Part shown: positions 1-64,000 of the stretch, piece after piece
How positions within the stretch are numbered: position 1 is the first letter of the stretch
Layout of the letters: each line of letters starts with the position of its first letter
DNA from: Arthrobacter globiformis
Lineage (GTDB): Bacteria > Actinomycetota > Actinomycetes > Actinomycetales > Micrococcaceae
Direction: 5' to 3'
Assembly (NCBI RefSeq): GCF_003261175.1
Contig: NZ_QLNP01000017.1
Location: 62,001-126,000, forward strand
Length of the DNA stretch: 64,000 nt
Notes under the pieces: generated by a model
Told to the model about the DNA's origin: nothing
Seen by the model: only the letters and a program-made list of their open reading frames with translations
Databases searched by the model: none
Translations under genes and position numbers: made by a program

Positions 1-2
1 AG

Positions 3-1250
3 GCGGGAGCCGCGGTACGGCGCCGGATTGATGCCCTCTGGCGCATCGAGGGGGCACGCATCGTCGCGGCCCTCGCCCGCGCCACCCGCGACGTCGGTTT
101 CGCCGAGGACCTTGCCCAGGAAGCCCTGGCCGAGGCCCTGACCCAATGGCCGGTATCCGGGACGCCGGACAACGCCGCCGCGTGGCTCACCGCCGTCGCC
201 AAGCGCAAGGCCATCGACGCGTGGCGCCGCTCCGAGCGGCTGGAGGAGCGGTACCGGGCCATAGCCCGGGACCTGGAAGACGACGACGGCGTGGCCTGGG
301 TTCCGCTGGAGGACGACGTGCTCAGGCTCGTCTTCACCGCGTGCCACCCTGTCCTCTCCCGGGAGGCCCAGATGGCCCTGACGCTGCGGGTGGTGGGCGG
401 CCTCACCACAGAGGAGATTGCCCGGCTGTTCCTGGTTCCCGTCGCCACCGTGCAGCAGCGCATAGTGCGGGCCAAGAAAACGCTGGCGGCGGCCCGGGTG
501 CCTTTCGAGGTTCCCGAGCCGAACGAGTGGGGCGCCAGGTTGGGAGCGGTCCTCGGCGTCGTCTATCTGATGTTCACGGAAGGCTACGCCGCCACCTCGG
601 GGGATGCGTGGATCAGGCCCGGCCTGGCCCACGAGGCCCTGCGGATCGGGCGCATCCTGGCCGGGCTGGTTCCCCGCGAACCCGAGGCCCACGGGCTCGT
701 GGCATTGATGGAGTTCCAGGCGTCCCGCTTCCCTGCCCGCACCACTCCCGACGGGTCTCCGGTCCTGCTGGCGGACCAGGACCGGACGCGGTGGGACCGG
801 GCGCAGATCGGCCGGGGCCGTGCCGCCCTGCGCCGCTGCGACGCGCTAGGCCGGGGCCGCGGCAACTATGCGCTGCAGGCCGCCATTGCCGAATGCCACT
901 CGATGGCGCCCAGCGTGGACGACACTGACTGGCAGCGCATCGTGCTGCTTTATGAGGCGCTGGGCAGGATCGCGCCCAGCCCCGTGGTGGAACTGAACAG
1001 GGCCGTGGCGGTTTCCATGGCCACCGGACCGGCGGCCGCGCTGGCTATCGTGGACGCCCTTGCCTCCGGAGGCGCGCTGCGGGGAACGCACCTGCTGCCC
1101 AGTGTCCGCGGGGAACTGCTGGTCCGGCTCGGGCGGAGCGAAGAGGCGCGTTCCGAGTTCATTGCGGCGGCCGGCCTGGCCAGGAACCAGCGCACGCGGG
1201 AGCTTCTGGAGGAGCGCGCTGGCGGCATATTGCCGGCGCCCGACAGCTGA
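3..1250 (+). CDS. ECF sigma factor with C-terminal extension (5' end outside window)
   Basis: The reading frame is open from the left edge, so the start codon lies upstream of the window. The visible part opens with a sigma-70 region 2 (LWRIEGARIVAALAR, then DLAQEALAEAL and AWLTAVAKRKAIDAWRR). Region 4 follows, with the helix-turn-helix GGLTTEEIARLFLVPVATV. About 200 further residues form an alpha-helical tail (FTEGYAATSG, ELNRAVAVSMA) typical of the ECF42/SigJ-like group with a TPR-like or DUF6596 tail. Such sigma factors usually sit beside a DGPF/YCII-domain protein, which would be just upstream and cannot be seen. They direct RNA polymerase to a small regulon, and the tail is thought to control activity without an anti-sigma factor. 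The family is clear; the target genes are unknown. Confidence 0.88.
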   Translation, partial: AGAAVRRRIDALWRIEGARIVAALARATRDVGFAEDLAQEALAEALTQWPVSGTPDNAAAWLTAVAKRKAIDAWRRSERLEERYRAIARDLEDDDGVAWVPLEDDVLRLVFTACHPVLSREAQMALTLRVVGGLTTEEIARLFLVPVATVQQRIVRAKKTLAAARVPFEVPEPNEWGARLGAVLGVVYLMFTEGYAATSGDAWIRPGLAHEALRIGRILAGLVPREPEAHGLVALMEFQASRFPARTTPDGSPVLLADQDRTRWDRAQIGRGRAALRRCDALGRGRGNYALQAAIAECHSMAPSVDDTDWQRIVLLYEALGRIAPSPVVELNRAVAVSMATGPAAALAIVDALASGGALRGTHLLPSVRGELLVRLGRSEEARSEFIAAAGLARNQRTRELLEERAGGILPAPDS

Positions 1251-1294
1251 CCGGCACCGGGCAGCCATCTGGCACCCATCCGGCTCAGTCCGGT

Positions 1295-1849
1295 TCAGCC
1301 GGTGAAGGTGATGTCCTTGGTCTCTTCGACGGCGGCGGTCCGCCCCGGCCCTTGGTGGTATTTCCAGTAGAGGTTCGTGAAGGCAATGACCTGGTCCGGC
1401 GGCGGGGCGCCCCATTCGGTCAGGTCCTCCGTGGTGTGGGCGTCGCTGACCAGCGTCACGTCGTAGCCGCGGACGAACGCCCCGTGGATGGTGGACCTGA
1501 TGCATTCGTCCGTCTGGGCTCCGGCGATCATCAGCCGCCCCACGGCCGCTGCGGCCAGCATCTGTTCCAGATCGGTGTCATCGAAGGCGTCGCTGAATGA
1601 CTTGTGCACCACCGGTTCCTGGTCGCGGCGCCCAAGTTCGGGCACATACTCCCAGGCCTCGCTGCCCTTCTCCAGCCGGTCATCGGAATGCTGGACCCAG
1701 ACCACCGGGACCCCGGCTTCGCGCGCCCTGTCCACCAGTGCGGCGATGTTGGAGACCACGGCGTCACGCTGGTGCGCTTCGGCCACCACCCCTTTCTGCA
1801 TATCCAGCACCACCAGGGCGGTGTTTGGCCGGTCCGGCAGTGTGGTCAT
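1295..1849 (-). CDS. Isochorismatase-family cysteine hydrolase
   Basis: This 184-residue protein matches the isochorismatase/nicotinamidase fold in length and order. The expected catalytic triad is visible: Asp16 in LVVLDMQKG, Lys83 in VVHKSFSDAF and Cys116 in GAQTDECIRST, with the cis-peptide region GAQTD just before the cysteine. Such enzymes hydrolyse amides or vinyl ethers; the substrate here cannot be read from the sequence. The frame stays open far upstream of the chosen ATG (1847-1849), but the upstream residues are unlike the family and overlap the adenylate kinase gene on the other strand. The start region carries a 20-bp tandem duplication that creates a second, out-of-frame ATG with a better Shine-Dalgarno (see findings). 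It converges with the sigma gene 44 bp away. Confidence 0.85.
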   Translation of the reverse strand: MTTLPDRPNTALVVLDMQKGVVAEAHQRDAVVSNIAALVDRAREAGVPVVWVQHSDDRLEKGSEAWEYVPELGRRDQEPVVHKSFSDAFDDTDLEQMLAAAAVGRLMIAGAQTDECIRSTIHGAFVRGYDVTLVSDAHTTEDLTEWGAPPPDQVIAFTNLYWKYHQGPGRTAAVEETKDITFTG

Positions 1850-1880
1850 GAGGGTCTCAACGTGGTCATGAGGGTCTCCT
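1841..1880 (-). repeat. 20-bp tandem duplication across a start codon
   Basis: Two adjacent 20-bp units (1841-1860 and 1861-1880) differ at only a few edge bases. Each carries GAGACCCTCATGACCAC on the minus strand. The upstream unit is preceded by AAGGAGACC, a good ribosome-binding site. Its ATG (1867-1869) opens a seven-codon frame that ends in a TGA overlapping the ATG of the hydrolase gene. The true start therefore has a weaker site and may be translated by coupling. Confidence 0.8.
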
Positions 1881-2041
1881 TGCCCGGTGGCTGGTGGGTC
1901 CCAGCCTAGGAGCCGCCGCCACCGTTGGAAACACCCGGCCGTTGTGAACACCCCGGCACATGAGCACCCACCCATTGCAGGCCGAGCGGGCGGGCGGAAG
2001 AATGGCCCTAGCGTGCTTTCTCGGCAGATCGGACCAAAATC

Positions 2042-2623
2042 ATGACCCGCATCCTGCTCATCGGCCCGCCCGGCTCGGGCAAGGGCACCCAGGCGCACCG
2101 GCTCAGCGGACAGCTGCACATCCCGGAGATATCCACGGGGGACATGTTCCGCAGCCGCTTGGCCGACGGGTCGCCGCTGGGCCGGGAAATCAAGGAATTC
2201 CTCGACGCCGGCAACCTCGTCCCGGACAATCTCACCACTGCCATGCTGCGGGACCGGCTGCAGGAACGGGACGCGAGGAACGGATTCCTCCTGGACGGCT
2301 ACCCCCGCACCGTGAGCCAGATGGACGACCTCGACGGCATCCTGGACGCCACCGGGAACAGGCTCGATGCCGTGGTGGAAATTACCGCCGACGACGACGA
2401 GATCGTCCGGCGGCTGCTGCTCCGCTCCGATGCCGAGGGGCGGAGCGATGACACCGAAGACGTCATCCGCCACCGGCTGGAGCTGTACCGGCAGGAAACG
2501 GAACCCGTCATCGCCCGCTACGGCCGTCGTAACCTGCTGGTCAGCGTCGACGGCACGGCGGACATCGACGCGGTCACTGTGAGCGCACTGCAGGGCATCG
2601 AAGCCGTCAGGGCGCAGCCCTGA
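2042..2623 (+). CDS. adk: Adenylate kinase, short form
   Basis: The 193-residue protein is an adenylate kinase-type nucleoside monophosphate kinase, which catalyses reversible phosphate transfer between ATP and AMP in the cytosol. The P-loop GPPGSGKGTQ is at residues 8-17. The AMP-binding region follows (ISTGDMFRSRL), then the conserved FLLDGYPRTVSQ. Where long adenylate kinases carry a zinc-binding LID, this one has only a short bridge (LLRSDAEGRSDDTEDVIRHRL), so it is the short form. In related genomes the housekeeping adk lies in the ribosomal-protein cluster beside secY. This copy stands alone, so it may be a paralogue. The ATG lacks a strong ribosome-binding site. Confidence 0.85.
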   Translation: MTRILLIGPPGSGKGTQAHRLSGQLHIPEISTGDMFRSRLADGSPLGREIKEFLDAGNLVPDNLTTAMLRDRLQERDARNGFLLDGYPRTVSQMDDLDGILDATGNRLDAVVEITADDDEIVRRLLLRSDAEGRSDDTEDVIRHRLELYRQETEPVIARYGRRNLLVSVDGTADIDAVTVSALQGIEAVRAQP

Positions 2624-2653
2624 ACACCACGGCCATCCTGAACACCGCGGTGT

Positions 2654-3322
2654 TCACCCCGTTTTCCACACATACCTCCGCTCGGGGCGTCCGACGCCGT
2701 ATTTGAGTGTCACGTCCACCAGCCCCTCGTCGTTGAGGTACTCCAGATAGCGGCGAGCGCTGACGCGCGACGTCCCCACCTGCACAGCCAGTTCGGCGGC
2801 CGACACGTCGGCGCCGCCGGCGCGCAGCGCCTTCTCGACCACCTGGAGCGTCTCGGCGCTGCAACCCTTCGGCAGCGGCCGGTCCGCGCGTTCCAGCCCA
2901 AACACGCGGTTGACGTCCGACTGTTCTGCCACGTCCTTGGACGAGTCGAGGCTCTGGTACGTGGTGCGGTAGTGCTGCAGCCGCTCCTGCAGGTCGGTCT
3001 GCGAAAACGGCTTGATCAAATAGTGCACGATCCCGCCGCGGAGCGCCTTCCGCACCGTCTCCACCTCGCGTGCAGCGCTGATCACCAGCACGTCCAGCTC
3101 GGGCGCCACGTCACGCAGCTGGTGCATCAGGTCCAGGCCGTTGACGTCGGGCAAATGGATGTCCAGCAGCACCAGGTCCGGCTGCAGCCGTGCGGTCTCC
3201 AGCACCGCCTGCGCGCCCGTGTGCGCGACGCCGACGACGGCGTACCCCGGTGTACGCTGGATAAAGCCGGCGTGGACTTTGGCCACCATGAAGTCGTCGT
3301 CGACGATAAGTACCTTGATCAA
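2654..3322 (-). CDS. Response regulator, CitB/DcuR family
   Basis: This 222-residue two-domain regulator is the cytoplasmic partner of the kinase encoded just upstream on the same strand, with a 12-bp gap. Residues 1-120 are a receiver domain: the acidic pocket is VDDD near residue 8, the phosphoacceptor is Asp54 in LVLLDIHLPDVNG, and the conserved lysine is in YLIKPF. The C-terminal part holds a winged or helix-turn-helix region (AAELAVQVGTSRVSARRYLEYL), as in CitB, DcuR and DpiA. These regulators respond to di- or tricarboxylates and typically activate a cognate transporter. The divergent tctCBA operon at 5.2 kb is the obvious target. Confidence 0.9.
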   Translation of the reverse strand: MIKVLIVDDDFMVAKVHAGFIQRTPGYAVVGVAHTGAQAVLETARLQPDLVLLDIHLPDVNGLDLMHQLRDVAPELDVLVISAAREVETVRKALRGGIVHYLIKPFSQTDLQERLQHYRTTYQSLDSSKDVAEQSDVNRVFGLERADRPLPKGCSAETLQVVEKALRAGGADVSAAELAVQVGTSRVSARRYLEYLNDEGLVDVTLKYGVGRPERRYVWKTG

Positions 3323-3334
3323 GGCCGCTCCTCC

Positions 3335-4927
3335 CTAAGCATCAGCAGTTTTGCGCATCAGCAGTGCCGTGAACACCGCGCCGTGGTCGTTCCGCACCGC
3401 GAGCCGGCCGCCGCGCCGCTGGCAGACCACCCTGGCGAGCGCCAGGCCGTAGCCGCGGCCGCCGTCGGGTGAATTTTTGGTACTGAACCCCTGCCGGAAA
3501 ATGTCGTCCATGACCTCCACCGGGACCCCCGGACCCGAGTCCCGCACCTCAACCCGCACGCCGCCGTCGTTCTCTTCGATATGTACCTCGACCTTTGCTT
3601 CGGAGGTGTTGGTGACGGCGTCGAGCGCGTTGTCCACCAGGTTGCCCACCACTGTGGTCAGGTCGCGGGACATTTCCTCATCCACCTTGCCCAGCCGGGA
3701 CTCCTCGGCGAGCTGCAGGGAAACGCCGCGCTCCGCGGCAAGGCTGGACTTGGCGATGAACAGCGCGGCGAGGGCCGGGTCCTCGATCCTGCTGGTCACG
3801 TCGTCGTTCAGGCGCGTCCGGTTCGACGTCGTGCCGTTGACGAACTGGACGACGGCGTCATACTCGCCGATCTGGATCAGGCCGGAGATGGTGTGCAGCT
3901 GGTTGGCGAACTCGTGCGCCTGTGCCCGGAGGGTGTCGGTGGCCGTTCGCGTCGTGCCCAGCTCGCGTTCCAGCGAAGCCAGCTCGGTCCGGTCGCGGAG
4001 GGTGGTGACGGAGCCGATCACGCGCCCGTGCGAGCGCATGGGCATCCGGTTCAAGACCACCAGCTTCTCCCCCACGAGGACCAGCCGGTCCGGGCCGGGC
4101 TGGTCCTGGGTGAGGACCTCGCGCAGAGCAGGCGGCACCTCCAGGGCGGCCAGGTTCTTCCCGACACAGTCGTGCGGCAGATTCAGCAGGCTCCGCGCGC
4201 TGTCGTTGACCACTGTGATCCGCTGCTGGGGGTCCAGCGCCACCACGCCTTCCTTGAGCCCGTGCAGCATCGCCTCCCGGTTCTCCACGAGGCCGGTGAT
4301 CTCGTCCGGCTCCATGCCCAGCGTCTGCCGTTTGACGCGGCGCGCCAGCAGGAACGAGCCGGCCACGCCCAGGACACTGGCCACGCCCAGATAGGTCAGC
4401 AGGTTGGGGACGGCGTCGCCCAGCCGCTCCAGCACCGAGGGGTAGCTCCTGCCGACGACGGCGATCCCCACCATTTTGCCGGCATCGTCCAGCACCGGCA
4501 CGTGGGCCACTACGGCCTCCTCTGCCCCGGTTCCGACCACCCCGGTCCACGCCCGCCCGGACATCACCGCACTGTCGCCGAGTTCCAGCTGGTGGCCCAC
4601 CAGAGACGGGTCCGACGACGTCACCATCGTCCGGTCGGACCGGGCCAGCGCAACCTGGGAGGACCCCGAAATCGTGCGCACCGCCTCGGACACTGAGGGA
4701 AGCACCGATCCGCTTTGCGGCTGGGCATCCGGCAGGAGGCTTCGCACCGCGGGGGTGGCAGCCAGCGTCTCCGCGGCAGAGAGCGCGCGCCGGCCCTCGA
4801 CCCGTTCAAAAGCTGCCGCCGACTGGGCCAGCGAAATCGCCACCACTGCCACCAGCACGGCCAGCACAATCAGGAGCTGCAGCCGAAGATACTGTCCCGC
4901 AAGGGACATTCCTCGCCGTCGAGTCAT
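3335..4927 (-). CDS. Sensor histidine kinase, CitA/DcuS family
   Basis: The 530-residue membrane sensor has a first transmembrane helix at about residues 17-40, a periplasmic PAS-like sensor up to about 173, and a second helix at about 174-196. A cytoplasmic PAS domain (about 215-310) is followed by the kinase core. The phosphoacceptor is His338 in the CitA-type motif AQAHEFANQLHTISGL. The ATP-binding N box (LVDNALDA) and G boxes (DSGPGVP, GRGYGLALARVV) are present. The family senses citrate, fumarate or similar carboxylates outside the cell. Because it sits opposite a tripartite tricarboxylate transporter, it probably induces that transporter in response to its substrate. Confidence 0.92.
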   Translation of the reverse strand: MTRRRGMSLAGQYLRLQLLIVLAVLVAVVAISLAQSAAAFERVEGRRALSAAETLAATPAVRSLLPDAQPQSGSVLPSVSEAVRTISGSSQVALARSDRTMVTSSDPSLVGHQLELGDSAVMSGRAWTGVVGTGAEEAVVAHVPVLDDAGKMVGIAVVGRSYPSVLERLGDAVPNLLTYLGVASVLGVAGSFLLARRVKRQTLGMEPDEITGLVENREAMLHGLKEGVVALDPQQRITVVNDSARSLLNLPHDCVGKNLAALEVPPALREVLTQDQPGPDRLVLVGEKLVVLNRMPMRSHGRVIGSVTTLRDRTELASLERELGTTRTATDTLRAQAHEFANQLHTISGLIQIGEYDAVVQFVNGTTSNRTRLNDDVTSRIEDPALAALFIAKSSLAAERGVSLQLAEESRLGKVDEEMSRDLTTVVGNLVDNALDAVTNTSEAKVEVHIEENDGGVRVEVRDSGPGVPVEVMDDIFRQGFSTKNSPDGGRGYGLALARVVCQRRGGRLAVRNDHGAVFTALLMRKTADA

Positions 4928-5189
4928 GTGCTGCTGTTCTTCCTGTGGGTCTGCGGGTGAGGGTGAGCTATACGGGACACGCTACCGGACTTTGGGCGCT
5001 GCGTTCCGCGGAGTCCGCAGCGCCTGAAACCCCCTACAGGACGCCTCGGCCGGCAACCTCGTTGGGAGCCGGAAACGTGAACGAAATGAACTTAACTTTC
5101 TCTGCTTACACAAGCGTGAGCCCCGTCACGTTCGGGCCTAGCATCGGAAGCACCCGATCAAACGGATCAAAAACGAGAAGAGGAACAAC

Positions 5190-6200
5190 ATGCGCGGAAT
5201 GAGCGCACTGCGCGTGGCCGCAGTAGCCGCAGGCATCGCCCTGATGGCGTCCGGCTGCGGAGCTACCGGCAAGACTGCCGCCGGCCCCTCCACGAGCGGA
5301 GCAAGCACCGCACCCCTTGCCGGGCTCCGCATCATGGTGCCGAACACGCCCGGCGGCGGCTACGACACCACGGCGCGCGCCGCGGCGAAGGTTCTCGAGG
5401 ACGAGAAGCTTGCCACCAACCCCGAGGTCTTCAACCTGGCCGGCGCCGGCGGCACCGTTGGCCTGGCCCGCATCGTCAACGAAAAGGGCAACGGCGACCT
5501 CGCCATGCTCATGGGCCTTGGCGTCGTCGGCGCCAGCTACACCAACAAGTCCCAGTCGAAGCTGACCGACACCACCCCCGTGGCCCGGCTCATCGAAGAG
5601 CCCGGCGCCATCATGGTGTCCAAGGACTCGCCGTACAAGACCATCGACGACCTGGTGACGGCGTGGAAGAAGGACCCGTCCAAGATCAGCGTCGGCGGCG
5701 GTTCCTCAGCCGGCGGCCCGGACCACCTCCTGCCGATGCAGCTCGCCGGTGCCGTGGGCATCGATGCCAAGAAGGTTAACTTCGTTTCCTACGATGGCGG
5801 TGGCGACCTTCTTCCGGCAATCATCGGCAACAAGCTGGGCTTCGCGGCTTCCGGCGCCGGTGAATACATCCAGCAGATCAAGGCCGGCGATATCCGGGTC
5901 CTGGCAACCAGTGGCGAGAACCGGCTTGAGGGAGTGGACGCCCCAACGCTCAAGGAATCCAAGATCGACCTGGTCTTCACCAACTGGCGCGGCATCGTGG
6001 CCCCTCCCGGCATTAGCGACGCCGACCGCGACGCCCTGATCGCAACCCTGGAGAAGATGCATGAATCGGCATCCTGGAAGGAGACGCTGAAGACGCGCGG
6101 CTGGACCGACGCCTTCATCACGGGTGACGAATTCAAGTCCTTCCTCACCGACCAGGACAAGCGCGTTGCCGACGTCCTGACGAAGCTCGGCCTGGCGTGA
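5190..6200 (+). CDS. tctC: Tripartite tricarboxylate transporter, substrate-binding lipoprotein
   Basis: This 336-residue extracytoplasmic binding protein begins with a lipoprotein signal peptide ending in the lipobox LMASGC near residue 25, so it should be anchored to the outer face of the membrane. The mature part is a TctC/Bug fold: the opening IMVPNTPGGGYDTTARAAAK and the segment VGGGSSAGGPDHLL are characteristic of ligand-binding loops. It captures a carboxylate such as citrate or tartrate and passes it to TctAB. A Shine-Dalgarno AAGAGGAAC precedes the ATG. Its stop overlaps the tctB GTG by 4 bp. The 262-bp gap to the divergent kinase gene must hold both promoters. Confidence 0.93.
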   Translation: MRGMSALRVAAVAAGIALMASGCGATGKTAAGPSTSGASTAPLAGLRIMVPNTPGGGYDTTARAAAKVLEDEKLATNPEVFNLAGAGGTVGLARIVNEKGNGDLAMLMGLGVVGASYTNKSQSKLTDTTPVARLIEEPGAIMVSKDSPYKTIDDLVTAWKKDPSKISVGGGSSAGGPDHLLPMQLAGAVGIDAKKVNFVSYDGGGDLLPAIIGNKLGFAASGAGEYIQQIKAGDIRVLATSGENRLEGVDAPTLKESKIDLVFTNWRGIVAPPGISDADRDALIATLEKMHESASWKETLKTRGWTDAFITGDEFKSFLTDQDKRVADVLTKLGLA

Positions 6201-6700
6201 CCTCCTTGGCCTCCCGCCTCAAAGGCCGCTCCGAGCTGGGCGTCGCAGCCCTGCTCGGGGCGGTCGGCGCCCTGGTCCTCTTTGACGCAGCGCGCCTGGT
6301 TGTGCCGTACTCCCAGTCGGATCCGGTGGGCCCCAAGGCCCTGCCGATGATCGTGGGAGGACTCCTGCTCATCTGCGCCGTGCTGCTGGCAGTGAACGTT
6401 CTCCGGGGCGGACGCGGTGAGGCCGAGGCCGGCGAGGACGTCGACCTGACCCACCCGGCCGACTGGAAGACCGTCCTGCCTCTGGCCGGCGCCTTCATCG
6501 CCAACATCCTGCTGATCGACTGGGCCGGCTGGGTCATCTCCGGAACGGTGCTCTTCTGGGGCAGCGTTTGGGCGCTCGGAAGCCGCCACTATGTCCGCGA
6601 CGGACTGATCTCCCTGGCTCTGGCGCTCCTGACCTTCTACGGCTTCTACCTCGGCCTGGGCATTGCCCTTCCCGCCGGGCTCCTTGAAGGGATTCTCTAG
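6197..6700 (+). CDS. tctB: Tripartite tricarboxylate transporter, small membrane subunit
   Basis: The 167-residue protein has four predicted transmembrane segments, at about residues 15-33, 47-66, 95-118 and 133-155, the usual TctB plan. It starts with GTG inside the end of tctC (a 4-bp overlap) and is followed immediately by tctA, so the three subunits are surely co-translated. TctB is the small membrane subunit that pairs with TctA. Sequence conservation in TctB is always weak, so position and topology are the main evidence. Confidence 0.9.
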   Translation: MTSLASRLKGRSELGVAALLGAVGALVLFDAARLVVPYSQSDPVGPKALPMIVGGLLLICAVLLAVNVLRGGRGEAEAGEDVDLTHPADWKTVLPLAGAFIANILLIDWAGWVISGTVLFWGSVWALGSRHYVRDGLISLALALLTFYGFYLGLGIALPAGLLEGIL

Positions 6701-8422
6701 ATGGACGTCCTGTCCTCACTCATGGACGGGTTCGCGACCGCGCTGACCCCCATGAACCTCCTGTACGCCCTGATCGGCGTCATCCTGGGCACCGCCGTCG
6801 GCGTCCTGCCCGGGATCGGCCCGGCCATGACCGTGGCACTGCTGCTCCCGGTAGCCACCGTCCTTGAACCGACCAGCGCTTTCATTATGTTTGCCGGCAT
6901 CTACTACGGCGGCATGTTCGGCGGTTCCACCACCTCGATCCTGCTCAACACCCCCGGTGAATCGTCCTCGGTGATCACCGCCATCGAGGGCAACCTGATG
7001 GCAAAGGCCGGCAAGGCGGCCCAGGCATTGGCCACGGCCGCCATCGGCTCGTTCGTCGCCGGCGCCATCGGCACCTCGCTCCTTGTGGTCTTCGCGCCGA
7101 TCGTGGTGCAGTTCGCCGTGAGCCTTGGCGCCCCAAGCTACTTCGCCATCATGGTCCTGTCCCTGCTCGCCGTCACCGCCGTCCTGGGCTCGTCCAAGCT
7201 GCGCGGCTTCGCGTCCCTCGGACTCGGGCTGGCAATCGGCCTCGTCGGCCTCGACTTCGTCTCCGGCCAGGCCCGCCTCACCTTCGGCCTGCCGCTGCTC
7301 TCCGACGGCCTCGACGTCGTCGTGATCGCCGTGGCGATCTTCGCCGTCGGTGAAGCCCTGTGGGTGGCGGCGCACCTGCGCCGCACCCCGCTGCAGATCA
7401 TCCCGGTCGGCAGGCCGTGGATGGGCAAGCAGGACTGGAAGCGGTCCTGGAAGCCGTGGCTGCGCGGTACTGCCCTCGGTTTCCCCTTCGGCGCGCTGCC
7501 GGCCGGCGGCGCCGAGATCCCCACCTTCCTCTCCTACGTGACCGAGAAACGGCTCTCCAAGCACCCCGAGGAGTTCGGCAAGGGCGCCATCGAAGGCGTC
7601 GCCGGGCCCGAAGCAGCCAACAACGCGGCCGCAGCCGGCACCCTGACCCCGATGCTGGCCCTCGGGCTGCCGACCAACGCCACCGCCGCCGTCATGCTGG
7701 CCGCATTCACCCAGTTCGGCATCCAGCCGGGACCGCTGCTGTTCCAAAACGAGGGTCCGCTGGTGTGGGCGCTGATCGCCAGCCTGTTCATTGGCAACTT
7801 CCTGCTGCTGTTGGTCAACCTCCCCCTGGCCCCGGTCTGGGCGAAACTGCTCCGACTGCCGCGCCCCTACCTGTACGCCGGCATCCTCTTCTTCGCCACG
7901 CTGGGCGCCTACTCGGTGAACCTGCAGGCGTTCGACCTGATGCTCCTGCTGGTCCTGGGCGCCCTCGGCTTCATGATGCGCCGCTACGGGCTGCCCGTCC
8001 TGCCGCTCATCCTCGGCGTAATCCTGGGGCCTCGCCTCGAAAAGCAGCTCCGCCAGGCGCTGCAGCTGAGCGCCGGCGACGTGTCCGGCCTCTGGAACGA
8101 ACCGATCGCCGTCGTGGTCTACATCATCGTGGCACTGGTACTCCTGTGGCCGCTGGCGGCACGGCTCTGGCGCGCCCGGCGTCCCCGGACGGGCGGACTC
8201 GTCGTGGCCGGCGGACCTGCTGTTGACGGACCTGCTGTTGACGGACCCGCCGCCGGACCCGCTGCCGCACCCTTCGCCGAGGCGCCTGCTGTTGAGGGAC
8301 GCCATGTGGAGGGAGGCCCTGTTGACGGATCCGGTGCTGAGGCGCCCGCTGATCGGGGGCCTGATGCAGGCCGCCGCCGCGCCGATGCTACCCATGCCAA
8401 CCACGGACAGGAGAAATCGTGA
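6701..8422 (+). CDS. tctA: Tripartite tricarboxylate transporter, large membrane subunit
   Basis: This 573-residue integral membrane protein forms the translocation channel. The family signature [20 protein letters not shown] is near residue 28, and a second conserved block, [20 protein letters not shown], is near residue 305. About a dozen hydrophobic helices end near residue 490. TctA proteins are usually about 500 residues. The extra 80 or so here are an Ala/Pro/Asp/Gly-rich cytoplasmic tail with repeats such as [11 protein letters not shown], encoded by short direct DNA repeats at about 8215-8400. Transport is expected to be driven by the ion gradient. The stop overlaps the start of the stress-protein gene by 4 bp. 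Confidence 0.93.
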
Positions 8423-8811
8423 GCATCATTGTCGGCTATATCCCCACGGCCGAGGGCACCGCAGCCCTGGACCGGGCCATCACCGAGGCGCAGAAGAGCC
8501 AGAGCCGGCTGGTCATCATCAACTCCTCCAGGGGAGACGCCATCGTTGACAAGCGCTACGCCCAGGCGGAGGACATCTCCGCATTGACGGAGCGGCTGGA
8601 CCGGGAAGGGATTGAGCATCTGGTCCTGCAGCCGGTGCGCGGCAACGATGCGGCCAATGAGGTGCTGGAGGCGGCGGAGAAGTACCGGGCCGAACTCATT
8701 GTGATCGGCCTCCGGCGCCGCACTCCCGTGGGCAAGCTGATCATGGGCAGTGCTGCGCAGCAGATCCTGCTGGAGGCATCCTGCCCGGTGCTGGCAGTCA
8801 AGGCCAGCTAG
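8419..8811 (+). CDS. Universal stress protein
   Basis: The 130-residue single-domain UspA-fold protein starts with GTG inside the end of tctA, so it is the fourth gene of the transporter operon. The nucleotide-binding signature is visible near the C-terminus ([20 protein letters not shown]), followed by the typical ending [13 protein letters not shown] stress protein co-transcribed with tctCBA is a common arrangement in Arthrobacter and may tune transport to energy status, though that role is inference. A strong terminator follows at about 8843-8882. Confidence 0.9.
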
Positions 8812-8842
8812 CCCCGTAACCAGGCACCACTCGACTAGCCTC

Positions 8843-8882
8843 AAGAGGTAGGGGCCCGCACCGGCGGGTTCCTGCCTCTTTT
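8843..8882 (+). terminator. Rho-independent terminator after the tct operon
   Basis: An imperfect hairpin with arms of about 18 bases (AAGAGGTAGGGGCCCGC against GGCGGGTTCCTGCCTCTT, 14 of 18 paired plus GU pairs) runs directly into TTTT. It follows the stress-protein stop by about 30 bp and precedes the next gene's ribosome-binding site. Confidence 0.8.
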
Positions 8883-8904
8883 GGTCTTAAGGCAGAAGGA
8901 CAGC

Positions 8905-9864
8905 ATGCACCAGCTCGCGATTCTCGACGACTACCAGCGCGTGGCCCACAGCTTTGCCGACTGGAGCTCCCTCGAACAGCGTGGCGTCGACGTCACCGTG
9001 TTCAACCAGCACCTCGCCACTGAAGCGGAGGTTGTGGAAACGCTGCAGGACGCCAGCGTCATTATTGCCATGCGGGAGCGAACGCCCTTTCCGGGCCGGG
9101 TCCTCGAAAAGCTGCCCCGGCTGAAACTGCTGGTCACCACCGGCGCCGCCAATGCCTCGATCGACGTGGAGGCAGCCTCGCGGCTGGGGATCACCGTCTG
9201 CGGAACGGGCGGCTCCCCCACGGCCGCGCCCGAACTGACGTGGGCGCTGCTGCTGGCGTTCGCCCGGAACCTGACCCAGGAGGAGGCCTGCCTACGCAGC
9301 GGGCGCTGGCAGACGGGCGTCGGCTTCGAGCTGTCCGGCAAGACCCTCGGAATTGTGGGGCTGGGCAAAATCGGGAAGCGGATCGCCGGCTACGGCCGCG
9401 CCTTCGGGATGGAGGTGCTGGCCTGGAGCCAGAACCTGACCGAGGAAACCGCTGCGGCGGCGGGCGCCCGCAAGGTCGGCAAAGACGAGCTGTTCCGGGA
9501 GTCCGACGTCGTGTCCCTGCATCTGCGGCTGTCGCCGCGTTCGGAGGGGATAGTCGGTGAACGTGAACTGCGCCTGCTCGGCCCGGACGGCGTGCTGGTG
9601 AACACTGCCCGCGGCCCCCTGGTGGATCAGCGGGCGCTGGTCACGGCACTGCATGAGGGGTGGATCCGCGGAGCAGCGCTCGACGTGTTCGACCAGGAAC
9701 CGCTGCCCGCCGGCCATCCCCTCCTCGGGGCGCCCCGGACCCTGCTGGCTCCGCATCTGGGGTATGTGACCGATGCCAGCTACCGGGCCTTCTTCGGCGG
9801 CGCGCTCGAGGACGTCACGGCGTGGCTGGACGGCTCCCCGATCCGGACGCTGACGCCCAACTAG
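8905..9864 (+). CDS. D-2-hydroxyacid dehydrogenase family protein
   Basis: The 319-residue NAD(P)-dependent dehydrogenase is of the SerA/D-lactate type. The Rossmann motif is GKTLGIVGLGKIGKRIAGYG. The catalytic residues are visible as Arg in VNTARGPLVDQ, Glu in FDQEPLP and His in LAPHLGYVT. The substrate class is 2-hydroxy acids or 2-oxo acids; which one is not evident. The ATG at 8905 was chosen because AGAAGGA lies 6-9 bases upstream and the protein then begins with the family's MHQLAILDDYQ; an in-frame start 24 bp earlier is less likely. The gene converges on the large PEP-synthase-like gene, with a shared terminator between them. Confidence 0.88.
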   Translation: MHQLAILDDYQRVAHSFADWSSLEQRGVDVTVFNQHLATEAEVVETLQDASVIIAMRERTPFPGRVLEKLPRLKLLVTTGAANASIDVEAASRLGITVCGTGGSPTAAPELTWALLLAFARNLTQEEACLRSGRWQTGVGFELSGKTLGIVGLGKIGKRIAGYGRAFGMEVLAWSQNLTEETAAAAGARKVGKDELFRESDVVSLHLRLSPRSEGIVGERELRLLGPDGVLVNTARGPLVDQRALVTALHEGWIRGAALDVFDQEPLPAGHPLLGAPRTLLAPHLGYVTDASYRAFFGGALEDVTAWLDGSPIRTLTPN

Positions 9865-9912
9865 GTAGCACATCAGGGCGTTCCCAGCTCTGAGAACGCC
9901 CTGTGCTGCTAC
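9865..9912. terminator. Bidirectional terminator between convergent genes
   Basis: An inverted repeat (AGCACATCAGGGCGTTC against GAACGCCCTGTGCTGCT, with a loop of about 10 bases) fills the short gap between two convergent genes. The ten inner base pairs are perfect. Confidence 0.75.
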
Positions 9913-9922
9913 CCAGTTGGGG

Positions 9923-12643
9923 TCAGCTACCGGAACTGTCGAGCGTGACGGTTCCGGCGTCGCCGTCGACCTTTACCTGCTGTCCGCTGGTCACGCGCTG
10001 GGTAGCCACGCCCGTACCCAAAACGGCGGGGATGCCGTACTCCCGGGCGACGATCGAGCTGTGGCTCAGCGGGCCGCCAACATCCGTGACCACGCCGGAC
10101 GCCATCGCAAACAGCGGTGTCCAGGCGGGGGTGGTCATGCGTGCCACCAGCACCTCGCCCGGTTGCATGCTGGCGAAGTCGTCGGGACCCTGCAGCAGCC
10201 GGGCCGGCGCGCTGACATGTCCGGAGCTGGCGCCGACGCCGGTGATGACGGCGCCCGCCTTTTGCTGGGTTCGTGCGGGCATCATGCTCCCGAAGGCCCG
10301 TTCCATCCAGCGGCTTTCGGGCAGCAGCTGCGGGGCCGCGGCTTTCCGCTGGCCCCGCCACAGCATCTTGCGCTGTTCAACGGCCTCGGCCCGCACCGGC
10401 CGGTCCGTGCCCGTGATGGCCGCGCCGGGCTTAGCCAGCCCGAAGTCGACGGCGTTGCGGAGTTCGTCGAGACGGAGCCAGAAGATGTCGGACGGTGCGG
10501 CGATGACGCCCGAGGCCGTGAGCCGCGCCCCCAGTTCCAGCAGCATCCGGCGCATCAGCGGCCAGGCCAGTCCGACGTCGGCCAGAGCGTCTTCACGGAC
10601 GGGCGCCGCTTTCTGCGCCCAGCGCAGCAACCTGCGGAAGACTGCACGACGGCGCGGCCCCAGCCTGGCGCTGATCAGCCGGCCCTGCTCCTCCCGCCGG
10701 TCGGCAGACCGCTGCTGGCGCTCGTGCGGATCCTTCCCCTGCCCGCGCACGAAGTACCTCAGGGTCTCGAGCAGGGCGGAGGGGTCATCGGCCGGCACGG
10801 GGTTGACGAAGTCCAGGTTGTAGACGGCGTGCCCGTAGCGGTCCAGGTGCCGCTGGAGGCGGGAACTCCACTCGTCCCACTCGTCCTGGTCCACCGCCGC
10901 AATCCCGTCCACGCCCGCGCCCCTACCCGCCGGGGGCGTGCCGCTGCGGAGAGCTTCGGCGATGCCGGCCGCTGGTCCCTCCGTGATGGCCGAGGCGAGT
11001 CGCGGCCTTTCGCGGGTCCACACGGCCAGGTCATACAGGGATTTCTCCGCGCGGATGGGTTCGCTGTCATAACCGACGAGGAAGACTTCCGCGGACGGGT
11101 CCCCGGGCCGCCGGACGAGCTTGTCGTAGTAGCCCCGGAACATGATCTCGCTGGTGGCCGCGATCGGGATGATGGACTGCACGGCGGTGTAATAAGCAGC
11201 GCCCGCGTCCAGCAGCGCGGAAATGCCTTTCAGCAGTTCTGAAGCAGGACGGTCCGACGGCGGTTTGGCCGCCCAATACTTCACCAGCCCGCGGTACTTC
11301 GGGTGCGAGTGGTCGCGCCATCCCTTGATGCCCATGTTGGCCTTGCCCTGGGCCAGCGCCCGCATCGCCGTCAGCGACTTGCCCATGACCCGCCGCATCC
11401 CCGCGTTGTTGTAGTAGTAGTACGCGTAGCCGTTGACGGTGGGCAGCGAGATGTCCCCGGGCCGCACCACGCTCTTGCCGAAAGCCTCGTTGAGCAGGGC
11501 GTTCAGCGACCGCACCACGGCGCCGTCGATGAGGTCGGCGAACAGGGGCGACAACGGGTCCGGCAACTGCTCGACGATGCTGGCCCGGAAGTACATCCCG
11601 TTCGGATAGGGCAGCGGCCACTCCGTCGGAGCATCGGCCGAGGGCTCCGGCAACGCGGTGATGGGACGGGCCTGCAGGATGAAGAAATCCCCTGCCGCCT
11701 GCGCCCACTCGATATCCTGGGGCACCCCGAAGTGCTGCGCAATGGCCGTTCCCTGCCGGGCCAGCGCGGCCGCCGCATCGTCGCCGAGCACCGGCTCCCG
11801 GCGCTTCTCTTCGGGGACCGGCTGCTCCCTGGTGCCTATTCCGCCGTAAACCGTCATGACGTCCTTGTCGGCCGTCCGGCGCTGCCTTACCCGGCCCGTC
11901 GCGGCATCCACTATGACGTCGTCCGTGGTGACGGCCCCGCTGACCACCGATTCACCCAGCCCCCAGGCGGCACTGATCACTACCTCGTCGCGGCGGCCGG
12001 TGGCGGGGTTGGCGGTGAACAGCACGCCGGCGGCCCCGGCGTCGACCATCTCCTGGACCACCACCGCGAGGCGCACCGTGGTCGGATCAAAGCCGTTCCG
12101 TACGCGGTACGCCATGGCGCGGGCATTCCACAGCGACGCCCAGCAGTTGATGACGGCGGCGACGACGGCGTCTGGCCCGGAGACGTTCAGATATGTGTCC
12201 TGCTGGCCGGCGAAGCTGGCCGAGGCGAGGTCCTCCGCGGTGGCCGACGAGCGAACCGCAACCCGCGCGGCGTAGTCGCCGCTGGACTCCGCGCCGTCCT
12301 CTTCGCCCAGGTCCGCCGCCTGGTGGCTCAGCCGCCTGTAAGCAGCGCGGACTTCGGCACCAATCTCCTCGGGCATCGTGCTTTCGGCGAACAGGGAGCG
12401 GATCTGCCGCGCGGCGGTCTCGTAGTCGTCGTTCGAAGCGCCGGCGGGAAGCGCGGCGAGCTCGAGGATGCGGCCGGCGATCCCGTTGGCGTTGACGAAG
12501 TCCTGGTAGGCCGGCGTGGTGAGAACAAAGCCCGGCGGCACCGGGAAACCGGCCCGGGCCAACTCGCCGAGGTTTGCACCCTTGCCGCCTGCCTCGTCCA
12601 CATCGCCGCGTCCCAGCTGGTCAAAGTCCTTTATGTAGGTCAT
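9923..12643 (-). CDS. PEP synthase-like / rifampin phosphotransferase-like enzyme
   Basis: The 906-residue enzyme has an N-terminal ATP-grasp domain of the PEP/pyruvate-binding type (GGKGANLGELARAGFPVPPGF near residue 18; RSSATAEDLASASFAGQQDT near 135). A central helical region of about 450 residues follows. The swivelling phosphohistidine domain is at the very C-terminus, with catalytic His861 in GGPLSHSSIVAREYGIPAV. True PEP synthases carry the histidine domain in the middle and end in a PEP-binding TIM barrel. The order ATP-grasp, central domain, His domain is that of rifampin phosphotransferases, which inactivate rifamycins by phosphorylation. Other phosphotransferases share this plan, so the substrate is uncertain. 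I saw no rifamycin-associated promoter element upstream. It is followed by a shared terminator. Confidence 0.8.
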   Translation of the reverse strand: MTYIKDFDQLGRGDVDEAGGKGANLGELARAGFPVPPGFVLTTPAYQDFVNANGIAGRILELAALPAGASNDDYETAARQIRSLFAESTMPEEIGAEVRAAYRRLSHQAADLGEEDGAESSGDYAARVAVRSSATAEDLASASFAGQQDTYLNVSGPDAVVAAVINCWASLWNARAMAYRVRNGFDPTTVRLAVVVQEMVDAGAAGVLFTANPATGRRDEVVISAAWGLGESVVSGAVTTDDVIVDAATGRVRQRRTADKDVMTVYGGIGTREQPVPEEKRREPVLGDDAAAALARQGTAIAQHFGVPQDIEWAQAAGDFFILQARPITALPEPSADAPTEWPLPYPNGMYFRASIVEQLPDPLSPLFADLIDGAVVRSLNALLNEAFGKSVVRPGDISLPTVNGYAYYYYNNAGMRRVMGKSLTAMRALAQGKANMGIKGWRDHSHPKYRGLVKYWAAKPPSDRPASELLKGISALLDAGAAYYTAVQSIIPIAATSEIMFRGYYDKLVRRPGDPSAEVFLVGYDSEPIRAEKSLYDLAVWTRERPRLASAITEGPAAGIAEALRSGTPPAGRGAGVDGIAAVDQDEWDEWSSRLQRHLDRYGHAVYNLDFVNPVPADDPSALLETLRYFVRGQGKDPHERQQRSADRREEQGRLISARLGPRRRAVFRRLLRWAQKAAPVREDALADVGLAWPLMRRMLLELGARLTASGVIAAPSDIFWLRLDELRNAVDFGLAKPGAAITGTDRPVRAEAVEQRKMLWRGQRKAAAPQLLPESRWMERAFGSMMPARTQQKAGAVITGVGASSGHVSAPARLLQGPDDFASMQPGEVLVARMTTPAWTPLFAMASGVVTDVGGPLSHSSIVAREYGIPAVLGTGVATQRVTSGQQVKVDGDAGTVTLDSSGS

Positions 12644-12783
12644 GACCCTGCGTCCCTTCTGCCCGGGAACCGGGACCGCGGCATTGCGGCTGGTGACCCC
12701 GTTCTAGCGCTGCACCCTATTTTGGCACCGCACGTTTTTCTGGCAATGGGGAAGGCCAGCGGGAACGGCTACCGAGGGGCTGG

Positions 12784-13215
12784 CTAGACGTCGCCGCGCG
12801 GACGCCACACCACCACGGCCTGCGAACGGGGCCTAGGGCGCTGGCCGCGCGCCAGGCTCACCACGTCGCCGGCGGTGCCGGCGGCGAAGATCCGGGAATC
12901 CAGCGGCTGACGACGGCGGGCCAGTTCGTCGGTCAGTTCGGCCACCCGGTGCTGCAGGGCAGCAACCTGGTTTTCGAGTTCCAGGATGCGTTTGATCCCC
13001 TCGAGCGAGACGCCCTCGTGGGACAGACGCTGCACCTCACGGAGCCGGTTCACGTCCCGCTGGGAGTAGCGGCGGGACTTGCCCGGCGCCCGGCTGGGCG
13101 AGACGATGCCCAGCCGGTCGTACTGGCGGAGTGTCTGCGGGTGCATGTCGGCGAGCTCGGCGGCCACCGAGATGACGAAGATCGGCTGATCAAAGTTGAT
13201 TTCCACGGCCGGCAC
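12784..13215 (-). CDS. hspR: Heat-shock repressor HspR, MerR family
   Basis: The 143-residue MerR-type repressor has its winged helix-turn-helix at residues 13-80 (FVISVAAELADMHPQTLRQY, then SRRYSQRDVNRLREVQRL). A coiled coil follows (ILELENQVAALQHRVAELTDEL). HspR binds HAIR inverted repeats and, with DnaK as co-repressor, shuts off the dnaK operon. It is the last gene of the dnaK-grpE-dnaJ-hspR cluster, 6 bp after dnaJ. Two HAIR sites flank the operon promoter at 16.9 kb, which supports an autoregulatory loop. The C-terminal tail beyond about residue 105 is less conserved. Confidence 0.95.
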   Translation of the reverse strand: MPAVEINFDQPIFVISVAAELADMHPQTLRQYDRLGIVSPSRAPGKSRRYSQRDVNRLREVQRLSHEGVSLEGIKRILELENQVAALQHRVAELTDELARRRQPLDSRIFAAGTAGDVVSLARGQRPRPRSQAVVVWRPRGDV

Positions 13216-13221
13216 CCGTCG

Positions 13222-14199
13222 CTAAAGCCGGGCCTTGGCTGCCAGGCCCTGGCGGACGTCCGCACCGGTGGTGGCGGCCGCAAATGCTTTCACGGCCTCC
13301 TCCGCTTCCTTGCTCAGGTTTTGCGGTACGGCGACGTCGATGGTCACCAGCAGGTCACCGGTACCCTTCGACGTCTTTACGCCGCGGCCTTTCACCCTGA
13401 GTGTGCGCCCCGACGGAGTACCGGCGGGAACGCGGACCCGGACGTGTTCACCGTCGATCGTGGGAACCTCGATGTCGGCGCCCAAAGCAGCTTCGGGGAA
13501 GCTGACGGGCACGTGGATCCGGAGGTTGTCGCCGTCGCGGGTGTAAAAGTCATGGTTCTTGACGTTTACCGTGACCAGCAGGTCGCCGTTGCCCGCAGGA
13601 CCGTACTGGCCCTTGCCGCGGACGCGCACCTTCTGGCCGTCCTTGATGCCCGCAGGTACCCGGACGTCGATGACCTCACCGTCCGGTTCACGCAGCCCGA
13701 TGGTGGTGCCGCGGATGGATCCGGAGAAGGAGATGCTGGTGCTGGCCGTCCGGTCGGCACCCTTCTGCGGGGCGCGCTGGTAGCCGGCCGGGCCGCCCCC
13801 GAAGCCGCCGCCAAACAGGTCGGCGAACTCGGGCGGGATGCCGCCAGCAGAACTGAATCCGCCGGGCTGGCGGCCGCCGCCGCCGGTGAACAGGCCGCCG
13901 AAGAGGTCCTCGAAGCCGCCGTTCGCGGTGCTGCCCGCGCCGTGCGGGGCAAAGCGTGCACCGCCGCCCATGGCACGGATGGCGTCGTACTGCTGCCGCT
14001 CATCAGGATCGGACAGCACGGAGTACGCCTCGGAAATGTCCTTGAACTTCTTCTCCGCAGCAGCATCCCCGGAGTTCGTATCAGGGTGGTGCTGCCGAGC
14101 GAGCTTCCGGTAAGCCTTCTTGATGTCAGCGTCGGAAGCGTCCTTGGCAACACCAAGGATCTTGTAAAAGTCCTTGTCCACCCAGTCCTGGCTAGCCAA
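13222..14199 (-). CDS. dnaJ: Co-chaperone DnaJ lacking the zinc-finger domain
   Basis: The 325-residue J-protein starts with a J domain (DFYKILGVAKDASDADIKKA; HPD triad at residues 38-40). A long Gly/Phe-rich linker (about 75-140) follows, then the two C-terminal substrate-binding barrels (about 150-310). The four CxxCxGxG zinc motifs of classical DnaJ are absent, so it is a type II (CbpA-like) protein, as is usual for the hspR-linked DnaJ of actinobacteria. It stimulates the DnaK ATPase and delivers clients. A hairpin repeat lies between this gene and grpE, and hspR follows after 6 bp. Confidence 0.93.
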   Translation of the reverse strand: MASQDWVDKDFYKILGVAKDASDADIKKAYRKLARQHHPDTNSGDAAAEKKFKDISEAYSVLSDPDERQQYDAIRAMGGGARFAPHGAGSTANGGFEDLFGGLFTGGGGRQPGGFSSAGGIPPEFADLFGGGFGGGPAGYQRAPQKGADRTASTSISFSGSIRGTTIGLREPDGEVIDVRVPAGIKDGQKVRVRGKGQYGPAGNGDLLVTVNVKNHDFYTRDGDNLRIHVPVSFPEAALGADIEVPTIDGEHVRVRVPAGTPSGRTLRVKGRGVKTSKGTGDLLVTIDVAVPQNLSKEAEEAVKAFAAATTGADVRQGLAAKARL

Positions 14200-14225
14200 T
14201 GGCGTTTCCTTTCAAAAATCTGTGC

Positions 14226-14282
14226 CGAAATGGCAGTTCACAGCAATGTGGTTGCCCAGCACTACTGCGAACTGCCATCTCG
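14226..14282. repeat. REP-like hairpin between grpE and dnaJ
   Basis: Arms CGAAATGGCAGTTC (14226-14239) and GAACTGCCATCTCG (14269-14282) match at 13 of 14 positions, with a 29-base loop. The core resembles the inverted repeat at 42312-42374 (AACTGGCAG / CTGCCAGTT). There is no T-run, so it looks more like a repeated palindrome or mRNA-stability element than a terminator. Confidence 0.65.
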
Positions 14283-14294
14283 ATGGGGGTAATG

Positions 14295-14972
14295 CTACGC
14301 CGGGACCGCGACGATTACCTGTGCCGCCCGGAGGACCCGCTCACCCGACTTGTAGCCGGATCGGAGCACCTGGCTGACGGTGTCAACCTCGATGTCATCG
14401 CCGGGCTGCTGGATGAGGGCCTCGTGGATGGTCGGATCGAACTCCACGCCGGTCTCGTCGATGCGGGTCAGTCCGTACGTCTTCAGCGCGTTCTCCAGCT
14501 TGGTGGCGATCGCGGCGAACGGGCCGTCCGCGAGGTCACCGTGCTGGCGGGCAGCGTCGACGTCGTCCAGCACCGGCAGCAGGGAGTTCAGGACGCCGAC
14601 GACGGCCATCTCCCCTGCCACGGCACGGTCGCGTTCAACCCGCTTGCGGTAGTTGACGTACTCGGCCTGCAGGCGGAGCAGGTCGTTCTTCAGCTCCGCC
14701 GCCTCGGCGCCGGTGGTTGCGCCTGCCGGAACCCCCTGCGCCACGGACTCGTCGGCGGGCACCTCGACCTGGTTGAGGATTTCCTCAGCCTGGGCGAGGG
14801 CGTCGCCGTCGGAATCCGACGGGCTGGTGTCCGAGGACTGCCCGCCCTCCGGGTGCCGGGCCTCCCCGGTCACGGGGTCCACCTTGCGGTGGTCCCGGAT
14901 GACCGGCTCGTCGCGGCTGCCGCTCTGGTCTCGGGAAGAGTTGTGCTCTTCTTCGTTACCGTGATGCGGCAT
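14295..14972 (-). CDS. grpE: Nucleotide exchange factor GrpE
   Basis: The 225-residue protein releases ADP from DnaK. The N-terminal third is acidic and low in complexity. It is followed by a long helix (AEAAELKNDLLRLQAEYVNY, RKRVERDRAV) and the C-terminal beta-rich head with the family block YGLTRIDETGVEFDPTIHEA. The ending VLRSGYKSGERVLRAAQVIV is typical. It lies 2 bp after dnaK in the same operon. Confidence 0.95.
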   Translation of the reverse strand: MPHHGNEEEHNSSRDQSGSRDEPVIRDHRKVDPVTGEARHPEGGQSSDTSPSDSDGDALAQAEEILNQVEVPADESVAQGVPAGATTGAEAAELKNDLLRLQAEYVNYRKRVERDRAVAGEMAVVGVLNSLLPVLDDVDAARQHGDLADGPFAAIATKLENALKTYGLTRIDETGVEFDPTIHEALIQQPGDDIEVDTVSQVLRSGYKSGERVLRAAQVIVAVPA

Positions 14973-14974
14973 GG

Positions 14975-16909
<1,935 letters not shown>

Positions 16910-16911
<2 letters not shown>

Positions 16912-16937
16912 TTTACTCCGCACGGAATTTAAGTCAA
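16910..16937 (-). promoter_or_regulatory. dnaK: dnaK promoter
   Basis: On the minus strand TTGACT (16932-16937) is followed, after a 16-base spacer, by TAAAGT (16910-16915). This leaves a leader of about 60 bases before dnaK. The promoter is bracketed by the two HAIR sites, so bound HspR should block RNA polymerase. Confidence 0.7.
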
Positions 16938-16943
16938 TCGAAA

Positions 16944-16964
16944 CTTGAGTCATGTACGCTCAAC
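16944..16964. promoter_or_regulatory. HAIR operator 2 for HspR
   Basis: CTTGAGT-N7-GCTCAAC has one perfect arm and one with two mismatches to the HAIR consensus. It lies just upstream of the -35 element. Confidence 0.8.
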
Positions 16965-16997
16965 TTTGCTTCGGCCCGAAGCTCTTCGGGCGCAGGA

Positions 16998-17040
16998 AAC
17001 CCCCGATACTCGGCGGAAACCCGCGGAGTACCGGGGGCTT
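16998..17040. terminator. Hairpin terminator after the acidic repeat protein gene
   Basis: AACCCCCGATACTC (16998-17011) pairs with GAGTACCGGGGGCT (17026-17039) at 12 of 14 positions. It sits about 45 bp beyond the stop of the minus-strand gene at 17084 and separates it from the dnaK promoter. There is no clear T-run. Confidence 0.6.
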
Positions 17041-17083
17041 AATAAGCTAGGGGAGTCCGATTTCGCCCAGCGTGAACGTGCGC

Positions 17084-17470
17084 TTAACCTCGCGAGGACG
17101 TGGCGCCGTCTTCCTTCTTCGGTTCTTCCGCAGCACCGTTTTCGGGGGTGGCTCCGGCAGCACCGTAGTCACCCTCCGGATATTCGCCTTCTTCATCCCC
17201 GGGCAGCTCCTGGCCGACGGTGCCGGCGCGGCCATAGTCGCCCTCGGGGTATTCGCCTTCGTCTTGCTCCGCGGGGGCTCCGACCGCACCCGCGTCACCG
17301 TAATCACCCACCGGATACTCGCCCTGGGGCTCGGTGGCTGCCTTATCCCCCGCCACCCCGGCATCGCCGTAGTCGCCCTCAACGTACTGGCCGCTGTCCC
17401 CCTCGAGCGCCGGATTTTTGGAACCGGTGTGGGCCTTTCCCGCGGCGCCGGACTCACTGTTTTCGGTCAT
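17084..17470 (-). CDS. Acidic protein with four EYPEGDYG-type repeats
   Basis: I do not recognise a named family. The 128-residue protein is strongly acidic and rich in Gly, Ala and Glu, with no predicted signal peptide or membrane helix. It is built from four repeats of about 22-28 residues. Each repeat centres on G(E/Q)Y(P/V)(E/V)GDYG followed by xAGxxG: GQYVEGDYGDAG, GEYPVGDYGDAG, GEYPEGDYGRAG and GEYPEGDYGAAG. The linkers between repeats vary. The ATG at 17468-17470 has GGAG about 11 bases upstream. It lies upstream of dnaK on the same strand and is separated from it by a hairpin and the HAIR region. It is probably disordered; a role cannot be given. Confidence 0.65.
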   Translation of the reverse strand: MTENSESGAAGKAHTGSKNPALEGDSGQYVEGDYGDAGVAGDKAATEPQGEYPVGDYGDAGAVGAPAEQDEGEYPEGDYGRAGTVGQELPGDEEGEYPEGDYGAAGATPENGAAEEPKKEDGATSSRG

Positions 17471-17607
17471 CGGTTGATCACTCCTTCGAAAGGACTGCGC
17501 GCACCCGGTCCGGGCGCAGTGGCAGTCTACTCAGCTGGCGCGGGCAGCAACAGGGGCCGGAGCAGCCGCGCCCTGCGCGTCGTGCCGGCAGCGGCAATGC
17601 GGACGAG

Positions 17608-18327
17608 CTACAGCCCGGCGAGATCGGCCAGCACGGCGATATGGTGCTCGAACAGTTCATCGGGCGCGGAGAAGGTGCCGGCGCCATACTGCCCGAACAC
17701 TTCAAAACTCACAGCGCCAAAGAGTGACGCCCAAACAAGGGTGCCGCGGGCCAGCAGAGCATCCGGGACCTCCACGCCCAGCTCACGCCGGATTGCCTCG
17801 AGGTCGGCGGCCAGGGGCGCCGGAACCGCGGAAGGCCCGCGCCCGGCAAGCCGGGCGGCCCGGTGGGCGGCGTCCAGTATCTGCACCAGGCTGATGACCA
17901 CCCGCGTGCCGGGCGCCGTAGTGCGCTCCGCAGGGGCCTGATAGCCCGGCACGGGGCTGCCGAACAGCAGGCCGTAGCGCGCCGGCTCCCGGAGGGCCCA
18001 CCCGCGGACAGCGCGGGCAAGCGCGGCGAATCGGCCCCTGAACTCTTCGGCCGGGACGGCCTTGACGGCCGCATCCACCGCATCCCCAAGATCGTTGTAG
18101 GCGTCCACGAGCAGGAGGGTCAGCAGCTCATCGCGGCTCCCGACGTAGCGGTAGACGGCAGAGGAGACCACGCCCAGGTCACGGGCGACGGCGCGCAGCG
18201 AGAGGGCGGCGGCCCCGCGTTCCGCCAGATGCCGCCGGCCCAGCCCGATGATGTCGGCGATGGTCTGCGCCCGGGCCCGTTCGCGCGGTGTGCGGATTTC
18301 CCCGCCGGCGTGAGAGGTGGCTGGCAT
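17608..18327 (-). CDS. TetR-family transcriptional regulator
   Basis: The 239-residue regulator has an N-terminal TetR helix-turn-helix (LSLRAVARDLGVVSSAVYRYVGSRDELLTLL, about residues 43-73). A C-terminal ligand/dimer domain of the TetR_C (WHG) type follows, including the phrase ARYGLLFGSPVPGY. It is divergent from the NAD-epimerase gene at 18479. Three copies of an AGAGCAGTGYTC operator sit in the 150-bp gap. It most likely represses itself and the epimerase gene until an unknown small molecule binds. Confidence 0.9.
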   Translation of the reverse strand: MPATSHAGGEIRTPRERARAQTIADIIGLGRRHLAERGAAALSLRAVARDLGVVSSAVYRYVGSRDELLTLLLVDAYNDLGDAVDAAVKAVPAEEFRGRFAALARAVRGWALREPARYGLLFGSPVPGYQAPAERTTAPGTRVVISLVQILDAAHRAARLAGRGPSAVPAPLAADLEAIRRELGVEVPDALLARGTLVWASLFGAVSFEVFGQYGAGTFSAPDELFEHHIAVLADLAGL

Positions 18328-18348
18328 CAGCCCAGCATGGCACGAATC

Positions 18349-18428
18349 AGAGCAGTGTCAACAATTGAGAGCAGTGCTCTTGACTTTGACATGCCGGTGG
18401 TCGCATCCTTATTTCGAGAGCAGTGCTC
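18349..18428. promoter_or_regulatory. Triple operator for the TetR-type regulator
   Basis: A perfect 13-bp palindrome AGAGCA-g-TGCTCT lies at 18368-18380, and an 11-bp core copy GAGCA-g-TGCTC at 18418-18428. A degenerate copy AGAGCAGTGTC starts at 18349. All three lie between the divergent regulator and epimerase genes. A TTGACA (18386-18391), a candidate -35, lies between two of the copies. Confidence 0.75.
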
Positions 18429-18478
18429 GCATAACCAGACTTGGTCCCGCCGGGTCCATCCGTGAAGGAGAACTTTCA

Positions 18479-19417
18479 ATGTCCGGTCTTTATGTGGTCA
18501 CCGGCGCCGGCCCTGTGGGCTGGACGGTGGCGGAGCAACTGGCACAGCGGGGCGAGCGCGTCCGGGTTCTCACCCGCTCCGGCGGCGGGCCCGACCACCC
18601 GCACGTCGAGAAGCTGAAGGCGGATGTCTCCCGCCGCGGTCTGCTGGCTGACGCTTTCAAGGGTGCGGGCGCCGTCTTCCACTGCATCCATGGCTCTTCC
18701 TACAGCGCCGCGGCCTGGGAACGGGAGCTTCCGGCCGCGGAGCAGGCGGTCATGGCAGCGGCAGGCGAGGCGGGCGCCGTCGTCGTATTTCCCGAAAGCC
18801 TTTACTCCTACAGCACTCCGGAACAGGTGATGACCGAAGACAGCCCGCGGGCGGCAACGGGCGGCAAACGCGGCATCCGCGTGGCGCTGCTGCGTGCGCG
18901 GCAGGAGAGCGCCGCGAACACCGTGTCCGTGGTGGCGGGCGACTTCTTCGGTCCCCGCGTCCGGATGGCACACGCCGGCGAGCGCATGGTGCCCGCCGTC
19001 CTCGCCCGTCGCCCGCTGCAGGTGGTGGGAAGCGCGGACCAGCCGCATTCTTTCACCTACGTTCCCGATCTGGCCGCGGCAATGATCAGGGCCGCGGGGA
19101 AGCCCGAGCTGTGGAACCGGGTGCTGCACGCACCCACCAACCCGCCGCTCACGCAGCGTCAGATCGCGCAAACCTTCGCTGCCGCGGCCGGCGTGCCGCT
19201 CCCGAAGGTCCGCGCGGTGCCGGGCTGGGTCCTGCGAACCCTGGGGCTCTTCTCGGCTGACATGCGGGAACTCAGCGAGACTCTCTACCAGTTCCAGCGG
19301 CCGTTCGTGATGGATTCAACGGCCAGCGAGGAGCAGTTTGGACTTTATCCGACTCCCCTGCCAGTGGCAGCCAAGACGACTGTGGAATGGTGGCGTTCCG
19401 AGCTCGCCGCTGGCTGA
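18479..19417 (+). CDS. NAD(P)-dependent epimerase/dehydratase-like oxidoreductase
   Basis: The 312-residue protein belongs to the atypical/extended short-chain dehydrogenase superfamily. The N-terminal nucleotide-binding motif reads VVTGAGPVGWTVAEQLAQRG. The classical YxxxK is only loosely represented by FPESLYSYSTPEQ, so it may be an NmrA-like or atypical member. The start at 18479 is supported by GAAGGAG nine bases upstream. It is controlled by the divergent TetR-type regulator. The substrate is unknown. Confidence 0.82.
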   Translation: MSGLYVVTGAGPVGWTVAEQLAQRGERVRVLTRSGGGPDHPHVEKLKADVSRRGLLADAFKGAGAVFHCIHGSSYSAAAWERELPAAEQAVMAAAGEAGAVVVFPESLYSYSTPEQVMTEDSPRAATGGKRGIRVALLRARQESAANTVSVVAGDFFGPRVRMAHAGERMVPAVLARRPLQVVGSADQPHSFTYVPDLAAAMIRAAGKPELWNRVLHAPTNPPLTQRQIAQTFAAAAGVPLPKVRAVPGWVLRTLGLFSADMRELSETLYQFQRPFVMDSTASEEQFGLYPTPLPVAAKTTVEWWRSELAAG

Positions 19418-19444
19418 GCGAGCCGTGGGGACGCAGGCGGGAAA

Positions 19445-21625
19445 TTAGCGGACGGCAACTTCCGCCGCGCCTTCCACCTTGCTTATTTCCCGCACATCAT
19501 GCCGGCCGAGTTTGCCCGGCCACCAGATGAGCCGGCCCAGGTCGTAGGCCAGGGCCGGTACCAGGAGCGAGCGCACAAGAACGGTGTCCAGCAGCACCCC
19601 GAAGGCCACGATGAAGGCCAGCTGCACGAGGAACATGATGGGAATGACGCCCAGGGCCGCAAATGTAGCAGCCAGGACCACCCCGGCGGACGTGATCACG
19701 CCGCCGGTCACGCCGAGCCCGCGCAGAATCCCGGGGCGGGTCCCGTGCTTCAGCGACTCCTCCCGGACCCGGCTCATCAGGAAGATGTTGTAGTCCACGC
19801 CCAAAGCCACGAGGAACACGAAGCCGAACAGCGGCACCGTCGCGTCGGCTCCGGGAAAGGCCAGGATGTTGTTGAACACGAGGGCGGAAACGCCCATCGC
19901 AGCCGCATAGGAAAGGACCACCGAGGCGACGAGGAGGACGGGCGCCACGACAGACCGCAGCAGCAGCATGAGGATGAGCAGAATCACCGCCAGAACCACG
20001 GGGATGATGGTGGCCAGGTCACGCTGGGCCGTGGTGTTGGTGTCCAGCGCCGTGGCCGTCACGCCGCCGACAAGGGCGTCGGGGTCAACGCTTTTCACGC
20101 TGGCCCGCATCGCTGCCACGGCGTTCTCCGCAGCGTCAGAATCGGCGGCGAAGTCGAGGGTGGCGTTGAGGAGCACCCTGCCGTCGCGCAGGGCCGGGTG
20201 GGCGGGCGCTCCCGGGGCTCCCGTGATGGGCACGTTGCCTTCGGCCAGCAGGTAGGCGGTCCCCACACCGTCGGTGGCCTCAACCTTTTCCAGGACTTCG
20301 GCGGTGTTCCCCTGGCTGGACACAATGACGACGGGACTGCCGCTGCCGGCGTCGAAATGGCGCGCCAGCGCATCCTGCCCGTCGACGGCATTTGAGGCGC
20401 TAAGGATGACGGCCGTCTGCGGCACGCCGTTGGCTTTCAGCTGCAGGACTCCGGCCGAGGCCACAAGCAGCAGGAGCACAGAGGCCACCCACACCATGCG
20501 GGGACGCCGCGACACCAGCGTTCCGATGGCACGCCAGAGCCCCTGCTGGCCCTCCAGCCCGGTGGTCAGTTGCGGCCCACGCGCCTCTTCGGGCAGCAGC
20601 CTGGGCCGGAACGGCCAGAATGCGGCACGCCCCAGGAGTGCTGCGAAGGCAGGAAGCAGGGTGAGCGACGCGAAAAGGGAACAGACGATGCCCGCGGCCG
20701 CCACAGGGCCGAGCGCCTTGTTGGAGTTGAGGTCGGAAAACAGCAGGCACAGCAGGGCGACGGCTACCGTGGCCCCGGATGCCAGGATTGGCGCGAAGGA
20801 GGCGCGCCAGGCGGTGAGCGCGGCGTCGGTGCGGTTGGCCGTGTGCTCGAGTGCCTCACGGAACCGGGCCACATAGAGCAGGGCGTAGTCAGTGGCCGCG
20901 CCGATCACCAGGATGGAGAGGATGCCCTGGCTCTGGCCGTTGAGCTGGATCCAGCCCGCCTTCGCCATGCCGAACACGAGCAGGATGGCGGCACACAGGG
21001 CGAACACCGAGGTCAGCAGCACGGCGAACGGCAGGAGCAGGGACCGGTAGACGACAAGCAGGATGACAAACACCGCAGCCAGCGCGACGAGGAGCAGGAT
21101 TCCGTCGATGCCGGCGAAGGCCCCCGTGAGGTCGGCCGCGAGCCCGGCAGGACCGGTGACGAACGTCTGCGTCCCGTCCGGCGCGTACGCGCGGATCTCG
21201 CTGCGCAACTCTTCGACGGCGTCCGCCGGCTCAGCGGCCGCAACGGACACGATGTACTGCACGGCCTTCTGGTCCTGCGACGGCACCGGGCCCACCACCG
21301 TGCTGCCCACCCGAAGGTCCTCCAGCCTGCTTTTCAGGCCGGCGGCCGCTGCCAGCTGGGCAGGGATGAGGGCACTGCCGCTTTCAATCACGACGACGGC
21401 GGGCACCTCGCCGGAGTCCTGGAACTTTTGCTGCCACTCGCGGGCCTCGGTGGCCTCCGCCCCGGAAGGCAGGAAGGATGCCTGGTCATTGGACGAGACC
21501 TCATCCAGCCTGCCGAACGTGGGCCCGCCAACACCGGCAATGGCAACCCAGCCGACGACGAGGACTACGGGAATGAGCCACCGAAGCCAGAACGGGATGC
21601 TCGAGGCGCGGGCTACCTGCTTCAT
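19445..21625 (-). CDS. MMPL/RND-family exporter
   Basis: The 726-residue membrane protein has the duplicated MMPL plan. After an N-terminal helix comes a large extracytoplasmic loop, five helices (about 175-370), a further helix near 400, a second large loop, and five C-terminal helices (about 560-720). Conserved blocks ATDYALLYVARFREAL and GVDYNIFLMSRVREE are the proton-relay regions, each with an Asp followed by Tyr. Such proteins export lipids or hydrophobic drugs using proton motive force. The ATG at 21623-21625 follows AGGAGGTC; an earlier in-frame ATG pair overlaps the operator. It is divergent from the MarR gene and is probably its target. Confidence 0.92.
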   Translation of the reverse strand: MKQVARASSIPFWLRWLIPVVLVVGWVAIAGVGGPTFGRLDEVSSNDQASFLPSGAEATEAREWQQKFQDSGEVPAVVVIESGSALIPAQLAAAAGLKSRLEDLRVGSTVVGPVPSQDQKAVQYIVSVAAAEPADAVEELRSEIRAYAPDGTQTFVTGPAGLAADLTGAFAGIDGILLLVALAAVFVILLVVYRSLLLPFAVLLTSVFALCAAILLVFGMAKAGWIQLNGQSQGILSILVIGAATDYALLYVARFREALEHTANRTDAALTAWRASFAPILASGATVAVALLCLLFSDLNSNKALGPVAAAGIVCSLFASLTLLPAFAALLGRAAFWPFRPRLLPEEARGPQLTTGLEGQQGLWRAIGTLVSRRPRMVWVASVLLLLVASAGVLQLKANGVPQTAVILSASNAVDGQDALARHFDAGSGSPVVIVSSQGNTAEVLEKVEATDGVGTAYLLAEGNVPITGAPGAPAHPALRDGRVLLNATLDFAADSDAAENAVAAMRASVKSVDPDALVGGVTATALDTNTTAQRDLATIIPVVLAVILLILMLLLRSVVAPVLLVASVVLSYAAAMGVSALVFNNILAFPGADATVPLFGFVFLVALGVDYNIFLMSRVREESLKHGTRPGILRGLGVTGGVITSAGVVLAATFAALGVIPIMFLVQLAFIVAFGVLLDTVLVRSLLVPALAYDLGRLIWWPGKLGRHDVREISKVEGAAEVAVR

Positions 21626-21686
21626 GTGGAAGACCTCCTGGCGCGACAGCCATCCGGGCCGTCGTCGATATTGTTCCATCATAAAC

Positions 21687-21705
21687 TATCTCTACCATGG
21701 AGATA
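21687..21705. promoter_or_regulatory. Candidate MarR operator
   Basis: TATCTC-N7-GAGATA is an inverted repeat with perfect six-base arms. It lies between the divergent MMPL exporter and MarR-type regulator genes, which is the usual position for a MarR operator. Confidence 0.65.
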
Positions 21706-21779
21706 TGGCTACTTTCCCCCTGAAGGCGCGCTCCCGGGCGGTAAACTCCGGAAGGCAACATTGAGGAGAGGAGGTGGAC

Positions 21780-22298
21780 GTGGCCGAAAAGCCTGGCACC
21801 CCGCGGCAGCCCGACGGGCCGGCCGCCTCCGCCCCAGGGGGCGCGCAGCACCCCCTGGTACGGCTGCTTCAGGAGTTCACCCTGGAGGCCAACCGCTACG
21901 TCGACTCTGCCGGCGGCCGGAACGACATGCACAGGACGGACCTCAACGCCCTCGCCGCCGTCATGCGGCACGCAGCGAATGGCGACGTCGCAACTCCGGG
22001 AACCCTGCGGAAGGAGCTGAACCTCAGCTCCCCGGCCACCACGGCGCTGATTGACCGGCTGTGCGGCTCCGGGCACCTGGTCCGCGTCCGCGAAGGCCAG
22101 GACCGGCGGCAGGTGCAGCTCCGGATGACGGAGAAGGCGTACCGCGACGGCTCAGCCATGTTCCTGCCCCTTGCCCGCCACATGGGCAGGGCCATGGCCG
22201 GATTCACGGAGCAGGAATTGGAGACGGCCGCCCGGTTCATGGACGCGATGATCGCGGCCACGGTCCAAGCCAGCCAGGAGGCCTCCGGCGCGCCATAA
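21780..22298 (+). CDS. MarR-family transcriptional regulator
   Basis: A protein of about 172 residues with a MarR winged helix-turn-helix. The recognition region is TPGTLRKELNLSSPATTALIDRL, with the wing VRVREGQDRRQVQLRMTEKA. Two GTG codons are possible starts (21774 and 21780). The second is preferred because AGGAGG lies five bases before it. It probably controls the divergent exporter through the palindrome at 21687-21705 and would be released by a substrate of the pump. Confidence 0.88.
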   Translation: MAEKPGTPRQPDGPAASAPGGAQHPLVRLLQEFTLEANRYVDSAGGRNDMHRTDLNALAAVMRHAANGDVATPGTLRKELNLSSPATTALIDRLCGSGHLVRVREGQDRRQVQLRMTEKAYRDGSAMFLPLARHMGRAMAGFTEQELETAARFMDAMIAATVQASQEASGAP

Positions 22299-22350
22299 CG
22301 GCCCCCTCCTGCTACCTGCCCGAAATGTTGAGAAGGAGTAGCGTTTCCCT

Positions 22351-23163
22351 ATGAGCACGCAGCCGGAAGATGTCTATACTCACGGCCACCACGAGTCCGT
22401 GGTCCGGGCCCATGCCTCGCGGACGGCGGAAAATTCGGCCGCGTTCGTCCTCCCGCACCTCACTCGGGGCGTATCAGTGCTCGACGTCGGGTGCGGGCCC
22501 GGCAGCATCACGTGCGACTTCGCGATTCTGGTCGCACCCGGAAAAGTGACAGGGCTGGATCGCTCCCCCGATGTGATCACCCACGCCCGCGAACTGGCGG
22601 CCGACCGCGGCATTGAGAACGTTGAGTTTGTGGCAGGCAACATCTACGACCTTGACTTCGAGGACGACACCTTCGATGTGGTCCACGCCCACCAGGTCCT
22701 GCAGCACCTGACGGATCCGGTAGAGGCGTTGCGGGAAATGCGGCGGGTGGCAAGGCCCGGCGGCATCGTGGCGGTACGCGATGCCGATTTCCACGGCATG
22801 AGCTGGTATCCCGCCATCCCCGAACTCGACGAGTGGATGGACCTCTACCAGCGGATCGCGCGCCGGAACGGTGCCGAGCCCGACGCCGGCCGCCGGCTGG
22901 TCTCGTGGGCCCAGGCCGCCGGCTTCACGGACGTTGCGCCCACCAGCAGCAACTGGCTCTACGCCACCGGGCAGCAGCGCCGCTGGCAGGCCAGGGTGTG
23001 GGGCCAACGCGTGCTGCATTCGGCCTTCGCGGAGCAGGCCCTCGAGTACGGCTTCGCCCAGGAGGCAGACCTCACGCGCATCTCGGCCGGCTGGCACCGC
23101 TGGGGCTCCACCGACGACGGCTGGTTCCTCATTCCCAACGGAGAGGTCATCGCCCGGGCCTGA
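22351..23163 (+). CDS. Class I SAM-dependent methyltransferase
   Basis: The 270-residue protein has the Rossmann-like methyltransferase core. Motif I is VSVLDVGCGPGSITCDF (residues 41-57), the acidic motif II is TGLDRSPDVI, and motif IV is FDVVHAHQVLQHL. It resembles the UbiE/Methyltransf_11 group in length and order. The substrate is not identifiable. AAGGAG lies 12 bases before the ATG. It stands between the MarR gene and a LysE-type exporter with no clear operon partner. Confidence 0.88.
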   Translation: MSTQPEDVYTHGHHESVVRAHASRTAENSAAFVLPHLTRGVSVLDVGCGPGSITCDFAILVAPGKVTGLDRSPDVITHARELAADRGIENVEFVAGNIYDLDFEDDTFDVVHAHQVLQHLTDPVEALREMRRVARPGGIVAVRDADFHGMSWYPAIPELDEWMDLYQRIARRNGAEPDAGRRLVSWAQAAGFTDVAPTSSNWLYATGQQRRWQARVWGQRVLHSAFAEQALEYGFAQEADLTRISAGWHRWGSTDDGWFLIPNGEVIARA

Positions 23164-23214
23164 GGCCCACTCCGGCGTAATCGCCTTGCGGCACAGCCCA
23201 CCTCGCGGACCGAC

Positions 23215-23220
23215 TAAACT
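23215..23220 (+). promoter_or_regulatory. -10 element of a leaderless promoter (LysE-type gene)
   Basis: TAAACT is followed by exactly six bases and then the GTG start, with no ribosome-binding site. RNA synthesis would therefore begin at or next to the start codon. Confidence 0.55.
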
Positions 23221-23226
23221 TGATGG

Positions 23227-23850
23227 GTGCAATTCTCCTTGTGGCTGGCCCTTGCGGGCGCCGGCGCCCTCATCAGCTTCACTCCGGGCGCAGGCGCCAT
23301 CAACACCATGAGCAACTCGCTGACCGCGGGGTTCAAGCGCTCCATCTGGGGCATCCTCGGGCAGCAGGCCGCCCTGATTCTGCATGTCATCGTAGTGGCC
23401 CTGGGCGTCGGCGTCCTGGTTGCCGGCTCCCCCGTAGCCTTCAATGCCATCCGCTACGCCGGCGCCGCGTACCTGGTGTACCTCGGCATCCGGCAGTTCC
23501 TGCGCAAGCCGGACCTGGACCAGGAGAAGGTTGCCGCACTCCGGAACGAGCCCGCCTGGTCCATGTTCCGCCGGGGCCTGTGGGTCAACCTGCTCAACCC
23601 CAAGGCCATCGTGTTCTTCCTGGCCTTCATGCCGCAGTTCATCCGGCCCGCCAGCCCGCTCCTGCCCCAGTACGCGGTGCTTGCGGCAACCGTGGTCCTC
23701 ATCGACGTCCTCGTCATGTGGTTCTTCTTCGCAGCGGCGGCAAAATCGTTCCAGCGCTTTACCCACAACCCTCGCGGCCAAACCCTGCTCAACAGGATTT
23801 TCGGCGTCCTGTTCGTCGCGGTAGGCGTGCTGCTGGCGTTCATCCACTAG
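23227..23850 (+). CDS. LysE/RhtB-family amino acid exporter
   Basis: The 207-residue membrane protein has about six hydrophobic helices. It opens with the family signature ISFTPGAGAINTMSNSLTAG, close to the PGP motif region of LysE/RhtB exporters, and includes FRRGLWVNLLNPKAIVFFLA, a strongly conserved block. These proteins export amino acids or homoserine-like molecules. The GTG start has no Shine-Dalgarno and lies six bases after TAAACT, so the message is probably leaderless. Confidence 0.9.
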   Translation: MQFSLWLALAGAGALISFTPGAGAINTMSNSLTAGFKRSIWGILGQQAALILHVIVVALGVGVLVAGSPVAFNAIRYAGAAYLVYLGIRQFLRKPDLDQEKVAALRNEPAWSMFRRGLWVNLLNPKAIVFFLAFMPQFIRPASPLLPQYAVLAATVVLIDVLVMWFFFAAAAKSFQRFTHNPRGQTLLNRIFGVLFVAVGVLLAFIH

Positions 23851-23966
23851 CCCCGGAGCGCCTCCCGCGCAATCTTGTGACAGGAAAACCAGCAAACTTT
23901 ACGCGGGTTGTCGATAATAAGCTCACTTACTAGCCAAGCGGGGCCGGCATCCTCCATGCTTAGCCC

Positions 23967-24611
23967 ATGAACTCAACGACGAGCCCATACCGCGTCATCG
24001 CCGTCTGTACCGGCAACATCTGCCGCTCGCCCATGGCCGAGCTGATGCTGAGTGCCGCCTTCGCAGAAGCCGGGCTCGGCGACCTCGTGACCGTCGATTC
24101 CGCAGGCACCACCGCCTACGAGGCCGGACGTCCCATCGACCCACGGGCGGCACGGAAACTCACCACCCACAACCTTTTGTCGGACCGGCACGTTGCACGG
24201 GAATGGCGCCCCGAGTGGTACACCGAGCGGCACCTGATACTGGCGCTGGACGTGGACCACTACGGTTGGCTCCGGGCCTCCGCCCCGGATGACCAGGCAC
24301 TCTCCCGGATCCGCATGCTCCGCAGCTTCGACCCCGCCCTGGCGGACGGTGATCCCCTGGAGCAGGGCATCGAGGACCCCTGGTACGGCGGCCACGCTGA
24401 CTTCGAGGCCGTGTGGGACCAGGTCCAGGCGGCGGTCCCGGGCATCGTCCGCTACGTGCAGGACGCGATCGCGAATGACGGCAACGCGGCGCCGGTCCGG
24501 ATCGATGACCGCCGGGCACGCAACGGCAAGCGCCACAGCCACCCTGCCGGCAGCCGCCCGCTTCACAACGTCCAGGTTCAGGACAGCCAGCAGGTACGCT
24601 CTATTTCATGA
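23967..24611 (+). CDS. Low-molecular-weight protein-tyrosine phosphatase
   Basis: The 214-residue phosphatase has the P-loop CTGNICRS at residues 14-21 (catalytic Cys14 and Arg20). The general-acid loop is IEDPWYGG, in the usual place near the domain end. The catalytic domain covers about 160 residues; the remaining 50 form a basic, low-complexity tail not typical of the family. Such enzymes dephosphorylate tyrosine kinases that control polysaccharide synthesis, or arsenate-type substrates. The stop overlaps the next ATG by 4 bp, so it is coupled to the P-loop/PabB fusion gene. Confidence 0.9.
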   Translation: MNSTTSPYRVIAVCTGNICRSPMAELMLSAAFAEAGLGDLVTVDSAGTTAYEAGRPIDPRAARKLTTHNLLSDRHVAREWRPEWYTERHLILALDVDHYGWLRASAPDDQALSRIRMLRSFDPALADGDPLEQGIEDPWYGGHADFEAVWDQVQAAVPGIVRYVQDAIANDGNAAPVRIDDRRARNGKRHSHPAGSRPLHNVQVQDSQQVRSIS

Positions 24612-26677
24612 CCCCCGCACCTGTGATCATCGCCATTGACGGGCGGTCCGGCGCAGGTAAAACCACATTGGCCATCGAACTCGCAGCCACGCTGCGGAAC
24701 CACCACAAGGTCTCACTGTTCCATCTGGAGGACATCTATCCCGGCTGGGACGGGCTGTCCGCCGGCATCGAACGCTACGTCACCACGGTGCTGGCTCCCC
24801 TGAGCCGCGGCGAAGCGGCGTCGTGGGTTAGCTGGGACTGGAAAAACAATAACGACGGCGACCCGCGGGTCACCCTTCCCGCCGAGATCGTGATCGTCGA
24901 GGGCGTTGGCGCAGCTGCAGCCGCCGCCAGGCCGCATCTGGACGCCGTCATCTGGGCGGACGCCTCCGACGGCGAGCGCCGCACCCGCGCGCTGGCACGT
25001 GACGGCGAGACGTACGGGCCGTTCTGGGACCAGTGGGCCAGCCAGGAGGCGGAGCTCCTGGCCGCCGACGACATCCCGCAGCGTGCCCATGTCCGGGTCC
25101 TCAACCGCGCCGACGGCACCGCCCCCGCGGACGCCCTGCAGGCGCTGACCTACCTCCCGGCGCTCACCACAGCGTTGGTTCCCGAACTGTCCGCGCGGCG
25201 CGGCCTGCGCCTGCTGTCCGAACGGATCGACGCCAGCCCCGATCCCGCCGCGCTCTTCCGGGCGCTGTACGGAACGTCCGACAACGCGGTCTGGCTGGAC
25301 TCCTCCCTGCGCACGGCCGGCACGGACGGTCCCGGCAGGGAAACTCCCGCCGCGGAACGCAGCCGCTTCAGTATTCTGGCGGACGACGGCGGCACGTTCG
25401 GCCAGTCCGTCCTGCACAATTCCGGCGTCACCCGGGTCACCGCCGGGTGCGCCACGGCCCACGTGTCCGGACCGTTCTTCCGCTGGCTGGAGACGGTGTG
25501 GGGACGGAAGGCGGTGCGCGCCCCGGAAGATTACCCGTGCGACTTCGCACTGGGCTGGCTGGGCTACCTCGGCTATGAGCTGAAGCGTGAAACCGGCGGC
25601 CAGGACATCCCCGCGGACACGCCTGATGCTGGGCTGATCTTCGCCGGCCGGGGCGTGGTCCTGGACCACACGGACAACACGGTGTGGCTGCTTGCCCTCG
25701 ACGCGCCGGACGCCGCCGGCTGGCTCGACCGCGCCCGAGATGCGGTCACTGACGCTGTGGCTAGCGCCCCTGTAGGCGGCGGCAGCAACGGCGTCGTACT
25801 TCCAGCGGCCCATGGCAAGGCGCCGGCATTTGCCGGCCGCGACAGCGAGGCGAGCTACAAGCGCAAGATCACCGAGGCCCAGCACCAGATCGCCGAGGGG
25901 AACACCTACGAGGTCTGCCTCACCACCACCCTCGCGGCAGAGGTGCCGGCGCTCGACCCGTGGGCGGCGTACCTTGCCCTGCGCCGGCGGAACCCGGCAC
26001 CGTTCGCGAGCTACCTGCGGTTCGGCGGCCTCACGGTGGCCAGCACCTCACCGGAGCGCTTCCTGCGGATAGCGTCCGACGGCGGCATGCGCGCCGAGCC
26101 GATCAAGGGCACCCGCCGCCGGGCTGCTGACCCGGACACCGATGCTGCCCTCCGTCATGACCTGGCCACGTCCCTCAAGGACCGGGCGGAGAACATCATG
26201 ATCGTGGATCTGCTCCGGAACGATCTCAGCCACTTCGCCGAACCGGGGTCGGTCACGGTCAGCCGGCTGTGCGAGATCGAAAGCTACGCCACGGTTCACC
26301 AGCTGGTGAGCACCATCGACGCCGTTCTCCTGCCGGGGTCGCCGCGGGCCGAGGCGGTGGCTGCCTGCTTCCCGGCCGGCTCCATGACCGGGGCGCCGAA
26401 GGTCAGCACCATGGCCATCCTGGACCGGCTGGAGGAGGGTCCGCGCGGAGTCTATTCGGGGGCCATCGGGTACTTCTCGCTGAATGGGGCCACGGATCTG
26501 GCGGTGGCCATCCGCACCCTGGTGGTGCAGAACGGCGGCGAAGGCGAAAAGATCCGGCTCAGTCTCGGCGTCGGCGGCGCCATCACGGCTGACTCCGTGC
26601 CGCAGGACGAGTACGAGGAAATTCGAACCAAGGCCTACGGCGTACTCTCCACCCTGGGTTCCACCTTCCCGGAGTGA
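24608..26677 (+). CDS. pabB: P-loop kinase-like domain fused to aminodeoxychorismate synthase component I
   Basis: The 689-residue protein is a fusion. Residues 1-215 are a uridine-kinase-like P-loop NTPase, with Walker A GRSGAGKT at 12-19 and a probable Walker B in EIVIVEGVG near 96. Residues 225-689 are a PabB/TrpE-type chorismate-binding enzyme: an N-terminal part with LGWLGYLGYELKRE, then the catalytic block. Lys500 in EPIKGTRRR is the PabB-type residue; anthranilate synthases have Ala at this point. ENIMIVDLLRNDLS and GSMTGAPKVSTM follow. PabB aminates chorismate on the way to p-aminobenzoate and folate, with a glutaminase subunit not encoded here. PabC lies 1.6 kb downstream. The function of the kinase-like part is unknown. 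Confidence 0.9.
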   Translation: MTPAPVIIAIDGRSGAGKTTLAIELAATLRNHHKVSLFHLEDIYPGWDGLSAGIERYVTTVLAPLSRGEAASWVSWDWKNNNDGDPRVTLPAEIVIVEGVGAAAAAARPHLDAVIWADASDGERRTRALARDGETYGPFWDQWASQEAELLAADDIPQRAHVRVLNRADGTAPADALQALTYLPALTTALVPELSARRGLRLLSERIDASPDPAALFRALYGTSDNAVWLDSSLRTAGTDGPGRETPAAERSRFSILADDGGTFGQSVLHNSGVTRVTAGCATAHVSGPFFRWLETVWGRKAVRAPEDYPCDFALGWLGYLGYELKRETGGQDIPADTPDAGLIFAGRGVVLDHTDNTVWLLALDAPDAAGWLDRARDAVTDAVASAPVGGGSNGVVLPAAHGKAPAFAGRDSEASYKRKITEAQHQIAEGNTYEVCLTTTLAAEVPALDPWAAYLALRRRNPAPFASYLRFGGLTVASTSPERFLRIASDGGMRAEPIKGTRRRAADPDTDAALRHDLATSLKDRAENIMIVDLLRNDLSHFAEPGSVTVSRLCEIESYATVHQLVSTIDAVLLPGSPRAEAVAACFPAGSMTGAPKVSTMAILDRLEEGPRGVYSGAIGYFSLNGATDLAVAIRTLVVQNGGEGEKIRLSLGVGGAITADSVPQDEYEEIRTKAYGVLSTLGSTFPE

Positions 26678-26695
26678 GTTTTCAGTGGCCGGGCG

Positions 26696-28171
26696 CTATT
26701 GGACCGTGGCCGTGAGGCGGGCGACGTTGTCCACGTACCTTGCTGCGAGGGGTCGGCGCATCCAGTCCTCAAGCCTGAGCTCGTGTGAGATGTCACGGTA
26801 GGTGTCCTCTACCGCGCGCATGCTGTTGACGGCGTCTGCACCCAGCAGCATCACCGACACCTCCAGGTTGAGCGAGAAGGACCGCATGTCCATGTTGCTG
26901 GAGCCCAGGACCGCCACTTCGTCGTCGATGGTGAAGTGCTTGGCATGGAGCACGAACGGCGCCTTGTAGAGGTAGATCCGGACGCCGGCCCGCAGCAGGG
27001 CCTCGTAGTAGGACTGCTGGGCGTGGTGGACCAGGAACTGGTCGCCCTTCTCGGAGACGAACAGTTCCACGTCAACCCCGCGCTGGGCCGCCGTGGTGAT
27101 GGCGTAGAGCAGGGAATCGTCCGGCACGAAGTAGGGGCTGCAGACGGAAATCCGGTGCTGCGCCGAGTAGATCAGTGTGTTGAAGAGCCGGAGGTTGTTC
27201 TCGGTAGTGAAGCCGGGCCCGCTGGGCACCACCTGGGCCGTGACGCCGCCCGCCAAGGGCTCGGCAGTCACCTGCAGCTGGTCCTCGAGTGACTCGTCCG
27301 TTTCGCTGAGCCAGTCCGTGGCAAAGACAACATTGAGCGTAGGAACGATCGGGCCCCGCAGGCAGGCCATCAGCTCGATCCACTCCCGGCCTGCCTTGCG
27401 GTGCTTGGGATTGTTGTAGGAGGGCTCGATCAGGTTCTGCGATCCCGTGAACGCGACTTCGCCGTCGATCACCATGATCTTGCGGTGGTTCCGCAGGTCC
27501 GGCCGGCGCCACTGGCCGTGGATGGGCAGCAGCGGCAGCATCCGCCGCCACTGGATGCGGCTCGCCTTGAGCCGTTTCAGAAGCTTCTTGTACCCCTTCA
27601 CGCGCAGGGTTCCGATGTGGTCGAACAGCACTCGCACCTGGACGCCGCGGTCCGCCGCCTCCTCGAGGGCCGTGAGGAGGTCGTCCGTGACGTGGTCCGT
27701 GCTCATGATGTAAAACTCGGCGTTGACGAACCGCTTGGCTTTCCGCACGGCCTCTGTCATGGCGCGGATGGAGTCCGGATAGCCGGGTATCAGCTCCACC
27801 TGGTTGCCGTCCACCAGCGGGATCGACCCGAGCCGGCGGTTGAGTTCGGCCGCGGACCGGACCCATTCGGGGCCGGAATACTCACTGGCGACGTCGGAAA
27901 GCGCCGCGCTGCCGGCACGGACCCGCTCGTTGACCAGCTGCTGCTGCTCGATGCGGCGTCTGGACAGCTTGAAGTTGCCGAAGAGCAGGAAGAGGATCAG
28001 CCCCAGCGCCGGCACAAAGAAGATGCCCAGCAGCCAGGCCATGGCCGTGGTGGGCCGCCGGTTGCCCGGGATGATGCCCACGGCCAGGACCCTGATGACC
28101 AGATCCACGCCGCTGAGCAGCAGGATCAGCCATGCCGGCAGTGTTTCCGCCAGCGGAAATGGCCACAACAC
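26696..28171 (-). CDS. cls: Cardiolipin synthase (phospholipase D family)
   Basis: The 491-residue membrane enzyme has two N-terminal transmembrane helices (about residues 10-28 and 40-65). Two phospholipase D motifs follow: HRKIMVIDGEVAFTGSQN near residue 230 and HAKHFTIDDEVAVLGSSN near 412. It joins phosphatidylglycerol units into cardiolipin at the membrane. Length and order match bacterial ClsA-type enzymes. It starts with GTG and is convergent with the pabB fusion gene, whose stop is 18 bp away. Confidence 0.93.
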   Translation of the reverse strand: MLWPFPLAETLPAWLILLLSGVDLVIRVLAVGIIPGNRRPTTAMAWLLGIFFVPALGLILFLLFGNFKLSRRRIEQQQLVNERVRAGSAALSDVASEYSGPEWVRSAAELNRRLGSIPLVDGNQVELIPGYPDSIRAMTEAVRKAKRFVNAEFYIMSTDHVTDDLLTALEEAADRGVQVRVLFDHIGTLRVKGYKKLLKRLKASRIQWRRMLPLLPIHGQWRRPDLRNHRKIMVIDGEVAFTGSQNLIEPSYNNPKHRKAGREWIELMACLRGPIVPTLNVVFATDWLSETDESLEDQLQVTAEPLAGGVTAQVVPSGPGFTTENNLRLFNTLIYSAQHRISVCSPYFVPDDSLLYAITTAAQRGVDVELFVSEKGDQFLVHHAQQSYYEALLRAGVRIYLYKAPFVLHAKHFTIDDEVAVLGSSNMDMRSFSLNLEVSVMLLGADAVNSMRAVEDTYRDISHELRLEDWMRRPLAARYVDNVARLTATVQ

Positions 28172-28252
28172 AGTTGAAACCCCCGTTATTTCTTACCTTC
28201 GCAGCCATTCGTTATGGAGCGGTGATGCCAGCCTATCGGGCACCGGCCGCAC

Positions 28253-28258
28253 TAAGCT
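28253..28258 (+). promoter_or_regulatory. pabC: -10 element of a leaderless promoter (pabC)
   Basis: TAAGCT is followed by exactly six bases and the ATG; there is no ribosome-binding site. Confidence 0.5.
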
Positions 28259-28264
28259 TGAGGC

Positions 28265-29197
28265 ATGACGTCTCGTACCTCCCACACAGTGCTGGTGTTC
28301 CTGGATCCGGACTATGAGAACGGACGGATTGCCGACCCCGAAAGGCCGCAGCTGATGGCCACTGATTTGGGTGCCACCCGCGGTGACGGCGTGTTCGAGT
28401 CCATGCTCGCCGTCGCCGGCCACACGCGGAAGATCCAGGCCCACCTGGACCGGCTGGCCCGCTCGGCGCAGGCGTTGGACCTTGAAATTCCGGGGCCGGA
28501 CCGCTGGCGCCGTGCAGTCGAGACGGGCGTCGCGGCGTTCCGCTCCGACAACCCGGCGCCCTCCCCGGAGCTGGACGAGGCCGTGGTCAAGCTCATTGTC
28601 ACCCGCGGTGTCGAGGGCGCCTCCGCCCCCACCTGCTGGGTTCAGGTCTCCCCGGTCGCCGTCGCCGGACGGCGCCAGCGCGAGACGGGCATCGATGTGA
28701 TCCTCCTTGACCGCGGCTATGACAGTGATGCGGCCGAGCGCGCCCCGTGGCTGCTGCTTGGCGCCAAGACCCTGTCATATGCGGTGAACATGGCTGCGCT
28801 GCGCCATGCCCACAAGCAAGGGGCGGATGATGTCATCTTCACGTCCTCGGACGGCCGCGTGCTGGAGGGCCCCACCTCCACCGTGCTGCTGGCGAATGTG
28901 GAGAAGAACGACGCCGGAACAACAGTCAAGCGCCTCGTCACGCCGCAGCTGGACAGCGGCATTCTCCCCGGAACGTCGCAGGGCGCCCTCTTCGCCGCCG
29001 CCAAGGCCGCCGGCTGGGAACTTGGCTACGGCCCGCTGAAGCCCCAGGACCTGGCCGACGCCGACGCCGTCTGGCTGATTTCCAGCATCCGCCTCCTGGC
29101 GCCGGTCAATCACATCGACGGCCGCGAAATCAGCACGCCGGCACTCCGCAAGCAGCTGACCGCCGAGCTGAACGAACTGTTCGCCGGAATCGAGTAG
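28265..29197 (+). CDS. pabC: Aminotransferase class IV, probable aminodeoxychorismate lyase
   Basis: The 310-residue PLP enzyme has the fold-type IV pattern. An N-terminal DLGATRGDGVFESM is followed by the catalytic lysine in GAKTLSYAVNMAALRHA and the phosphate-binding EGPTSTVLLAN. Because a PabB-type gene lies just upstream in the same direction, the best assignment is 4-amino-4-deoxychorismate lyase, which releases p-aminobenzoate and pyruvate for folate synthesis. Branched-chain and D-amino-acid transaminases share the fold, so the reaction is inferred mainly from context. The start is probably leaderless. Confidence 0.82.
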   Translation: MTSRTSHTVLVFLDPDYENGRIADPERPQLMATDLGATRGDGVFESMLAVAGHTRKIQAHLDRLARSAQALDLEIPGPDRWRRAVETGVAAFRSDNPAPSPELDEAVVKLIVTRGVEGASAPTCWVQVSPVAVAGRRQRETGIDVILLDRGYDSDAAERAPWLLLGAKTLSYAVNMAALRHAHKQGADDVIFTSSDGRVLEGPTSTVLLANVEKNDAGTTVKRLVTPQLDSGILPGTSQGALFAAAKAAGWELGYGPLKPQDLADADAVWLISSIRLLAPVNHIDGREISTPALRKQLTAELNELFAGIE

Positions 29198-29363
29198 CCG
29201 GACGTCCCGTATAACGAAAAGGCACCGTTCGAAAAAAGCAGGGACAAGCCGGTGCCCTGCGTTGTAGTCTTCTTCCACGGCCACTGCCCGCGTCCCGCGG
29301 CGGTGATGGCATGTGGCCTGGTTCCGGGCTCAGCCGGAATGAGTACGTATAAAGGAATAGCCG

Positions 29364-30461
29364 ATGTCTTGGGATGACAACTCCCTGCACGCATTGACAA
29401 ACTCACTACCCACGGGCTGGGGGGCCCAGGCAGCGCTGCCGGGGGACATGGGGGAACTTAGTGTGCGCTGGCAAGCCCAGCAGATCATTACCGAACTGCT
29501 CGCCGAAACAGATCCGGCCAGCGCACGGCCCCGCGCCCAGTTGCGTGCCCTGTTCGAGGCCTATCCGGACAATCCCGAACACGTGCTGCTCGAGCACCTC
29601 ACCGCCACCACAGAACTGGCCAACGCCGAAAACGGCGCCATCCCGGTAGTCTCCTCCTCCCAGAACGTGACCGTTCCCGAGCCGGTGCCCTTCACCCGGC
29701 GCAGCAGGAACCGGATTGAAGCCATCCTCGCGGACAAGATGCTGATGACCGCGTTCCAGCCGATCCGCCGGCTTCCGGAGGGGCACGTGATCGGGGTCGA
29801 GGCCCTGACCCGGTTCGTCAGCGACGACGGCGCCAGCGCGGACCACTGGTTCAACGAGGCCGAATCCGTGGGGCTGGGCACCGAGCTAGAAGTGGCGGCG
29901 CTGCACCGGGCCCTCACTGCGGCGCAGGCCGTGCCCGACCACATGTTCGTCGCAGTGAACCTGACGCCGGCCACCTGCACCGATCCTCGGATCCAAGGAA
30001 TGCTGGAACATTCCCAGCTGGCCATGGGCCGGATCATCATTGAGTTGAACGGCCCCATCCCCCTCGACCAGTACCCGTCACTGACGGCAGCCCTTGCTCC
30101 GTTGCGGCGCTCCGGGCTACGGGTTGCCGTTGATGGCGCCGGGCACCGCTTCACGTCGATGGACCAGATCCTTGAGCTCAACCCGGACATCATCAAGGTG
30201 GACCGGTCCTTCGTTGCGGGCATCGAAAGCTCGCCGGGCCAGCGGCTGCGTGCTGCGGCCATGGTCGAGCTCGCGGGCGACGTCAACGCAGTGATCGGCG
30301 CCCACGGAGTTGAAACACCGGAGGAACTTGCTGCCCTGACCGAGCTTGGGATGACCTCAGCGCAGGGCTACCTGCTGGGCCGGCCCTCCGTCCACCCGCT
30401 GGACTGGAATGCCTGGATCCGTTCGGAGAGCGAGACGGCCGCCAGCGGCCCTGCCTCCTGA
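29364..30461 (+). CDS. EAL-domain protein with degenerate active site
   Basis: The 365-residue protein has an N-terminal region of about 110 residues with no recognisable domain, followed by an EAL (c-di-GMP phosphodiesterase) domain at about 115-355. EAL is intact (Glu146), as are Asn199 (VNL), Glu227 (IELNG), Lys278 (IIKVD) and Gln in AQGYLLGRP. The metal-binding DDFG is replaced by DGAG at 257-260, ELTE by ELNG, and the second motif reads AHGVET. Loss of the second aspartate usually abolishes hydrolysis, so this may be a c-di-GMP receptor or a scaffold. No signal or transmembrane segment is visible. A 166-bp gap precedes it. Confidence 0.85.
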   Translation: MSWDDNSLHALTNSLPTGWGAQAALPGDMGELSVRWQAQQIITELLAETDPASARPRAQLRALFEAYPDNPEHVLLEHLTATTELANAENGAIPVVSSSQNVTVPEPVPFTRRSRNRIEAILADKMLMTAFQPIRRLPEGHVIGVEALTRFVSDDGASADHWFNEAESVGLGTELEVAALHRALTAAQAVPDHMFVAVNLTPATCTDPRIQGMLEHSQLAMGRIIIELNGPIPLDQYPSLTAALAPLRRSGLRVAVDGAGHRFTSMDQILELNPDIIKVDRSFVAGIESSPGQRLRAAAMVELAGDVNAVIGAHGVETPEELAALTELGMTSAQGYLLGRPSVHPLDWNAWIRSESETAASGPAS

Positions 30462-30462
30462 G

Positions 30463-31512
30463 CTAGTCCTCCGCCAGGTCGGCGGCCAGACGGATGTGGT
30501 TATCCGCCAGCCACACCGGATTGAAGGCCTTGCTCTGGTAGTTGCTGCCGGTGTCCGGGGCGATCGCCACCACCACTGACCCCTGCGGTGCCGCCCTGGC
30601 CACCCGGATTGCTGCCGCCACCGTCAGCCCCGACGACGGCCCGAGGGACAGTCCTTCGTCGTTGAGCAGACGGTGCAGCGTGGTGTAGACCTCGTCATTC
30701 GGAATCCGCAGGAACCGGTCCAGCAGTCCGCGGTCGAAGACCTTCGGCCAGTCGGGCTTGGGCCAGGAGTTGCCCACACCGTCCACCAGGATCTGGCCCG
30801 GATGCCCGCCGCTGTAAACCGAACCGTAGGGGTCCGCCCCGATCACTTCCACGTGCCCGCCGGACTTCTCCTTGAGGTACCGTCCGTTCCCGGTGATGGT
30901 GCCGCCGGTGCCCACGCCTGCGACGAAGTGCGTCACCCGGCCGGCCGTCTGCCCCCAGATTTCCGGCGCCGTCCCCTCGTAGTGCGCCCGCGGATTGGCC
31001 GGGTTGTCGAACTGCAACGGACGCCACGCGCCCGGAATTTCGGCCGTGATCCGGGCCGCGACCGCCCGCGCATTGTCCGGCGAGTCCGAGGGCGCGCTCC
31101 AGTCCGTAAACACGACCCGCGCCCCGTACCTGTTCAGGGCGTCCAGCTTTTCGGAGGAGATGGAATCACCGGTGACCACCACCACCGGATGTCCGGTCAG
31201 CGCCCCGATCAGGGCGAGCCCAATTCCCGTGTTTCCGGAGGTGCTTTCCACGATGGTCCCACCGGGCTGCAGCTCGCCGCTCCGCTCGGCCGCGCGGACC
31301 ATGCTCAGCGCTGTCCGGTCCTTGATGGAACCGCCGGGGTTCTCCGATTCAAGCTTGACGAACACGGTGCTCCCCAGCCCGCGGCTCAGCACATTCAGGG
31401 GCACCAGCGGAGTGTTCCCCACCCGTGCCAGCACAACGTCGGCGTCCACGCCCGAATCCACGATCGGCGCCACATGCCTTGGCTGACGGCTGCTTCCCGT
31501 CACGGTGGTCAT
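30463..31512 (-). CDS. Cysteine synthase / cystathionine beta-synthase-like PLP enzyme
   Basis: The 349-residue fold-type II PLP enzyme has the cofactor lysine Lys64 in NPGGSIKDRTALSMV, the substrate loop VESTSGNTGIGLAL, and the phosphate-binding GVGTGGTITGNGRYLK. It lacks a CBS regulatory domain. These enzymes make cysteine or cystathionine by replacing a beta leaving group with a thiol. It starts inside the stop of the HAL-fold lyase gene (ATGA overlap), so it is the last gene of a three-gene operon with that lyase and a flavin monooxygenase. The exact donor (O-acetylserine, serine or another) is not evident. Confidence 0.88.
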   Translation of the reverse strand: MTTVTGSSRQPRHVAPIVDSGVDADVVLARVGNTPLVPLNVLSRGLGSTVFVKLESENPGGSIKDRTALSMVRAAERSGELQPGGTIVESTSGNTGIGLALIGALTGHPVVVVTGDSISSEKLDALNRYGARVVFTDWSAPSDSPDNARAVAARITAEIPGAWRPLQFDNPANPRAHYEGTAPEIWGQTAGRVTHFVAGVGTGGTITGNGRYLKEKSGGHVEVIGADPYGSVYSGGHPGQILVDGVGNSWPKPDWPKVFDRGLLDRFLRIPNDEVYTTLHRLLNDEGLSLGPSSGLTVAAAIRVARAAPQGSVVVAIAPDTGSNYQSKAFNPVWLADNHIRLAADLAED

Positions 31513-33230
31513 GATTCTCCTCCCCCATGGCCCGGGCCGCCATCCGGAGCAGCGGCATTCAGGCCGCCGTCATCCGGAGCGCCCGGATCCGCTGTCCTTA
31601 GTTCCGGCAGTCCTGCGAGCAAATCCCCCAGCGCAGTACGCGCACTGTCCACCAGCACCGCCGCCGGCAGTTGACCGGCCAGCAGTTCCGACAGCCGCGC
31701 CACGACGGCGCCAGTGCCTGCTCCAAGCTTCCGGATTTCGGCCTCCCGCAGATCCGTGTCCTGCGCCTCCGCCAAAAGGTAGGATGCCGTCAATGCCTCG
31801 ATGGTGAGGAGTTTGGCGGCAGCCTCCACCGAGCGCTGCAGCTGCTGGAGGGCCAGCGGGGCCAGCGTGGAGTGGTCCTCCACGTCGGCGGACAGGGTGG
31901 GTGCGCCCAGCGTGGCGGGTGCCGCCAGGAACTTCAACTCCGCCAGCAGGCCGGCGGCCGAGTACCAAAGCAGCCCCGGCAGGTCCTCGGACGCGAGCGG
32001 TGTGCCGGCCCGGGCTGCCTCGAGGTTGAGCTGCCGGATGAGGCGCTGCGGCGGATAGAGCTTGGCGATCCGCCGCTCGCTGCTGATGCCGACATGGGCC
32101 AGTCCCAGCCGCAGCGCCTCAAACGCCAGTGCCAGCTGCATGGGCTGGAAGTTTCCGCCGGACACCATCCGGCCCGAGGCCACATCCGTCAGCGGGTTGT
32201 CGCCGCGGCCGTTGAGTTCCACCTCGAGCGCGTCGGCCAGGGCAGTTACCTGGGCCCGGAACGCACCGTGCGTCTGCGGCGCGGCCCGGAAGGACAAGGC
32301 GTCCTGGACCGACACCCGCCGACGCGGGTCCTCCAGCCAGCCGCCGCGCACCATGCTCCGGACATTGGCCGCCGAGACGCGCTGGCCGCCCACCGCCTTG
32401 GCCGACTGCACGGCCGGCGAAAACGGACTGAGGTTCCCGCCGCCGTCGTACCTGGCGGTCGCCTCAAGCGAGAGTGCCAGCGCGGTGTCCGCCAAATCGC
32501 CGAGCCACCTGATGCGGCGGAGCTCCAGCGCGCCTGCACCGACCGAATAGGAGTTGGCGCTGACCAGCGCCAGTGCCTCGCCCGGGGCCAGGACCAGCGG
32601 GTCCAGCCCGGCAGCGGCGAGCGCCGCCGCGCCGTCCTGCAGGCCGCCGTCAGGAGCAAGCGCCTGTCCCTCCCCGATGGCGACGGCGGCAACCGCTGCC
32701 AGCTGGGTAAGGTCCGACGAGCCGACGGACCCGTCGCGCGGAACGGCGGGCAGCACGCCTCTGTTGAGCAGTTCGGCATAAAACCGGGCAGTTTCCGGGC
32801 GGACCCCCGAGCCTCCCCGTGTGAATCCGATGAGCCTGGCCAGGATCAGGGCCCGGACTTCGCCCCGGTCCAGCAGCGCGCCGACGCCGCTGTGGTGGTA
32901 ACGCACCACCTGCAGCTGGAAGTCGAGGATGGATTCCTGCTCCACGGCCGTGTCCCGGCCGGAGCCGAGGAGGGTGTTCAGTCCGTAGACCCGGTGGCCG
33001 GAATCGATGGCCGCCTGCACCACCTCCCGGGACAGGCCAACTAGCTCGAGGGCGTCGGCGCTGAGGACCACCTCCACTGCGGGATCGTCCGCCGCCTCAG
33101 CCACGTCATCGGCACGGATGTGGGCCGTCCCGATCAGGAAGGTGCCGCGCCGGACACCGGGCATCAGTCCGTCGTATCCCCCGGGCCCATCCATGGAACC
33201 AAGCCCTGCCACTGCACCAGCCCCGGCCAT
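31509..33230 (-). CDS. HAL/PAL-fold lyase with altered MIO triad
   Basis: The 573-residue protein belongs to the histidine/phenylalanine ammonia-lyase superfamily: YGLNTLLGSG near residue 83, QDALSFRAAPQTHGAF, and SGGNFQPMQLALAFEALRLG. The cofactor-forming stretch is unusual. The family normally has GSVGASGDL, in which Ala-Ser-Gly cyclises to MIO. Here it reads GSVGSSDL at about 167-174, one residue shorter and without ASG, so MIO may not form. HAL-fold lyases without MIO are known, as I recall, among ergothionases. The start at 33228-33230 lies 4 bp after the monooxygenase stop; the open frame further upstream overlaps that gene. Alternative starts are at 33194 and 33164. The substrate is unknown. 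Confidence 0.78.
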   Translation of the reverse strand: MAGAGAVAGLGSMDGPGGYDGLMPGVRRGTFLIGTAHIRADDVAEAADDPAVEVVLSADALELVGLSREVVQAAIDSGHRVYGLNTLLGSGRDTAVEQESILDFQLQVVRYHHSGVGALLDRGEVRALILARLIGFTRGGSGVRPETARFYAELLNRGVLPAVPRDGSVGSSDLTQLAAVAAVAIGEGQALAPDGGLQDGAAALAAAGLDPLVLAPGEALALVSANSYSVGAGALELRRIRWLGDLADTALALSLEATARYDGGGNLSPFSPAVQSAKAVGGQRVSAANVRSMVRGGWLEDPRRRVSVQDALSFRAAPQTHGAFRAQVTALADALEVELNGRGDNPLTDVASGRMVSGGNFQPMQLALAFEALRLGLAHVGISSERRIAKLYPPQRLIRQLNLEAARAGTPLASEDLPGLLWYSAAGLLAELKFLAAPATLGAPTLSADVEDHSTLAPLALQQLQRSVEAAAKLLTIEALTASYLLAEAQDTDLREAEIRKLGAGTGAVVARLSELLAGQLPAAVLVDSARTALGDLLAGLPELRTADPGAPDDGGLNAAAPDGGPGHGGGES

Positions 33231-33234
33231 GGCG

Positions 33235-34563
33235 TTAGAAGTCCAGCAGGTTCCGGCGGAAGCCGCCGTCGCCGTAGCTTGTCCGCAGCAGACCCCGACG
33301 GCGGAGCACCGGCGCCAGCCTGTCCAGCACGCCGTGAATGGTGGCCGGGTCCACGAAGCCGGAGAAGAGGAACCCGTCGCCGCCCACTGCAGCCCCGGTT
33401 TCCTCGAGGTGGTCAGCAATTTCCTCGGCCGTGCCGATGATGCTGTCGCCCGCGCCACCGCTTCTGGCCTGCAGGATCTGCCGCAGCGTGGAACCCGGAG
33501 GCGCAGCCTTGGAGAAGTGCTCCAGGGTGCCCTGGTTGCTGTTGGTGCTGAGCTCGGGGAGGGGCGCGTCGAGGTCGAACTGCTTGAAGTCGATGACGGA
33601 CAGGTAGGAGATCGAGTTGAGTTGGCTGTCGATGTCCCGCTGGGTGAGCTCCCGGCGCGCAGCCCGCAGCTCCTCAGCCTCGGCCCTGGAGCCGGTCACG
33701 GTGGGTTTGAGGACGAACAGCACCTTGACGTCGTCGGGGTTCCGGCCGGCCTCGGCCGCCTCGGCGCGGATGGAGTCCCGGTACCCCTTCATGCCTTCGG
33801 TGCCGCGGGCCAGCGCGATCGCAACATCCGCGTTCGCGCCGGCGAAGGCTTTGCCCCGGGGGGATGCCCCGGCCTGCACCAGCACAGGCTCCTCCGGCAG
33901 CGGTGCCGTGTTCAGCGGTCCCCGGACCTTAAAGAACTCTCCCTCGTGGTGGATCGGCCGGACCTTGGTATGGTCCGCGAAGACCCCTGCACGGGTGTCC
34001 TCCCGGATGGCATCCGGTTCCCAGCTGCGCCAGAGCTTCCGAACGACGTTCACGAACTCCTCGGCCTTCTCGTAGCGGAGGTCGTGCTCGATCTGCTGGT
34101 CCAGTCCGTAGTTCTGCGCGGCAAGATCACTGCCGGAGGTCACCACGTTCCAGCCCAGCTGCCCGTTGGAGAAGTGCTGCAGCGTGGCCAGCAGCCGGGC
34201 GGCGGTGAACGGCGGGTAGAAGGAGGCGCTGATGGTGGGCACAATGCCCAGGTGTTCCGTGGCGGAGAGCAGGTACGGCACCAGTGCCAGCGGATCGTGC
34301 TTCGGCGCGAAGGACGCCTGCGCCAGCGAGACCTCCGCGCTGCCGCCGTAGGTGTCGGGGACGGTGAGGGAGTCCTCGATGATGAACAGGTCCAGCCCGG
34401 CCCGCTCAAACTCGCGGACCGCATGCTGGTAGGGGGCGGGCTTCCTCCAGTCGTAGCCGATTCCATAGCCGGGCGTTCCCCAGCCCTGAACCCCGAAGCC
34501 ATGGCCCACAAACCATCCAAAGTGCAGCATGGGAGTCACTGTATTCGGGGTCGAATCATTCAC
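33235..34563 (-). CDS. Flavin-dependent monooxygenase, NtaA/SnaA/DszA family
   Basis: The 442-residue LLM-class (bacterial luciferase-like) flavin monooxygenase oxidises its substrate with reduced FMN supplied by a separate reductase. Family markers include the N-terminal FFxWF-like block (LHFGWFVGHGFG), the conserved GQLGWNVVTSGSDLAAQNYG, HHEGEFFKVRGPLN and VLVQAGASPRGKAFA. NtaA/SnaA/DszA relatives act on chelators, sulfones and organosulfur compounds. It starts with GTG and is the first gene of an operon with the HAL-fold lyase and the cysteine-synthase-like enzyme. It is divergent from a SAM-controlled methionine operon, which supports organosulfur use. Confidence 0.9.
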   Translation of the reverse strand: MNDSTPNTVTPMLHFGWFVGHGFGVQGWGTPGYGIGYDWRKPAPYQHAVREFERAGLDLFIIEDSLTVPDTYGGSAEVSLAQASFAPKHDPLALVPYLLSATEHLGIVPTISASFYPPFTAARLLATLQHFSNGQLGWNVVTSGSDLAAQNYGLDQQIEHDLRYEKAEEFVNVVRKLWRSWEPDAIREDTRAGVFADHTKVRPIHHEGEFFKVRGPLNTAPLPEEPVLVQAGASPRGKAFAGANADVAIALARGTEGMKGYRDSIRAEAAEAGRNPDDVKVLFVLKPTVTGSRAEAEELRAARRELTQRDIDSQLNSISYLSVIDFKQFDLDAPLPELSTNSNQGTLEHFSKAAPPGSTLRQILQARSGGAGDSIIGTAEEIADHLEETGAAVGGDGFLFSGFVDPATIHGVLDRLAPVLRRRGLLRTSYGDGGFRRNLLDF

Positions 34564-34677
34564 TGCGGCCTGGTTTCATCCGGCGTTACGGCGGTTCATC
34601 TCCCGTCATTATCCTCCCGGCCACCGGCTTTGTAACCGCAACGCGGCGACTGCTGTGACCGTATCCGTTACGGAAGA

Positions 34678-34710
34678 TGACGACGGCGGCGGTGCGCGCC
34701 GCCGTCGTCA
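34678..34710. repeat. Perfect 13-bp inverted repeat between divergent operons
   Basis: TGACGACGGCGGC (34678-34690) and GCCGCCGTCGTCA (34698-34710) are perfect complements around a 7-base loop. It lies between the divergent monooxygenase promoter and the SAM-IV riboswitch. A run of five T begins eight bases after it on the plus strand, which is too far for a standard terminator. A smaller palindrome, CCGTA-N5-TACGG, lies just upstream at 34659-34673. Both may be operators. Confidence 0.7.
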
Positions 34711-34731
34711 GTGTTACGTTTTTGGGGAGTA

Positions 34732-34842
34732 ATGAGTACCGGCATTAAGCCCTGACTGGCCGGTCGGCAACCCTCCTTCCACGGCGGGGTGCCTCAGGTG
34801 AATACTCGGCATATCGACCACTTCGAGCTGCAAGCGTGAGAA
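34732..34842 (+). ncRNA. SAM-IV riboswitch
   Basis: The leader matches the actinobacterial SAM-IV class. P1 is formed by GAGTA (34734-34738) with TACTC (34803-34807). Between them are the conserved segments CATTAAGCCCTG, CCGGTCGGCAACCCTCC and GGCGGGGTGCCTCAGGTGAA, followed by the 3' pseudoknot region GCATATCGACC. It precedes the DUF1737-rhodanese-metZ operon, so binding of S-adenosylmethionine should reduce methionine synthesis. The 3' boundary is approximate. Confidence 0.9.
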
Positions 34843-34855
34843 AAGGAGATCCGTC

Positions 34856-35164
34856 GTGTCAGACGCCCCCGCCGTTGCAACGCTGCCGTCCCAGCAGGAT
34901 AAACCCGAGGAAAAGCTGTCCTATCGCCTGATCACGGGGCCGGACGACCGCGCGTTTTGTGAGCGCATCTCGGCGGCCCTGGCCGAGGGATACGTGCTGC
35001 ACGGCAGCCCTGCCGCCACCTTCAACGGCACCGGCGTCATCGTGGCCCAGGCCCTCATCCTGCCCGCCGCCATCGCCACCGCAGATGCCGCCGTCGCCAC
35101 CGCCGTGGACCGGCTGGACTCTGACGAGGACCTCGCCGAAGAAGCTTACGAGGGCCACGCATGA
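34856..35164 (+). CDS. DUF1737-domain small protein
   Basis: The 102-residue protein starts with GTG eight bases after AAGGAG. Its middle holds the DUF1737 pattern (YRLITGPDDRAFCERISAAL, EGYVLHGSPAATFNGTGVI), a small domain of unknown function found alone or next to metabolic enzymes. A short helical tail follows. It is the first gene after the SAM-IV riboswitch and overlaps the rhodanese gene by 4 bp, so it is tied to methionine or sulfur metabolism by context only. Confidence 0.85.
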   Translation: MSDAPAVATLPSQQDKPEEKLSYRLITGPDDRAFCERISAALAEGYVLHGSPAATFNGTGVIVAQALILPAAIATADAAVATAVDRLDSDEDLAEEAYEGHA

Positions 35165-35580
35165 GCTACGCCGGAGACCTCACCCCGCAGGACGCGTGGG
35201 CAAAGCTCGAACAGGGCGCCGTCCTGGTGGACGTCCGCACCGAGGGCGAATGGGCGCACATCGGCGTCCCGGAAACTGCGTCCGCGAACAGCCAGCGCAA
35301 CGATCCCCTGTTCATCCAGTGGACCTTCCCCGGCGGCATTCCCAACCCGAACTTCGTCGAGCAGCTGAAGCAGCAGGCGCCGGAGGACACGGGCGTGGAG
35401 CTGGTTTTCCTGTGCCGCTCCGGGCAGCGCTCCATCGCGGCGGCAATCGCCGCCACCCAGGCGGGTTTCACCGCCTACAACGTCCTCGAAGGCTTCGAGG
35501 GCGAACCCGACCGCTACGGTGAGCGCACCGTGAACGGCTGGAAGAACCGCGGCCTGCCGACGAATCTGGGAAAGAACTAA
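35161..35580 (+). CDS. Rhodanese-like sulfurtransferase
   Basis: The 139-residue single rhodanese domain has the motif VLVDVRTEGEW near residue 22 and the active-site loop CRSGQRS with Cys85. The family carries persulfide sulfur on this cysteine. It lies between the DUF1737 gene (4-bp overlap) and metZ (1-bp gap) in the SAM-IV-controlled operon. It could supply or dispose of sulfide or persulfide for homocysteine synthesis; that is inference. Confidence 0.92.
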   Translation: MSYAGDLTPQDAWAKLEQGAVLVDVRTEGEWAHIGVPETASANSQRNDPLFIQWTFPGGIPNPNFVEQLKQQAPEDTGVELVFLCRSGQRSIAAAIAATQAGFTAYNVLEGFEGEPDRYGERTVNGWKNRGLPTNLGKN

Positions 35581-35581
35581 G

Positions 35582-36790
35582 TTGACCTTTAATCACGACG
35601 CCGCTGGCTGGGGCCCCGATACCCAGGCCGTGCGCGGCGGGCTTGACCGTACCAATTTCCAAGAGACCACCGAGCCCGTTTTCCTGAACTCCGGGTTTGT
35701 CTACGAGTCCGCCGCAGCCGCGGAGCGCGCCTTCACCGGCGAGGACGAACGCTTCGTCTACTCGCGCTACGGCAACCCGTCGGTGGCCACCTTTCAGGAA
35801 CGGCTCCGCCTGCTCGAGGGCACCGAGGCGTGCTTTGCGACGGCGTCCGGAATGTCCGCAGTATTCACCGCCCTGGGCGCCCTGCTCGGGGCCGGGGACC
35901 GCGTGGTCGCCAGCCGTTCCCTCTTCGGCTCCTGCTTCGTGATCCTCAACGAAATCCTGCCGCGCTGGGGTGTGGAGACGGTGTTCGTCGACGGTCCGGA
36001 CCTTGAGCAGTGGCGTGCAGCCCTCTCGGTGCCCACCACGGCCGTCTTCTTTGAATCCCCGTCCAATCCAATGCAGGAAATCGTGGACATTGCGGCCGTT
36101 AGCGAACTCGCCCACGCTGCCGGCGCCAAGGTTGTTGCGGATAACGTCTTCGCCACCCCACTGCTGCAGCGCTGCGGAGACCTCGGCGCGGACGTGGTGG
36201 TCTACTCCGGCACCAAGCACATCGACGGCCAGGGCCGGGTGATGGGCGGAGCCATCCTGGGCACCAAGGAATTCATCGACGGCCCGGTCAAGCAGCTCAT
36301 GCGCCACACTGGTCCGGCGCTCTCCTCATTCAATGCCTGGGTCCTCACCAAGGGCCTGGAGACCATGGCGCTGCGGGTGAACCACTCGTCCGCCACGGCC
36401 CTGCGCCTGGCCGAATGGCTGGAGGCACAGCCCGCCGTCAACTGGGTGAAGTACCCGCTGCTCAAGTCGCACCCGCAGTACGAACTGGCCGCCAAGCAGA
36501 TGAAGGCCGGCGGCACCGTCCTCACGCTGGAGCTTGCGACGATGGCCGGCCAGTCGGGCAAGGAGGCCGCCTTTGCGCTGCTGGACGCCCTGAAGATCAT
36601 CGACATCTCCAACAACCTGGGTGACGCCAAGTCGCTGATCACCCACCCCGCCACCACGACGCACCGGGCCATGGGACCGGAAGGACGTGCCGCGATCGGG
36701 CTCAGCGATGGAGTGGTGCGGCTGTCCGTCGGCCTGGAGGACGCGGATGACCTCGTCGCCGATCTGGAGCAGGCACTCAAGCAGATCTGA
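35582..36790 (+). CDS. metZ: O-succinylhomoserine sulfhydrylase
   Basis: The 402-residue enzyme of the Cys/Met PLP family has the PLP lysine Lys212 in YSGTKHIDGQGRVMGG, the aspartate contact in VVADNVFATPLLQ, and FESPSNPMQEIVDI. The block FVYSRYGNPSVATFQERL is typical of MetZ. It makes homocysteine directly from sulfide and an activated homoserine. It starts with TTG, 1 bp after the rhodanese stop. SAM-IV control fits an enzyme of direct sulfhydrylation. O-acetylhomoserine is a possible alternative substrate. Confidence 0.92.
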   Translation: MTFNHDAAGWGPDTQAVRGGLDRTNFQETTEPVFLNSGFVYESAAAAERAFTGEDERFVYSRYGNPSVATFQERLRLLEGTEACFATASGMSAVFTALGALLGAGDRVVASRSLFGSCFVILNEILPRWGVETVFVDGPDLEQWRAALSVPTTAVFFESPSNPMQEIVDIAAVSELAHAAGAKVVADNVFATPLLQRCGDLGADVVVYSGTKHIDGQGRVMGGAILGTKEFIDGPVKQLMRHTGPALSSFNAWVLTKGLETMALRVNHSSATALRLAEWLEAQPAVNWVKYPLLKSHPQYELAAKQMKAGGTVLTLELATMAGQSGKEAAFALLDALKIIDISNNLGDAKSLITHPATTTHRAMGPEGRAAIGLSDGVVRLSVGLEDADDLVADLEQALKQI

Positions 36791-37113
36791 CTTCTTGATC
36801 TGGCTCTTCCGGGCCGGCGGTTTCTTACTTATGGTGGCGGGCCGTGAACTTGGGTTGCGCTGCACGTCCCTTCGTTTCCGGCGTCCTTGAAATCGCAGGT
36901 GCGGCACGGTTGAGTGGGTGGACCAGCAGGGTTTACCCAGGGTTTACACAGCCGGTCTTTCGGCTTCACAAACGCTGGGCAGACTCTAATAACACCGATG
37001 AACCGACCAAGCCCTGTCGGTTCAGCACCCCACCCAAGGACAGACGCACCGATGCGTTCGGGGCCGCGGCCGCGAAGACGCTGCGTGCAGCCTCCCTGAC
37101 CGGAAGGACCGCC
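36791..37113. other. Intergenic region with direct repeats and a leader hairpin
   Basis: No gene is evident in these 323 bases. Two copies of CAGGGTTTAC (36927-36936 and 36938-36947) are 11 bp apart, a spacing typical of operator half-sites. A possible promoter TTCACA-N16-TAATAA ends at 36992. A perfect nine-base inverted repeat TGAACCGAC/GTCGGTTCA (36999-37007 and 37016-37024) would form a leader hairpin upstream of the DUF1508 gene. Confidence 0.5.
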
Positions 37114-37497
37114 ATGGCCGGAATATTCGAAGTTTTTGTTGACGCAGAGTCCCAGTTCCGGTTCCGGCTGAAGGCCCCCGACGGATCCGTGCTGGCCATC
37201 TCCGCACCCTTCGAGGACAAGCGCGCGGCTGCGGCCGGCATCGCTGACGTCCGCGAATGCGCCGGGACTGGGCTCATCACGGACCTCTCCCCGGCTGCAG
37301 CTCCGGTGACAGAGTCCGCTCCGGTTCAGCCGGCCGTTTCGACCCCCGCGCCGGTTCCCGCCCAGGCCCTCCCGGGGTGGCCGGACCACCGCAGGCAGGG
37401 TTTCGGCAAAAAGCGCACCCCGTCGGAGGCTTCCGGTTCGCCGCTGTGCCGGCCGGCGGCCCCGGCAGAGCCGGCCCGGTGGACCGGGGCCGCTTAG
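37114..37497 (+). CDS. DUF1508 (YegP-like) domain protein
   Basis: The 127-residue protein begins with one DUF1508 unit (FRFRLKAPDGSVLAI, FEDKRAAAAGIADVRECA), as in YegP, a small beta-alpha domain of unknown function. It is followed by a Pro/Ala-rich tail that ends in a basic segment (GWPDHRRQGFGKKR). The ATG at 37114 follows GGAAGGA; the frame stays open further upstream but those residues look non-coding. It is preceded by a structured leader. Confidence 0.75.
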   Translation: MAGIFEVFVDAESQFRFRLKAPDGSVLAISAPFEDKRAAAAGIADVRECAGTGLITDLSPAAAPVTESAPVQPAVSTPAPVPAQALPGWPDHRRQGFGKKRTPSEASGSPLCRPAAPAEPARWTGAA

Positions 37498-37648
37498 CCG
37501 CCGTTGCAACCTGCTCCTCAGCAACTGCCGGACGTCATGAAGAGCCAGCGGGACTCCGCCGGATAGAGCCGCAGGGCCGCCCTGACCTCGTGCGACGCCG
37601 TCACAGCTTGAGTACCGCACGACGTAACAGGCGCCTGGACGGTTTTAC

Positions 37649-37667
37649 TTAGGCAAGCCTTAACTAA
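37649..37667. promoter_or_regulatory. DtxR/IdeR-type iron box
   Basis: The 19-base site TTAGGCAAGCCTTAACTAA agrees with the DtxR/IdeR consensus TTAGGTTAGSCTAACCTAA at most positions. It overlaps the putative -10 (TAATAT, 37665-37670) of the gene starting at 37680. Iron-loaded repressor should therefore block transcription when iron is plentiful. Confidence 0.8.
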
Positions 37668-37679
37668 TATCCTCTTCCG

Positions 37680-40238
37680 GTGACCACGCAGCTTGATTTC
37701 GCGCGGGTGCCCTTCGCCGCCGATCTGGCCGGCCACGGGGACAGGCCCGCCGTTATTTCCGACAATTTCACTCTCACCTACCGGGACCTGGTGCGCAGGG
37801 TTGATGCGCTCGCCCTCCGGCTGGGCACGCAGCGGCGCCTCGTGGCACTGGCTGCAGCGAACGACGTCGACTCGCTGGTCGCCTATCTCGCCGCCCTGGT
37901 CGGCGGCCACCCGCTGATCCTGCTGCCGGAGGACAAGCCGGCGGCACTCGAGTCCCTGGTGGCCGCGTACGACCCGGATGTCGTGCTGCGCTCCGCCAAC
38001 GGGGAGACCGTGTTTGAGGAGCGCAGGCCCGGAACCAGGCACGAACTCCATCCGGACCTCGCACTGCTGCTCAGCACGTCCGGTTCCACGGGTTCGCCCA
38101 AGCTGGTGCGCCTGTCCTCCGCCAACCTGCAGGCCAATGCGGAGTCGATTGCCGAGTACCTGGACATCGGCCCGGCAGACCGCGCCGCAACCACTCTGCC
38201 GGTGTCCTACTGCTACGGGCTATCCGTAATCAACAGCCACCTGCTGCGCGGTGCAGGCCTGGTGCTCACGGACCTGTCCGTTGTTGACCCGTGCTTCTGG
38301 GAGCTTTTCCGTACCGGCGGGGCGACGTCGTTCGCGGCGGTGCCGTACACCTTCGAACTGCTGGAGCGGGTGGGCTTTGCCGATATGGACCTCCCCAGCC
38401 TGCGCTATGTCACGCAGGCGGGAGGCCGGCTTGCCCCCGAACGAGTGCAGAGCTACGCCGAACTCGGCCGGCGGAAGGGCTGGGAGCTGTTCGTGATGTA
38501 CGGCCAGACTGAGGCCACCGCCCGGATGGCCTACCTTCCGCCCGCGCTGGCCGCCGAGCACCCCGGCGCCGTCGGCATCCCGGTGCCGGGTGGCGCCTTC
38601 CGCATCGAGCCGGTTGACGGCCTCGAGGACGGCGAACTCGTCTACACCGGGCCCAATGTCATGCTCGGCTACGCCGAGACACCGGAAGATCTCGGCGCCG
38701 GCCGCACGGTCCACGAACTCCGCACCGGCGATCTGGCCCGGAAACACCCCGCGGGCGTCTATGAAGTGGTCGGGCGGCGCAGCCGGTTCGTCAAGATCGT
38801 TGGCCTCCGGGTCGACCTCGGCCAGGTGGAGCGCATCCTGGGCGATCTCGGCGTCGAAGCGGCGAGTGCCGGAACCGACCAGGGACTCGTGGTCGCCGTC
38901 GAGGGCAGCCACGACACCCAGCTGCTGTCCAAGGTCCTTGCCCAGGGCATCGGGCTGCCGCGTGCGGCCCTGGAGCTGCACGCCGTCGAGCATCTCCCCC
39001 GCCTGGCCACCGGAAAGGTGGACTACCCGGCGGTCCTGGCGCTCTCAACACCAGCGCTCTCTGAGACGGCGCCGGCCGGTGCCGGGGCGGACGGCTCCGG
39101 GACGGACCGCTCAGGACCGGACAACGTGCGGCGGATCTTCCGGGACACCCTGGAGCGCACCGACATCGGAGACAGCGACACGTTCGTTTCGCTCGGCGGC
39201 GACTCGCTGTCATACGTGGCCACTTCCGTACGCCTGGAGCAGCTGCTGGGGCACCTCCCGCCGAACTGGCATGTGACGCCGGTCCGCGACCTGGAACAGC
39301 GCACGGACCGGAAAACTGGCGGAACGATGCGGCGGTTCTTTGCCCCGGTCGAGACCAGCATCGTGCTGAGGGCGGTGGCGATTGTGCTCATCGTCGGTAC
39401 CCACGTGGGGCTGATGAAATGGCCGGGCATGGCCCATGTGCTCATGGCGGTGGCCGGCTACAACTTTGCCCGGTTCCAGCTCAGCGGGGAACGGCGTCCC
39501 CGGTTCAGGCGGCAGCTCACCAGCGTCGCCAGGGTGGCGCTGCCCAGCATGGCGTTCATCGGAGTGGCCTACCTGATCACCGACCGGTATACGCTGGCCA
39601 ATGTCCTGCTCCTGAACTCCATCGTCGGGCCGGAAGCTGTGACCACGGAGTGGCACTTCTGGTTCATCGAGGTGCTGGTCTACATCCTCCTGGGCATGAC
39701 GGCCCTGCTGGCCATACCCTGGGCGGAACGGGCGGAGCGGCGGTTCCCGCTGCTCTTTCCGCTTGCCCTTACGGGCCTCGCGCTGCTCGCGCGCTACGAC
39801 ATCGTGGATCCGGGTGTACCCCACCCGTCGCCGACCCTGTGGCTGTTCGTCCTGGGTTGGGCCGTTGCCCGGACCCGGACGGTGGTTCAGCGGTGCGCGG
39901 TGTCAGTCCTCGCGATCCTCACGGTGCCCGGGTGCTTCTTCGGGGATACGAACCGTGAGCTGACTCTTGTTGCCGGAATCCTGCTGCTCACCTGGCTGCC
40001 CACCCTTCCCGTGCCCAGGGGGCTGCAGCGCCTGACAGTGCTCCTGGCCAGCGCCTCCCTCTACGCGTACCTGGTGCACTGGCTGGTCTACCCGCTGCTG
40101 GCCGCAACCAGCCCGGTCCTTGCCGTGGCGGCGTCCCTGGCGGCCGGCGTGTCCTACTGGGCGCTATGCACTCGGGTCATGGGCCTGTTGAGCCGGAGTG
40201 GCTGGCGGCCGTTCCGCGGAAGGCTCAAGCAGCCGTAA
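37680..40238 (+). CDS. Adenylation domain-carrier-membrane acyltransferase fusion
   Basis: The 852-residue protein joins three parts. Residues 1-455 are an AMP-forming adenylation domain: A3 motif LSTSGSTGSPK at 131-141, YGQTEAT near 274, TGD at 349-351, and the catalytic lysine Lys446 in ATGKVDY. Residues 480-545 are a peptidyl-carrier domain with the phosphopantetheine serine Ser509 in GGDSLSYV. Residues 555-845 are a polytopic acyltransferase-3-like membrane domain, with His575 in GTHVG and about ten helices. It should activate an acid, load it onto its own carrier, and transfer it at or across the membrane. It starts with GTG almost at the predicted transcription start, and the iron box implies induction by iron starvation. 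The substrate is unknown. Confidence 0.85.
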   Translation: MTTQLDFARVPFAADLAGHGDRPAVISDNFTLTYRDLVRRVDALALRLGTQRRLVALAAANDVDSLVAYLAALVGGHPLILLPEDKPAALESLVAAYDPDVVLRSANGETVFEERRPGTRHELHPDLALLLSTSGSTGSPKLVRLSSANLQANAESIAEYLDIGPADRAATTLPVSYCYGLSVINSHLLRGAGLVLTDLSVVDPCFWELFRTGGATSFAAVPYTFELLERVGFADMDLPSLRYVTQAGGRLAPERVQSYAELGRRKGWELFVMYGQTEATARMAYLPPALAAEHPGAVGIPVPGGAFRIEPVDGLEDGELVYTGPNVMLGYAETPEDLGAGRTVHELRTGDLARKHPAGVYEVVGRRSRFVKIVGLRVDLGQVERILGDLGVEAASAGTDQGLVVAVEGSHDTQLLSKVLAQGIGLPRAALELHAVEHLPRLATGKVDYPAVLALSTPALSETAPAGAGADGSGTDRSGPDNVRRIFRDTLERTDIGDSDTFVSLGGDSLSYVATSVRLEQLLGHLPPNWHVTPVRDLEQRTDRKTGGTMRRFFAPVETSIVLRAVAIVLIVGTHVGLMKWPGMAHVLMAVAGYNFARFQLSGERRPRFRRQLTSVARVALPSMAFIGVAYLITDRYTLANVLLLNSIVGPEAVTTEWHFWFIEVLVYILLGMTALLAIPWAERAERRFPLLFPLALTGLALLARYDIVDPGVPHPSPTLWLFVLGWAVARTRTVVQRCAVSVLAILTVPGCFFGDTNRELTLVAGILLLTWLPTLPVPRGLQRLTVLLASASLYAYLVHWLVYPLLAATSPVLAVAASLAAGVSYWALCTRVMGLLSRSGWRPFRGRLKQP

Positions 40239-40240
40239 GC

Positions 40241-40894
40241 TCAAACGGCCTGAAGCTCGCGGGCTGCCACGGCGGAGATGAGTACGGAGCCGGCAGCCGT
40301 GACGGGGTCAATGACGGGAATCCCCAGCCTGCGCCGCAGGACGTCCGTCATGCCGATGCTCGTCAGCCCGGTGCTGGCCTCGAGAATGACAGCCGCGCCG
40401 GCATCCACCAGCATCTGAGCCGCCGCAAGCGCGTCGAAGATGCCTGTTGGCAGGAGGAAGCCGTCCGGCGTCTCCACACTGTCGGGGCCGTCGATCAGGA
40501 GCATGCGGTCGCCAAGGGCGTCGGAAATGGGGCCGGGCACTGAGTGCTTGAGGCCAAGCACTCCCACCCGGCCGCCGAGGGCGAGGGCTGCGGCAGCCGC
40601 CGCGGAGCCGGCACCGATCACGGGAATGTCCAGCAGGGCGCGCACCTCCGGCAAACCGGGATCGGCGGCGCAGCTGATGACCAGTGCGTCGACGTCCGGC
40701 GCCATATCCAGGGCGAGCTCCACAACCTTGGGCACCGCACGCTGAAGCGAGTCAGCGTCATGGACTCCCGAGGGCTGGTCCGGAATGCACCGGGTGGTGA
40801 CATCGAAGCCGAAGGTGTCGCGGAGCAGCTTTCCGTGCGAGTTGAGCAGTCGCCGGTCTGTGGTGGTTAAGGCCCTGATGATTCCTACGCGCAT
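40241..40894 (-). CDS. Asp/Glu/hydantoin racemase-family protein, one catalytic Cys replaced
   Basis: The 217-residue protein has the two-lobed aspartate/glutamate/hydantoin racemase fold. The first catalytic cysteine is Cys75 in VISCAADPG. The second, expected in a GCTG-like motif, is Ser174 in LEASTGLTSIG. The loss of one cysteine suggests it is not a classical two-base racemase; a decarboxylase or isomerase activity is possible. The ATG at 40892-40894 follows GGAAGGAAC; an in-frame ATG 33 bp upstream has no ribosome-binding site. It ends 2 bp from the end of the convergent fusion gene. Confidence 0.82.
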   Translation of the reverse strand: MRVGIIRALTTTDRRLLNSHGKLLRDTFGFDVTTRCIPDQPSGVHDADSLQRAVPKVVELALDMAPDVDALVISCAADPGLPEVRALLDIPVIGAGSAAAAAALALGGRVGVLGLKHSVPGPISDALGDRMLLIDGPDSVETPDGFLLPTGIFDALAAAQMLVDAGAAVILEASTGLTSIGMTDVLRRRLGIPVIDPVTAAGSVLISAVAARELQAV

Positions 40895-41028
40895 GGTCTG
40901 TTCCTTCCGCCGCGCGGTGCTTGTCATGCCACACTAGCCAGCCGACGTTTCACGTGGTTTACCGGAAAATGACCATCGGAAACATCCCGGCCCAACGAGC
41001 GAGGACTGCGCGCGGTCACTGCGCGGAG

Positions 41029-42264
41029 TCAGAGCTGCCGGACGCGCAGGAGTTCCGGGGCGTCCGCGGCATCCGGGCCGACGTACTCCTCGGTTCCCTT
41101 GTGGGTGGCGCGCACGGCGTGCGCGACGACGGCGCCCAGCCCACCGTCGTCGGGCTCTGCCTTGGCCAGCACCACCTGGCGGATGCCGCGCTGTTCAGCA
41201 GCGCCGGTGCCGCGTGCGAAGATGGCCTCGACGCCGTGCCGGGCCAGTTCAATTTCGCCGTTCTCGGTCAGCACGGGCTCCAGGAAATCGACCAGCGAGT
41301 TCACCACGTCCCGGGCAGGCACGGGCCGGAAGCTGCCGAAATCCAGGAGCTCGCCGCGCAGCCCAAAGTTGCTGGCCTGCCAGGCGGCCATCCGCAGCAG
41401 CACCGTTGGCACGGGTGCCGGCTCCACACCCTCACGCCATTCCCGGCATGCCGATTCCACGAGCGCACGGACCAGGACGGCGATCAGCGCCGCATCCTCG
41501 GCGCGGAGGCAGACGTCCGCCACCCGCACCTCCACGGTGGGATGGTTCCGGGAGAGACGTGCGTCGAAGTAGATCATCCCCTCGTCCAGCACCACTCCGG
41601 TATCCAGCAGCCGGCCCACCACGCGGCGGTAAGTGGACAGGTTGCCGTAGATGGCGGACGGGCCCGACGACGGCCAGCGGTTCCACGCCTGCGTCCGGTA
41701 GCTCTCGAATCCGGTTGCAACGCCGTTCCAGAACGGGGAGTTGGCACTGAGCGCGATCAGGACGGCCAGCTTGTCCCGGATCCTGTCCAGCACGGCCACG
41801 CCTTCGTCCGGGGATTCGATGTAGGTGTGCACATGGAAGCCGCAGGTGAGCTGCTCCTGGGCGGTCAGGCCGAACCGTTCGAGCATCCTGGCGTAGCGCG
41901 GATCCGGCGTGGTGTGGCTGGAGAGGGCCAGCGGCGAGGTGGCCAGGGCGGCAATCCGGGCACCGTGGCCTTGCGCGGCTTCGTCCGCCAGTGCCCTGCC
42001 GGCGCGGATCTGGCGCAGCAGTTCCGCATGGTCCAGGCACGGACGGGTCTGCGTCTCGATCTGTTCGAGCTTGAGTTCTGCGCTCAGGCCCATCTCGTCG
42101 TCGTCGCACTTGGGTTCGGTCTTTTTCTTCAGCAACCGGGGCCTGCCCGGGGCGTCGTCGGCAGCGAGTTTGCGTCGCGCCAGCAAGGCATCGGCGAGCG
42201 CCAGCGGCTCGCCGCTGTCCGGATCAACGATCAGGAGCTCTTCCTCAACGCCAAAAGTCCGCAT
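41029..42264 (-). CDS. Carboxylate-amine ligase, YbdK/GCS2 family
   Basis: The 411-residue ATP-dependent ligase begins with the family signature [20 protein letters not shown]. It contains the metal/ATP block [12 protein letters not shown] and the C-terminal [18 protein letters not shown]. YbdK-type enzymes show weak glutamate-cysteine ligase activity; the true substrate in actinobacteria is often unknown. CACAAT lies six bases before the ATG and there is no ribosome-binding site, so it may be leaderless. A long hairpin repeat separates it from murA upstream. Confidence 0.88.
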
Positions 42265-42311
42265 GCCTACATTGTGCGCCAGACCAGCGGAAACGTCCCC
42301 GACATGACGAA

Positions 42312-42374
42312 GCGCGAACTGGCAGGTAACGCCCTCAAAATCGCTCGGAGGGGTCGTTATCTGCCAGTTCGCGC
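42312..42374. repeat. REP-like hairpin downstream of murA
   Basis: Arms of 20 bases (GCGCGAACTGGCAGGTAACG at 42312-42331 and CGTTATCTGCCAGTTCGCGC at 42355-42374) match at 19 positions. The loop contains a further CCCTC/GAGGG stem. The AACTGGCAG/CTGCCAGTT core recurs at 14226-14282. It could serve as a terminator or mRNA stabiliser for murA, but has no T-run. Confidence 0.75.
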
Positions 42375-42392
42375 AGCGGTTTCGGGAGAACG

Positions 42393-43916
42393 TCAGTCCT
42401 GGAAGTACTCGATCTTGGCGCCGATGGTGTTGAGCCGCTCCGCGAGGTCCTCGTAGCCGCGCTCAATGACGTAGATGTTGCGCAGCTCGGAAACTCCGCG
42501 GGCCGCCAGCATCGCCAGGAGGAGGCAGGCGGCGGGACGCAGCGCGGGCGGGCAGCCAACCTCAGCGGCACGCCAGCGCGTGGGGCCGTTGACATAGATG
42601 CGGTGTGGGTCCAGCAGCTGGACCCGGGCACCCAGCTTGTTCAGCTCCGTCAGGTAGATCGCACGGTTCTCGTAGACCCAGTCGTGGATCATGGTCTGGC
42701 CCTCGGCGTTGCCCGCGATCACCGCGAAGAACGGCAGGTTGTCGATGTTCAGCCCGGGGAACGGCATCGGGTGGATCTTGTCCTCCGGCGCGCGCAGCTC
42801 GGAGGGCTTCGTGGTCACGTCCACCAGCCGGGTGCGCCCGTTGCGGGCCATGTACTCGCCGGAGACCTCCAGCCGCTGGCCCATCTGCTCCAGGGTGGCC
42901 AGCTCGATCTCCATGAATTCGATGGGCACCCGGCGGATGGTCACCTCTGAGTTGGTGACAATGCCGGCGGTGATGAGGCTCATCGCCTCGATGGGGTCTT
43001 CCGAGGGGAAGTACTCGATGTCGACGTCGATGGTCGTTTTGCCGGTGATCTTCAGCGTGGTGGTTCCGACGCCCTCGATCTCCACGCCCAGCCGCTGCAG
43101 GTAGAAGCAGAGGTCCTGGACCATGTAGTTGGGGCTGGCGTTGCGGATGACCGTGGTGCCGCAGCGGTGGGCGGCGGCCATGATGGCGTTCTCCGTAACG
43201 GTGTCGCCGCGCTCGGTCAGCACGAAGGACCTGTCAAGTTGGTCCGTGGGAGGTGCCTGCACGCTGTAGAAGCCCGAGCTGGCCTCAACGGACAGACCGA
43301 ACTGCCGCAGTGCCTGCATGTGCGGCTCAACGGTCCGGATACCCAGATCGCAGCCGCCGGCGTAGGGCAGCCGGTATTCATCGGTCACATCAAGCAGCGG
43401 ACCCAGCAGCATGATGACGCTGCGGGTCCGGCGCGCAGCCTCGGCGTCCATGGAGGCCAGGTCGAGATTCGCGGGCCGGCGGAGGCGGAGGTCGTTGTCG
43501 TTGAGCCAGGTGCATTCGACGCCGATGCTGCTAAGAACCTCGACGATTCGGTTGACTTCCTCGATGCGGGCCAGCCGGCGCAGCGTCGTGGTGCCGCGGT
43601 TGATGAGGCTGGCACACAGAAGAGCGACCCCGGCGTTCTTGCTGGTGTTGACGTCGACGGACCCCGACAGCGTCCTGCCGCCCTCGACGCGGAGGTGGGT
43701 CATCTGCGATTTGCCGAGCTGGACAAAGCTGCGGCCGAAGATGGCCTCCAGGCGCTGGATCATTTTCAGGCTCATGTTTTGCTTGCCTTGTTCCATGCGG
43801 GCCACGGCGCTTTGGCTGGTGCCGAGTTCCGCGGCCAACTGGCCCTGGGTCCACCCCTTCTGACCGCGGGCGTCGCGGAGCAGAAGACCAACATGTTCAA
43901 CAGTCTGTTGTGTCAT
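42393..43916 (-). CDS. murA: MurA-like UDP-GlcNAc enolpyruvyl transferase with N-terminal HTH
   Basis: The 507-residue protein combines an XRE-type helix-turn-helix (residues 9-63: [20 protein letters not shown]) with a full MurA domain from about residue 73. The catalytic lysine is Lys93 in [11 protein letters not shown] and the PEP-attacking cysteine, equivalent to Cys115 of E. coli, is Cys189 in [14 protein letters not shown]. MurA performs the first committed step of peptidoglycan synthesis. The fusion may allow self-regulation through DNA binding. TATATT lies exactly six bases before the ATG, so the transcript is probably leaderless. It could be a paralogue of a stand-alone MurA elsewhere. 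Confidence 0.9.
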
Positions 43917-43922
43917 GCGAAA

Positions 43923-43928
43923 AATATA
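43923..43928 (-). promoter_or_regulatory. murA: -10 element of a leaderless promoter (murA)
   Basis: TATATT, five of six bases identical to the consensus TATAAT, is followed by exactly six bases and the ATG. The region is AT-rich compared with its surroundings. Confidence 0.6.
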
Positions 43929-44154
43929 TCAGATATGAGTTATTTCGTCGCCTCGTGGGGCTGCGACAGGGCACCCAAGCCCGCGGTGTACCCGTTACGC
44001 GCATAAGCATTCAATAACTGTCTGCGGCAGTGGGACACTACCTGTGACGGCCTCCGTAGCCCCGGCCAAGGACGGTGTCCGGCCTTGACCGGGCCCTGCA
44101 TCCGGGAGCAAGCTAGCGGTACGTGTTGCGGCCATAAGGGGATGGGAGGCCGCC

Positions 44155-45126
44155 GTGTCCATTTTCAGGTCCGCCGCGCTCGGCAGGCTCCGCCCCTCCG
44201 GGCGTCCGGCTTCAGCGCTGCTGTCCTTCGTGGTGGCTACAGCCATAGGCTTCATCCCGGGACCGAGGCTCGACGACGGCGCGTCGCCGGCACCCGAATC
44301 AACCGTCACCCAGGCCTCGCCCCGGGCTTCAGCCACTTCCAGCAGCGCCGCGCAGGCGCAGCCGCCCGCGTCCCCGCAATCCCCCGGGCCGGCGGCCCGT
44401 CAGCCCACAGAGCCGCCAGAGTCCGGCAGGGTCCCCTTGGGCAACGATGTCTCCTGGCCGCAGTGCAGCGGCGAGCTGCCCGACGACCCTGCGTTCGCGA
44501 TTGTCGGAGTCAACAACGGGCGCGCCAACACCACCAACCCCTGCCTCCACCAGCAGCTTGACTGGGGGGACGACGCAGTTGGCGGGACCGGCCAGCCCCG
44601 CCTTGCGCTCTATGTGAACACTGCGAATCCCGGGCTGCGGGGCTCCTGGTGGCCGGTAAGCAACGAGTACGGCGGCAAGGCCGTGGCCAACCCCTACGGC
44701 ACCTGCCAGGGCAAGGAGGACGCGGCCTGCGCTTACATGTACGGGTACGCAAAGGCCTTCGACGACGCCTACCTTCGGACCATCTCCGTCCCAGAGACAT
44801 ACCTCTGGTGGCTGGATGTCGAGACCGGCAACAGCTGGTCAGGCGACAGGAACGCCAATCGGGCGGACCTCGAGGGCATGACCGATTTTTTCCACAGCAT
44901 CGGGGCCAGGGTGGGCATCTACTCCGCGGCGCGGCAGTGGGGACAGATCGTGGGCGAGGTCGGTTCTGCCAGCAGCCTCTACTCCCTGCCAAGCTGGCTG
45001 GCCGGGGCCCGCACTGCCGCCGACGCCAGGGGCATGTGTTCCGCACCGCCCCTTACGGCGGGCGGCCAAGTAGTCCTCACCCAGTTCGTGGCCGGCGGCT
45101 TCGACTACAACCACTCCTGCACTTGA
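44155..45126 (+). CDS. Secreted protein, possible GH25-like fold
   Basis: The 323-residue protein starts with GTG after GGGAGG. It has a signal peptide or N-terminal anchor (about residues 15-36), a Ser/Pro/Ala-rich linker up to about residue 92, and a globular domain of about 230 residues. The domain contains NDVSWPQC, FAIVGVNNGRANTTNPCL, YLWWLDVETGNSW and GARVGIYSAARQWGQIVG. This beta-alpha pattern, with an Asp near the first strand and DVE in the middle, resembles glycoside hydrolase family 25-like lysozymes, but I cannot assign it firmly. Several cysteines (PQC, NPCL, GTCQG, AAC, GMC, HSC) suggest disulfides outside the cell. Confidence 0.72.
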   Translation: MSIFRSAALGRLRPSGRPASALLSFVVATAIGFIPGPRLDDGASPAPESTVTQASPRASATSSSAAQAQPPASPQSPGPAARQPTEPPESGRVPLGNDVSWPQCSGELPDDPAFAIVGVNNGRANTTNPCLHQQLDWGDDAVGGTGQPRLALYVNTANPGLRGSWWPVSNEYGGKAVANPYGTCQGKEDAACAYMYGYAKAFDDAYLRTISVPETYLWWLDVETGNSWSGDRNANRADLEGMTDFFHSIGARVGIYSAARQWGQIVGEVGSASSLYSLPSWLAGARTAADARGMCSAPPLTAGGQVVLTQFVAGGFDYNHSCT

Positions 45127-45143
45127 CGCACGCCGCGAACATT

Positions 45144-45149
45144 TAGACT
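45144..45149 (+). promoter_or_regulatory. -10 element of a leaderless promoter (GNAT gene)
   Basis: TAGACT is followed by exactly six bases and the ATG. TTGACG at 45123-45128 may be the -35, though the spacer is only 15 bases. Confidence 0.5.
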
Positions 45150-45155
45150 CTGCCC

Positions 45156-45650
45156 ATGGATCACACCTGCAGCGTCCGCCCGGCCGCCCCCGAGGACGCC
45201 GAGGCCCTGGCCCGGCTCCACTTGGAATGCTGGCGCGAAACGTACACCCACCTGCTGTCACCCGGCTTCATGGCCAGGCAAGGCGTGGAAGAGCGGCTGG
45301 CCATGTGGCGGCAGCTATTGGCTGGCCCGCATGTGGGCCGGCAGTTCGTAGCGGACGACGCCGGGAAACTGGTGGGGTTTGCCGGTTCCCTTCCGCCCGC
45401 GGAGGGGCTGCGGGAGCAGACCGAGCTCTGGGGCATCTATGTCCTCGCGTCCCACCATGGCAGGGGGCTCGGCCGGGCCCTGCTCGAGGCTGCAATCGGG
45501 AGCGAGGCGGCTGCGCTGTGGGTCGCCGAGGACAACCCGCGCGCCCAGGCCTTCTACCAGCGGCACGGCTTTGTCTTCACCGGCGCCAGGGACACGATCA
45601 AAGACTGGGAGGGGCTGGCCGAGGTCCGGATGGCGCGCCCGGCGGGTTAG
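45156..45650 (+). CDS. GNAT-family N-acetyltransferase
   Basis: The 164-residue acetyltransferase has the acetyl-CoA binding motif in HHGRGLGRALLEAAI, preceded by ELWGIYVLAS and followed by the C-terminal NPRAQAFYQRHGFVFTG. The substrate is unknown; relatives acetylate polyamines, antibiotics or protein N-termini. It is convergent with ykoC, overlapping it by 4 bp at the 3' ends. Confidence 0.9.
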   Translation: MDHTCSVRPAAPEDAEALARLHLECWRETYTHLLSPGFMARQGVEERLAMWRQLLAGPHVGRQFVADDAGKLVGFAGSLPPAEGLREQTELWGIYVLASHHGRGLGRALLEAAIGSEAAALWVAEDNPRAQAFYQRHGFVFTGARDTIKDWEGLAEVRMARPAG

Positions 45651-46450
45651 GTGCCCTCCAGCCACACCATGTTCCAGGTGCCGGCCCACAGCGCCGCAGC
45701 CACGGCACCGGCAGCGATCAGCACTCCGCCGAGCACCACCCAGACGTCCAGCACGCTGAAGGTGGACACGCGGGCCCAGGTCCGGCTGGCCCCGCCGAAC
45801 CCACGGGCCTCCATCGTCACGGCAAGCCGGGTGGCGCGGCGGATGGCCTGGACCAGGAGGCCGAAGCTCTGCCCCAGGGTGGCCCGCATCCGTTGCCACG
45901 GGTTGCCGCGCGATCCGACGCCGCGGGCGCGCCGGGCCATGCCGATGGTCTGCCATTCCTCGGCCATCAGTCCGACCAGCCGCAAGGCCGCCAGGGTACC
46001 CAGCACAAAGCGGTGCGGCAGCCGCGCCTTTTGCGCCAGGGCGTCCGCGAGGTCGGTGGGATCGGTGCAGCTCATCAGCAGCACCGCAGGCAGGGCAATG
46101 GCCAGCCCCCGCAGCAGAAAACCCAGCCCCAGCTGAAGGGAACCTTCACTCACGGACCAGATGCCGACGTCGAGCAGTATCCTCCCGCTGTCCGGCGACA
46201 GGATGGAGGTGCTCCAGCCGCCCACGGCGGCCGCAAGGATCAGCGGCCAGCCGCGCTGCCACAGCAGCGAAAACGTCAGCCCTGCCAGCGGGAAGACCAG
46301 CAGCTCGCACGCGAGAGCCACCGACGCCGACATCCAGTCGATGGACAGCGCCAAAACCAGGGTGATCAGGAAGACTGCTGCGAATTTGGCCAGCGGATTG
46401 GCGCGCGTCAGTACCGCCCGGTTTCCGGCAAGTGTCAGTGCGTCCCTCAT
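45647..46450 (-). CDS. ykoC: ECF transporter transmembrane (T) component
   Basis: The 267-residue membrane protein has five or six hydrophobic helices. The EcfT signature of coupling helices is present (RARGVGSRGNPWQRMRATLG near residue 180, with the Ala-Arg-Gly type motif; TMEARGFG near residue 212). It couples ATP hydrolysis by YkoD to transport by YkoE. It is the last gene of the TPP-riboswitch-controlled operon and overlaps ykoD by 4 bp. Confidence 0.88.
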   Translation of the reverse strand: MRDALTLAGNRAVLTRANPLAKFAAVFLITLVLALSIDWMSASVALACELLVFPLAGLTFSLLWQRGWPLILAAAVGGWSTSILSPDSGRILLDVGIWSVSEGSLQLGLGFLLRGLAIALPAVLLMSCTDPTDLADALAQKARLPHRFVLGTLAALRLVGLMAEEWQTIGMARRARGVGSRGNPWQRMRATLGQSFGLLVQAIRRATRLAVTMEARGFGGASRTWARVSTFSVLDVWVVLGGVLIAAGAVAAALWAGTWNMVWLEGT

Positions 46451-48054
46451 GTTGCAGCCTGCTCTGGCGTCGGTTCGGCAGGACCTGGCGCGTTGTTGCC
46501 CAGCCCGGACCCCAGCCGCAGCTCAGTGCCGCCGAGCACCTGGGTGAACTCCTCGTCGTGGGTCACGGACACCACGGCTGTGCCGGCATCGAGCAGCTCC
46601 GAAAGGAATGAGGCAAGCTCCGCCCAGGTGTTGGCATCCTGGCCGAAGGTGGGCTCGTCCAGCACCAGTACCTGCGGGTGTGCCGCCAGGACGGTGGCCA
46701 CGGACAGTCTGCGTTTCTCCCCGCCGGAGAGGGTGTACGGGTTGGCGTCCACGAGATGCGTGAGGCGCAGCCGCTCCAGCAACTCGTCGACGCGCTCTTC
46801 CCCGTGGCCCAGATGGCGGGGGCCGAACTGCAGCTCGTCCAGGACGCGGCCGGTGACGAACTGGTGTTCGGGTTCCTGGAACACCGTGCCGATCCGGGCG
46901 ATCAGCTGCTCGGCCCTCCACTTGTAGGGGTCAATACCGGCCCCGCCGCTCAGTTCAACCGTCGCGGAGACCCTGCCGTCCACCGGCGGCAATAGCCCGG
47001 CCAGGGTCAGCGCAAAGGTCGACTTACCGGCACCGTTGGGACCTGTGACGGTCAGCGCCTCGCCCGCCCGGACCTGCGCTGTGACGTCACGCAGAACGGG
47101 CTCAGGGGGTACGGGGCGGAAGCCGCGTCGGCGTGGACGTTCCCGCGACACGGAAAGCTTTTCGGCCGCCAGCAGCAGCTGGCCGGTGCTATGTCCGGAG
47201 GACGGCGGAGCGCCGGTGGCCGATCGGCGTCGGGTCTCGGGAACGTAGCCGGGGACCCAGACGCCGGCGGCAATGAGCATCCCGCGCGCCTGCTCGAGAA
47301 CCTCGTCCGGGGTCCCGTCGATCAGCACCGCGCCATCCGAGGCGGACCCCGGCTGCAGGACCACGATGCGGTCCACCAGGTCTTTCCAGGCAGCTACCCG
47401 GTGCTCCACCACCACCAGGGTGGCCCCGGTCTTGTCGAGGCAGCGGCCCACGGCATCCCGGACTTCGAGGACGCCGTCCGGGTCGAGGTTCGCGGTGGGC
47501 TCATCCAGCAGGATGAGTCCCGGCCGCATCGCCAGGATGCCGGCGAGCGCCAGGCGCTGCTTCTGGCCGCCGGACAGGGCCGACGTCGGGTGGGTCAGGG
47601 GAAGGTGCGAGAGTCCGACGTCGTCCAGCGCCTCATGCACGCGGCGCCAGATCTCCTCGCGGGGCACCGACAGATTCTCGGCGCCGAAGGCGACGTCGTC
47701 GCCGAGGCGCGAGAGCACCACCTGCGTTTCCGGGTCCTGCTGCATGAGCCCGGCGCGGCCGCGCCGGGAACGGGGCGGCGCGCCGTCGATGAACAGCTCT
47801 CCGCTCTCGTCGGCGTCGTCCCGGTCGGGAGTCCCGGCGTCGTCCGCGTCATTGTCCCCCAGCACGCCGGCCAGGGCGTGAAGCAGCGTGGACTTGCCGG
47901 CTCCGGAAGGGCCCAGCAACATGACCCGCTCACCGGGGCGGATGTCCAGGTCGAGGGCATGGACGGCCGGTTTGGTGCGGCCGGCGTGGCGCCAGCCCCA
48001 GCCGCGGGCGGTGACCGCGGCGGGGCGAACGCCGGCGTCGTCTTGTCCGGGCAT
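46447..48054 (-). CDS. ykoD: ECF transporter ATPase, duplicated
   Basis: The 535-residue protein carries two ABC ATPase domains in tandem. The first has Walker A GPSGAGKSTLL near residue 41 and signature LSGGQKQRLALAG followed by Walker B LILLDEPTANLD. The second has Walker A GPNGAGKSTFA near residue 339 and LSGGEKRRLSVA followed by VLVLDEPTFGQD. This matches YkoD/EcfA-type energising subunits. Its ATG overlaps the ykoE stop by one base (TAATG). It powers uptake of a thiamine precursor. Confidence 0.92.
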   Translation of the reverse strand: MPGQDDAGVRPAAVTARGWGWRHAGRTKPAVHALDLDIRPGERVMLLGPSGAGKSTLLHALAGVLGDNDADDAGTPDRDDADESGELFIDGAPPRSRRGRAGLMQQDPETQVVLSRLGDDVAFGAENLSVPREEIWRRVHEALDDVGLSHLPLTHPTSALSGGQKQRLALAGILAMRPGLILLDEPTANLDPDGVLEVRDAVGRCLDKTGATLVVVEHRVAAWKDLVDRIVVLQPGSASDGAVLIDGTPDEVLEQARGMLIAAGVWVPGYVPETRRRSATGAPPSSGHSTGQLLLAAEKLSVSRERPRRRGFRPVPPEPVLRDVTAQVRAGEALTVTGPNGAGKSTFALTLAGLLPPVDGRVSATVELSGGAGIDPYKWRAEQLIARIGTVFQEPEHQFVTGRVLDELQFGPRHLGHGEERVDELLERLRLTHLVDANPYTLSGGEKRRLSVATVLAAHPQVLVLDEPTFGQDANTWAELASFLSELLDAGTAVVSVTHDEEFTQVLGGTELRLGSGLGNNAPGPAEPTPEQAAT

Positions 48055-48674
48055 TAGGAGAAGACGGGCTCCGTGGCTGCCTTGCGGGACGCGAAGGAAC
48101 TCAGCACGCCGGTCCTGGCCAGGCCTCGGGCGGCGATCCAGGACAGGGCGCCGGCGATGACCGCACCGGAAATGGCGCAGAACACGATGTATGCGAGCTT
48201 GTCGCCGGCGGCGTAGGCGATGTTCCAGCCCCAGGGGGCGAAGGAGTCGTTGAGCCCGCAGAACAGTCCGGCGCCGGCCCCCGCAAGCAGTGAGGTGGGC
48301 AGGTTGAACTTCTTGTATGCGAAGGCGGCGAACACAAGTTCCGCCCCCAGGCCTTGGAGAACTCCGGAAATGAGCACCGTGGTGCCGTACTGCGAGCCCA
48401 TGAGCAGCTCGCCGGTGGCAGCCACACCCTCGCAGAACAGGGCCGCGCCGGGCTTGCGGATGATGAGCATCCCCAGGACCGCCGGAATCATCCAGCCGCC
48501 GGCGTAAAGGCCGGTCAGCGGAGGGTAGACGGCGTTGACTGGGGTGGAGATGAGGTTCGCGCCCTGGGACCAGGCCCAGAAGATGACGCCGCCGGCAACG
48601 GCGATGAGCGCCGCCACGACGATGTCCGCCACGCGCCAGCTGTGGCTGGTCTTCTTGATTGCTGCAGTTGTCAT
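48054..48674 (-). CDS. ykoE: ECF transporter substrate-binding (S) component, thiamine precursor type
   Basis: The 206-residue membrane protein has about six helices and typical YkoE blocks (FWAWSQGANLISTPVNAVYP, GGWMIPAVLGMLIIRKPGAA). YkoE with YkoD and YkoC is thought to import hydroxymethylpyrimidine or thiamine. The ATG at 48672-48674 follows AGGAGG; the frame stays open upstream through the riboswitch and should not be used. The TPP riboswitch in the leader strongly supports a thiamine-related substrate. Confidence 0.92.
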   Translation of the reverse strand: MTTAAIKKTSHSWRVADIVVAALIAVAGGVIFWAWSQGANLISTPVNAVYPPLTGLYAGGWMIPAVLGMLIIRKPGAALFCEGVAATGELLMGSQYGTTVLISGVLQGLGAELVFAAFAYKKFNLPTSLLAGAGAGLFCGLNDSFAPWGWNIAYAAGDKLAYIVFCAISGAVIAGALSWIAARGLARTGVLSSFASRKAATEPVFS

Positions 48675-48756
48675 GATGGTCCTCCTGAGGAACAGGAGGG
48701 GAAAGCGTTCCCCCGGCTGCGGGTGGCTGGGCCTCGCGCTGCCGGGCACTCTGAGA

Positions 48757-48884
48757 ACTCGACTCCCTTGCGCCGGTACTAGCCGGATCAGGTTCGAGGG
48801 TCTGCGGCTGTCCGCACTCTCAGCGCCCTTCCGCGGTTGCGCTGGCAGTTGCCTTTGCATCCCGACGGCGGCGCTCCCCTGTCG
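48757..48884 (-). ncRNA. TPP (thiamine pyrophosphate) riboswitch
   Basis: On the minus strand the leader contains the thi-box elements in order: AGGGGAGC, GCGCTGAGAGTGCGG (the CUGAGA core), CAGACCCTCGAACCTGATC, and CCGGCTAGTACCGGCGCAAGGGAG. A longer-than-usual P3 arm of about 45 bases lies between the first two. It should switch off the ykoEDC operon when thiamine pyrophosphate is plentiful. Confidence 0.95.
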
Positions 48885-48942
48885 TGATAAATCTGCCCTT
48901 GTGGGCTGATCCAGTTTACACCTCGCCCGGCCCGGAAACCGG

Positions 48943-48993
48943 GGACCGCTGTCACAATGCGGGAGTTTTCATGCGGCGTCGCGACAGCGGTCC
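48943..48993. promoter_or_regulatory. Inverted repeat upstream of the HbpS-like gene
   Basis: GGACCGCTGTC (48943-48953) and GACAGCGGTCC (48983-48993) are perfect 11-bp complements separated by 29 bases. The right arm ends five bases before the presumed -10 (TAGATT, 48998-49003). The spacing suits an operator for a dimeric repressor that loops or binds twice. Confidence 0.55.
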
Positions 48994-48997
48994 GGAG

Positions 48998-49003
48998 TAG
49001 ATT
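48998..49003 (+). promoter_or_regulatory. -10 element of a leaderless promoter (HbpS-like gene)
   Basis: TAGATT followed by six bases and the ATG at 49010; there is no ribosome-binding site. Confidence 0.5.
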
Positions 49004-49009
49004 GGGGCC

Positions 49010-49561
49010 ATGACGCAACAGGACTCCGGCAGCGCTGCCCTGCCCGCCTTTGACCCCGATTCCTCCGCGGAACAGCCGACGGGAGCCTTGGAAGCCCTGA
49101 TTGGGCAGATCGAAGGGGAGGTCGCTGAACTGCAGTTCCCAAGATTCAGCAAGGACGATGCACTGGCACTGGGCCTGGAACTCGTGGAACGGGGCAAGGA
49201 GGACAACCTGCCCATCGCCATCGACATCACCAAGGGGGAGCAGGTGCTCTTCCATGTGGCACTCGAGGGTGCCACCCCGGACAACGAAGGCTGGGTGCGG
49301 GCCAAGCAGCGGACTGCGGTGCGCTACGAGGAACCGTCGCTGCTGGTGGGCCTGCGCGGCAGGGCCGGCGGCGGACGGATCGAGGACAACGCCTGGTTTG
49401 ACCAGTCGACCTACGCTGCCCACGGCGGAGCCTTCCCCGTCTATGTGCGGGATGTGGGGGCGGTGGCTGTGGTCACCGTATCCGGGCTGCCGCAGAAGGC
49501 GGACCACGACCTCGTGGTACAGGCGTTGCGGGAGATCCACCGGTCCATGCGGCTAGGCTAA
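49010..49561 (+). CDS. Haem-degrading domain / UPF0303-family protein
   Basis: The 183-residue protein has the UPF0303/HbpS-like (formerly DUF336) fold, seen in LALGLELVERGKEDNLPIAID, LFHVALEGATPDNEGWVRAK, and the ending VSGLPQKADHDLVVQAL. Relatives bind haem or take part in oxidative stress sensing, but many have no known role. The first 30 residues are extra. It is probably leaderless and preceded by an inverted repeat that may be an operator. Confidence 0.85.
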   Translation: MTQQDSGSAALPAFDPDSSAEQPTGALEALIGQIEGEVAELQFPRFSKDDALALGLELVERGKEDNLPIAIDITKGEQVLFHVALEGATPDNEGWVRAKQRTAVRYEEPSLLVGLRGRAGGGRIEDNAWFDQSTYAAHGGAFPVYVRDVGAVAVVTVSGLPQKADHDLVVQALREIHRSMRLG

Positions 49562-49597
49562 GGAAAGACCAGTGTTCATCACGCGAGGAGTTCCGCA

Positions 49598-49861
49598 ATG
49601 AGTTTCTTCATCAAACTGCTTGGCACGGGCATCAGCCTGCTGGCAGGGTTCGCCGGCACCAAGGCCGTCGACACCATCTGGGAAAAAATCACGGGCCGGA
49701 AGCCCCCCAAGGGTGACAAGGACGACGTACCCACCACGCTGCGCACCGCCCTCACGTTCGCCCTCGTCTCCGCCTCCGTGAGCGCGGTCATCCAGGTGCT
49801 GGCCAACCGGGGCACCCAGCGGGCCATCACCCGCTTCGCCAAGACCCAGGACATCGTCTAG
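49598..49861 (+). CDS. DUF4235 small membrane protein
   Basis: The 87-residue protein has two hydrophobic helices (about residues 3-22 and 48-68) around the conserved TKAVDTIWEKITGRKPP, the DUF4235 pattern of actinobacteria. AGGAG lies seven bases before the ATG. It follows the haem-degrading protein gene by 36 bp, and the two may share a transcript. The function is unknown. Confidence 0.85.
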   Translation: MSFFIKLLGTGISLLAGFAGTKAVDTIWEKITGRKPPKGDKDDVPTTLRTALTFALVSASVSAVIQVLANRGTQRAITRFAKTQDIV

Positions 49862-50263
49862 GCCTCCCCGTTCGTCGCGTCTGTCGCGACCGACCCGTTG
49901 CGGCCCCCCACACGGGGGTGGTTTGCCCGCAGCCCATTCCGGGCCGAGACCGGGTTTCTCCAAGCACGGCAGGCCATACTGTTTCCGTTGTGGACCTGGC
50001 AGTGCTGATGACCTCGGCCGGGCTCACAACAGCCGGACCCGGCACCGCAGCCCGCGGTGCCGGGTCCGTTCGCGTCCTGCCCCGGCGGCCCACCGCGTGC
50101 CCCTGGAAGGCCGTGAGCACGGTCTCTGCAAGAGCAGCGCGGGTCCCCCCACGGCACGGGAAGAAGCCTTGAATGCCAAGGTTTTTCCAACCTGGAAACC
50201 GAACGTTTTTCCAACCCCCACGATTTTTAGTGGATGCCATCAGCGTCTTACGAGGAGACAAAA
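49862..50263. other. Structured 402-bp leader without a convincing gene
   Basis: I find no gene here. There is a perfect 14-bp inverted repeat, GGACCCGGCACCGC (50035-50048) with GCGGTGCCGGGTCC (50054-50067), around a five-base loop. There is also a short stem CCTTG-AATGC-CAAGG followed by TTTTT (50167-50186), and two copies of GTTTTTCCAACC (50181-50192 and 50205-50216) 24 bp apart. It ends in GAGGAGA before the next gene's ATG. Confidence 0.6.
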
Positions 50264-52282
50264 ATGGTACCCACACCACATTTCCTGTCAGCCCAACGCC
50301 TGACCTCCCTGCATCGCGGCCCCAGCCCTGCGTCCCGCCGCCGCGGCATTGCTGCCGCAACTGCCGTCCTGCTTGCGGCGACTGGGGCAGGAGCGTCCTT
50401 GGCGGCAACCCAGGTAACCCAGACGAACCCGACCAAGCTGACCGCCGTCGGACCCGTCAACACCGAGTACGGCTTCCCGTCCTGGTACGAGGACAGCAAC
50501 AAGACGCGCCTCGAGCTGTGCCTGGACGCGGAGAACCCGCTTTGCGGTTTCCTGCCCGGGGACATCCCGGACGAGACTGCGCCCATTTCGTTCCCGGGAA
50601 ACTTCCCGGAAGAGGCGTTCTACATGCTGGCCGGCTCCGAGCTGACCTTTCCCAACGGCGGCCGCGCCGTCCTGGTCCTTGGCCTGGAGGCGGCGTTCGC
50701 CAACACGGTCACCGAAGGCGACCAGGTGGTGTTCGGCCGGCAGCGTATCGTCGTCAAGGGTGGTCCGGCCAACGCCACCCTGACCTTCCAGCACCCCTAC
50801 GGCACCATCACCATCGACACCGACGGCGCCGGTGACGGCAAGCTCGTCGAGGACGTCTCACCCGCAGCAGGCAACTTCACCACAGCGCTGAAGAGCAACA
50901 TCGGCCCGTTCCTGAAATGGGATCCGGCCACCGCCCCGGCAGCGCCCAACGGGTACCTCGGAGACCCGGGCCAGGACCACACCGTCACCGGAAGCCCCAC
51001 GGGCTACAACAAGTTCTCGGTCAACGGCGGTGGCCTGGCGCTGGAAACGGACCAGTTCACCGTGCAGGGCAAGATCTCCACCAACCAGGGCGTCAACACT
51101 GACAGCGCCGTCCTGAACGGCAACATGATCGACGTGTTCGCCAGCAGCGGCAACGGTGCCCAACTCCAAATCGATGGACAGGCCGGCGCCTTCAAAACCA
51201 CCCCCATGCTCAGCGACCCCGACACCGGACGGTACTACGCCCGGGTCCAGGTCACCGGCACCGCACCGACGTCGGTCAAGGTCACCAACATTGGCGACAA
51301 ACCCGCCAGCAGCAGCCAGATCAACGTCACCAAACCCAGCGGCGTCATGATCACCAAAGCCATCTACGACGGCACCAACCTGACCGTGGGTGCCACCTCC
51401 ACAGTTGGCTACCCGCTCACCGTCACCGGTCTCGGAACCATGGAAGCATCGACCACCGGAACCGGCGCCGAGAAATCATGGCCAGTGAAAGCCCCACCGG
51501 CAACCGTCACCGTGAAAACGGCAGCAGGCGGCAGCGCCACCCTGCCCGTCACCATCTCGGGCGGCGCAGCGACCCCGATTGGGCTGGACCCGGTCACTCC
51601 CGCCCCGGACCCCGGACCCGTCACTGAGACCGGCGGCGGCACAGGCACCGGCACCGGCACCGGCACCGTACCCGGCGGAACCCAGCCCACCGCGGCGGTG
51701 GCCACCGCCGCTTCAACCACCATCACCCGCGGCGGAACCGTCCAGCTTGACGGCAGCGCCTCAACGGGCGCCGCCAGCTACAAGTGGCTCCAGGTCGGCG
51801 GACCCACCGTCACCATTTCCAGCGACACTGCCGCCAAGCCCACTGTCACGCTGCCGTTCTATGCCAAGAACACGGACATCGCTCCCCTTGCGGCCACCAC
51901 CAACGGCCCGGTCCAGCTCCAGCTGGTCGTCACGGACAAGAACGGCATCGGCAGCGCCCCGGCAACAGTGAACCTGACGGTCCAGACCGATACAGTCACC
52001 GTCGCCGGCTCCCGGCACCGGCTCGGCACCGAGCTACGGATCACGGGCACCTCGACGCTGGCCGGCAACGCCGCCGTCCTGGTCCCGGCCACCACAGTGG
52101 TCATCTACGACACCACCCCGGTCAGGGGCGTCGTCACCTACACCAAGATCGGCACCGCGCAGGTGGACACCCTCGGCGCCTGGTCCTACCGGGCCAAGCC
52201 CGGGCCGAACCGGCAGATCACCAGTGTGATGGTCCAGTCCAGCCGCGGCGGCACCGCCACCGGAGTGCTCGCCACCCGGTAG
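50264..52282 (+). CDS. Large secreted protein with PKD-like domain
   Basis: The 672-residue protein begins with a signal peptide (RRRGIAAATAVLLAATGAGA, cleavage near residue 50). The first 400 or so residues are beta-rich with no domain I can name; landmarks are SWYEDSNKTRLELCLDAENP, TVTEGDQVVFGRQR and GTITIDTDGAGDG. A Thr-Gly linker (GTGTGTGT) is encoded by a 24-bp run of GGCACC units at 51645-51668. A PKD-like immunoglobulin-fold domain follows (TRGGTVQLDGSAS, LQLVVTDKNGIGS), then a C-terminal beta-rich segment. The start at 50264 has GAGGAGA upstream. It is probably an extracellular adhesin or matrix protein; the role is unknown. Confidence 0.75.
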   Translation: MVPTPHFLSAQRLTSLHRGPSPASRRRGIAAATAVLLAATGAGASLAATQVTQTNPTKLTAVGPVNTEYGFPSWYEDSNKTRLELCLDAENPLCGFLPGDIPDETAPISFPGNFPEEAFYMLAGSELTFPNGGRAVLVLGLEAAFANTVTEGDQVVFGRQRIVVKGGPANATLTFQHPYGTITIDTDGAGDGKLVEDVSPAAGNFTTALKSNIGPFLKWDPATAPAAPNGYLGDPGQDHTVTGSPTGYNKFSVNGGGLALETDQFTVQGKISTNQGVNTDSAVLNGNMIDVFASSGNGAQLQIDGQAGAFKTTPMLSDPDTGRYYARVQVTGTAPTSVKVTNIGDKPASSSQINVTKPSGVMITKAIYDGTNLTVGATSTVGYPLTVTGLGTMEASTTGTGAEKSWPVKAPPATVTVKTAAGGSATLPVTISGGAATPIGLDPVTPAPDPGPVTETGGGTGTGTGTGTVPGGTQPTAAVATAASTTITRGGTVQLDGSASTGAASYKWLQVGGPTVTISSDTAAKPTVTLPFYAKNTDIAPLAATTNGPVQLQLVVTDKNGIGSAPATVNLTVQTDTVTVAGSRHRLGTELRITGTSTLAGNAAVLVPATTVVIYDTTPVRGVVTYTKIGTAQVDTLGAWSYRAKPGPNRQITSVMVQSSRGGTATGVLATR

Positions 52283-52303
52283 ATTCAGCGATCCGCCACC
52301 ACG

Positions 52304-52340
52304 GGTGAGGCCCCGTCTGCACAGCAGACGGGGCCTCACC
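52304..52340. terminator. Bidirectional terminator, perfect 17-bp stem
   Basis: GGTGAGGCCCCGTCTGC pairs perfectly with GCAGACGGGGCCTCACC around the triloop ACA. It lies exactly between the convergent secreted-protein gene and mnhG. Confidence 0.9.
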
Positions 52341-52343
52341 GTT

Positions 52344-52757
52344 CTAAGCGGTGCGGTTGCCGCCGTCGTCGGCCTCTGATTCCCGGGCCGCCTTGGCCGC
52401 CTTTTGTACCACGGCCTCCAGCTCGTCTTTGCTGAGCAGCTCCTTGTGGAGGTGCTTGGTACGGTAGCCTGCGCGGCCCACCATATGAGCGGAAACGGGG
52501 ACGGTGAGCAGCTGGAAGATCCAGGCCACGAGCAACACCGGCCACACCCACCACGTCCGCAGCTGCAGGCCTACGGAGGCAAGGAGCAGGAACAGCCCCA
52601 GTACCTGGGGCTTGGTGGCGGCATGCATGCGGCTCATCAGGTCGGGAAAGCGCAGCAGGCCGATGGCGGCGGCAAGGGACATCAGCGCGCCCACCACCAT
52701 GAATACGGCCGACACCGCGTCGATCACCGCGTCCACGAGATTGGGTTCAGGGTTCAC
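52344..52757 (-). CDS. mnhG: Mrp sodium/proton antiporter subunit G
   Basis: The 137-residue protein has three membrane helices and the MnhG/PhaG core (MSLAAAIGLLRFPDLMSRMH, AATKPQVLGLFLLLA). A charged C-terminal tail of about 40 residues is longer than usual. It overlaps mnhF by 11 bp and is the last gene of the operon mnhA-C-D-E-F-G. Confidence 0.92.
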   Translation of the reverse strand: MNPEPNLVDAVIDAVSAVFMVVGALMSLAAAIGLLRFPDLMSRMHAATKPQVLGLFLLLASVGLQLRTWWVWPVLLVAWIFQLLTVPVSAHMVGRAGYRTKHLHKELLSKDELEAVVQKAAKAARESEADDGGNRTA

Positions 52758-53025
52758 TGGGCTGCTCCCGCCTGTCGGCCACGAACCGGGCCACCGTCAC
52801 TGAGCCGATAAAGCCGATAACGGAGACGGCAACCACCAGCATCAGGTTGTTCAGGTGCCGGTTCACGGCCATGTCGATGCACAGCGCCGCGCCGAGGATG
52901 GCCAGCAGCACGTCCGCTGCGAGGACCCGGTCCAAGAGCGACGGGCCGCGGGCGATGCGGATGATCGCCCCCGCGGCGGCGAGGGCCAGCGCCACAGCCG
53001 TGACGGTGAGGACAACCCCCATCAT
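52747..53025 (-). CDS. mnhF: Mrp sodium/proton antiporter subunit F
   Basis: The 92-residue protein has three helices and the MnhF pattern (IIRIARGPSLLDRVLAADVL). The two adjacent ATG codons (53023-53025 and 53020-53022) overlap the mnhE stop. A much longer open frame upstream lies in a different reading frame from the other Mrp genes and does not look like protein. Confidence 0.92.
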   Translation of the reverse strand: MMGVVLTVTAVALALAAAGAIIRIARGPSLLDRVLAADVLLAILGAALCIDMAVNRHLNNLMLVVAVSVIGFIGSVTVARFVADRREQPSEP

Positions 53026-53567
53026 GCGCCGACCTCCTGGTTCAGGGCGGAAAGCTCTTCCTTCGTTCCCATGATCCGGATGAGCCCCGCCTCGGTGTCC
53101 CTGACTTCCTTGCGCAGTTTGATGACGTCCTCCCCGTTCCGTACGTTCAGTCCGTGGATGTAGAGGGTGGACGTGGACCTGTCCACCTCCACCACCAGTG
53201 ATCCCGGAATCAGGGAGATCACGTGGCCGGTGGCCGTCACCATCAGGTCCGAATGGCTCCGCAACGGAACGGCGACGACGGCGTTGGTCACTTTGGGCCC
53301 CTGGGCCACCGCCAGGTAGAACACCTGGCAGCTCGCGGCCACCACCCGGCCGAGGAACGCCACTGCGAACGGAACGGCCCGCAGTACGTTGAAGCGTCCG
53401 CTCAGCTCCACCGGCGGAAGGTAGAACAGGCGCGCCACGGCAACGGCCAGCAGGGCGCCGAAGAGCAGGTTGCCCGGGCTGAAGTCCTGCCAGAGTGCTC
53501 CCCAGACGATGACCAGCCAGACCAGCAGCGGCAGTTCCTGCCGCAGGGACACCCTCCGCCGGCTCAC
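53022..53567 (-). CDS. mnhE: Mrp sodium/proton antiporter subunit E
   Basis: The 181-residue protein has two or three N-terminal helices (LPLLVWLVIVWGALWQDF, GNLLFGALLAVAVARLF) and the conserved cytoplasmic block MVTATGHVISLIPGSLVVEVD. That is the standard MnhE plan. It overlaps mnhD and mnhF by 4 bp each. Confidence 0.93.
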   Translation of the reverse strand: MSRRRVSLRQELPLLVWLVIVWGALWQDFSPGNLLFGALLAVAVARLFYLPPVELSGRFNVLRAVPFAVAFLGRVVAASCQVFYLAVAQGPKVTNAVVAVPLRSHSDLMVTATGHVISLIPGSLVVEVDRSTSTLYIHGLNVRNGEDVIKLRKEVRDTEAGLIRIMGTKEELSALNQEVGA

Positions 53568-55165
53568 TTTCCGCCTCCGCCCAGCGCCGCGGCCGGGACG
53601 AGCGCGGCGTCACCGAGCACCGCCTGGATGTAGGCGGACCTGTCGAGCATGGCTGCGGCAGACTGGTCCGCCACTCGGAAGAGCGGCCCGGCGAAGACGG
53701 TGAGCGCCACTCCCAGCACCACAAGGCCCAGCGTGGACCCCACCATGGTCCGCGGCAGCAAGCGAACCGCCGTCGCGCCGCCCTCCGGGGCGGTTTCCGT
53801 GGCGGGAACTGCCAGGAGTACCGGGTCGGGGTGCTCCGCGTCCTCGGCCTTGCGCCAGAACGCGCGGTTCCACACCCTGGCGACGGCCAGGAGGGTCAGG
53901 AGGCTCGTCAGCACGCCGCCGATCACCAGTGCGTAGGCCAGCGGGGTTCCGAGGCCGATACCGGCCTGCATCAGGCCGAGCTTGCCCAGGAAGCCCGAGA
54001 ACGGCGGGATGCCGGCAAGGTTCATGGCGGGAACGAAGAACAGCAGCGCCAGCAGCGGGGACAGTTTGGCCAGCCCGGCCAGCCGGTCCACCGAGGAACT
54101 GCCGCCGCGGCGCTCAATGAGCCCGGTGACCAGGAAAAGGCTCGTCTGGATGGTGATGTGGTGCGCCACGTAAAACACGGCCGCCGCCAGGCCGGCCACC
54201 GAGGACATCGCCAAGCCGAACACCATGTAGCCGATGTGGCTGACCAGGGTGAAGGACAGTAGACGCTTGATGTCGCTTTGGGCGAGGGCGCCCAGGATGC
54301 CGACAATCATCGTCAGTAGCGCCACCACCATCAGGGGCGTGTTGAGGCTGTCCCCGGGGAACAGCAGGGTTTCCGTGCGGACCATCGCGTACACACCCAC
54401 CTTGGTCAGCAGGCCGGCGAACACCGCCGTGACGGGAGCCGGCGCGGTGGGGTAGGAGTCCGGCAGCCAAAAGGACAGCGGGAACACGGCGGCCTTAATG
54501 CCGAAGGCCACCAGCAGCATGACGTGCAGGAGCGTCTTGGTGCCCTCGTCCAGCTCCGAGAGCTTGATGGCCAGGTCCGCCATGTTAATGGTGCCCGTTG
54601 CGCCGTAGACCATCGCGATGGCAATCAGGAACAGCACCGACGACACCACCGAGACCACCACGTACGTGACGCCTGCCCGGATGCGCGGGCCCGTGCCGCC
54701 GAGGGTCATCAGCACGTAGCTGGCGGTCAGCAGGATCTCGAAGCCGACGTACAGGTTGAACAGGTCCCCGGAGAGGAACGCGTTGGAGACGCCGGCCACG
54801 AGGATCAGGTACGTGGGGTGGAAGATCGACACCGGGGCGTCCTGGTCGCCGTCGGCCATGCCCTGCCCGGTGGCATACACGAGGACGGCGAGGCTCACCG
54901 CCGAGGACACCACGAGCATGAGCGATGAGAACTGGTCCACCACCAGGACAATCCCCCACGGCGGCACCCAGCCGCCGATGTTCACCGCTGCGGTGCCGCC
55001 GTTCCAGACGGACGCCAGGAGCAGGCACTCCAACAGCAGGGTGAGCGAGAGCAGGGCAATGCTCACCGCGCGCTGCGCGCGGGAATGCCGGATGAGCACG
55101 AACGTCAGCGCCGCCCCCAGGATGGGAAGTACGACGGCGAGCGGGGCAAGGCTTGCGAGGTTCAC
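53564..55165 (-). CDS. mnhD: Mrp sodium/proton antiporter subunit D
   Basis: The 533-residue membrane protein is homologous to the proton-pumping subunits of complex I, with about fourteen helices. Conserved ion-path residues include the Glu in LYVGFEILLTASYVL and Lys in FGIKAAVFPLSFWLPDSYP. It is part of a multi-subunit antiporter that expels sodium using proton motive force. It overlaps mnhC and mnhE by 4 bp each. Confidence 0.95.
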   Translation of the reverse strand: MNLASLAPLAVVLPILGAALTFVLIRHSRAQRAVSIALLSLTLLLECLLLASVWNGGTAAVNIGGWVPPWGIVLVVDQFSSLMLVVSSAVSLAVLVYATGQGMADGDQDAPVSIFHPTYLILVAGVSNAFLSGDLFNLYVGFEILLTASYVLMTLGGTGPRIRAGVTYVVVSVVSSVLFLIAIAMVYGATGTINMADLAIKLSELDEGTKTLLHVMLLVAFGIKAAVFPLSFWLPDSYPTAPAPVTAVFAGLLTKVGVYAMVRTETLLFPGDSLNTPLMVVALLTMIVGILGALAQSDIKRLLSFTLVSHIGYMVFGLAMSSVAGLAAAVFYVAHHITIQTSLFLVTGLIERRGGSSSVDRLAGLAKLSPLLALLFFVPAMNLAGIPPFSGFLGKLGLMQAGIGLGTPLAYALVIGGVLTSLLTLLAVARVWNRAFWRKAEDAEHPDPVLLAVPATETAPEGGATAVRLLPRTMVGSTLGLVVLGVALTVFAGPLFRVADQSAAAMLDRSAYIQAVLGDAALVPAAALGGGGK

Positions 55166-55743
55166 TTCGCGCCTCCTTCCGTGTCCGTGTCTGTGTCTGT
55201 GTCCGTGGTGAAGTTTGCGGAGCCGGGTTTCTCCTCCAGCGCCGCGTGCTCCGCCAGCAGCGTCCGCCCGCCTGCTTCGACGGTCGCCGTCGACTCGGCT
55301 GCTGCGGAACCGTCCGAGCCGAGCATGGGCAACGGGAACTCGGAGGTTTCCACGGGGATGACGGCGTCGTCCTCCGCATCGAAGCTGGGCGTTTCGGCAA
55401 CGCGGCGGTCCTCGATGTCGTCCTGGATGTCGTCCTGCCGGGCAAGCAGCCAGGTCCGGTAGATGATGCCCAGCATGAAGGCCGTGACTGCGAAGGAAAT
55501 GACGATGGACGTCAGGATCAGTGCCTGCGGCAGGGGGTCGTTGTAGGACCCGGGGTCCGTGTCCTTGCTGAAGAAGGGAGCCAGGCCGGCGTAGCCGCCG
55601 GTGGCGAGGATCAGCAGGTTGGTGGCGTTGGCCAGCAGCATCAGCCCCAGCAGCACGCGAGTGAGGCTGCGTTCCAGGATCAGGTAGATGCCGCAGGCGT
55701 AGAGCGCGCCCATGACGGTCAGCAGGGTCAGGTTAACGGTCAT
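55162..55743 (-). CDS. mnhC: Mrp sodium/proton antiporter subunit C with acidic tail
   Basis: The first 110 residues are a NuoK-like MnhC with three helices (LTVMGALYACGIYLILERSL, GLMLLANATNLLILA). Another 80 or so residues form an acidic tail that ends in DTDTDTDTDTEGG. That stretch is encoded by a repetitive tract at 55181-55206 (GTGTCC/GTGTCT units). Usual length is about 115. The gene overlaps mnhA and mnhD by 4 bp. Confidence 0.92.
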   Translation of the reverse strand: MTVNLTLLTVMGALYACGIYLILERSLTRVLLGLMLLANATNLLILATGGYAGLAPFFSKDTDPGSYNDPLPQALILTSIVISFAVTAFMLGIIYRTWLLARQDDIQDDIEDRRVAETPSFDAEDDAVIPVETSEFPLPMLGSDGSAAAESTATVEAGGRTLLAEHAALEEKPGSANFTTDTDTDTDTEGGAK

Positions 55744-58700
55744 GCAGTGCCGCCTCGGGTTGATTCGGCCGGGACGCCGCCGGGCACTTCTTCGCTGGCC
55801 TCGTCCTGGATGCCCGCGGCGCCCTCCTGCGCGGCGCCGTCCTGCCCGTCCAGCTGCAGGGGACGTTCTTCAAAGTGCTCGTCGATCTCGGCGCCAAGGC
55901 TGCGCAGCACATCCAGCACCAGGCCGACGACCACGATGTAGACGCCGGTGTCGAAAATAGTGGAGGTGACGAACTTGATGTCCCCGAAGACCGGCAGCCA
56001 GAACTCGATAATGGCGCTCTGGAACACCTGGCCGCCCAGCAGCACTGGCGCGGCACCGGACAACGCGGCGGTGGCCAGGCCGATCCCGAGCAGGGTGCCG
56101 GCGCTGATGGGGGTGGCTTCGTGCAGTTCGAAGCGGCCACCCGCCAGGTAGCGCAGCGTGAGGGCCAGCCCGGCCATGAGCCCGCCCGCGAAGCCGCCGC
56201 CGGGGAGGTTGTGCCCGGCCAGCAGCAGGTAGAGCGAGAAGATGATCATCGAGTGGAAGACCAGGCGGGTGACCACTTCGAAGATGATGGAGCGGCGTTC
56301 CGGTGCCAGCGTGCGCCCGGCAACGAGCCAGGGGTCCCGTGCGGCCGCGGCGAACTTGCGGGTCAGCGCCAGGGCGGCACCGTCCCGAGATGATTTGTCC
56401 ACGCCGTGGCGCCGGCCGACGGTCCCCTCAGCCACGGCGGACGCTGTGCGCAGCCGGTCCCCGCGGCCCCGGACGAAGATGAGGCTCGCCACGCCGGTCG
56501 CGGCGAGCGCCAGCACGGAGATTTCACCGAAGGTGTCCCACGCGCGGATGTCCACCAGGGTGACGTTGACGATGTTGAGCCCGCCGCCGCCCTCGTAGGC
56601 CAGCTGCGGGAACTCGAGGGAGACGGGCGTGGCGATCCGGGCACCCATGGCGTGGATGGCGGCGAAGACCATGGTGGCGCCGAAGGCCAGGCCGATGATC
56701 ACGCGGACCACCCGGTACTTGCCGCCGGTGCGGTCGCGCAGCTCCGCCGGGAGGCTGCGCATGGCCAGCACGAACGCCACCAGGATGATTGTTTCCACGA
56801 GCATCTGCGTCAGGGCCAGGTCCGGGGCGCCCTGCAGCGCGAACATCAGGGCGATGCCGTAGCCGGTGACCGAGACCATGAGCACGGCAAGGAACCGCTT
56901 GTTGGCCCGGACGGCGGCTAGCGCCCCGATCACGATCCCGGCGCCTGCCACCAGCTGCAGTGGCGAGTTGGGGTCGACGAAATACAGCCCTTCGGGAAGT
57001 GGCTTGTTCGCGGCGATCAGGGCGGCCATGGGCAGGACGAAGGCAACGCTGAGGATCACGGCCAGGTAGAAGTACAGCGAACCGCGCTGCGTGCGTCCGG
57101 TGATCCACACTGCGACGTCGTCCAGGGCACCGATCGTAAGCTGGTAGCCGCGGTCGGCGTCGAACCAGGGCGGAATGGCGCTCTGGATCCGGTCCACCAG
57201 CCGGCGTCCGTAGAACATCGCCGCGCCGGCGGCGAACGTGATGGCAGTCAGTCCCAAGGCTGGTGTCAGCCCGTGCCACAGCGCCAGGTGCCCCGCGGCA
57301 CCCGCCGTGGAGCCGGCGTCGGACGTTCCTTCCGTCAGCTGCGTTCCCTCGATAAACAGGGCCGCGTACGGCTGGATCCAGGCGTCCACAGGCGCCGGCC
57401 ACAGGCCGTACACGATAGTGAGGACGCTCAGGGCTGCCGGGGCTGCCAGGAAGGAGGGGCGAATGGCCTTGAACGGGGTGCGCTCGACGCCCGGCTTCAC
57501 CGCGAAGGCGCCCCACATGAAGCGCGCGCTGTAGGCGAAGGTTAACACCGAGCCGAGCACCACGCCCGCCAGGATCACTGCGCCCCAGGGGCCGTAGCCG
57601 GGCGCCGAGGCGAAGTGCAGGAACGCCTCGAGCACCGATTCCTTGGCCACGAACCCGCCCAGCAGCGGGATGCCGGCCATGGATGCGGCGCCGATGCCGG
57701 CCACAATGCCGAGGGCCCGGGAGGAGCGGAAAACACCCGAGAGTTTGCGGATGTCGCGCGTGCCGGACTGGTGGTCGATGATGCCCACTACGAGGAAGAG
57801 GGTGGCCTTGAAGAGCCCGTGAGCGAGCAGCATGGCGAGGCCTGCGAGGGCGGCGTCGGGCTTTCCGAGCCCCACCACCATGGTGATGAATCCCAGCTGG
57901 CTTACGGTGCCGTAGGCCAGGATGAGCTTGATGTCCGTCTGCCGCAGGGCGCGGTAGCCGCCCACCAGCATCGTGGCCAGGCCGAGCCCGAGGACCATCG
58001 GCAGCCAGTAGGCAGTGTCGGTGAAGCCCGGGGCGAGGCGTGCCACGATGTACACGCCGGCCTTCACCATGGCGGCGGCGTGCAGGTACGCACTCACGGG
58101 AGTTGGCGCGGCCATGGCGCCAGGCAGCCAGAAGTGGAACGGGACCAGCGCGGATTTGGTCACCGCACCGACCAGGATGAGGACGACGGCGGCGGCCACG
58201 GCTCCCGCTGCCGGCCCGGAAACCAGCCCTGGTGCCTGTTCGAGAATGGCGGAGATCCGGTAAGTGCCGGCGCTGGCGCCGAGCATAATCAGGCCAACGA
58301 GCATGGCCAGGCCGCCGGCGGTGGTGACCATGAGGGCCTGCAGCGCGGAGCGGCGGGCCGCCAGCCTTGTCCGTGCATAGCCGATCAGGAGGTAGGACAG
58401 GACCGTGGTGAGTTCCCAGAAGATGAACATCATGAGCAGGTCGTCCGCGGTGACGAGGCCGAACATCGCTCCGGCGAACGCCAGCAGCTGCGCGCCGAAC
58501 CCGCCGAGGTAGCTGTCCTTGTCCTTGAAATACCGTGCGCAGTACACCAGCACCAGGGCGCCCACGCCGAGGACCAGCAGGGACATGACCCAAGCCAAGG
58601 CATCCATGCGGAAGGCGAATTCGAGGCCGAGGCCTGGAATCCACGGGACTGTTTCGACGGGTGCGCCGGTTTCTGCGGGGGATCCGATTGCTACAGGGGC

Positions 58701-58856
58701 GCCGGCGCCGTAGACCGCGGCATGCTGGAACAACAGCCACACAAACGAACCGGCCGGCACAGCGGCCAGCGCATAAAACGAGTTGCGCCCGAACTTCCGG
58801 AAGACGAACGGCGCCACAGCGGCCACCGCGAAGTGCACGGCAAGGACTGTGATCAC
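55740..58856 (-). CDS. mnhA: Mrp sodium/proton antiporter subunit A fused to B
   Basis: The 1038-residue membrane protein has an NuoL-like MnhA part (to about residue 780), with WELTTVLSYLLIGY and VPFHFWLPGAMAAPTPVSA. An MnhB domain follows (about 840-990: IIFEVVTRLVFHSMIIFSLY and LPGGGFAGGLMAGLALTLRY), so a separate mnhB is absent. It is the first gene of the operon. The complex exports sodium and supports growth at high pH or salt. The divergent UMF1-type transporter gene starts 190 bp away. Confidence 0.94.
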   Translation of the reverse strand: MITVLAVHFAVAAVAPFVFRKFGRNSFYALAAVPAGSFVWLLFQHAAVYGAGAPVAIGSPAETGAPVETVPWIPGLGLEFAFRMDALAWVMSLLVLGVGALVLVYCARYFKDKDSYLGGFGAQLLAFAGAMFGLVTADDLLMMFIFWELTTVLSYLLIGYARTRLAARRSALQALMVTTAGGLAMLVGLIMLGASAGTYRISAILEQAPGLVSGPAAGAVAAAVVLILVGAVTKSALVPFHFWLPGAMAAPTPVSAYLHAAAMVKAGVYIVARLAPGFTDTAYWLPMVLGLGLATMLVGGYRALRQTDIKLILAYGTVSQLGFITMVVGLGKPDAALAGLAMLLAHGLFKATLFLVVGIIDHQSGTRDIRKLSGVFRSSRALGIVAGIGAASMAGIPLLGGFVAKESVLEAFLHFASAPGYGPWGAVILAGVVLGSVLTFAYSARFMWGAFAVKPGVERTPFKAIRPSFLAAPAALSVLTIVYGLWPAPVDAWIQPYAALFIEGTQLTEGTSDAGSTAGAAGHLALWHGLTPALGLTAITFAAGAAMFYGRRLVDRIQSAIPPWFDADRGYQLTIGALDDVAVWITGRTQRGSLYFYLAVILSVAFVLPMAALIAANKPLPEGLYFVDPNSPLQLVAGAGIVIGALAAVRANKRFLAVLMVSVTGYGIALMFALQGAPDLALTQMLVETIILVAFVLAMRSLPAELRDRTGGKYRVVRVIIGLAFGATMVFAAIHAMGARIATPVSLEFPQLAYEGGGGLNIVNVTLVDIRAWDTFGEISVLALAATGVASLIFVRGRGDRLRTASAVAEGTVGRRHGVDKSSRDGAALALTRKFAAAARDPWLVAGRTLAPERRSIIFEVVTRLVFHSMIIFSLYLLLAGHNLPGGGFAGGLMAGLALTLRYLAGGRFELHEATPISAGTLLGIGLATAALSGAAPVLLGGQVFQSAIIEFWLPVFGDIKFVTSTIFDTGVYIVVVGLVLDVLRSLGAEIDEHFEERPLQLDGQDGAAQEGAAGIQDEASEEVPGGVPAESTRGGTA

Positions 58857-59034
58857 TGGTATCTCCGCAAAGTCAGAATTCGGTTATCAAAAGTTGGAGC
58901 TGGCGGTCATTCGTTGGGTTCGGTTCCGACAGTTTATCAAGGGGTACTGACAGTTTTCCCCGCGCTGGCCGGGCGCAGGGTAAGTTTCGCGAGATCACGG
59001 GAGGGTTGTTGGGTCCCTGTTCGCCACGGGCGGA

Positions 59035-59040
59035 TAGCAT
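59035..59040 (+). promoter_or_regulatory. -10 element of a leaderless promoter (UMF1-type gene)
   Basis: TAGCAT is followed by exactly six bases and the ATG; no ribosome-binding site is visible. Confidence 0.45.
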
Positions 59041-59046
59041 CGGCCT

Positions 59047-60450
59047 ATGAACTCCGCAGCCGCATCCGAGGCAACGCAGCCGCCGTCGGAACTTGAAGCA
59101 GGGGCGCAGGCGTCCAGCAAGGGCCGCGTCCTTGCCTGGGCAGCCTGGGACTGGGGATCGGCGGCGTTCAACGCGGTCATGACGACGTTCGTCTTCACCG
59201 TCTACCTGACGTCCCAGGCGTTCGGCGGCGAAGACCGCGCCTCGGCGGTGCTCGGTGGAGCCCTGGCCATTGCGGGCGCCGCCATTGCCCTGCTCGCGCC
59301 CGTCACGGGCCAGCGGTCCGATACCGGGGGCCGCCGCAAGCTCTGGCTGGGAGTCAACACGGCCGCCGTCGCAATCCTGACAGCACTGTGCTTCTTCGTC
59401 TTTCCCCGGCCCGAATTCCTCCTCCTGGGCGTGTCCCTGATCGCCCTGGCCAACGTGTTCTTCGAGTTCGCGGGCGTGAACTACAACGCCATGCTGGCGC
59501 AGATTTCCACGCCCCGGAACATCGGCAAGGTCAGCGGGTTCGGCTGGGGCATGGGCTACCTCGGCGGCATCGTGGCTCTGCTCATCGTGCTCCAGCTTTT
59601 CGTGCAGCCGCGCTTCGAGTGGTTTGGCGCCTCCACGCAGGACAGCCTCAATATCCGGCTGGTGGCCGTGTTCTCGGCCCTGTGGTTCGTCATCTTCGCG
59701 CTGCCGGTCATGTTCGCCGTTCCGGAGCTGCCCAAGCCCAAGCGGGCCGCAAGTCTCGGTTTCCTGGCCTCCTATGGACTGCTGGCGCGCAGGATCAAGG
59801 CGATCTACCGGACCAGCCCGCACACCATCTTCTTCCTGCTGGCCAGCGCCATCTTCCGGGACGGGCTGGCGGCGGTCTTCACCTTCGGCGGGATCATCGC
59901 GGCCGGTACCTTCGGCTTCGAACTGCCGCAGGTCATCTTCTTCGCCATATTCGGCAACATCGTGGCGGCCGCAGGCGCGGTCATCGGCGGTTTCCTGGAC
60001 GACAGGGTGGGGCCCAAGGCCGTGATCATCGGGTCCCTCACCGGCCTGCTGGTCGCCGGAACAGTCATCCTGGTACTGGGCAACGACAACCACACGCTCT
60101 TCGGGGTGCCGTGGTCAGGGGCCACGACGTTCTGGGTTTTCGGCCTGTTCCTTTGCCTGTTTGTTGGGCCGGCGCAGTCCTCGTCCCGCGCATACCTGGC
60201 ACGGCTGGCCCCGCAGGGCGAATCCGGTGAGCTCTTCGGCCTGTACGCGACCACCGGCCGCGCCGTCAGCTTCCTCGCCCCGGCCCTGTTCACGCTGTGC
60301 ATCACCGTTGCCACTCCCCTGGTGGCTCAGGGGGACGCGCAGCGCTGGGGCATTTTGGGCATCATGGTGGTGCTGCTCGCCGGGCTGCTGGTCCTCGTGC
60401 CGGTCAAGGCCCCGAGCGACGTCGAGGTCGCCGTCGTCCCCCAGTCCTAG
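59047..60450 (+). CDS. MFS transporter, UMF1 (Atg22-like) family
   Basis: The 467-residue transporter has twelve hydrophobic segments. It begins with the UMF1/Atg22-type VLAWAAWDWGSAAFNAVMTT and contains VNYNAMLAQISTPRNIGKVS and GPAQSSSRAYLARLAPQGES, blocks typical of this branch. Related proteins are thought to export amino acids or other small molecules. It is probably leaderless and is divergent from the Mrp operon. Confidence 0.9.
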   Translation: MNSAAASEATQPPSELEAGAQASSKGRVLAWAAWDWGSAAFNAVMTTFVFTVYLTSQAFGGEDRASAVLGGALAIAGAAIALLAPVTGQRSDTGGRRKLWLGVNTAAVAILTALCFFVFPRPEFLLLGVSLIALANVFFEFAGVNYNAMLAQISTPRNIGKVSGFGWGMGYLGGIVALLIVLQLFVQPRFEWFGASTQDSLNIRLVAVFSALWFVIFALPVMFAVPELPKPKRAASLGFLASYGLLARRIKAIYRTSPHTIFFLLASAIFRDGLAAVFTFGGIIAAGTFGFELPQVIFFAIFGNIVAAAGAVIGGFLDDRVGPKAVIIGSLTGLLVAGTVILVLGNDNHTLFGVPWSGATTFWVFGLFLCLFVGPAQSSSRAYLARLAPQGESGELFGLYATTGRAVSFLAPALFTLCITVATPLVAQGDAQRWGILGIMVVLLAGLLVLVPVKAPSDVEVAVVPQS

Positions 60451-60525
60451 CCCACCCCTAGCGCGAACGTACACTTGCGGCCCCGGAGGGCGCGAAGTTT
60501 CAGCCGAAATCGCGGGTTCGCAGAC

Positions 60526-60531
60526 TAGGCT
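60526..60531 (+). promoter_or_regulatory. -10 element of a leaderless promoter (RCK-subunit gene)
   Basis: TAGGCT is followed by exactly six bases and the ATG; there is no ribosome-binding site. Confidence 0.5.
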
Positions 60532-60537
60532 GATGTT

Positions 60538-61020
60538 ATGAACGTGGAAGAGACGGACCTCCCGGGTTTGGGCCGGCGCAAGGACTTCATGACAGCATCC
60601 GGCCGGCGCATCGGGGTGGTGGAACTCCGCGAGGGCCAGACCGAACTGTTCGTCTCCACGTGGGATGACCCGGACACCTGCCAGGCCTCGATACCGCTGA
60701 CCGGCGACGAGGCGGCAACACTGGGGAATCTGCTCGGCGGTCAGCACCTCGCGATGAAGCTGACGGAGGCGCACAGGGAAGTTCCGGGGATCACCACGAG
60801 GCAGTTCTCCATCGCCCCGGATTCCCCGTTCCAGAACCAGCCCATGGGCAAGGCCTGCATCCGCACCCGGTGCGGTGTTTCGATTGTGGCGATCATGCGT
60901 GAAGGTGAGGTGGTTCCCTCACCAGGTCCCGACGTCCTCCTTCACCCCGGTGACCTGCTGGTCGCCGTCGGCACCCAAGAAGGCCTGGACGCTGCGGCCG
61001 ACATCCTGCGCAACGGCTGA
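60538..61020 (+). CDS. Cation/proton antiporter regulatory subunit (RCK_C/TrkA-C)
   Basis: The 160-residue cytoplasmic protein has a small N-terminal domain and a C-terminal RCK_C (TrkA-C) domain at about 80-158 (MGKACIRTRCGVSIVAIMRE, LHPGDLLVAVGTQEGLDAAA). This matches KhtT, which gates the KhtU potassium/proton antiporter. It is probably leaderless. The antiporter gene starts 6 bp after its stop. Confidence 0.9.
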   Translation: MNVEETDLPGLGRRKDFMTASGRRIGVVELREGQTELFVSTWDDPDTCQASIPLTGDEAATLGNLLGGQHLAMKLTEAHREVPGITTRQFSIAPDSPFQNQPMGKACIRTRCGVSIVAIMREGEVVPSPGPDVLLHPGDLLVAVGTQEGLDAAADILRNG

Positions 61021-61025
61021 CCGTC

Positions 61026-62210
61026 ATGGACCGCGTGGCCCTGACGCTCATCGAACTGGGGGCGGTCGTGTTCTGCCTCGGCCTGCTGGCCAGGCTGGCG
61101 GGGCGGATCGGGATGTCCCCCATTCCGCTGTACCTGGTGGGCGGGCTGTGCTTCGGTGCGGGCGGCGTGGTGGAACTGAGCGGCATGAAGGAGTTCTCCC
61201 ACCTCGCGGGGGAGATCGGCGTCATCCTGCTCCTGCTTATGCTCGGTCTGGAATATACGGCAACGGAACTGGTGACCGGCCTCCGCAGATCGTGGAAGGG
61301 CGGCATCCTCGACTTCGTCCTGAATTTCGTGCCGGGGGCTGCGCTGGCTGCGCTGCTCGGGTGGGGAGTCGTCGGCGCCATGGTCATGGGCGGCGTCACA
61401 TATATATCGTCGTCGGGCATTGCGGCCAAGGTCATCACGGACCTTGGCCGTATCGGTAACAGGGAAACGCCCGTGGTCCTCTCGATCCTCGTTTTCGAGG
61501 ACCTGGCCATGGCGATTTACCTGCCGATCCTCACCGCCACGCTTGCCGGGGTCAGCTTCCTCGGCGGCATGCAGACCGTGGGCGTCTCGCTGGCCGTTGT
61601 CACCGTGGTGCTGCTGGTGGCCCTGCGGCACGGACACCACGTCTCCAAAGCCGTGCACAGCGAGAATTCCGAGGTTTTCCTGCTCAACCTGCTCGGCGCC
61701 GCCCTTCTCGTGTCCGGCCTGGCGGCCGCGCTCCAGGTGTCCGCCGCGGTGGGCGCCTTCATGCTCGGCATCGCCATCTCCGGCGCCACGGCGCACAGCG
61801 CAACGCGGATCCTCGAGCCGCTGCGTGACCTCTTCGCGGCCATCTTCTTCGTGGCGTTCGGGCTCAACACCGACCCCGCCTCCATCCCGCCGGTGCTGGC
61901 CTGGGCGCTTGTCCTGGCGGTTGTCACCGCTGCCACCAAGATCATCACCGGAGCCTGGGCCGCGAAGCACGCAGGCATCGCACGTCCGGGTCGTTTCCGC
62001 GCCGGAGCCGCGCTGATAGCACGCGGCGAGTTCTCCATCGTCATCGCCGGCCTCGCCGTGACCTCCGGAGTGGTGGCGGACGAGCTCGCCGCCCTGGCCA
62101 CAGCCTACGTCCTGATCATGGCGGTCCTCGGCCCGTTGGCTGCCCGCTACATCGAGCCGCTCGTCAAGAAGTTCTCCCGCCCGGCGCGGCCGGAGCCGGT
62201 CCCGGCCTAG
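61026..62210 (+). CDS. Cation/proton antiporter, CPA2 family (KhtU/KefB-like)
   Basis: The 394-residue membrane protein has about twelve helices and the CPA2 core: LLMLGLEYTATELV near residue 66, the discontinuous-helix block GGVTYISSSGIAAKVITDLG, and the ion site in SILVFEDLAMAIYLPIL, with a Glu-Asp pair. GAALIARGEFSIVIAGLAV is the second crossing segment. The partner RCK subunit is encoded directly upstream. It likely exports potassium or sodium in exchange for protons, complementing the nearby Mrp system. Confidence 0.92.
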   Translation: MDRVALTLIELGAVVFCLGLLARLAGRIGMSPIPLYLVGGLCFGAGGVVELSGMKEFSHLAGEIGVILLLLMLGLEYTATELVTGLRRSWKGGILDFVLNFVPGAALAALLGWGVVGAMVMGGVTYISSSGIAAKVITDLGRIGNRETPVVLSILVFEDLAMAIYLPILTATLAGVSFLGGMQTVGVSLAVVTVVLLVALRHGHHVSKAVHSENSEVFLLNLLGAALLVSGLAAALQVSAAVGAFMLGIAISGATAHSATRILEPLRDLFAAIFFVAFGLNTDPASIPPVLAWALVLAVVTAATKIITGAWAAKHAGIARPGRFRAGAALIARGEFSIVIAGLAVTSGVVADELAALATAYVLIMAVLGPLAARYIEPLVKKFSRPARPEPVPA

Positions 62211-62260
62211 ACTTGTGCGCACGTGACCGCCTCGGATTGGGCCGCGGCGTTCGTCGAAAC

Positions 62261-62317
62261 GTGAGCTCTCGACGGTTTCGAAGCCGTTAAGCGATGAGAT
62301 CTCACCTCTCGGCGCGC
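62261..62317. repeat. Left copy of a 57-bp hairpin direct repeat
   Basis: The left copy matches the right one (63331-63387) at about 50 of 57 positions. It contains the internal inverted repeat GTGAGCTCTCG ... TGAGATCTCAC. The stop codon of the DUF559 gene (62302-62304) lies inside it, so the repeat supplies the protein's last few codons. Confidence 0.85.
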
Positions 62318-63243
62318 CACCCGCACCGCACCAACGCGTCCAGCACACGCTGAGCGCACCCGTCGAAGCCCCATGTCCTCACCTGCGACGCCGTGATCGT
62401 CACCGAAGTCCAGCCGATCGCCGCGATGGACTCATCCCGGCGGATGTCTGATTCGCGCTGGCGCGGTTCAAGGTGGTGCCTGCCGTCGTAGTTCACGGCC
62501 ACTTTGAATTCGGGAAAAGCCTGATCCGGCCAGGCCAGTTCCCAGCCAGTTTCATCCGTGACCACGTAACCCAACTTCGGTTCGGGGAGACCCAGCCTGC
62601 CCAGTGCCAGCCGGAGCCGGGTTTCGGGCGCCGAGTCCGAGCCAACCCTGGCCAATCCCAGAGCCCTTTTGGCCTTGCGGATTCCCCGCGCACCGCTGCG
62701 GCCCTCCACCTGCTGCTGCAGATCGGCCAGGGAACACAGGGCAATTTTCCGTGGGCCAAAGCTTCGGGACTGGCTGCAGACGAAAAAATCAGCTGCAACC
62801 ACCAGATCCTCGAGCTTAAGGATGGCGGCGAGATCCAGCCATGTCCGTGCCGGGCTCGTGACCGGAATGCCGTTGAGCTCCGTGACGTCGGCACCGAGTA
62901 ACTCAAGCCGGTGGCCAGCCACCCCCTTCCGCACGGGCCGGTTTCCGCCGTCGAACCTCGCCAAATGCACCCGCAAGTCGGTCTGGACGCTCCACGGAAG
63001 CGGGCATCGCCACAGGCGGCCGGCGGTACCGAGGCAGCAGGCGGATGACGGACACAGCCCGGACAGTAGCCGACATGTGTGCGCGAAGTCCTGTTCGATG
63101 CCCCACGGCACGCGCACTCCACGGCTCGCCACCCGTAGGTCGCTGCGCCAGGCGCGGTGCGCGGCAACACCCGCAGAACGTTGCTCGTCGAGGGTGAAGG
63201 ACCGGCCCGCGAGCTGGCCAGGCAGTGGCGACGGCTTTCTCAT
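62302..63243 (-). CDS. DUF559 (Vsr-like) protein bracketed by repeats
   Basis: The 313-residue protein has an N-terminal part resembling the winged-helix and linker region of AbiEi-like proteins (GIPVTSPARTWLDLAA near residue 125). The C-terminal DUF559 domain is a Vsr-type endonuclease fold: FPEFKVAVNYDGRHH, RQRESDIRRDESIAAIGW. In many relatives the motif reads VEYDG; here it is VNYDG, so catalysis is doubtful. The start at 63241-63243 gives MRKPSPLPGQLAGR; the frame stays open upstream. It is flanked by 57-bp direct repeats, one of which supplies the stop codon, which suggests that gene and repeats moved together. Confidence 0.75.
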   Translation of the reverse strand: MRKPSPLPGQLAGRSFTLDEQRSAGVAAHRAWRSDLRVASRGVRVPWGIEQDFAHTCRLLSGLCPSSACCLGTAGRLWRCPLPWSVQTDLRVHLARFDGGNRPVRKGVAGHRLELLGADVTELNGIPVTSPARTWLDLAAILKLEDLVVAADFFVCSQSRSFGPRKIALCSLADLQQQVEGRSGARGIRKAKRALGLARVGSDSAPETRLRLALGRLGLPEPKLGYVVTDETGWELAWPDQAFPEFKVAVNYDGRHHLEPRQRESDIRRDESIAAIGWTSVTITASQVRTWGFDGCAQRVLDALVRCGWRAER

Positions 63244-63330
63244 GGGCCATTGTGTGCACGTCCGGGCTGGTCCCCTGCGGTTATCCCCAGTGTGGAGGAG
63301 AGGTGACCAGGGCGCTCGTGCTACCGAGAC

Positions 63331-63387
63331 GTGAGATCTCGACGCTTCCGAGGCTGCTAAGCGACGAGATCTCACCTCTCGGCGCGC
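63331..63387. repeat. Right copy of a 57-bp hairpin direct repeat
   Basis: The right copy is offset by exactly 1,070 bp from the left copy. It contains GTGAGATCTCG and CGAGATCTCAC, a perfect 11-bp inverted repeat, with an inner CGCTT/AAGCG pair. It lies between the DUF559 gene and dcd. Confidence 0.85.
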
Positions 63388-63400
63388 AGAGCCCCGCGGG

Positions 63401-63976
63401 CTAAATGTCCGTGCGGTGGAAGTTCAGGTGGCTGCGGCTGGCGGTGGGCCCGCGCTGGCCCTGGTACCGGTTGCCGTACTCGCCGGAGCCGTAGGGGTAC
63501 TCGGCAGCGGACGTCAGCCGGAAAAAACAGAGCTGGCCGATCTTCATGCCGGGCCAGAGCTTGATGGGCAGCGTGGCCATGTTGGACAGCTCCAGCGTGA
63601 CGTGTCCGGAAAAGCCGGGGTCGATGAAGCCGGCCGTGGAGTGCGTCAGCAGGCCGAGGCGGCCCAGCGAGGACTTGCCCTCAAGGCGCGCGGCGATGTC
63701 GTCCGGCAGCGAGACGGTCTCGTAGGTGGAGCCGAGCACAAACTCGCCGGGGTGCAGGATGAACGCTTCACCCTCCTCCACCTCCACCAGCCGGGTCAGG
63801 TCGGGCTGATCCTCGGCGGGGTCGATGTGGGCGTACTTGTGGTTGTCGAACAGCCGGAAGAAGCGGTCGATCCGGACATCCACCGAGGACGGCTGGACCA
63901 TCGCGGCGTCGAACGGATCGAGGACGATCCGTTCGGAATCAATTTCGGCACGAATGTCGCGGTCAGAGATCAGCAC
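63401..63976 (-). CDS. dcd: dCTP deaminase
   Basis: The 191-residue enzyme has the Dcd/dUTPase fold: [29 protein letters not shown], the catalytic segment [20 protein letters not shown] and [12 protein letters not shown], and the C-terminal [19 protein letters not shown]. It deaminates dCTP on the route to dTTP. Some actinobacterial forms also hydrolyse dUTP directly to dUMP, so this may be bifunctional. It starts with GTG; TATTTT lies seven bases upstream. The gene is complete, with 24 bp left to the window edge. Confidence 0.95.
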
Positions 63977-64000
63977 ACCCTCAAAAATACCAGCCCCGTG

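What the first reader, a model, noticed from the sequence alone, without database searches (positions are those of the whole stretch)
37641..40238. Iron-boxed adenylation-carrier-membrane acyltransferase fusion gene
Seen: an 852-residue protein with an intact adenylation domain, a carrier domain (Ser509) and an acyltransferase-3-like membrane domain. A 19-base DtxR/IdeR-like site overlaps its -10 and lies only 12 bases before the GTG. Known: DtxR-family sites repress iron-uptake and siderophore genes; adenylation plus carrier domains load acids, and acyltransferase-3 domains modify envelope or secreted molecules. Inference: a one-gene system that, under iron starvation, activates an acid and transfers it at the membrane, perhaps to a siderophore, polysaccharide or lipid. 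The layout recalls DltA-DltC-DltB but in one chain with a different membrane partner. No siderophore cluster surrounds it.
Basis: partly seen in the sequence, partly recalled or inferred. Interest (0 to 1): 0.72.

Follow-up and report, generated by a model that had tools for sequence, protein, structure and literature searches.

The report
Iron-starvation acyl-transfer enzyme partnering ferric importer
A soil-bacterium gene switched by an iron-sensing DNA site encodes a three-part membrane enzyme that seems to activate an acid and pass it on at the cell surface, and about half of its sampled actinobacterial relatives sit beside a ferric-iron importer, pointing to an uncharacterised helper of iron uptake.

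Summary
Confirmed: 37680-40238 encodes an 852-aa adenylation (A)-carrier-acyltransferase-3 (AT3) protein with a 14/15 DtxR/IdeR-type iron box (37649-37667) ending 12 bases before its GTG. Of 80 actinobacterial loci, the window included, 56 have a box scoring at least 11/15 upstream of the gene, against 74 of 4000 shuffled controls. In 19 more the gene follows an iron-boxed fbpA operon.

None of 18 proteobacterial fused relatives or 21 A-domain relatives outside the fused family does. The window's genome keeps its iron-boxed fbpA elsewhere.

Best reading: an iron-starvation enzyme working with FbpABC, probably making a small or surface-bound Fe(III) ligand. The iron-uptake link is strong; acid, acceptor and product are unknown. 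Nine searches of an open-access library found no description.

The parts
37649..37667 (+). DtxR/IdeR-type iron box TTAGGCAAGCCTTAACTAA (14 of 15 consensus positions)
   Evidence: Only hit in the window; similar position before the start in many relatives; 56 of 80 actinobacterial loci have a box >=11/15 in -200..+30, against 74 of 4000 shuffles.
37665..37670 (+). TAATAT, possible -10 element overlapping the box end; possibly leaderless GTG start (inference)
   Evidence: Read from the sequence; similar spacing in L006 and L018; the sigma-70 scanner found no full promoter.
37680..40238 (+). CDS, 852 aa, adenylation-carrier-AT3 membrane acyltransferase fusion
   Evidence: AlphaFold2 mean pLDDT 86.3, pTM 0.54.
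37719..39047 (+). Adenylation domain (residues about 14-456); Cys178 at 38211-38213, Arg282 at 38523-38525, Lys446 at 39015-39017
39120..39302 (+). Carrier domain (residues about 481-541), Ser509 at 39204-39206
   Evidence: Pfam PP-binding; Ser509 in 79 of 82 actinobacterial rows, the other 3 gapped.
39324..40235 (+). AT3 transmembrane acyltransferase domain (residues 549-852) with the R-X10-H motif R564/H575

Best explanation
The gene is an iron-starvation gene, repressed by a DtxR/IdeR-family regulator when iron is plentiful, that works alongside a ferric-iron ABC importer (FbpA binding lipoprotein, FbpB permease, FbpC ATPase). The cytoplasmic A domain activates a small carboxylic acid that is neither an alpha-amino acid nor an aryl acid and loads it on Ser509 of its own carrier domain. 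The AT3 membrane domain then passes the acyl group on at or across the membrane to an acceptor. I think the product is an Fe(III)-binding ligand, either a small secreted molecule or a group fixed to the cell envelope, that hands iron to FbpA. Shown by sequence: domain set, catalytic residues, conserved iron boxes, linkage to fbpABC. Inferred: repression, acid class, membrane transfer. Guessed: acceptor, product and hand-over to FbpA.
Confidence: 0.5

Rival explanations
1. Envelope tuning rather than ligand supply: under iron starvation the enzyme acylates a wall polymer, glycolipid or lipid (as Dlt does with D-alanine), changing surface charge so that Fe(III) reaches FbpA more easily.
For: AT3 proteins acylate diverse carbohydrates, O-antigen and peptidoglycan among them (PMC9833829, abstract and passages seen). 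My neighbour clustering found no further gene shared beyond close relatives, so the acceptor may be a standing cell component. In the one cluster scanned gene by gene (L145) a relative of the A domain lies with carrier, SDR, LuxE, LuxC, DegT and glycosyltransferase genes, and the same clusters recur beside others.
Against: The pairing with fbpABC is more specific than a general envelope change would need.
Confidence: 0.25
2. Conventional small siderophore: the enzyme couples the acid to a soluble amine or alcohol and the product is released and re-imported through FbpABC as an iron complex.
For: A and carrier domains are common siderophore logic (established knowledge); iron box; importer beside it.
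Against: No condensation or thioesterase domain among the Pfam matches, no aryl-acid motif, no further shared neighbour in my clustering (exporters and siderophore reductases were not searched for by name), and the importer's binding protein is of the ferric-ion type.
Confidence: 0.15
3. The enzyme modifies the importer itself, for example acylating the FbpA lipoprotein or a membrane partner, to switch it on.
For: Genomic pairing with fbpABC in four gene orders; the FbpA proteins of L060 and of the window's genome show a lipobox-like start (sequence read).
Against: AT3 proteins are described for carbohydrates and antibiotics (PMC9833829, passages), and FbpA proteins elsewhere need no such step (recalled). 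The fused family also occurs without fbp in Proteobacteria.
Confidence: 0.06

Closest known systems
DltA-DltC-DltB (D-alanylation of teichoic acids; recalled)
   Same: A domain loads an acid on a carrier and a membrane acyltransferase moves it outward.
   Different: One chain instead of three or more; AT3 instead of MBOAT; Cys at the amine-binding position; iron box; often beside a ferric importer.
AT3 acyltransferases (OafB, OatA) and the HGSNAT fold
   Same: Pfam PF01757, R-X10-H motif, model like a transmembrane acyltransferase.
   Different: Fused to its own A-carrier pair, where OafB is described as using acyl-CoA; no SGNH domain. The passages read of PMC9833829 name fusions with SGNH and alanine racemase domains, and others in Eukarya, not with A-carrier.
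FbpABC/SfuABC/FutABC ferric-iron ABC importers
   Same: The neighbouring operons resemble them by sequence and keep the H-Y-Y motif.
   Different: Usually described as importer alone (recalled); here often beside a biosynthetic-type enzyme.
VinN (3-methylaspartate ligase), oxalyl-CoA ligase, MenE; TIGR03098 exosortase-associated acyl ligase
   Same: Among the nearest solved or curated relatives of the A domain.
   Different: Below the TIGR03098 cut-off (142.4 against 592.35 bits); VinN's amine-binding Asp is Cys here.
desJGH, iron-boxed tailoring operon of desferrioxamine in Streptomyces coelicolor (PMC12161575)
   Same: Found from iron boxes; includes an acyltransferase acting in iron acquisition.
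   Different: A different kind of acyltransferase (DesC-like, as the paper says). The paper's regulon section headed 3 (read) does not list this gene.

Membership tests
NRPS-like A-T proteins | AMP-binding and PP-binding domains above curated cut-offs, with catalytic Lys and carrier Ser | tested here: met
   150.2 against 29.9 bits and 25.7 against 20.8 bits; Lys446 in 81 of 82 and Ser509 in 79 of 82 actinobacterial rows, the rest gapped.
NRPS-like A-T proteins | Condensation domain (of a full NRPS) | tested here: not met
   Only the three Pfam families named were found in the protein at E <= 0.1.
alpha-amino-acid adenylation domains | Asp at GrsA position 235 | tested here: not met
   Cys178 aligns with the Asp of LgrA and VinN; Cys in 78 of 82 actinobacterial rows, Ser or Thr in the other 4.
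aryl-acid (DHB/salicylate) adenylation domains | A5 motif QQVxFMAEGL as given in PMC11253843 (passages) | tested here: not met
   A5 here reads FVMYGQTEATAR. In 82 actinobacterial rows M273, Y274, G275, E278, A279 and T280 are invariant, T277 is kept in 81, and position 276 is Q in 60 and A in 22.
AT3 (PF01757) | Pfam gathering score | tested here: met
   33.6 against 31 bits; a match at E <= 0.01 in 35 of 36 sequences.
AT3 (PF01757) | R-X10-H in TMH1 | tested here: met
   R564 and H575 in 78 of 82 actinobacterial rows (4 gapped) and in 18 of 18 proteobacterial rows.
AT3 (PF01757) | RXXR on the cytoplasmic face of TMH3 | tested here: inconclusive
   RRPR and RFRR occur at 605-611, but R608 is kept in 71 of 82 actinobacterial rows (6 gapped) and in none of 18 proteobacterial rows (11 gapped).
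Dlt system | MBOAT-type membrane acyltransferase (DltB) | tested here: not met
   The membrane domain hits Acyl_transf_3 and no MBOAT model.
DtxR/IdeR regulon | 19-bp iron box at the promoter | tested here: met
   the genome-wide count in this genome does not exceed the backwards control.
DtxR/IdeR regulon | DtxR-family repressor in the genome | tested here: met
   Two PF02742 matches above cut-off; the family also rings in 11 of 14 control genomes, so its presence is expected.
DtxR/IdeR regulon | Binding and iron-dependent expression | not testable with these tools
   Needs gel shift and RNA measurements.
FbpABC importers (the neighbours) | Ferric-binding protein with the H-Y-Y motif, permease with two transport domains, ATPase | tested here: met
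   Pfam for one set (L048) and two proteins of another (L071); solved relatives; H-Y-Y in 44 of 44. No NCBIfam model reached its cut-off for the binding proteins.
FbpABC importers (the neighbours) | Fe(III) transport | not testable with these tools

The most novel reading that the evidence does not exclude
A widespread, undescribed mode of iron acquisition in actinobacteria: a ferric-ion ABC importer with a dedicated one-gene acylation enzyme that builds a cell-surface or short-range Fe(III) ligand from a common carboxylic acid, without a multi-gene siderophore pathway of its own.
Probability: 0.35. Interest if true: 0.85.

Novelty: new variant of a known kind. Interest (0 to 1): 0.62.

Why it matters
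Ferric-ion ABC importers are usually thought to take up iron unaided (recalled). An iron-boxed enzyme found beside them in Streptomyces, Mycolicibacterium, Nocardioides, Lentzea and Micrococcaceae suggests that a step is missing from that picture. The enzyme is one gene with a readable domain logic, so acid, acceptor and role are directly testable. It would also give a first role to a fused adenylation-carrier-AT3 architecture for which I found no description.

Tried and rejected
Replacement for siderophores: rejected. NIS genes are, if anything, more frequent in enzyme genomes (28 of 50 against 87 of 245, Fisher p 0.01), and the window's genome has one.

Iron box as a chance hit: on its own it could not be excluded (20 of 100 shuffles have a hit at up to 3 mismatches; the backwards control beats the pattern genome-wide). 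Rejected only because of conservation. The shuffles are Markov samples of the same dinucleotides, not exact permutations, and the random windows come from the same loci and may hold true boxes.

Aryl-acid or alpha-amino-acid substrate: rejected on pocket residues.

Iron role for the whole family: rejected. Proteobacterial fused relatives and A-domain relatives outside the fused family have no fbp nearby, and none of the 18 and 1 of the 21 reaches a box score of 11.

Opposite-strand 'clusters 2 and 8' beside the gene lie where tblastn places FbpC in the loci I compared; I treat them as wrong-strand artefacts of my simple ORF caller.

Papers: nine searches aimed at the fusion or the pairing and one at VinN. 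Four of the nine returned no paper; of the others I saw listings and opened PMC9833829 (passages) and PMC12161575 (passages, outline, one section). The library is open-access only.

Rows dropped: one search leaves out L100 and L080 as repeats of L045 and L040 (judged by matching contig length and position); still counts both, hence 82 rows. The tree leaves out ten loci (L100, L080, L085, L110, L112, L133, L065, L136, L144, L038), uses 5 of 21 A-domain relatives and 13 of 18 proteobacterial ones, and is a quick tree with several long branches. The 80 actinobacterial loci include the window, L112 and L133 (cut at a contig end) and may include further repeats of one genome reached by two routes. 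Of the 21 A-domain relatives 20 are under 500 aa as translated; L154 is 662 aa.

Full report
Setting. The window lies in an unnamed 4.88-Mb genome (G000:C79, 88 contigs). Its nearest named relatives by this protein are Arthrobacter and Pseudarthrobacter (Micrococcaceae).

The gene. ORF 37680-40238 (+) encodes 852 residues. Pfam finds AMP-binding, PP-binding and Acyl_transf_3 in that order, all above their curated cut-offs. AlphaFold2 on an alignment of 36 sequences gives mean pLDDT 86.3 and pTM 0.54, so the domains are well modelled and their packing is not. The AT3 part alone gives pLDDT 92.3 and pTM 0.89.

The iron box. TTAGGCAAGCCTTAACTAA at 37649-37667 matches 14 of 15 fixed positions and is the only hit in the window with up to 3 mismatches. 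Alone it is modest evidence: 20 of 100 shuffles had a hit, and genome-wide at up to 2 mismatches the backwards control has 5 hits per strand against 3 for the pattern. In relatives, however, a box stands at a similar place, its first base about 31 bases before the match in many. Over 80 actinobacterial loci, the window included, the best score in -200..+30 is at least 11 in 56, at least 12 in 49 and at least 13 in 34; in 4000 shuffles of the same stretches the counts are 74, 6 and 1, and in 1600 random windows of the same loci 28 reach 11. Of the 24 loci below 11, 20 lie co-directionally downstream of an fbp operon whose fbpA is in view, and 19 of these 20 have a box of at least 11 near fbpA, in a somewhat wider stretch of 310 bases. 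L065 begins at a contig end inside such an operon; L049, L070 and L085 (the last with only 1.5 kb on each side) have neither. So 75 of 80 have a box at the gene or at the operon's head. The genome has two DtxR-family matches. A TAATAT 9 bases before the GTG, with no evident Shine-Dalgarno sequence, suggests a leaderless start (inference; the sigma-70 scan found no full promoter).

The partner. Neighbourhoods of relatives show genes for an extracellular binding protein, a permease and an ATPase. The binding protein's best solved relatives are ferric-binding proteins (7li0, 2e-84), and H-Y-Y is invariant in 44 of 44 aligned. With tblastn, fbpA and fbpB lie within 5 kb of the enzyme gene in 42 of 80 actinobacterial loci (37 of 71 with at least 3.5 kb on both sides): upstream and co-directional in 25, divergent in 9, downstream and co-directional in 6, convergent in 2. 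None of 18 proteobacterial fused relatives and none of 21 A-domain relatives outside the fused family has them (14 and 15 of these have 3.5 kb on both sides). On a quick tree the arrangement changes at least 6 times among the linked loci, so linkage has persisted or re-formed through rearrangements. In the window's own genome fbpA lies elsewhere (C6:63275-64339, minus strand), with an iron box 62 bases upstream of its ORF and strong similarity to SfuA (1.1e-140).

Genome-level pairing. At E <= 1e-60 the enzyme occurs in 50 of 295 sampled genomes of the family and in 44 of 246 of the class, of which 4 (G454, G424, G373, G388) match the A domain only. The FbpA type of L048 occurs in 19 of 295 family genomes, all within the 50. 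All 50 have FbpA of one of two types, against 78 of 245 without the enzyme. Limits: linked operons move together; the second FbpA type is present in 23 of the 24 sampled genomes of the window's genus and the first type in the other, so it says nothing there; relatedness is not corrected; G288 has only a weak match (35% identity). In one genus (g6) 6 of 6 enzyme genomes have FbpA and 13 of 13 other genomes seen in my listings do not (not every member of the genus was listed).

Function. The pairing with a ferric importer under iron control is the strong result. That the product is an Fe(III) ligand is my best guess, ahead of envelope tuning, a conventional siderophore and modification of the importer. 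NIS siderophore genes are not displaced by the enzyme (28 of 50 against 87 of 245).

Wider family. Proteobacterial fused relatives lack box and fbp; in two sphingomonads a second AT3 gene follows directly. Other A-domain relatives often sit with small-carrier, SDR, LuxE and LuxC genes, as annotated in L145, with NeuB in L140. The architecture is thus broader than its iron role, and the actinobacterial clade (SH-aLRT 100) appears to be the iron branch.

Novelty. Nine paper searches aimed at it gave no description; four of them returned no paper at all. The Streptomyces coelicolor iron-regulon paper (PMC12161575; passages, outline and the section headed 3 read) does not mention such a gene in what I read. 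The library is open-access only, so print elsewhere is not excluded.

Counts were repeated; wording on the A5 motif, the paper searches and the fold control was mended.

Noticed in passing
L045 and L044 (genome G176): One genome carries two copies of the enzyme, one behind fbpABC and one without it, each with its own iron box.
   Followed up: partly
L117:10565-11650 and L129:10620-11735: In two sphingomonads a second, stand-alone AT3 gene follows the fused enzyme directly, as if two membrane transferases act in series.
   Followed up: no
L145, L140 and other loci among L135-L157: Relatives of the A domain outside the fused family recur beside a small carrier protein, SDR, LuxE and LuxC genes (annotated in L145), with DegT in L145 and NeuB in L140: a glycan-type acyl cluster of unclear product.
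   Followed up: partly
42393-43916 (-): By sequence reading, a MurA-like protein with an N-terminal helix-turn-helix extension; PMC12161575 reports an iron box beside murA2 in Streptomyces coelicolor, but no box was found at this gene.
   Followed up: partly
G000:C67:100647-100665 (L037:1501-1519): A further iron-box-like site (2 mismatches) just before an ORF that by eye resembles an extracellular solute-binding lipoprotein at L037:1577 onward.
   Followed up: no
proteobacterial loci L111, L113, L116, L121, L139 and others: Fused A-carrier-AT3 genes in Rhizobiales with no neighbour shared beyond close relatives in my clustering; their role is unknown.
   Followed up: no
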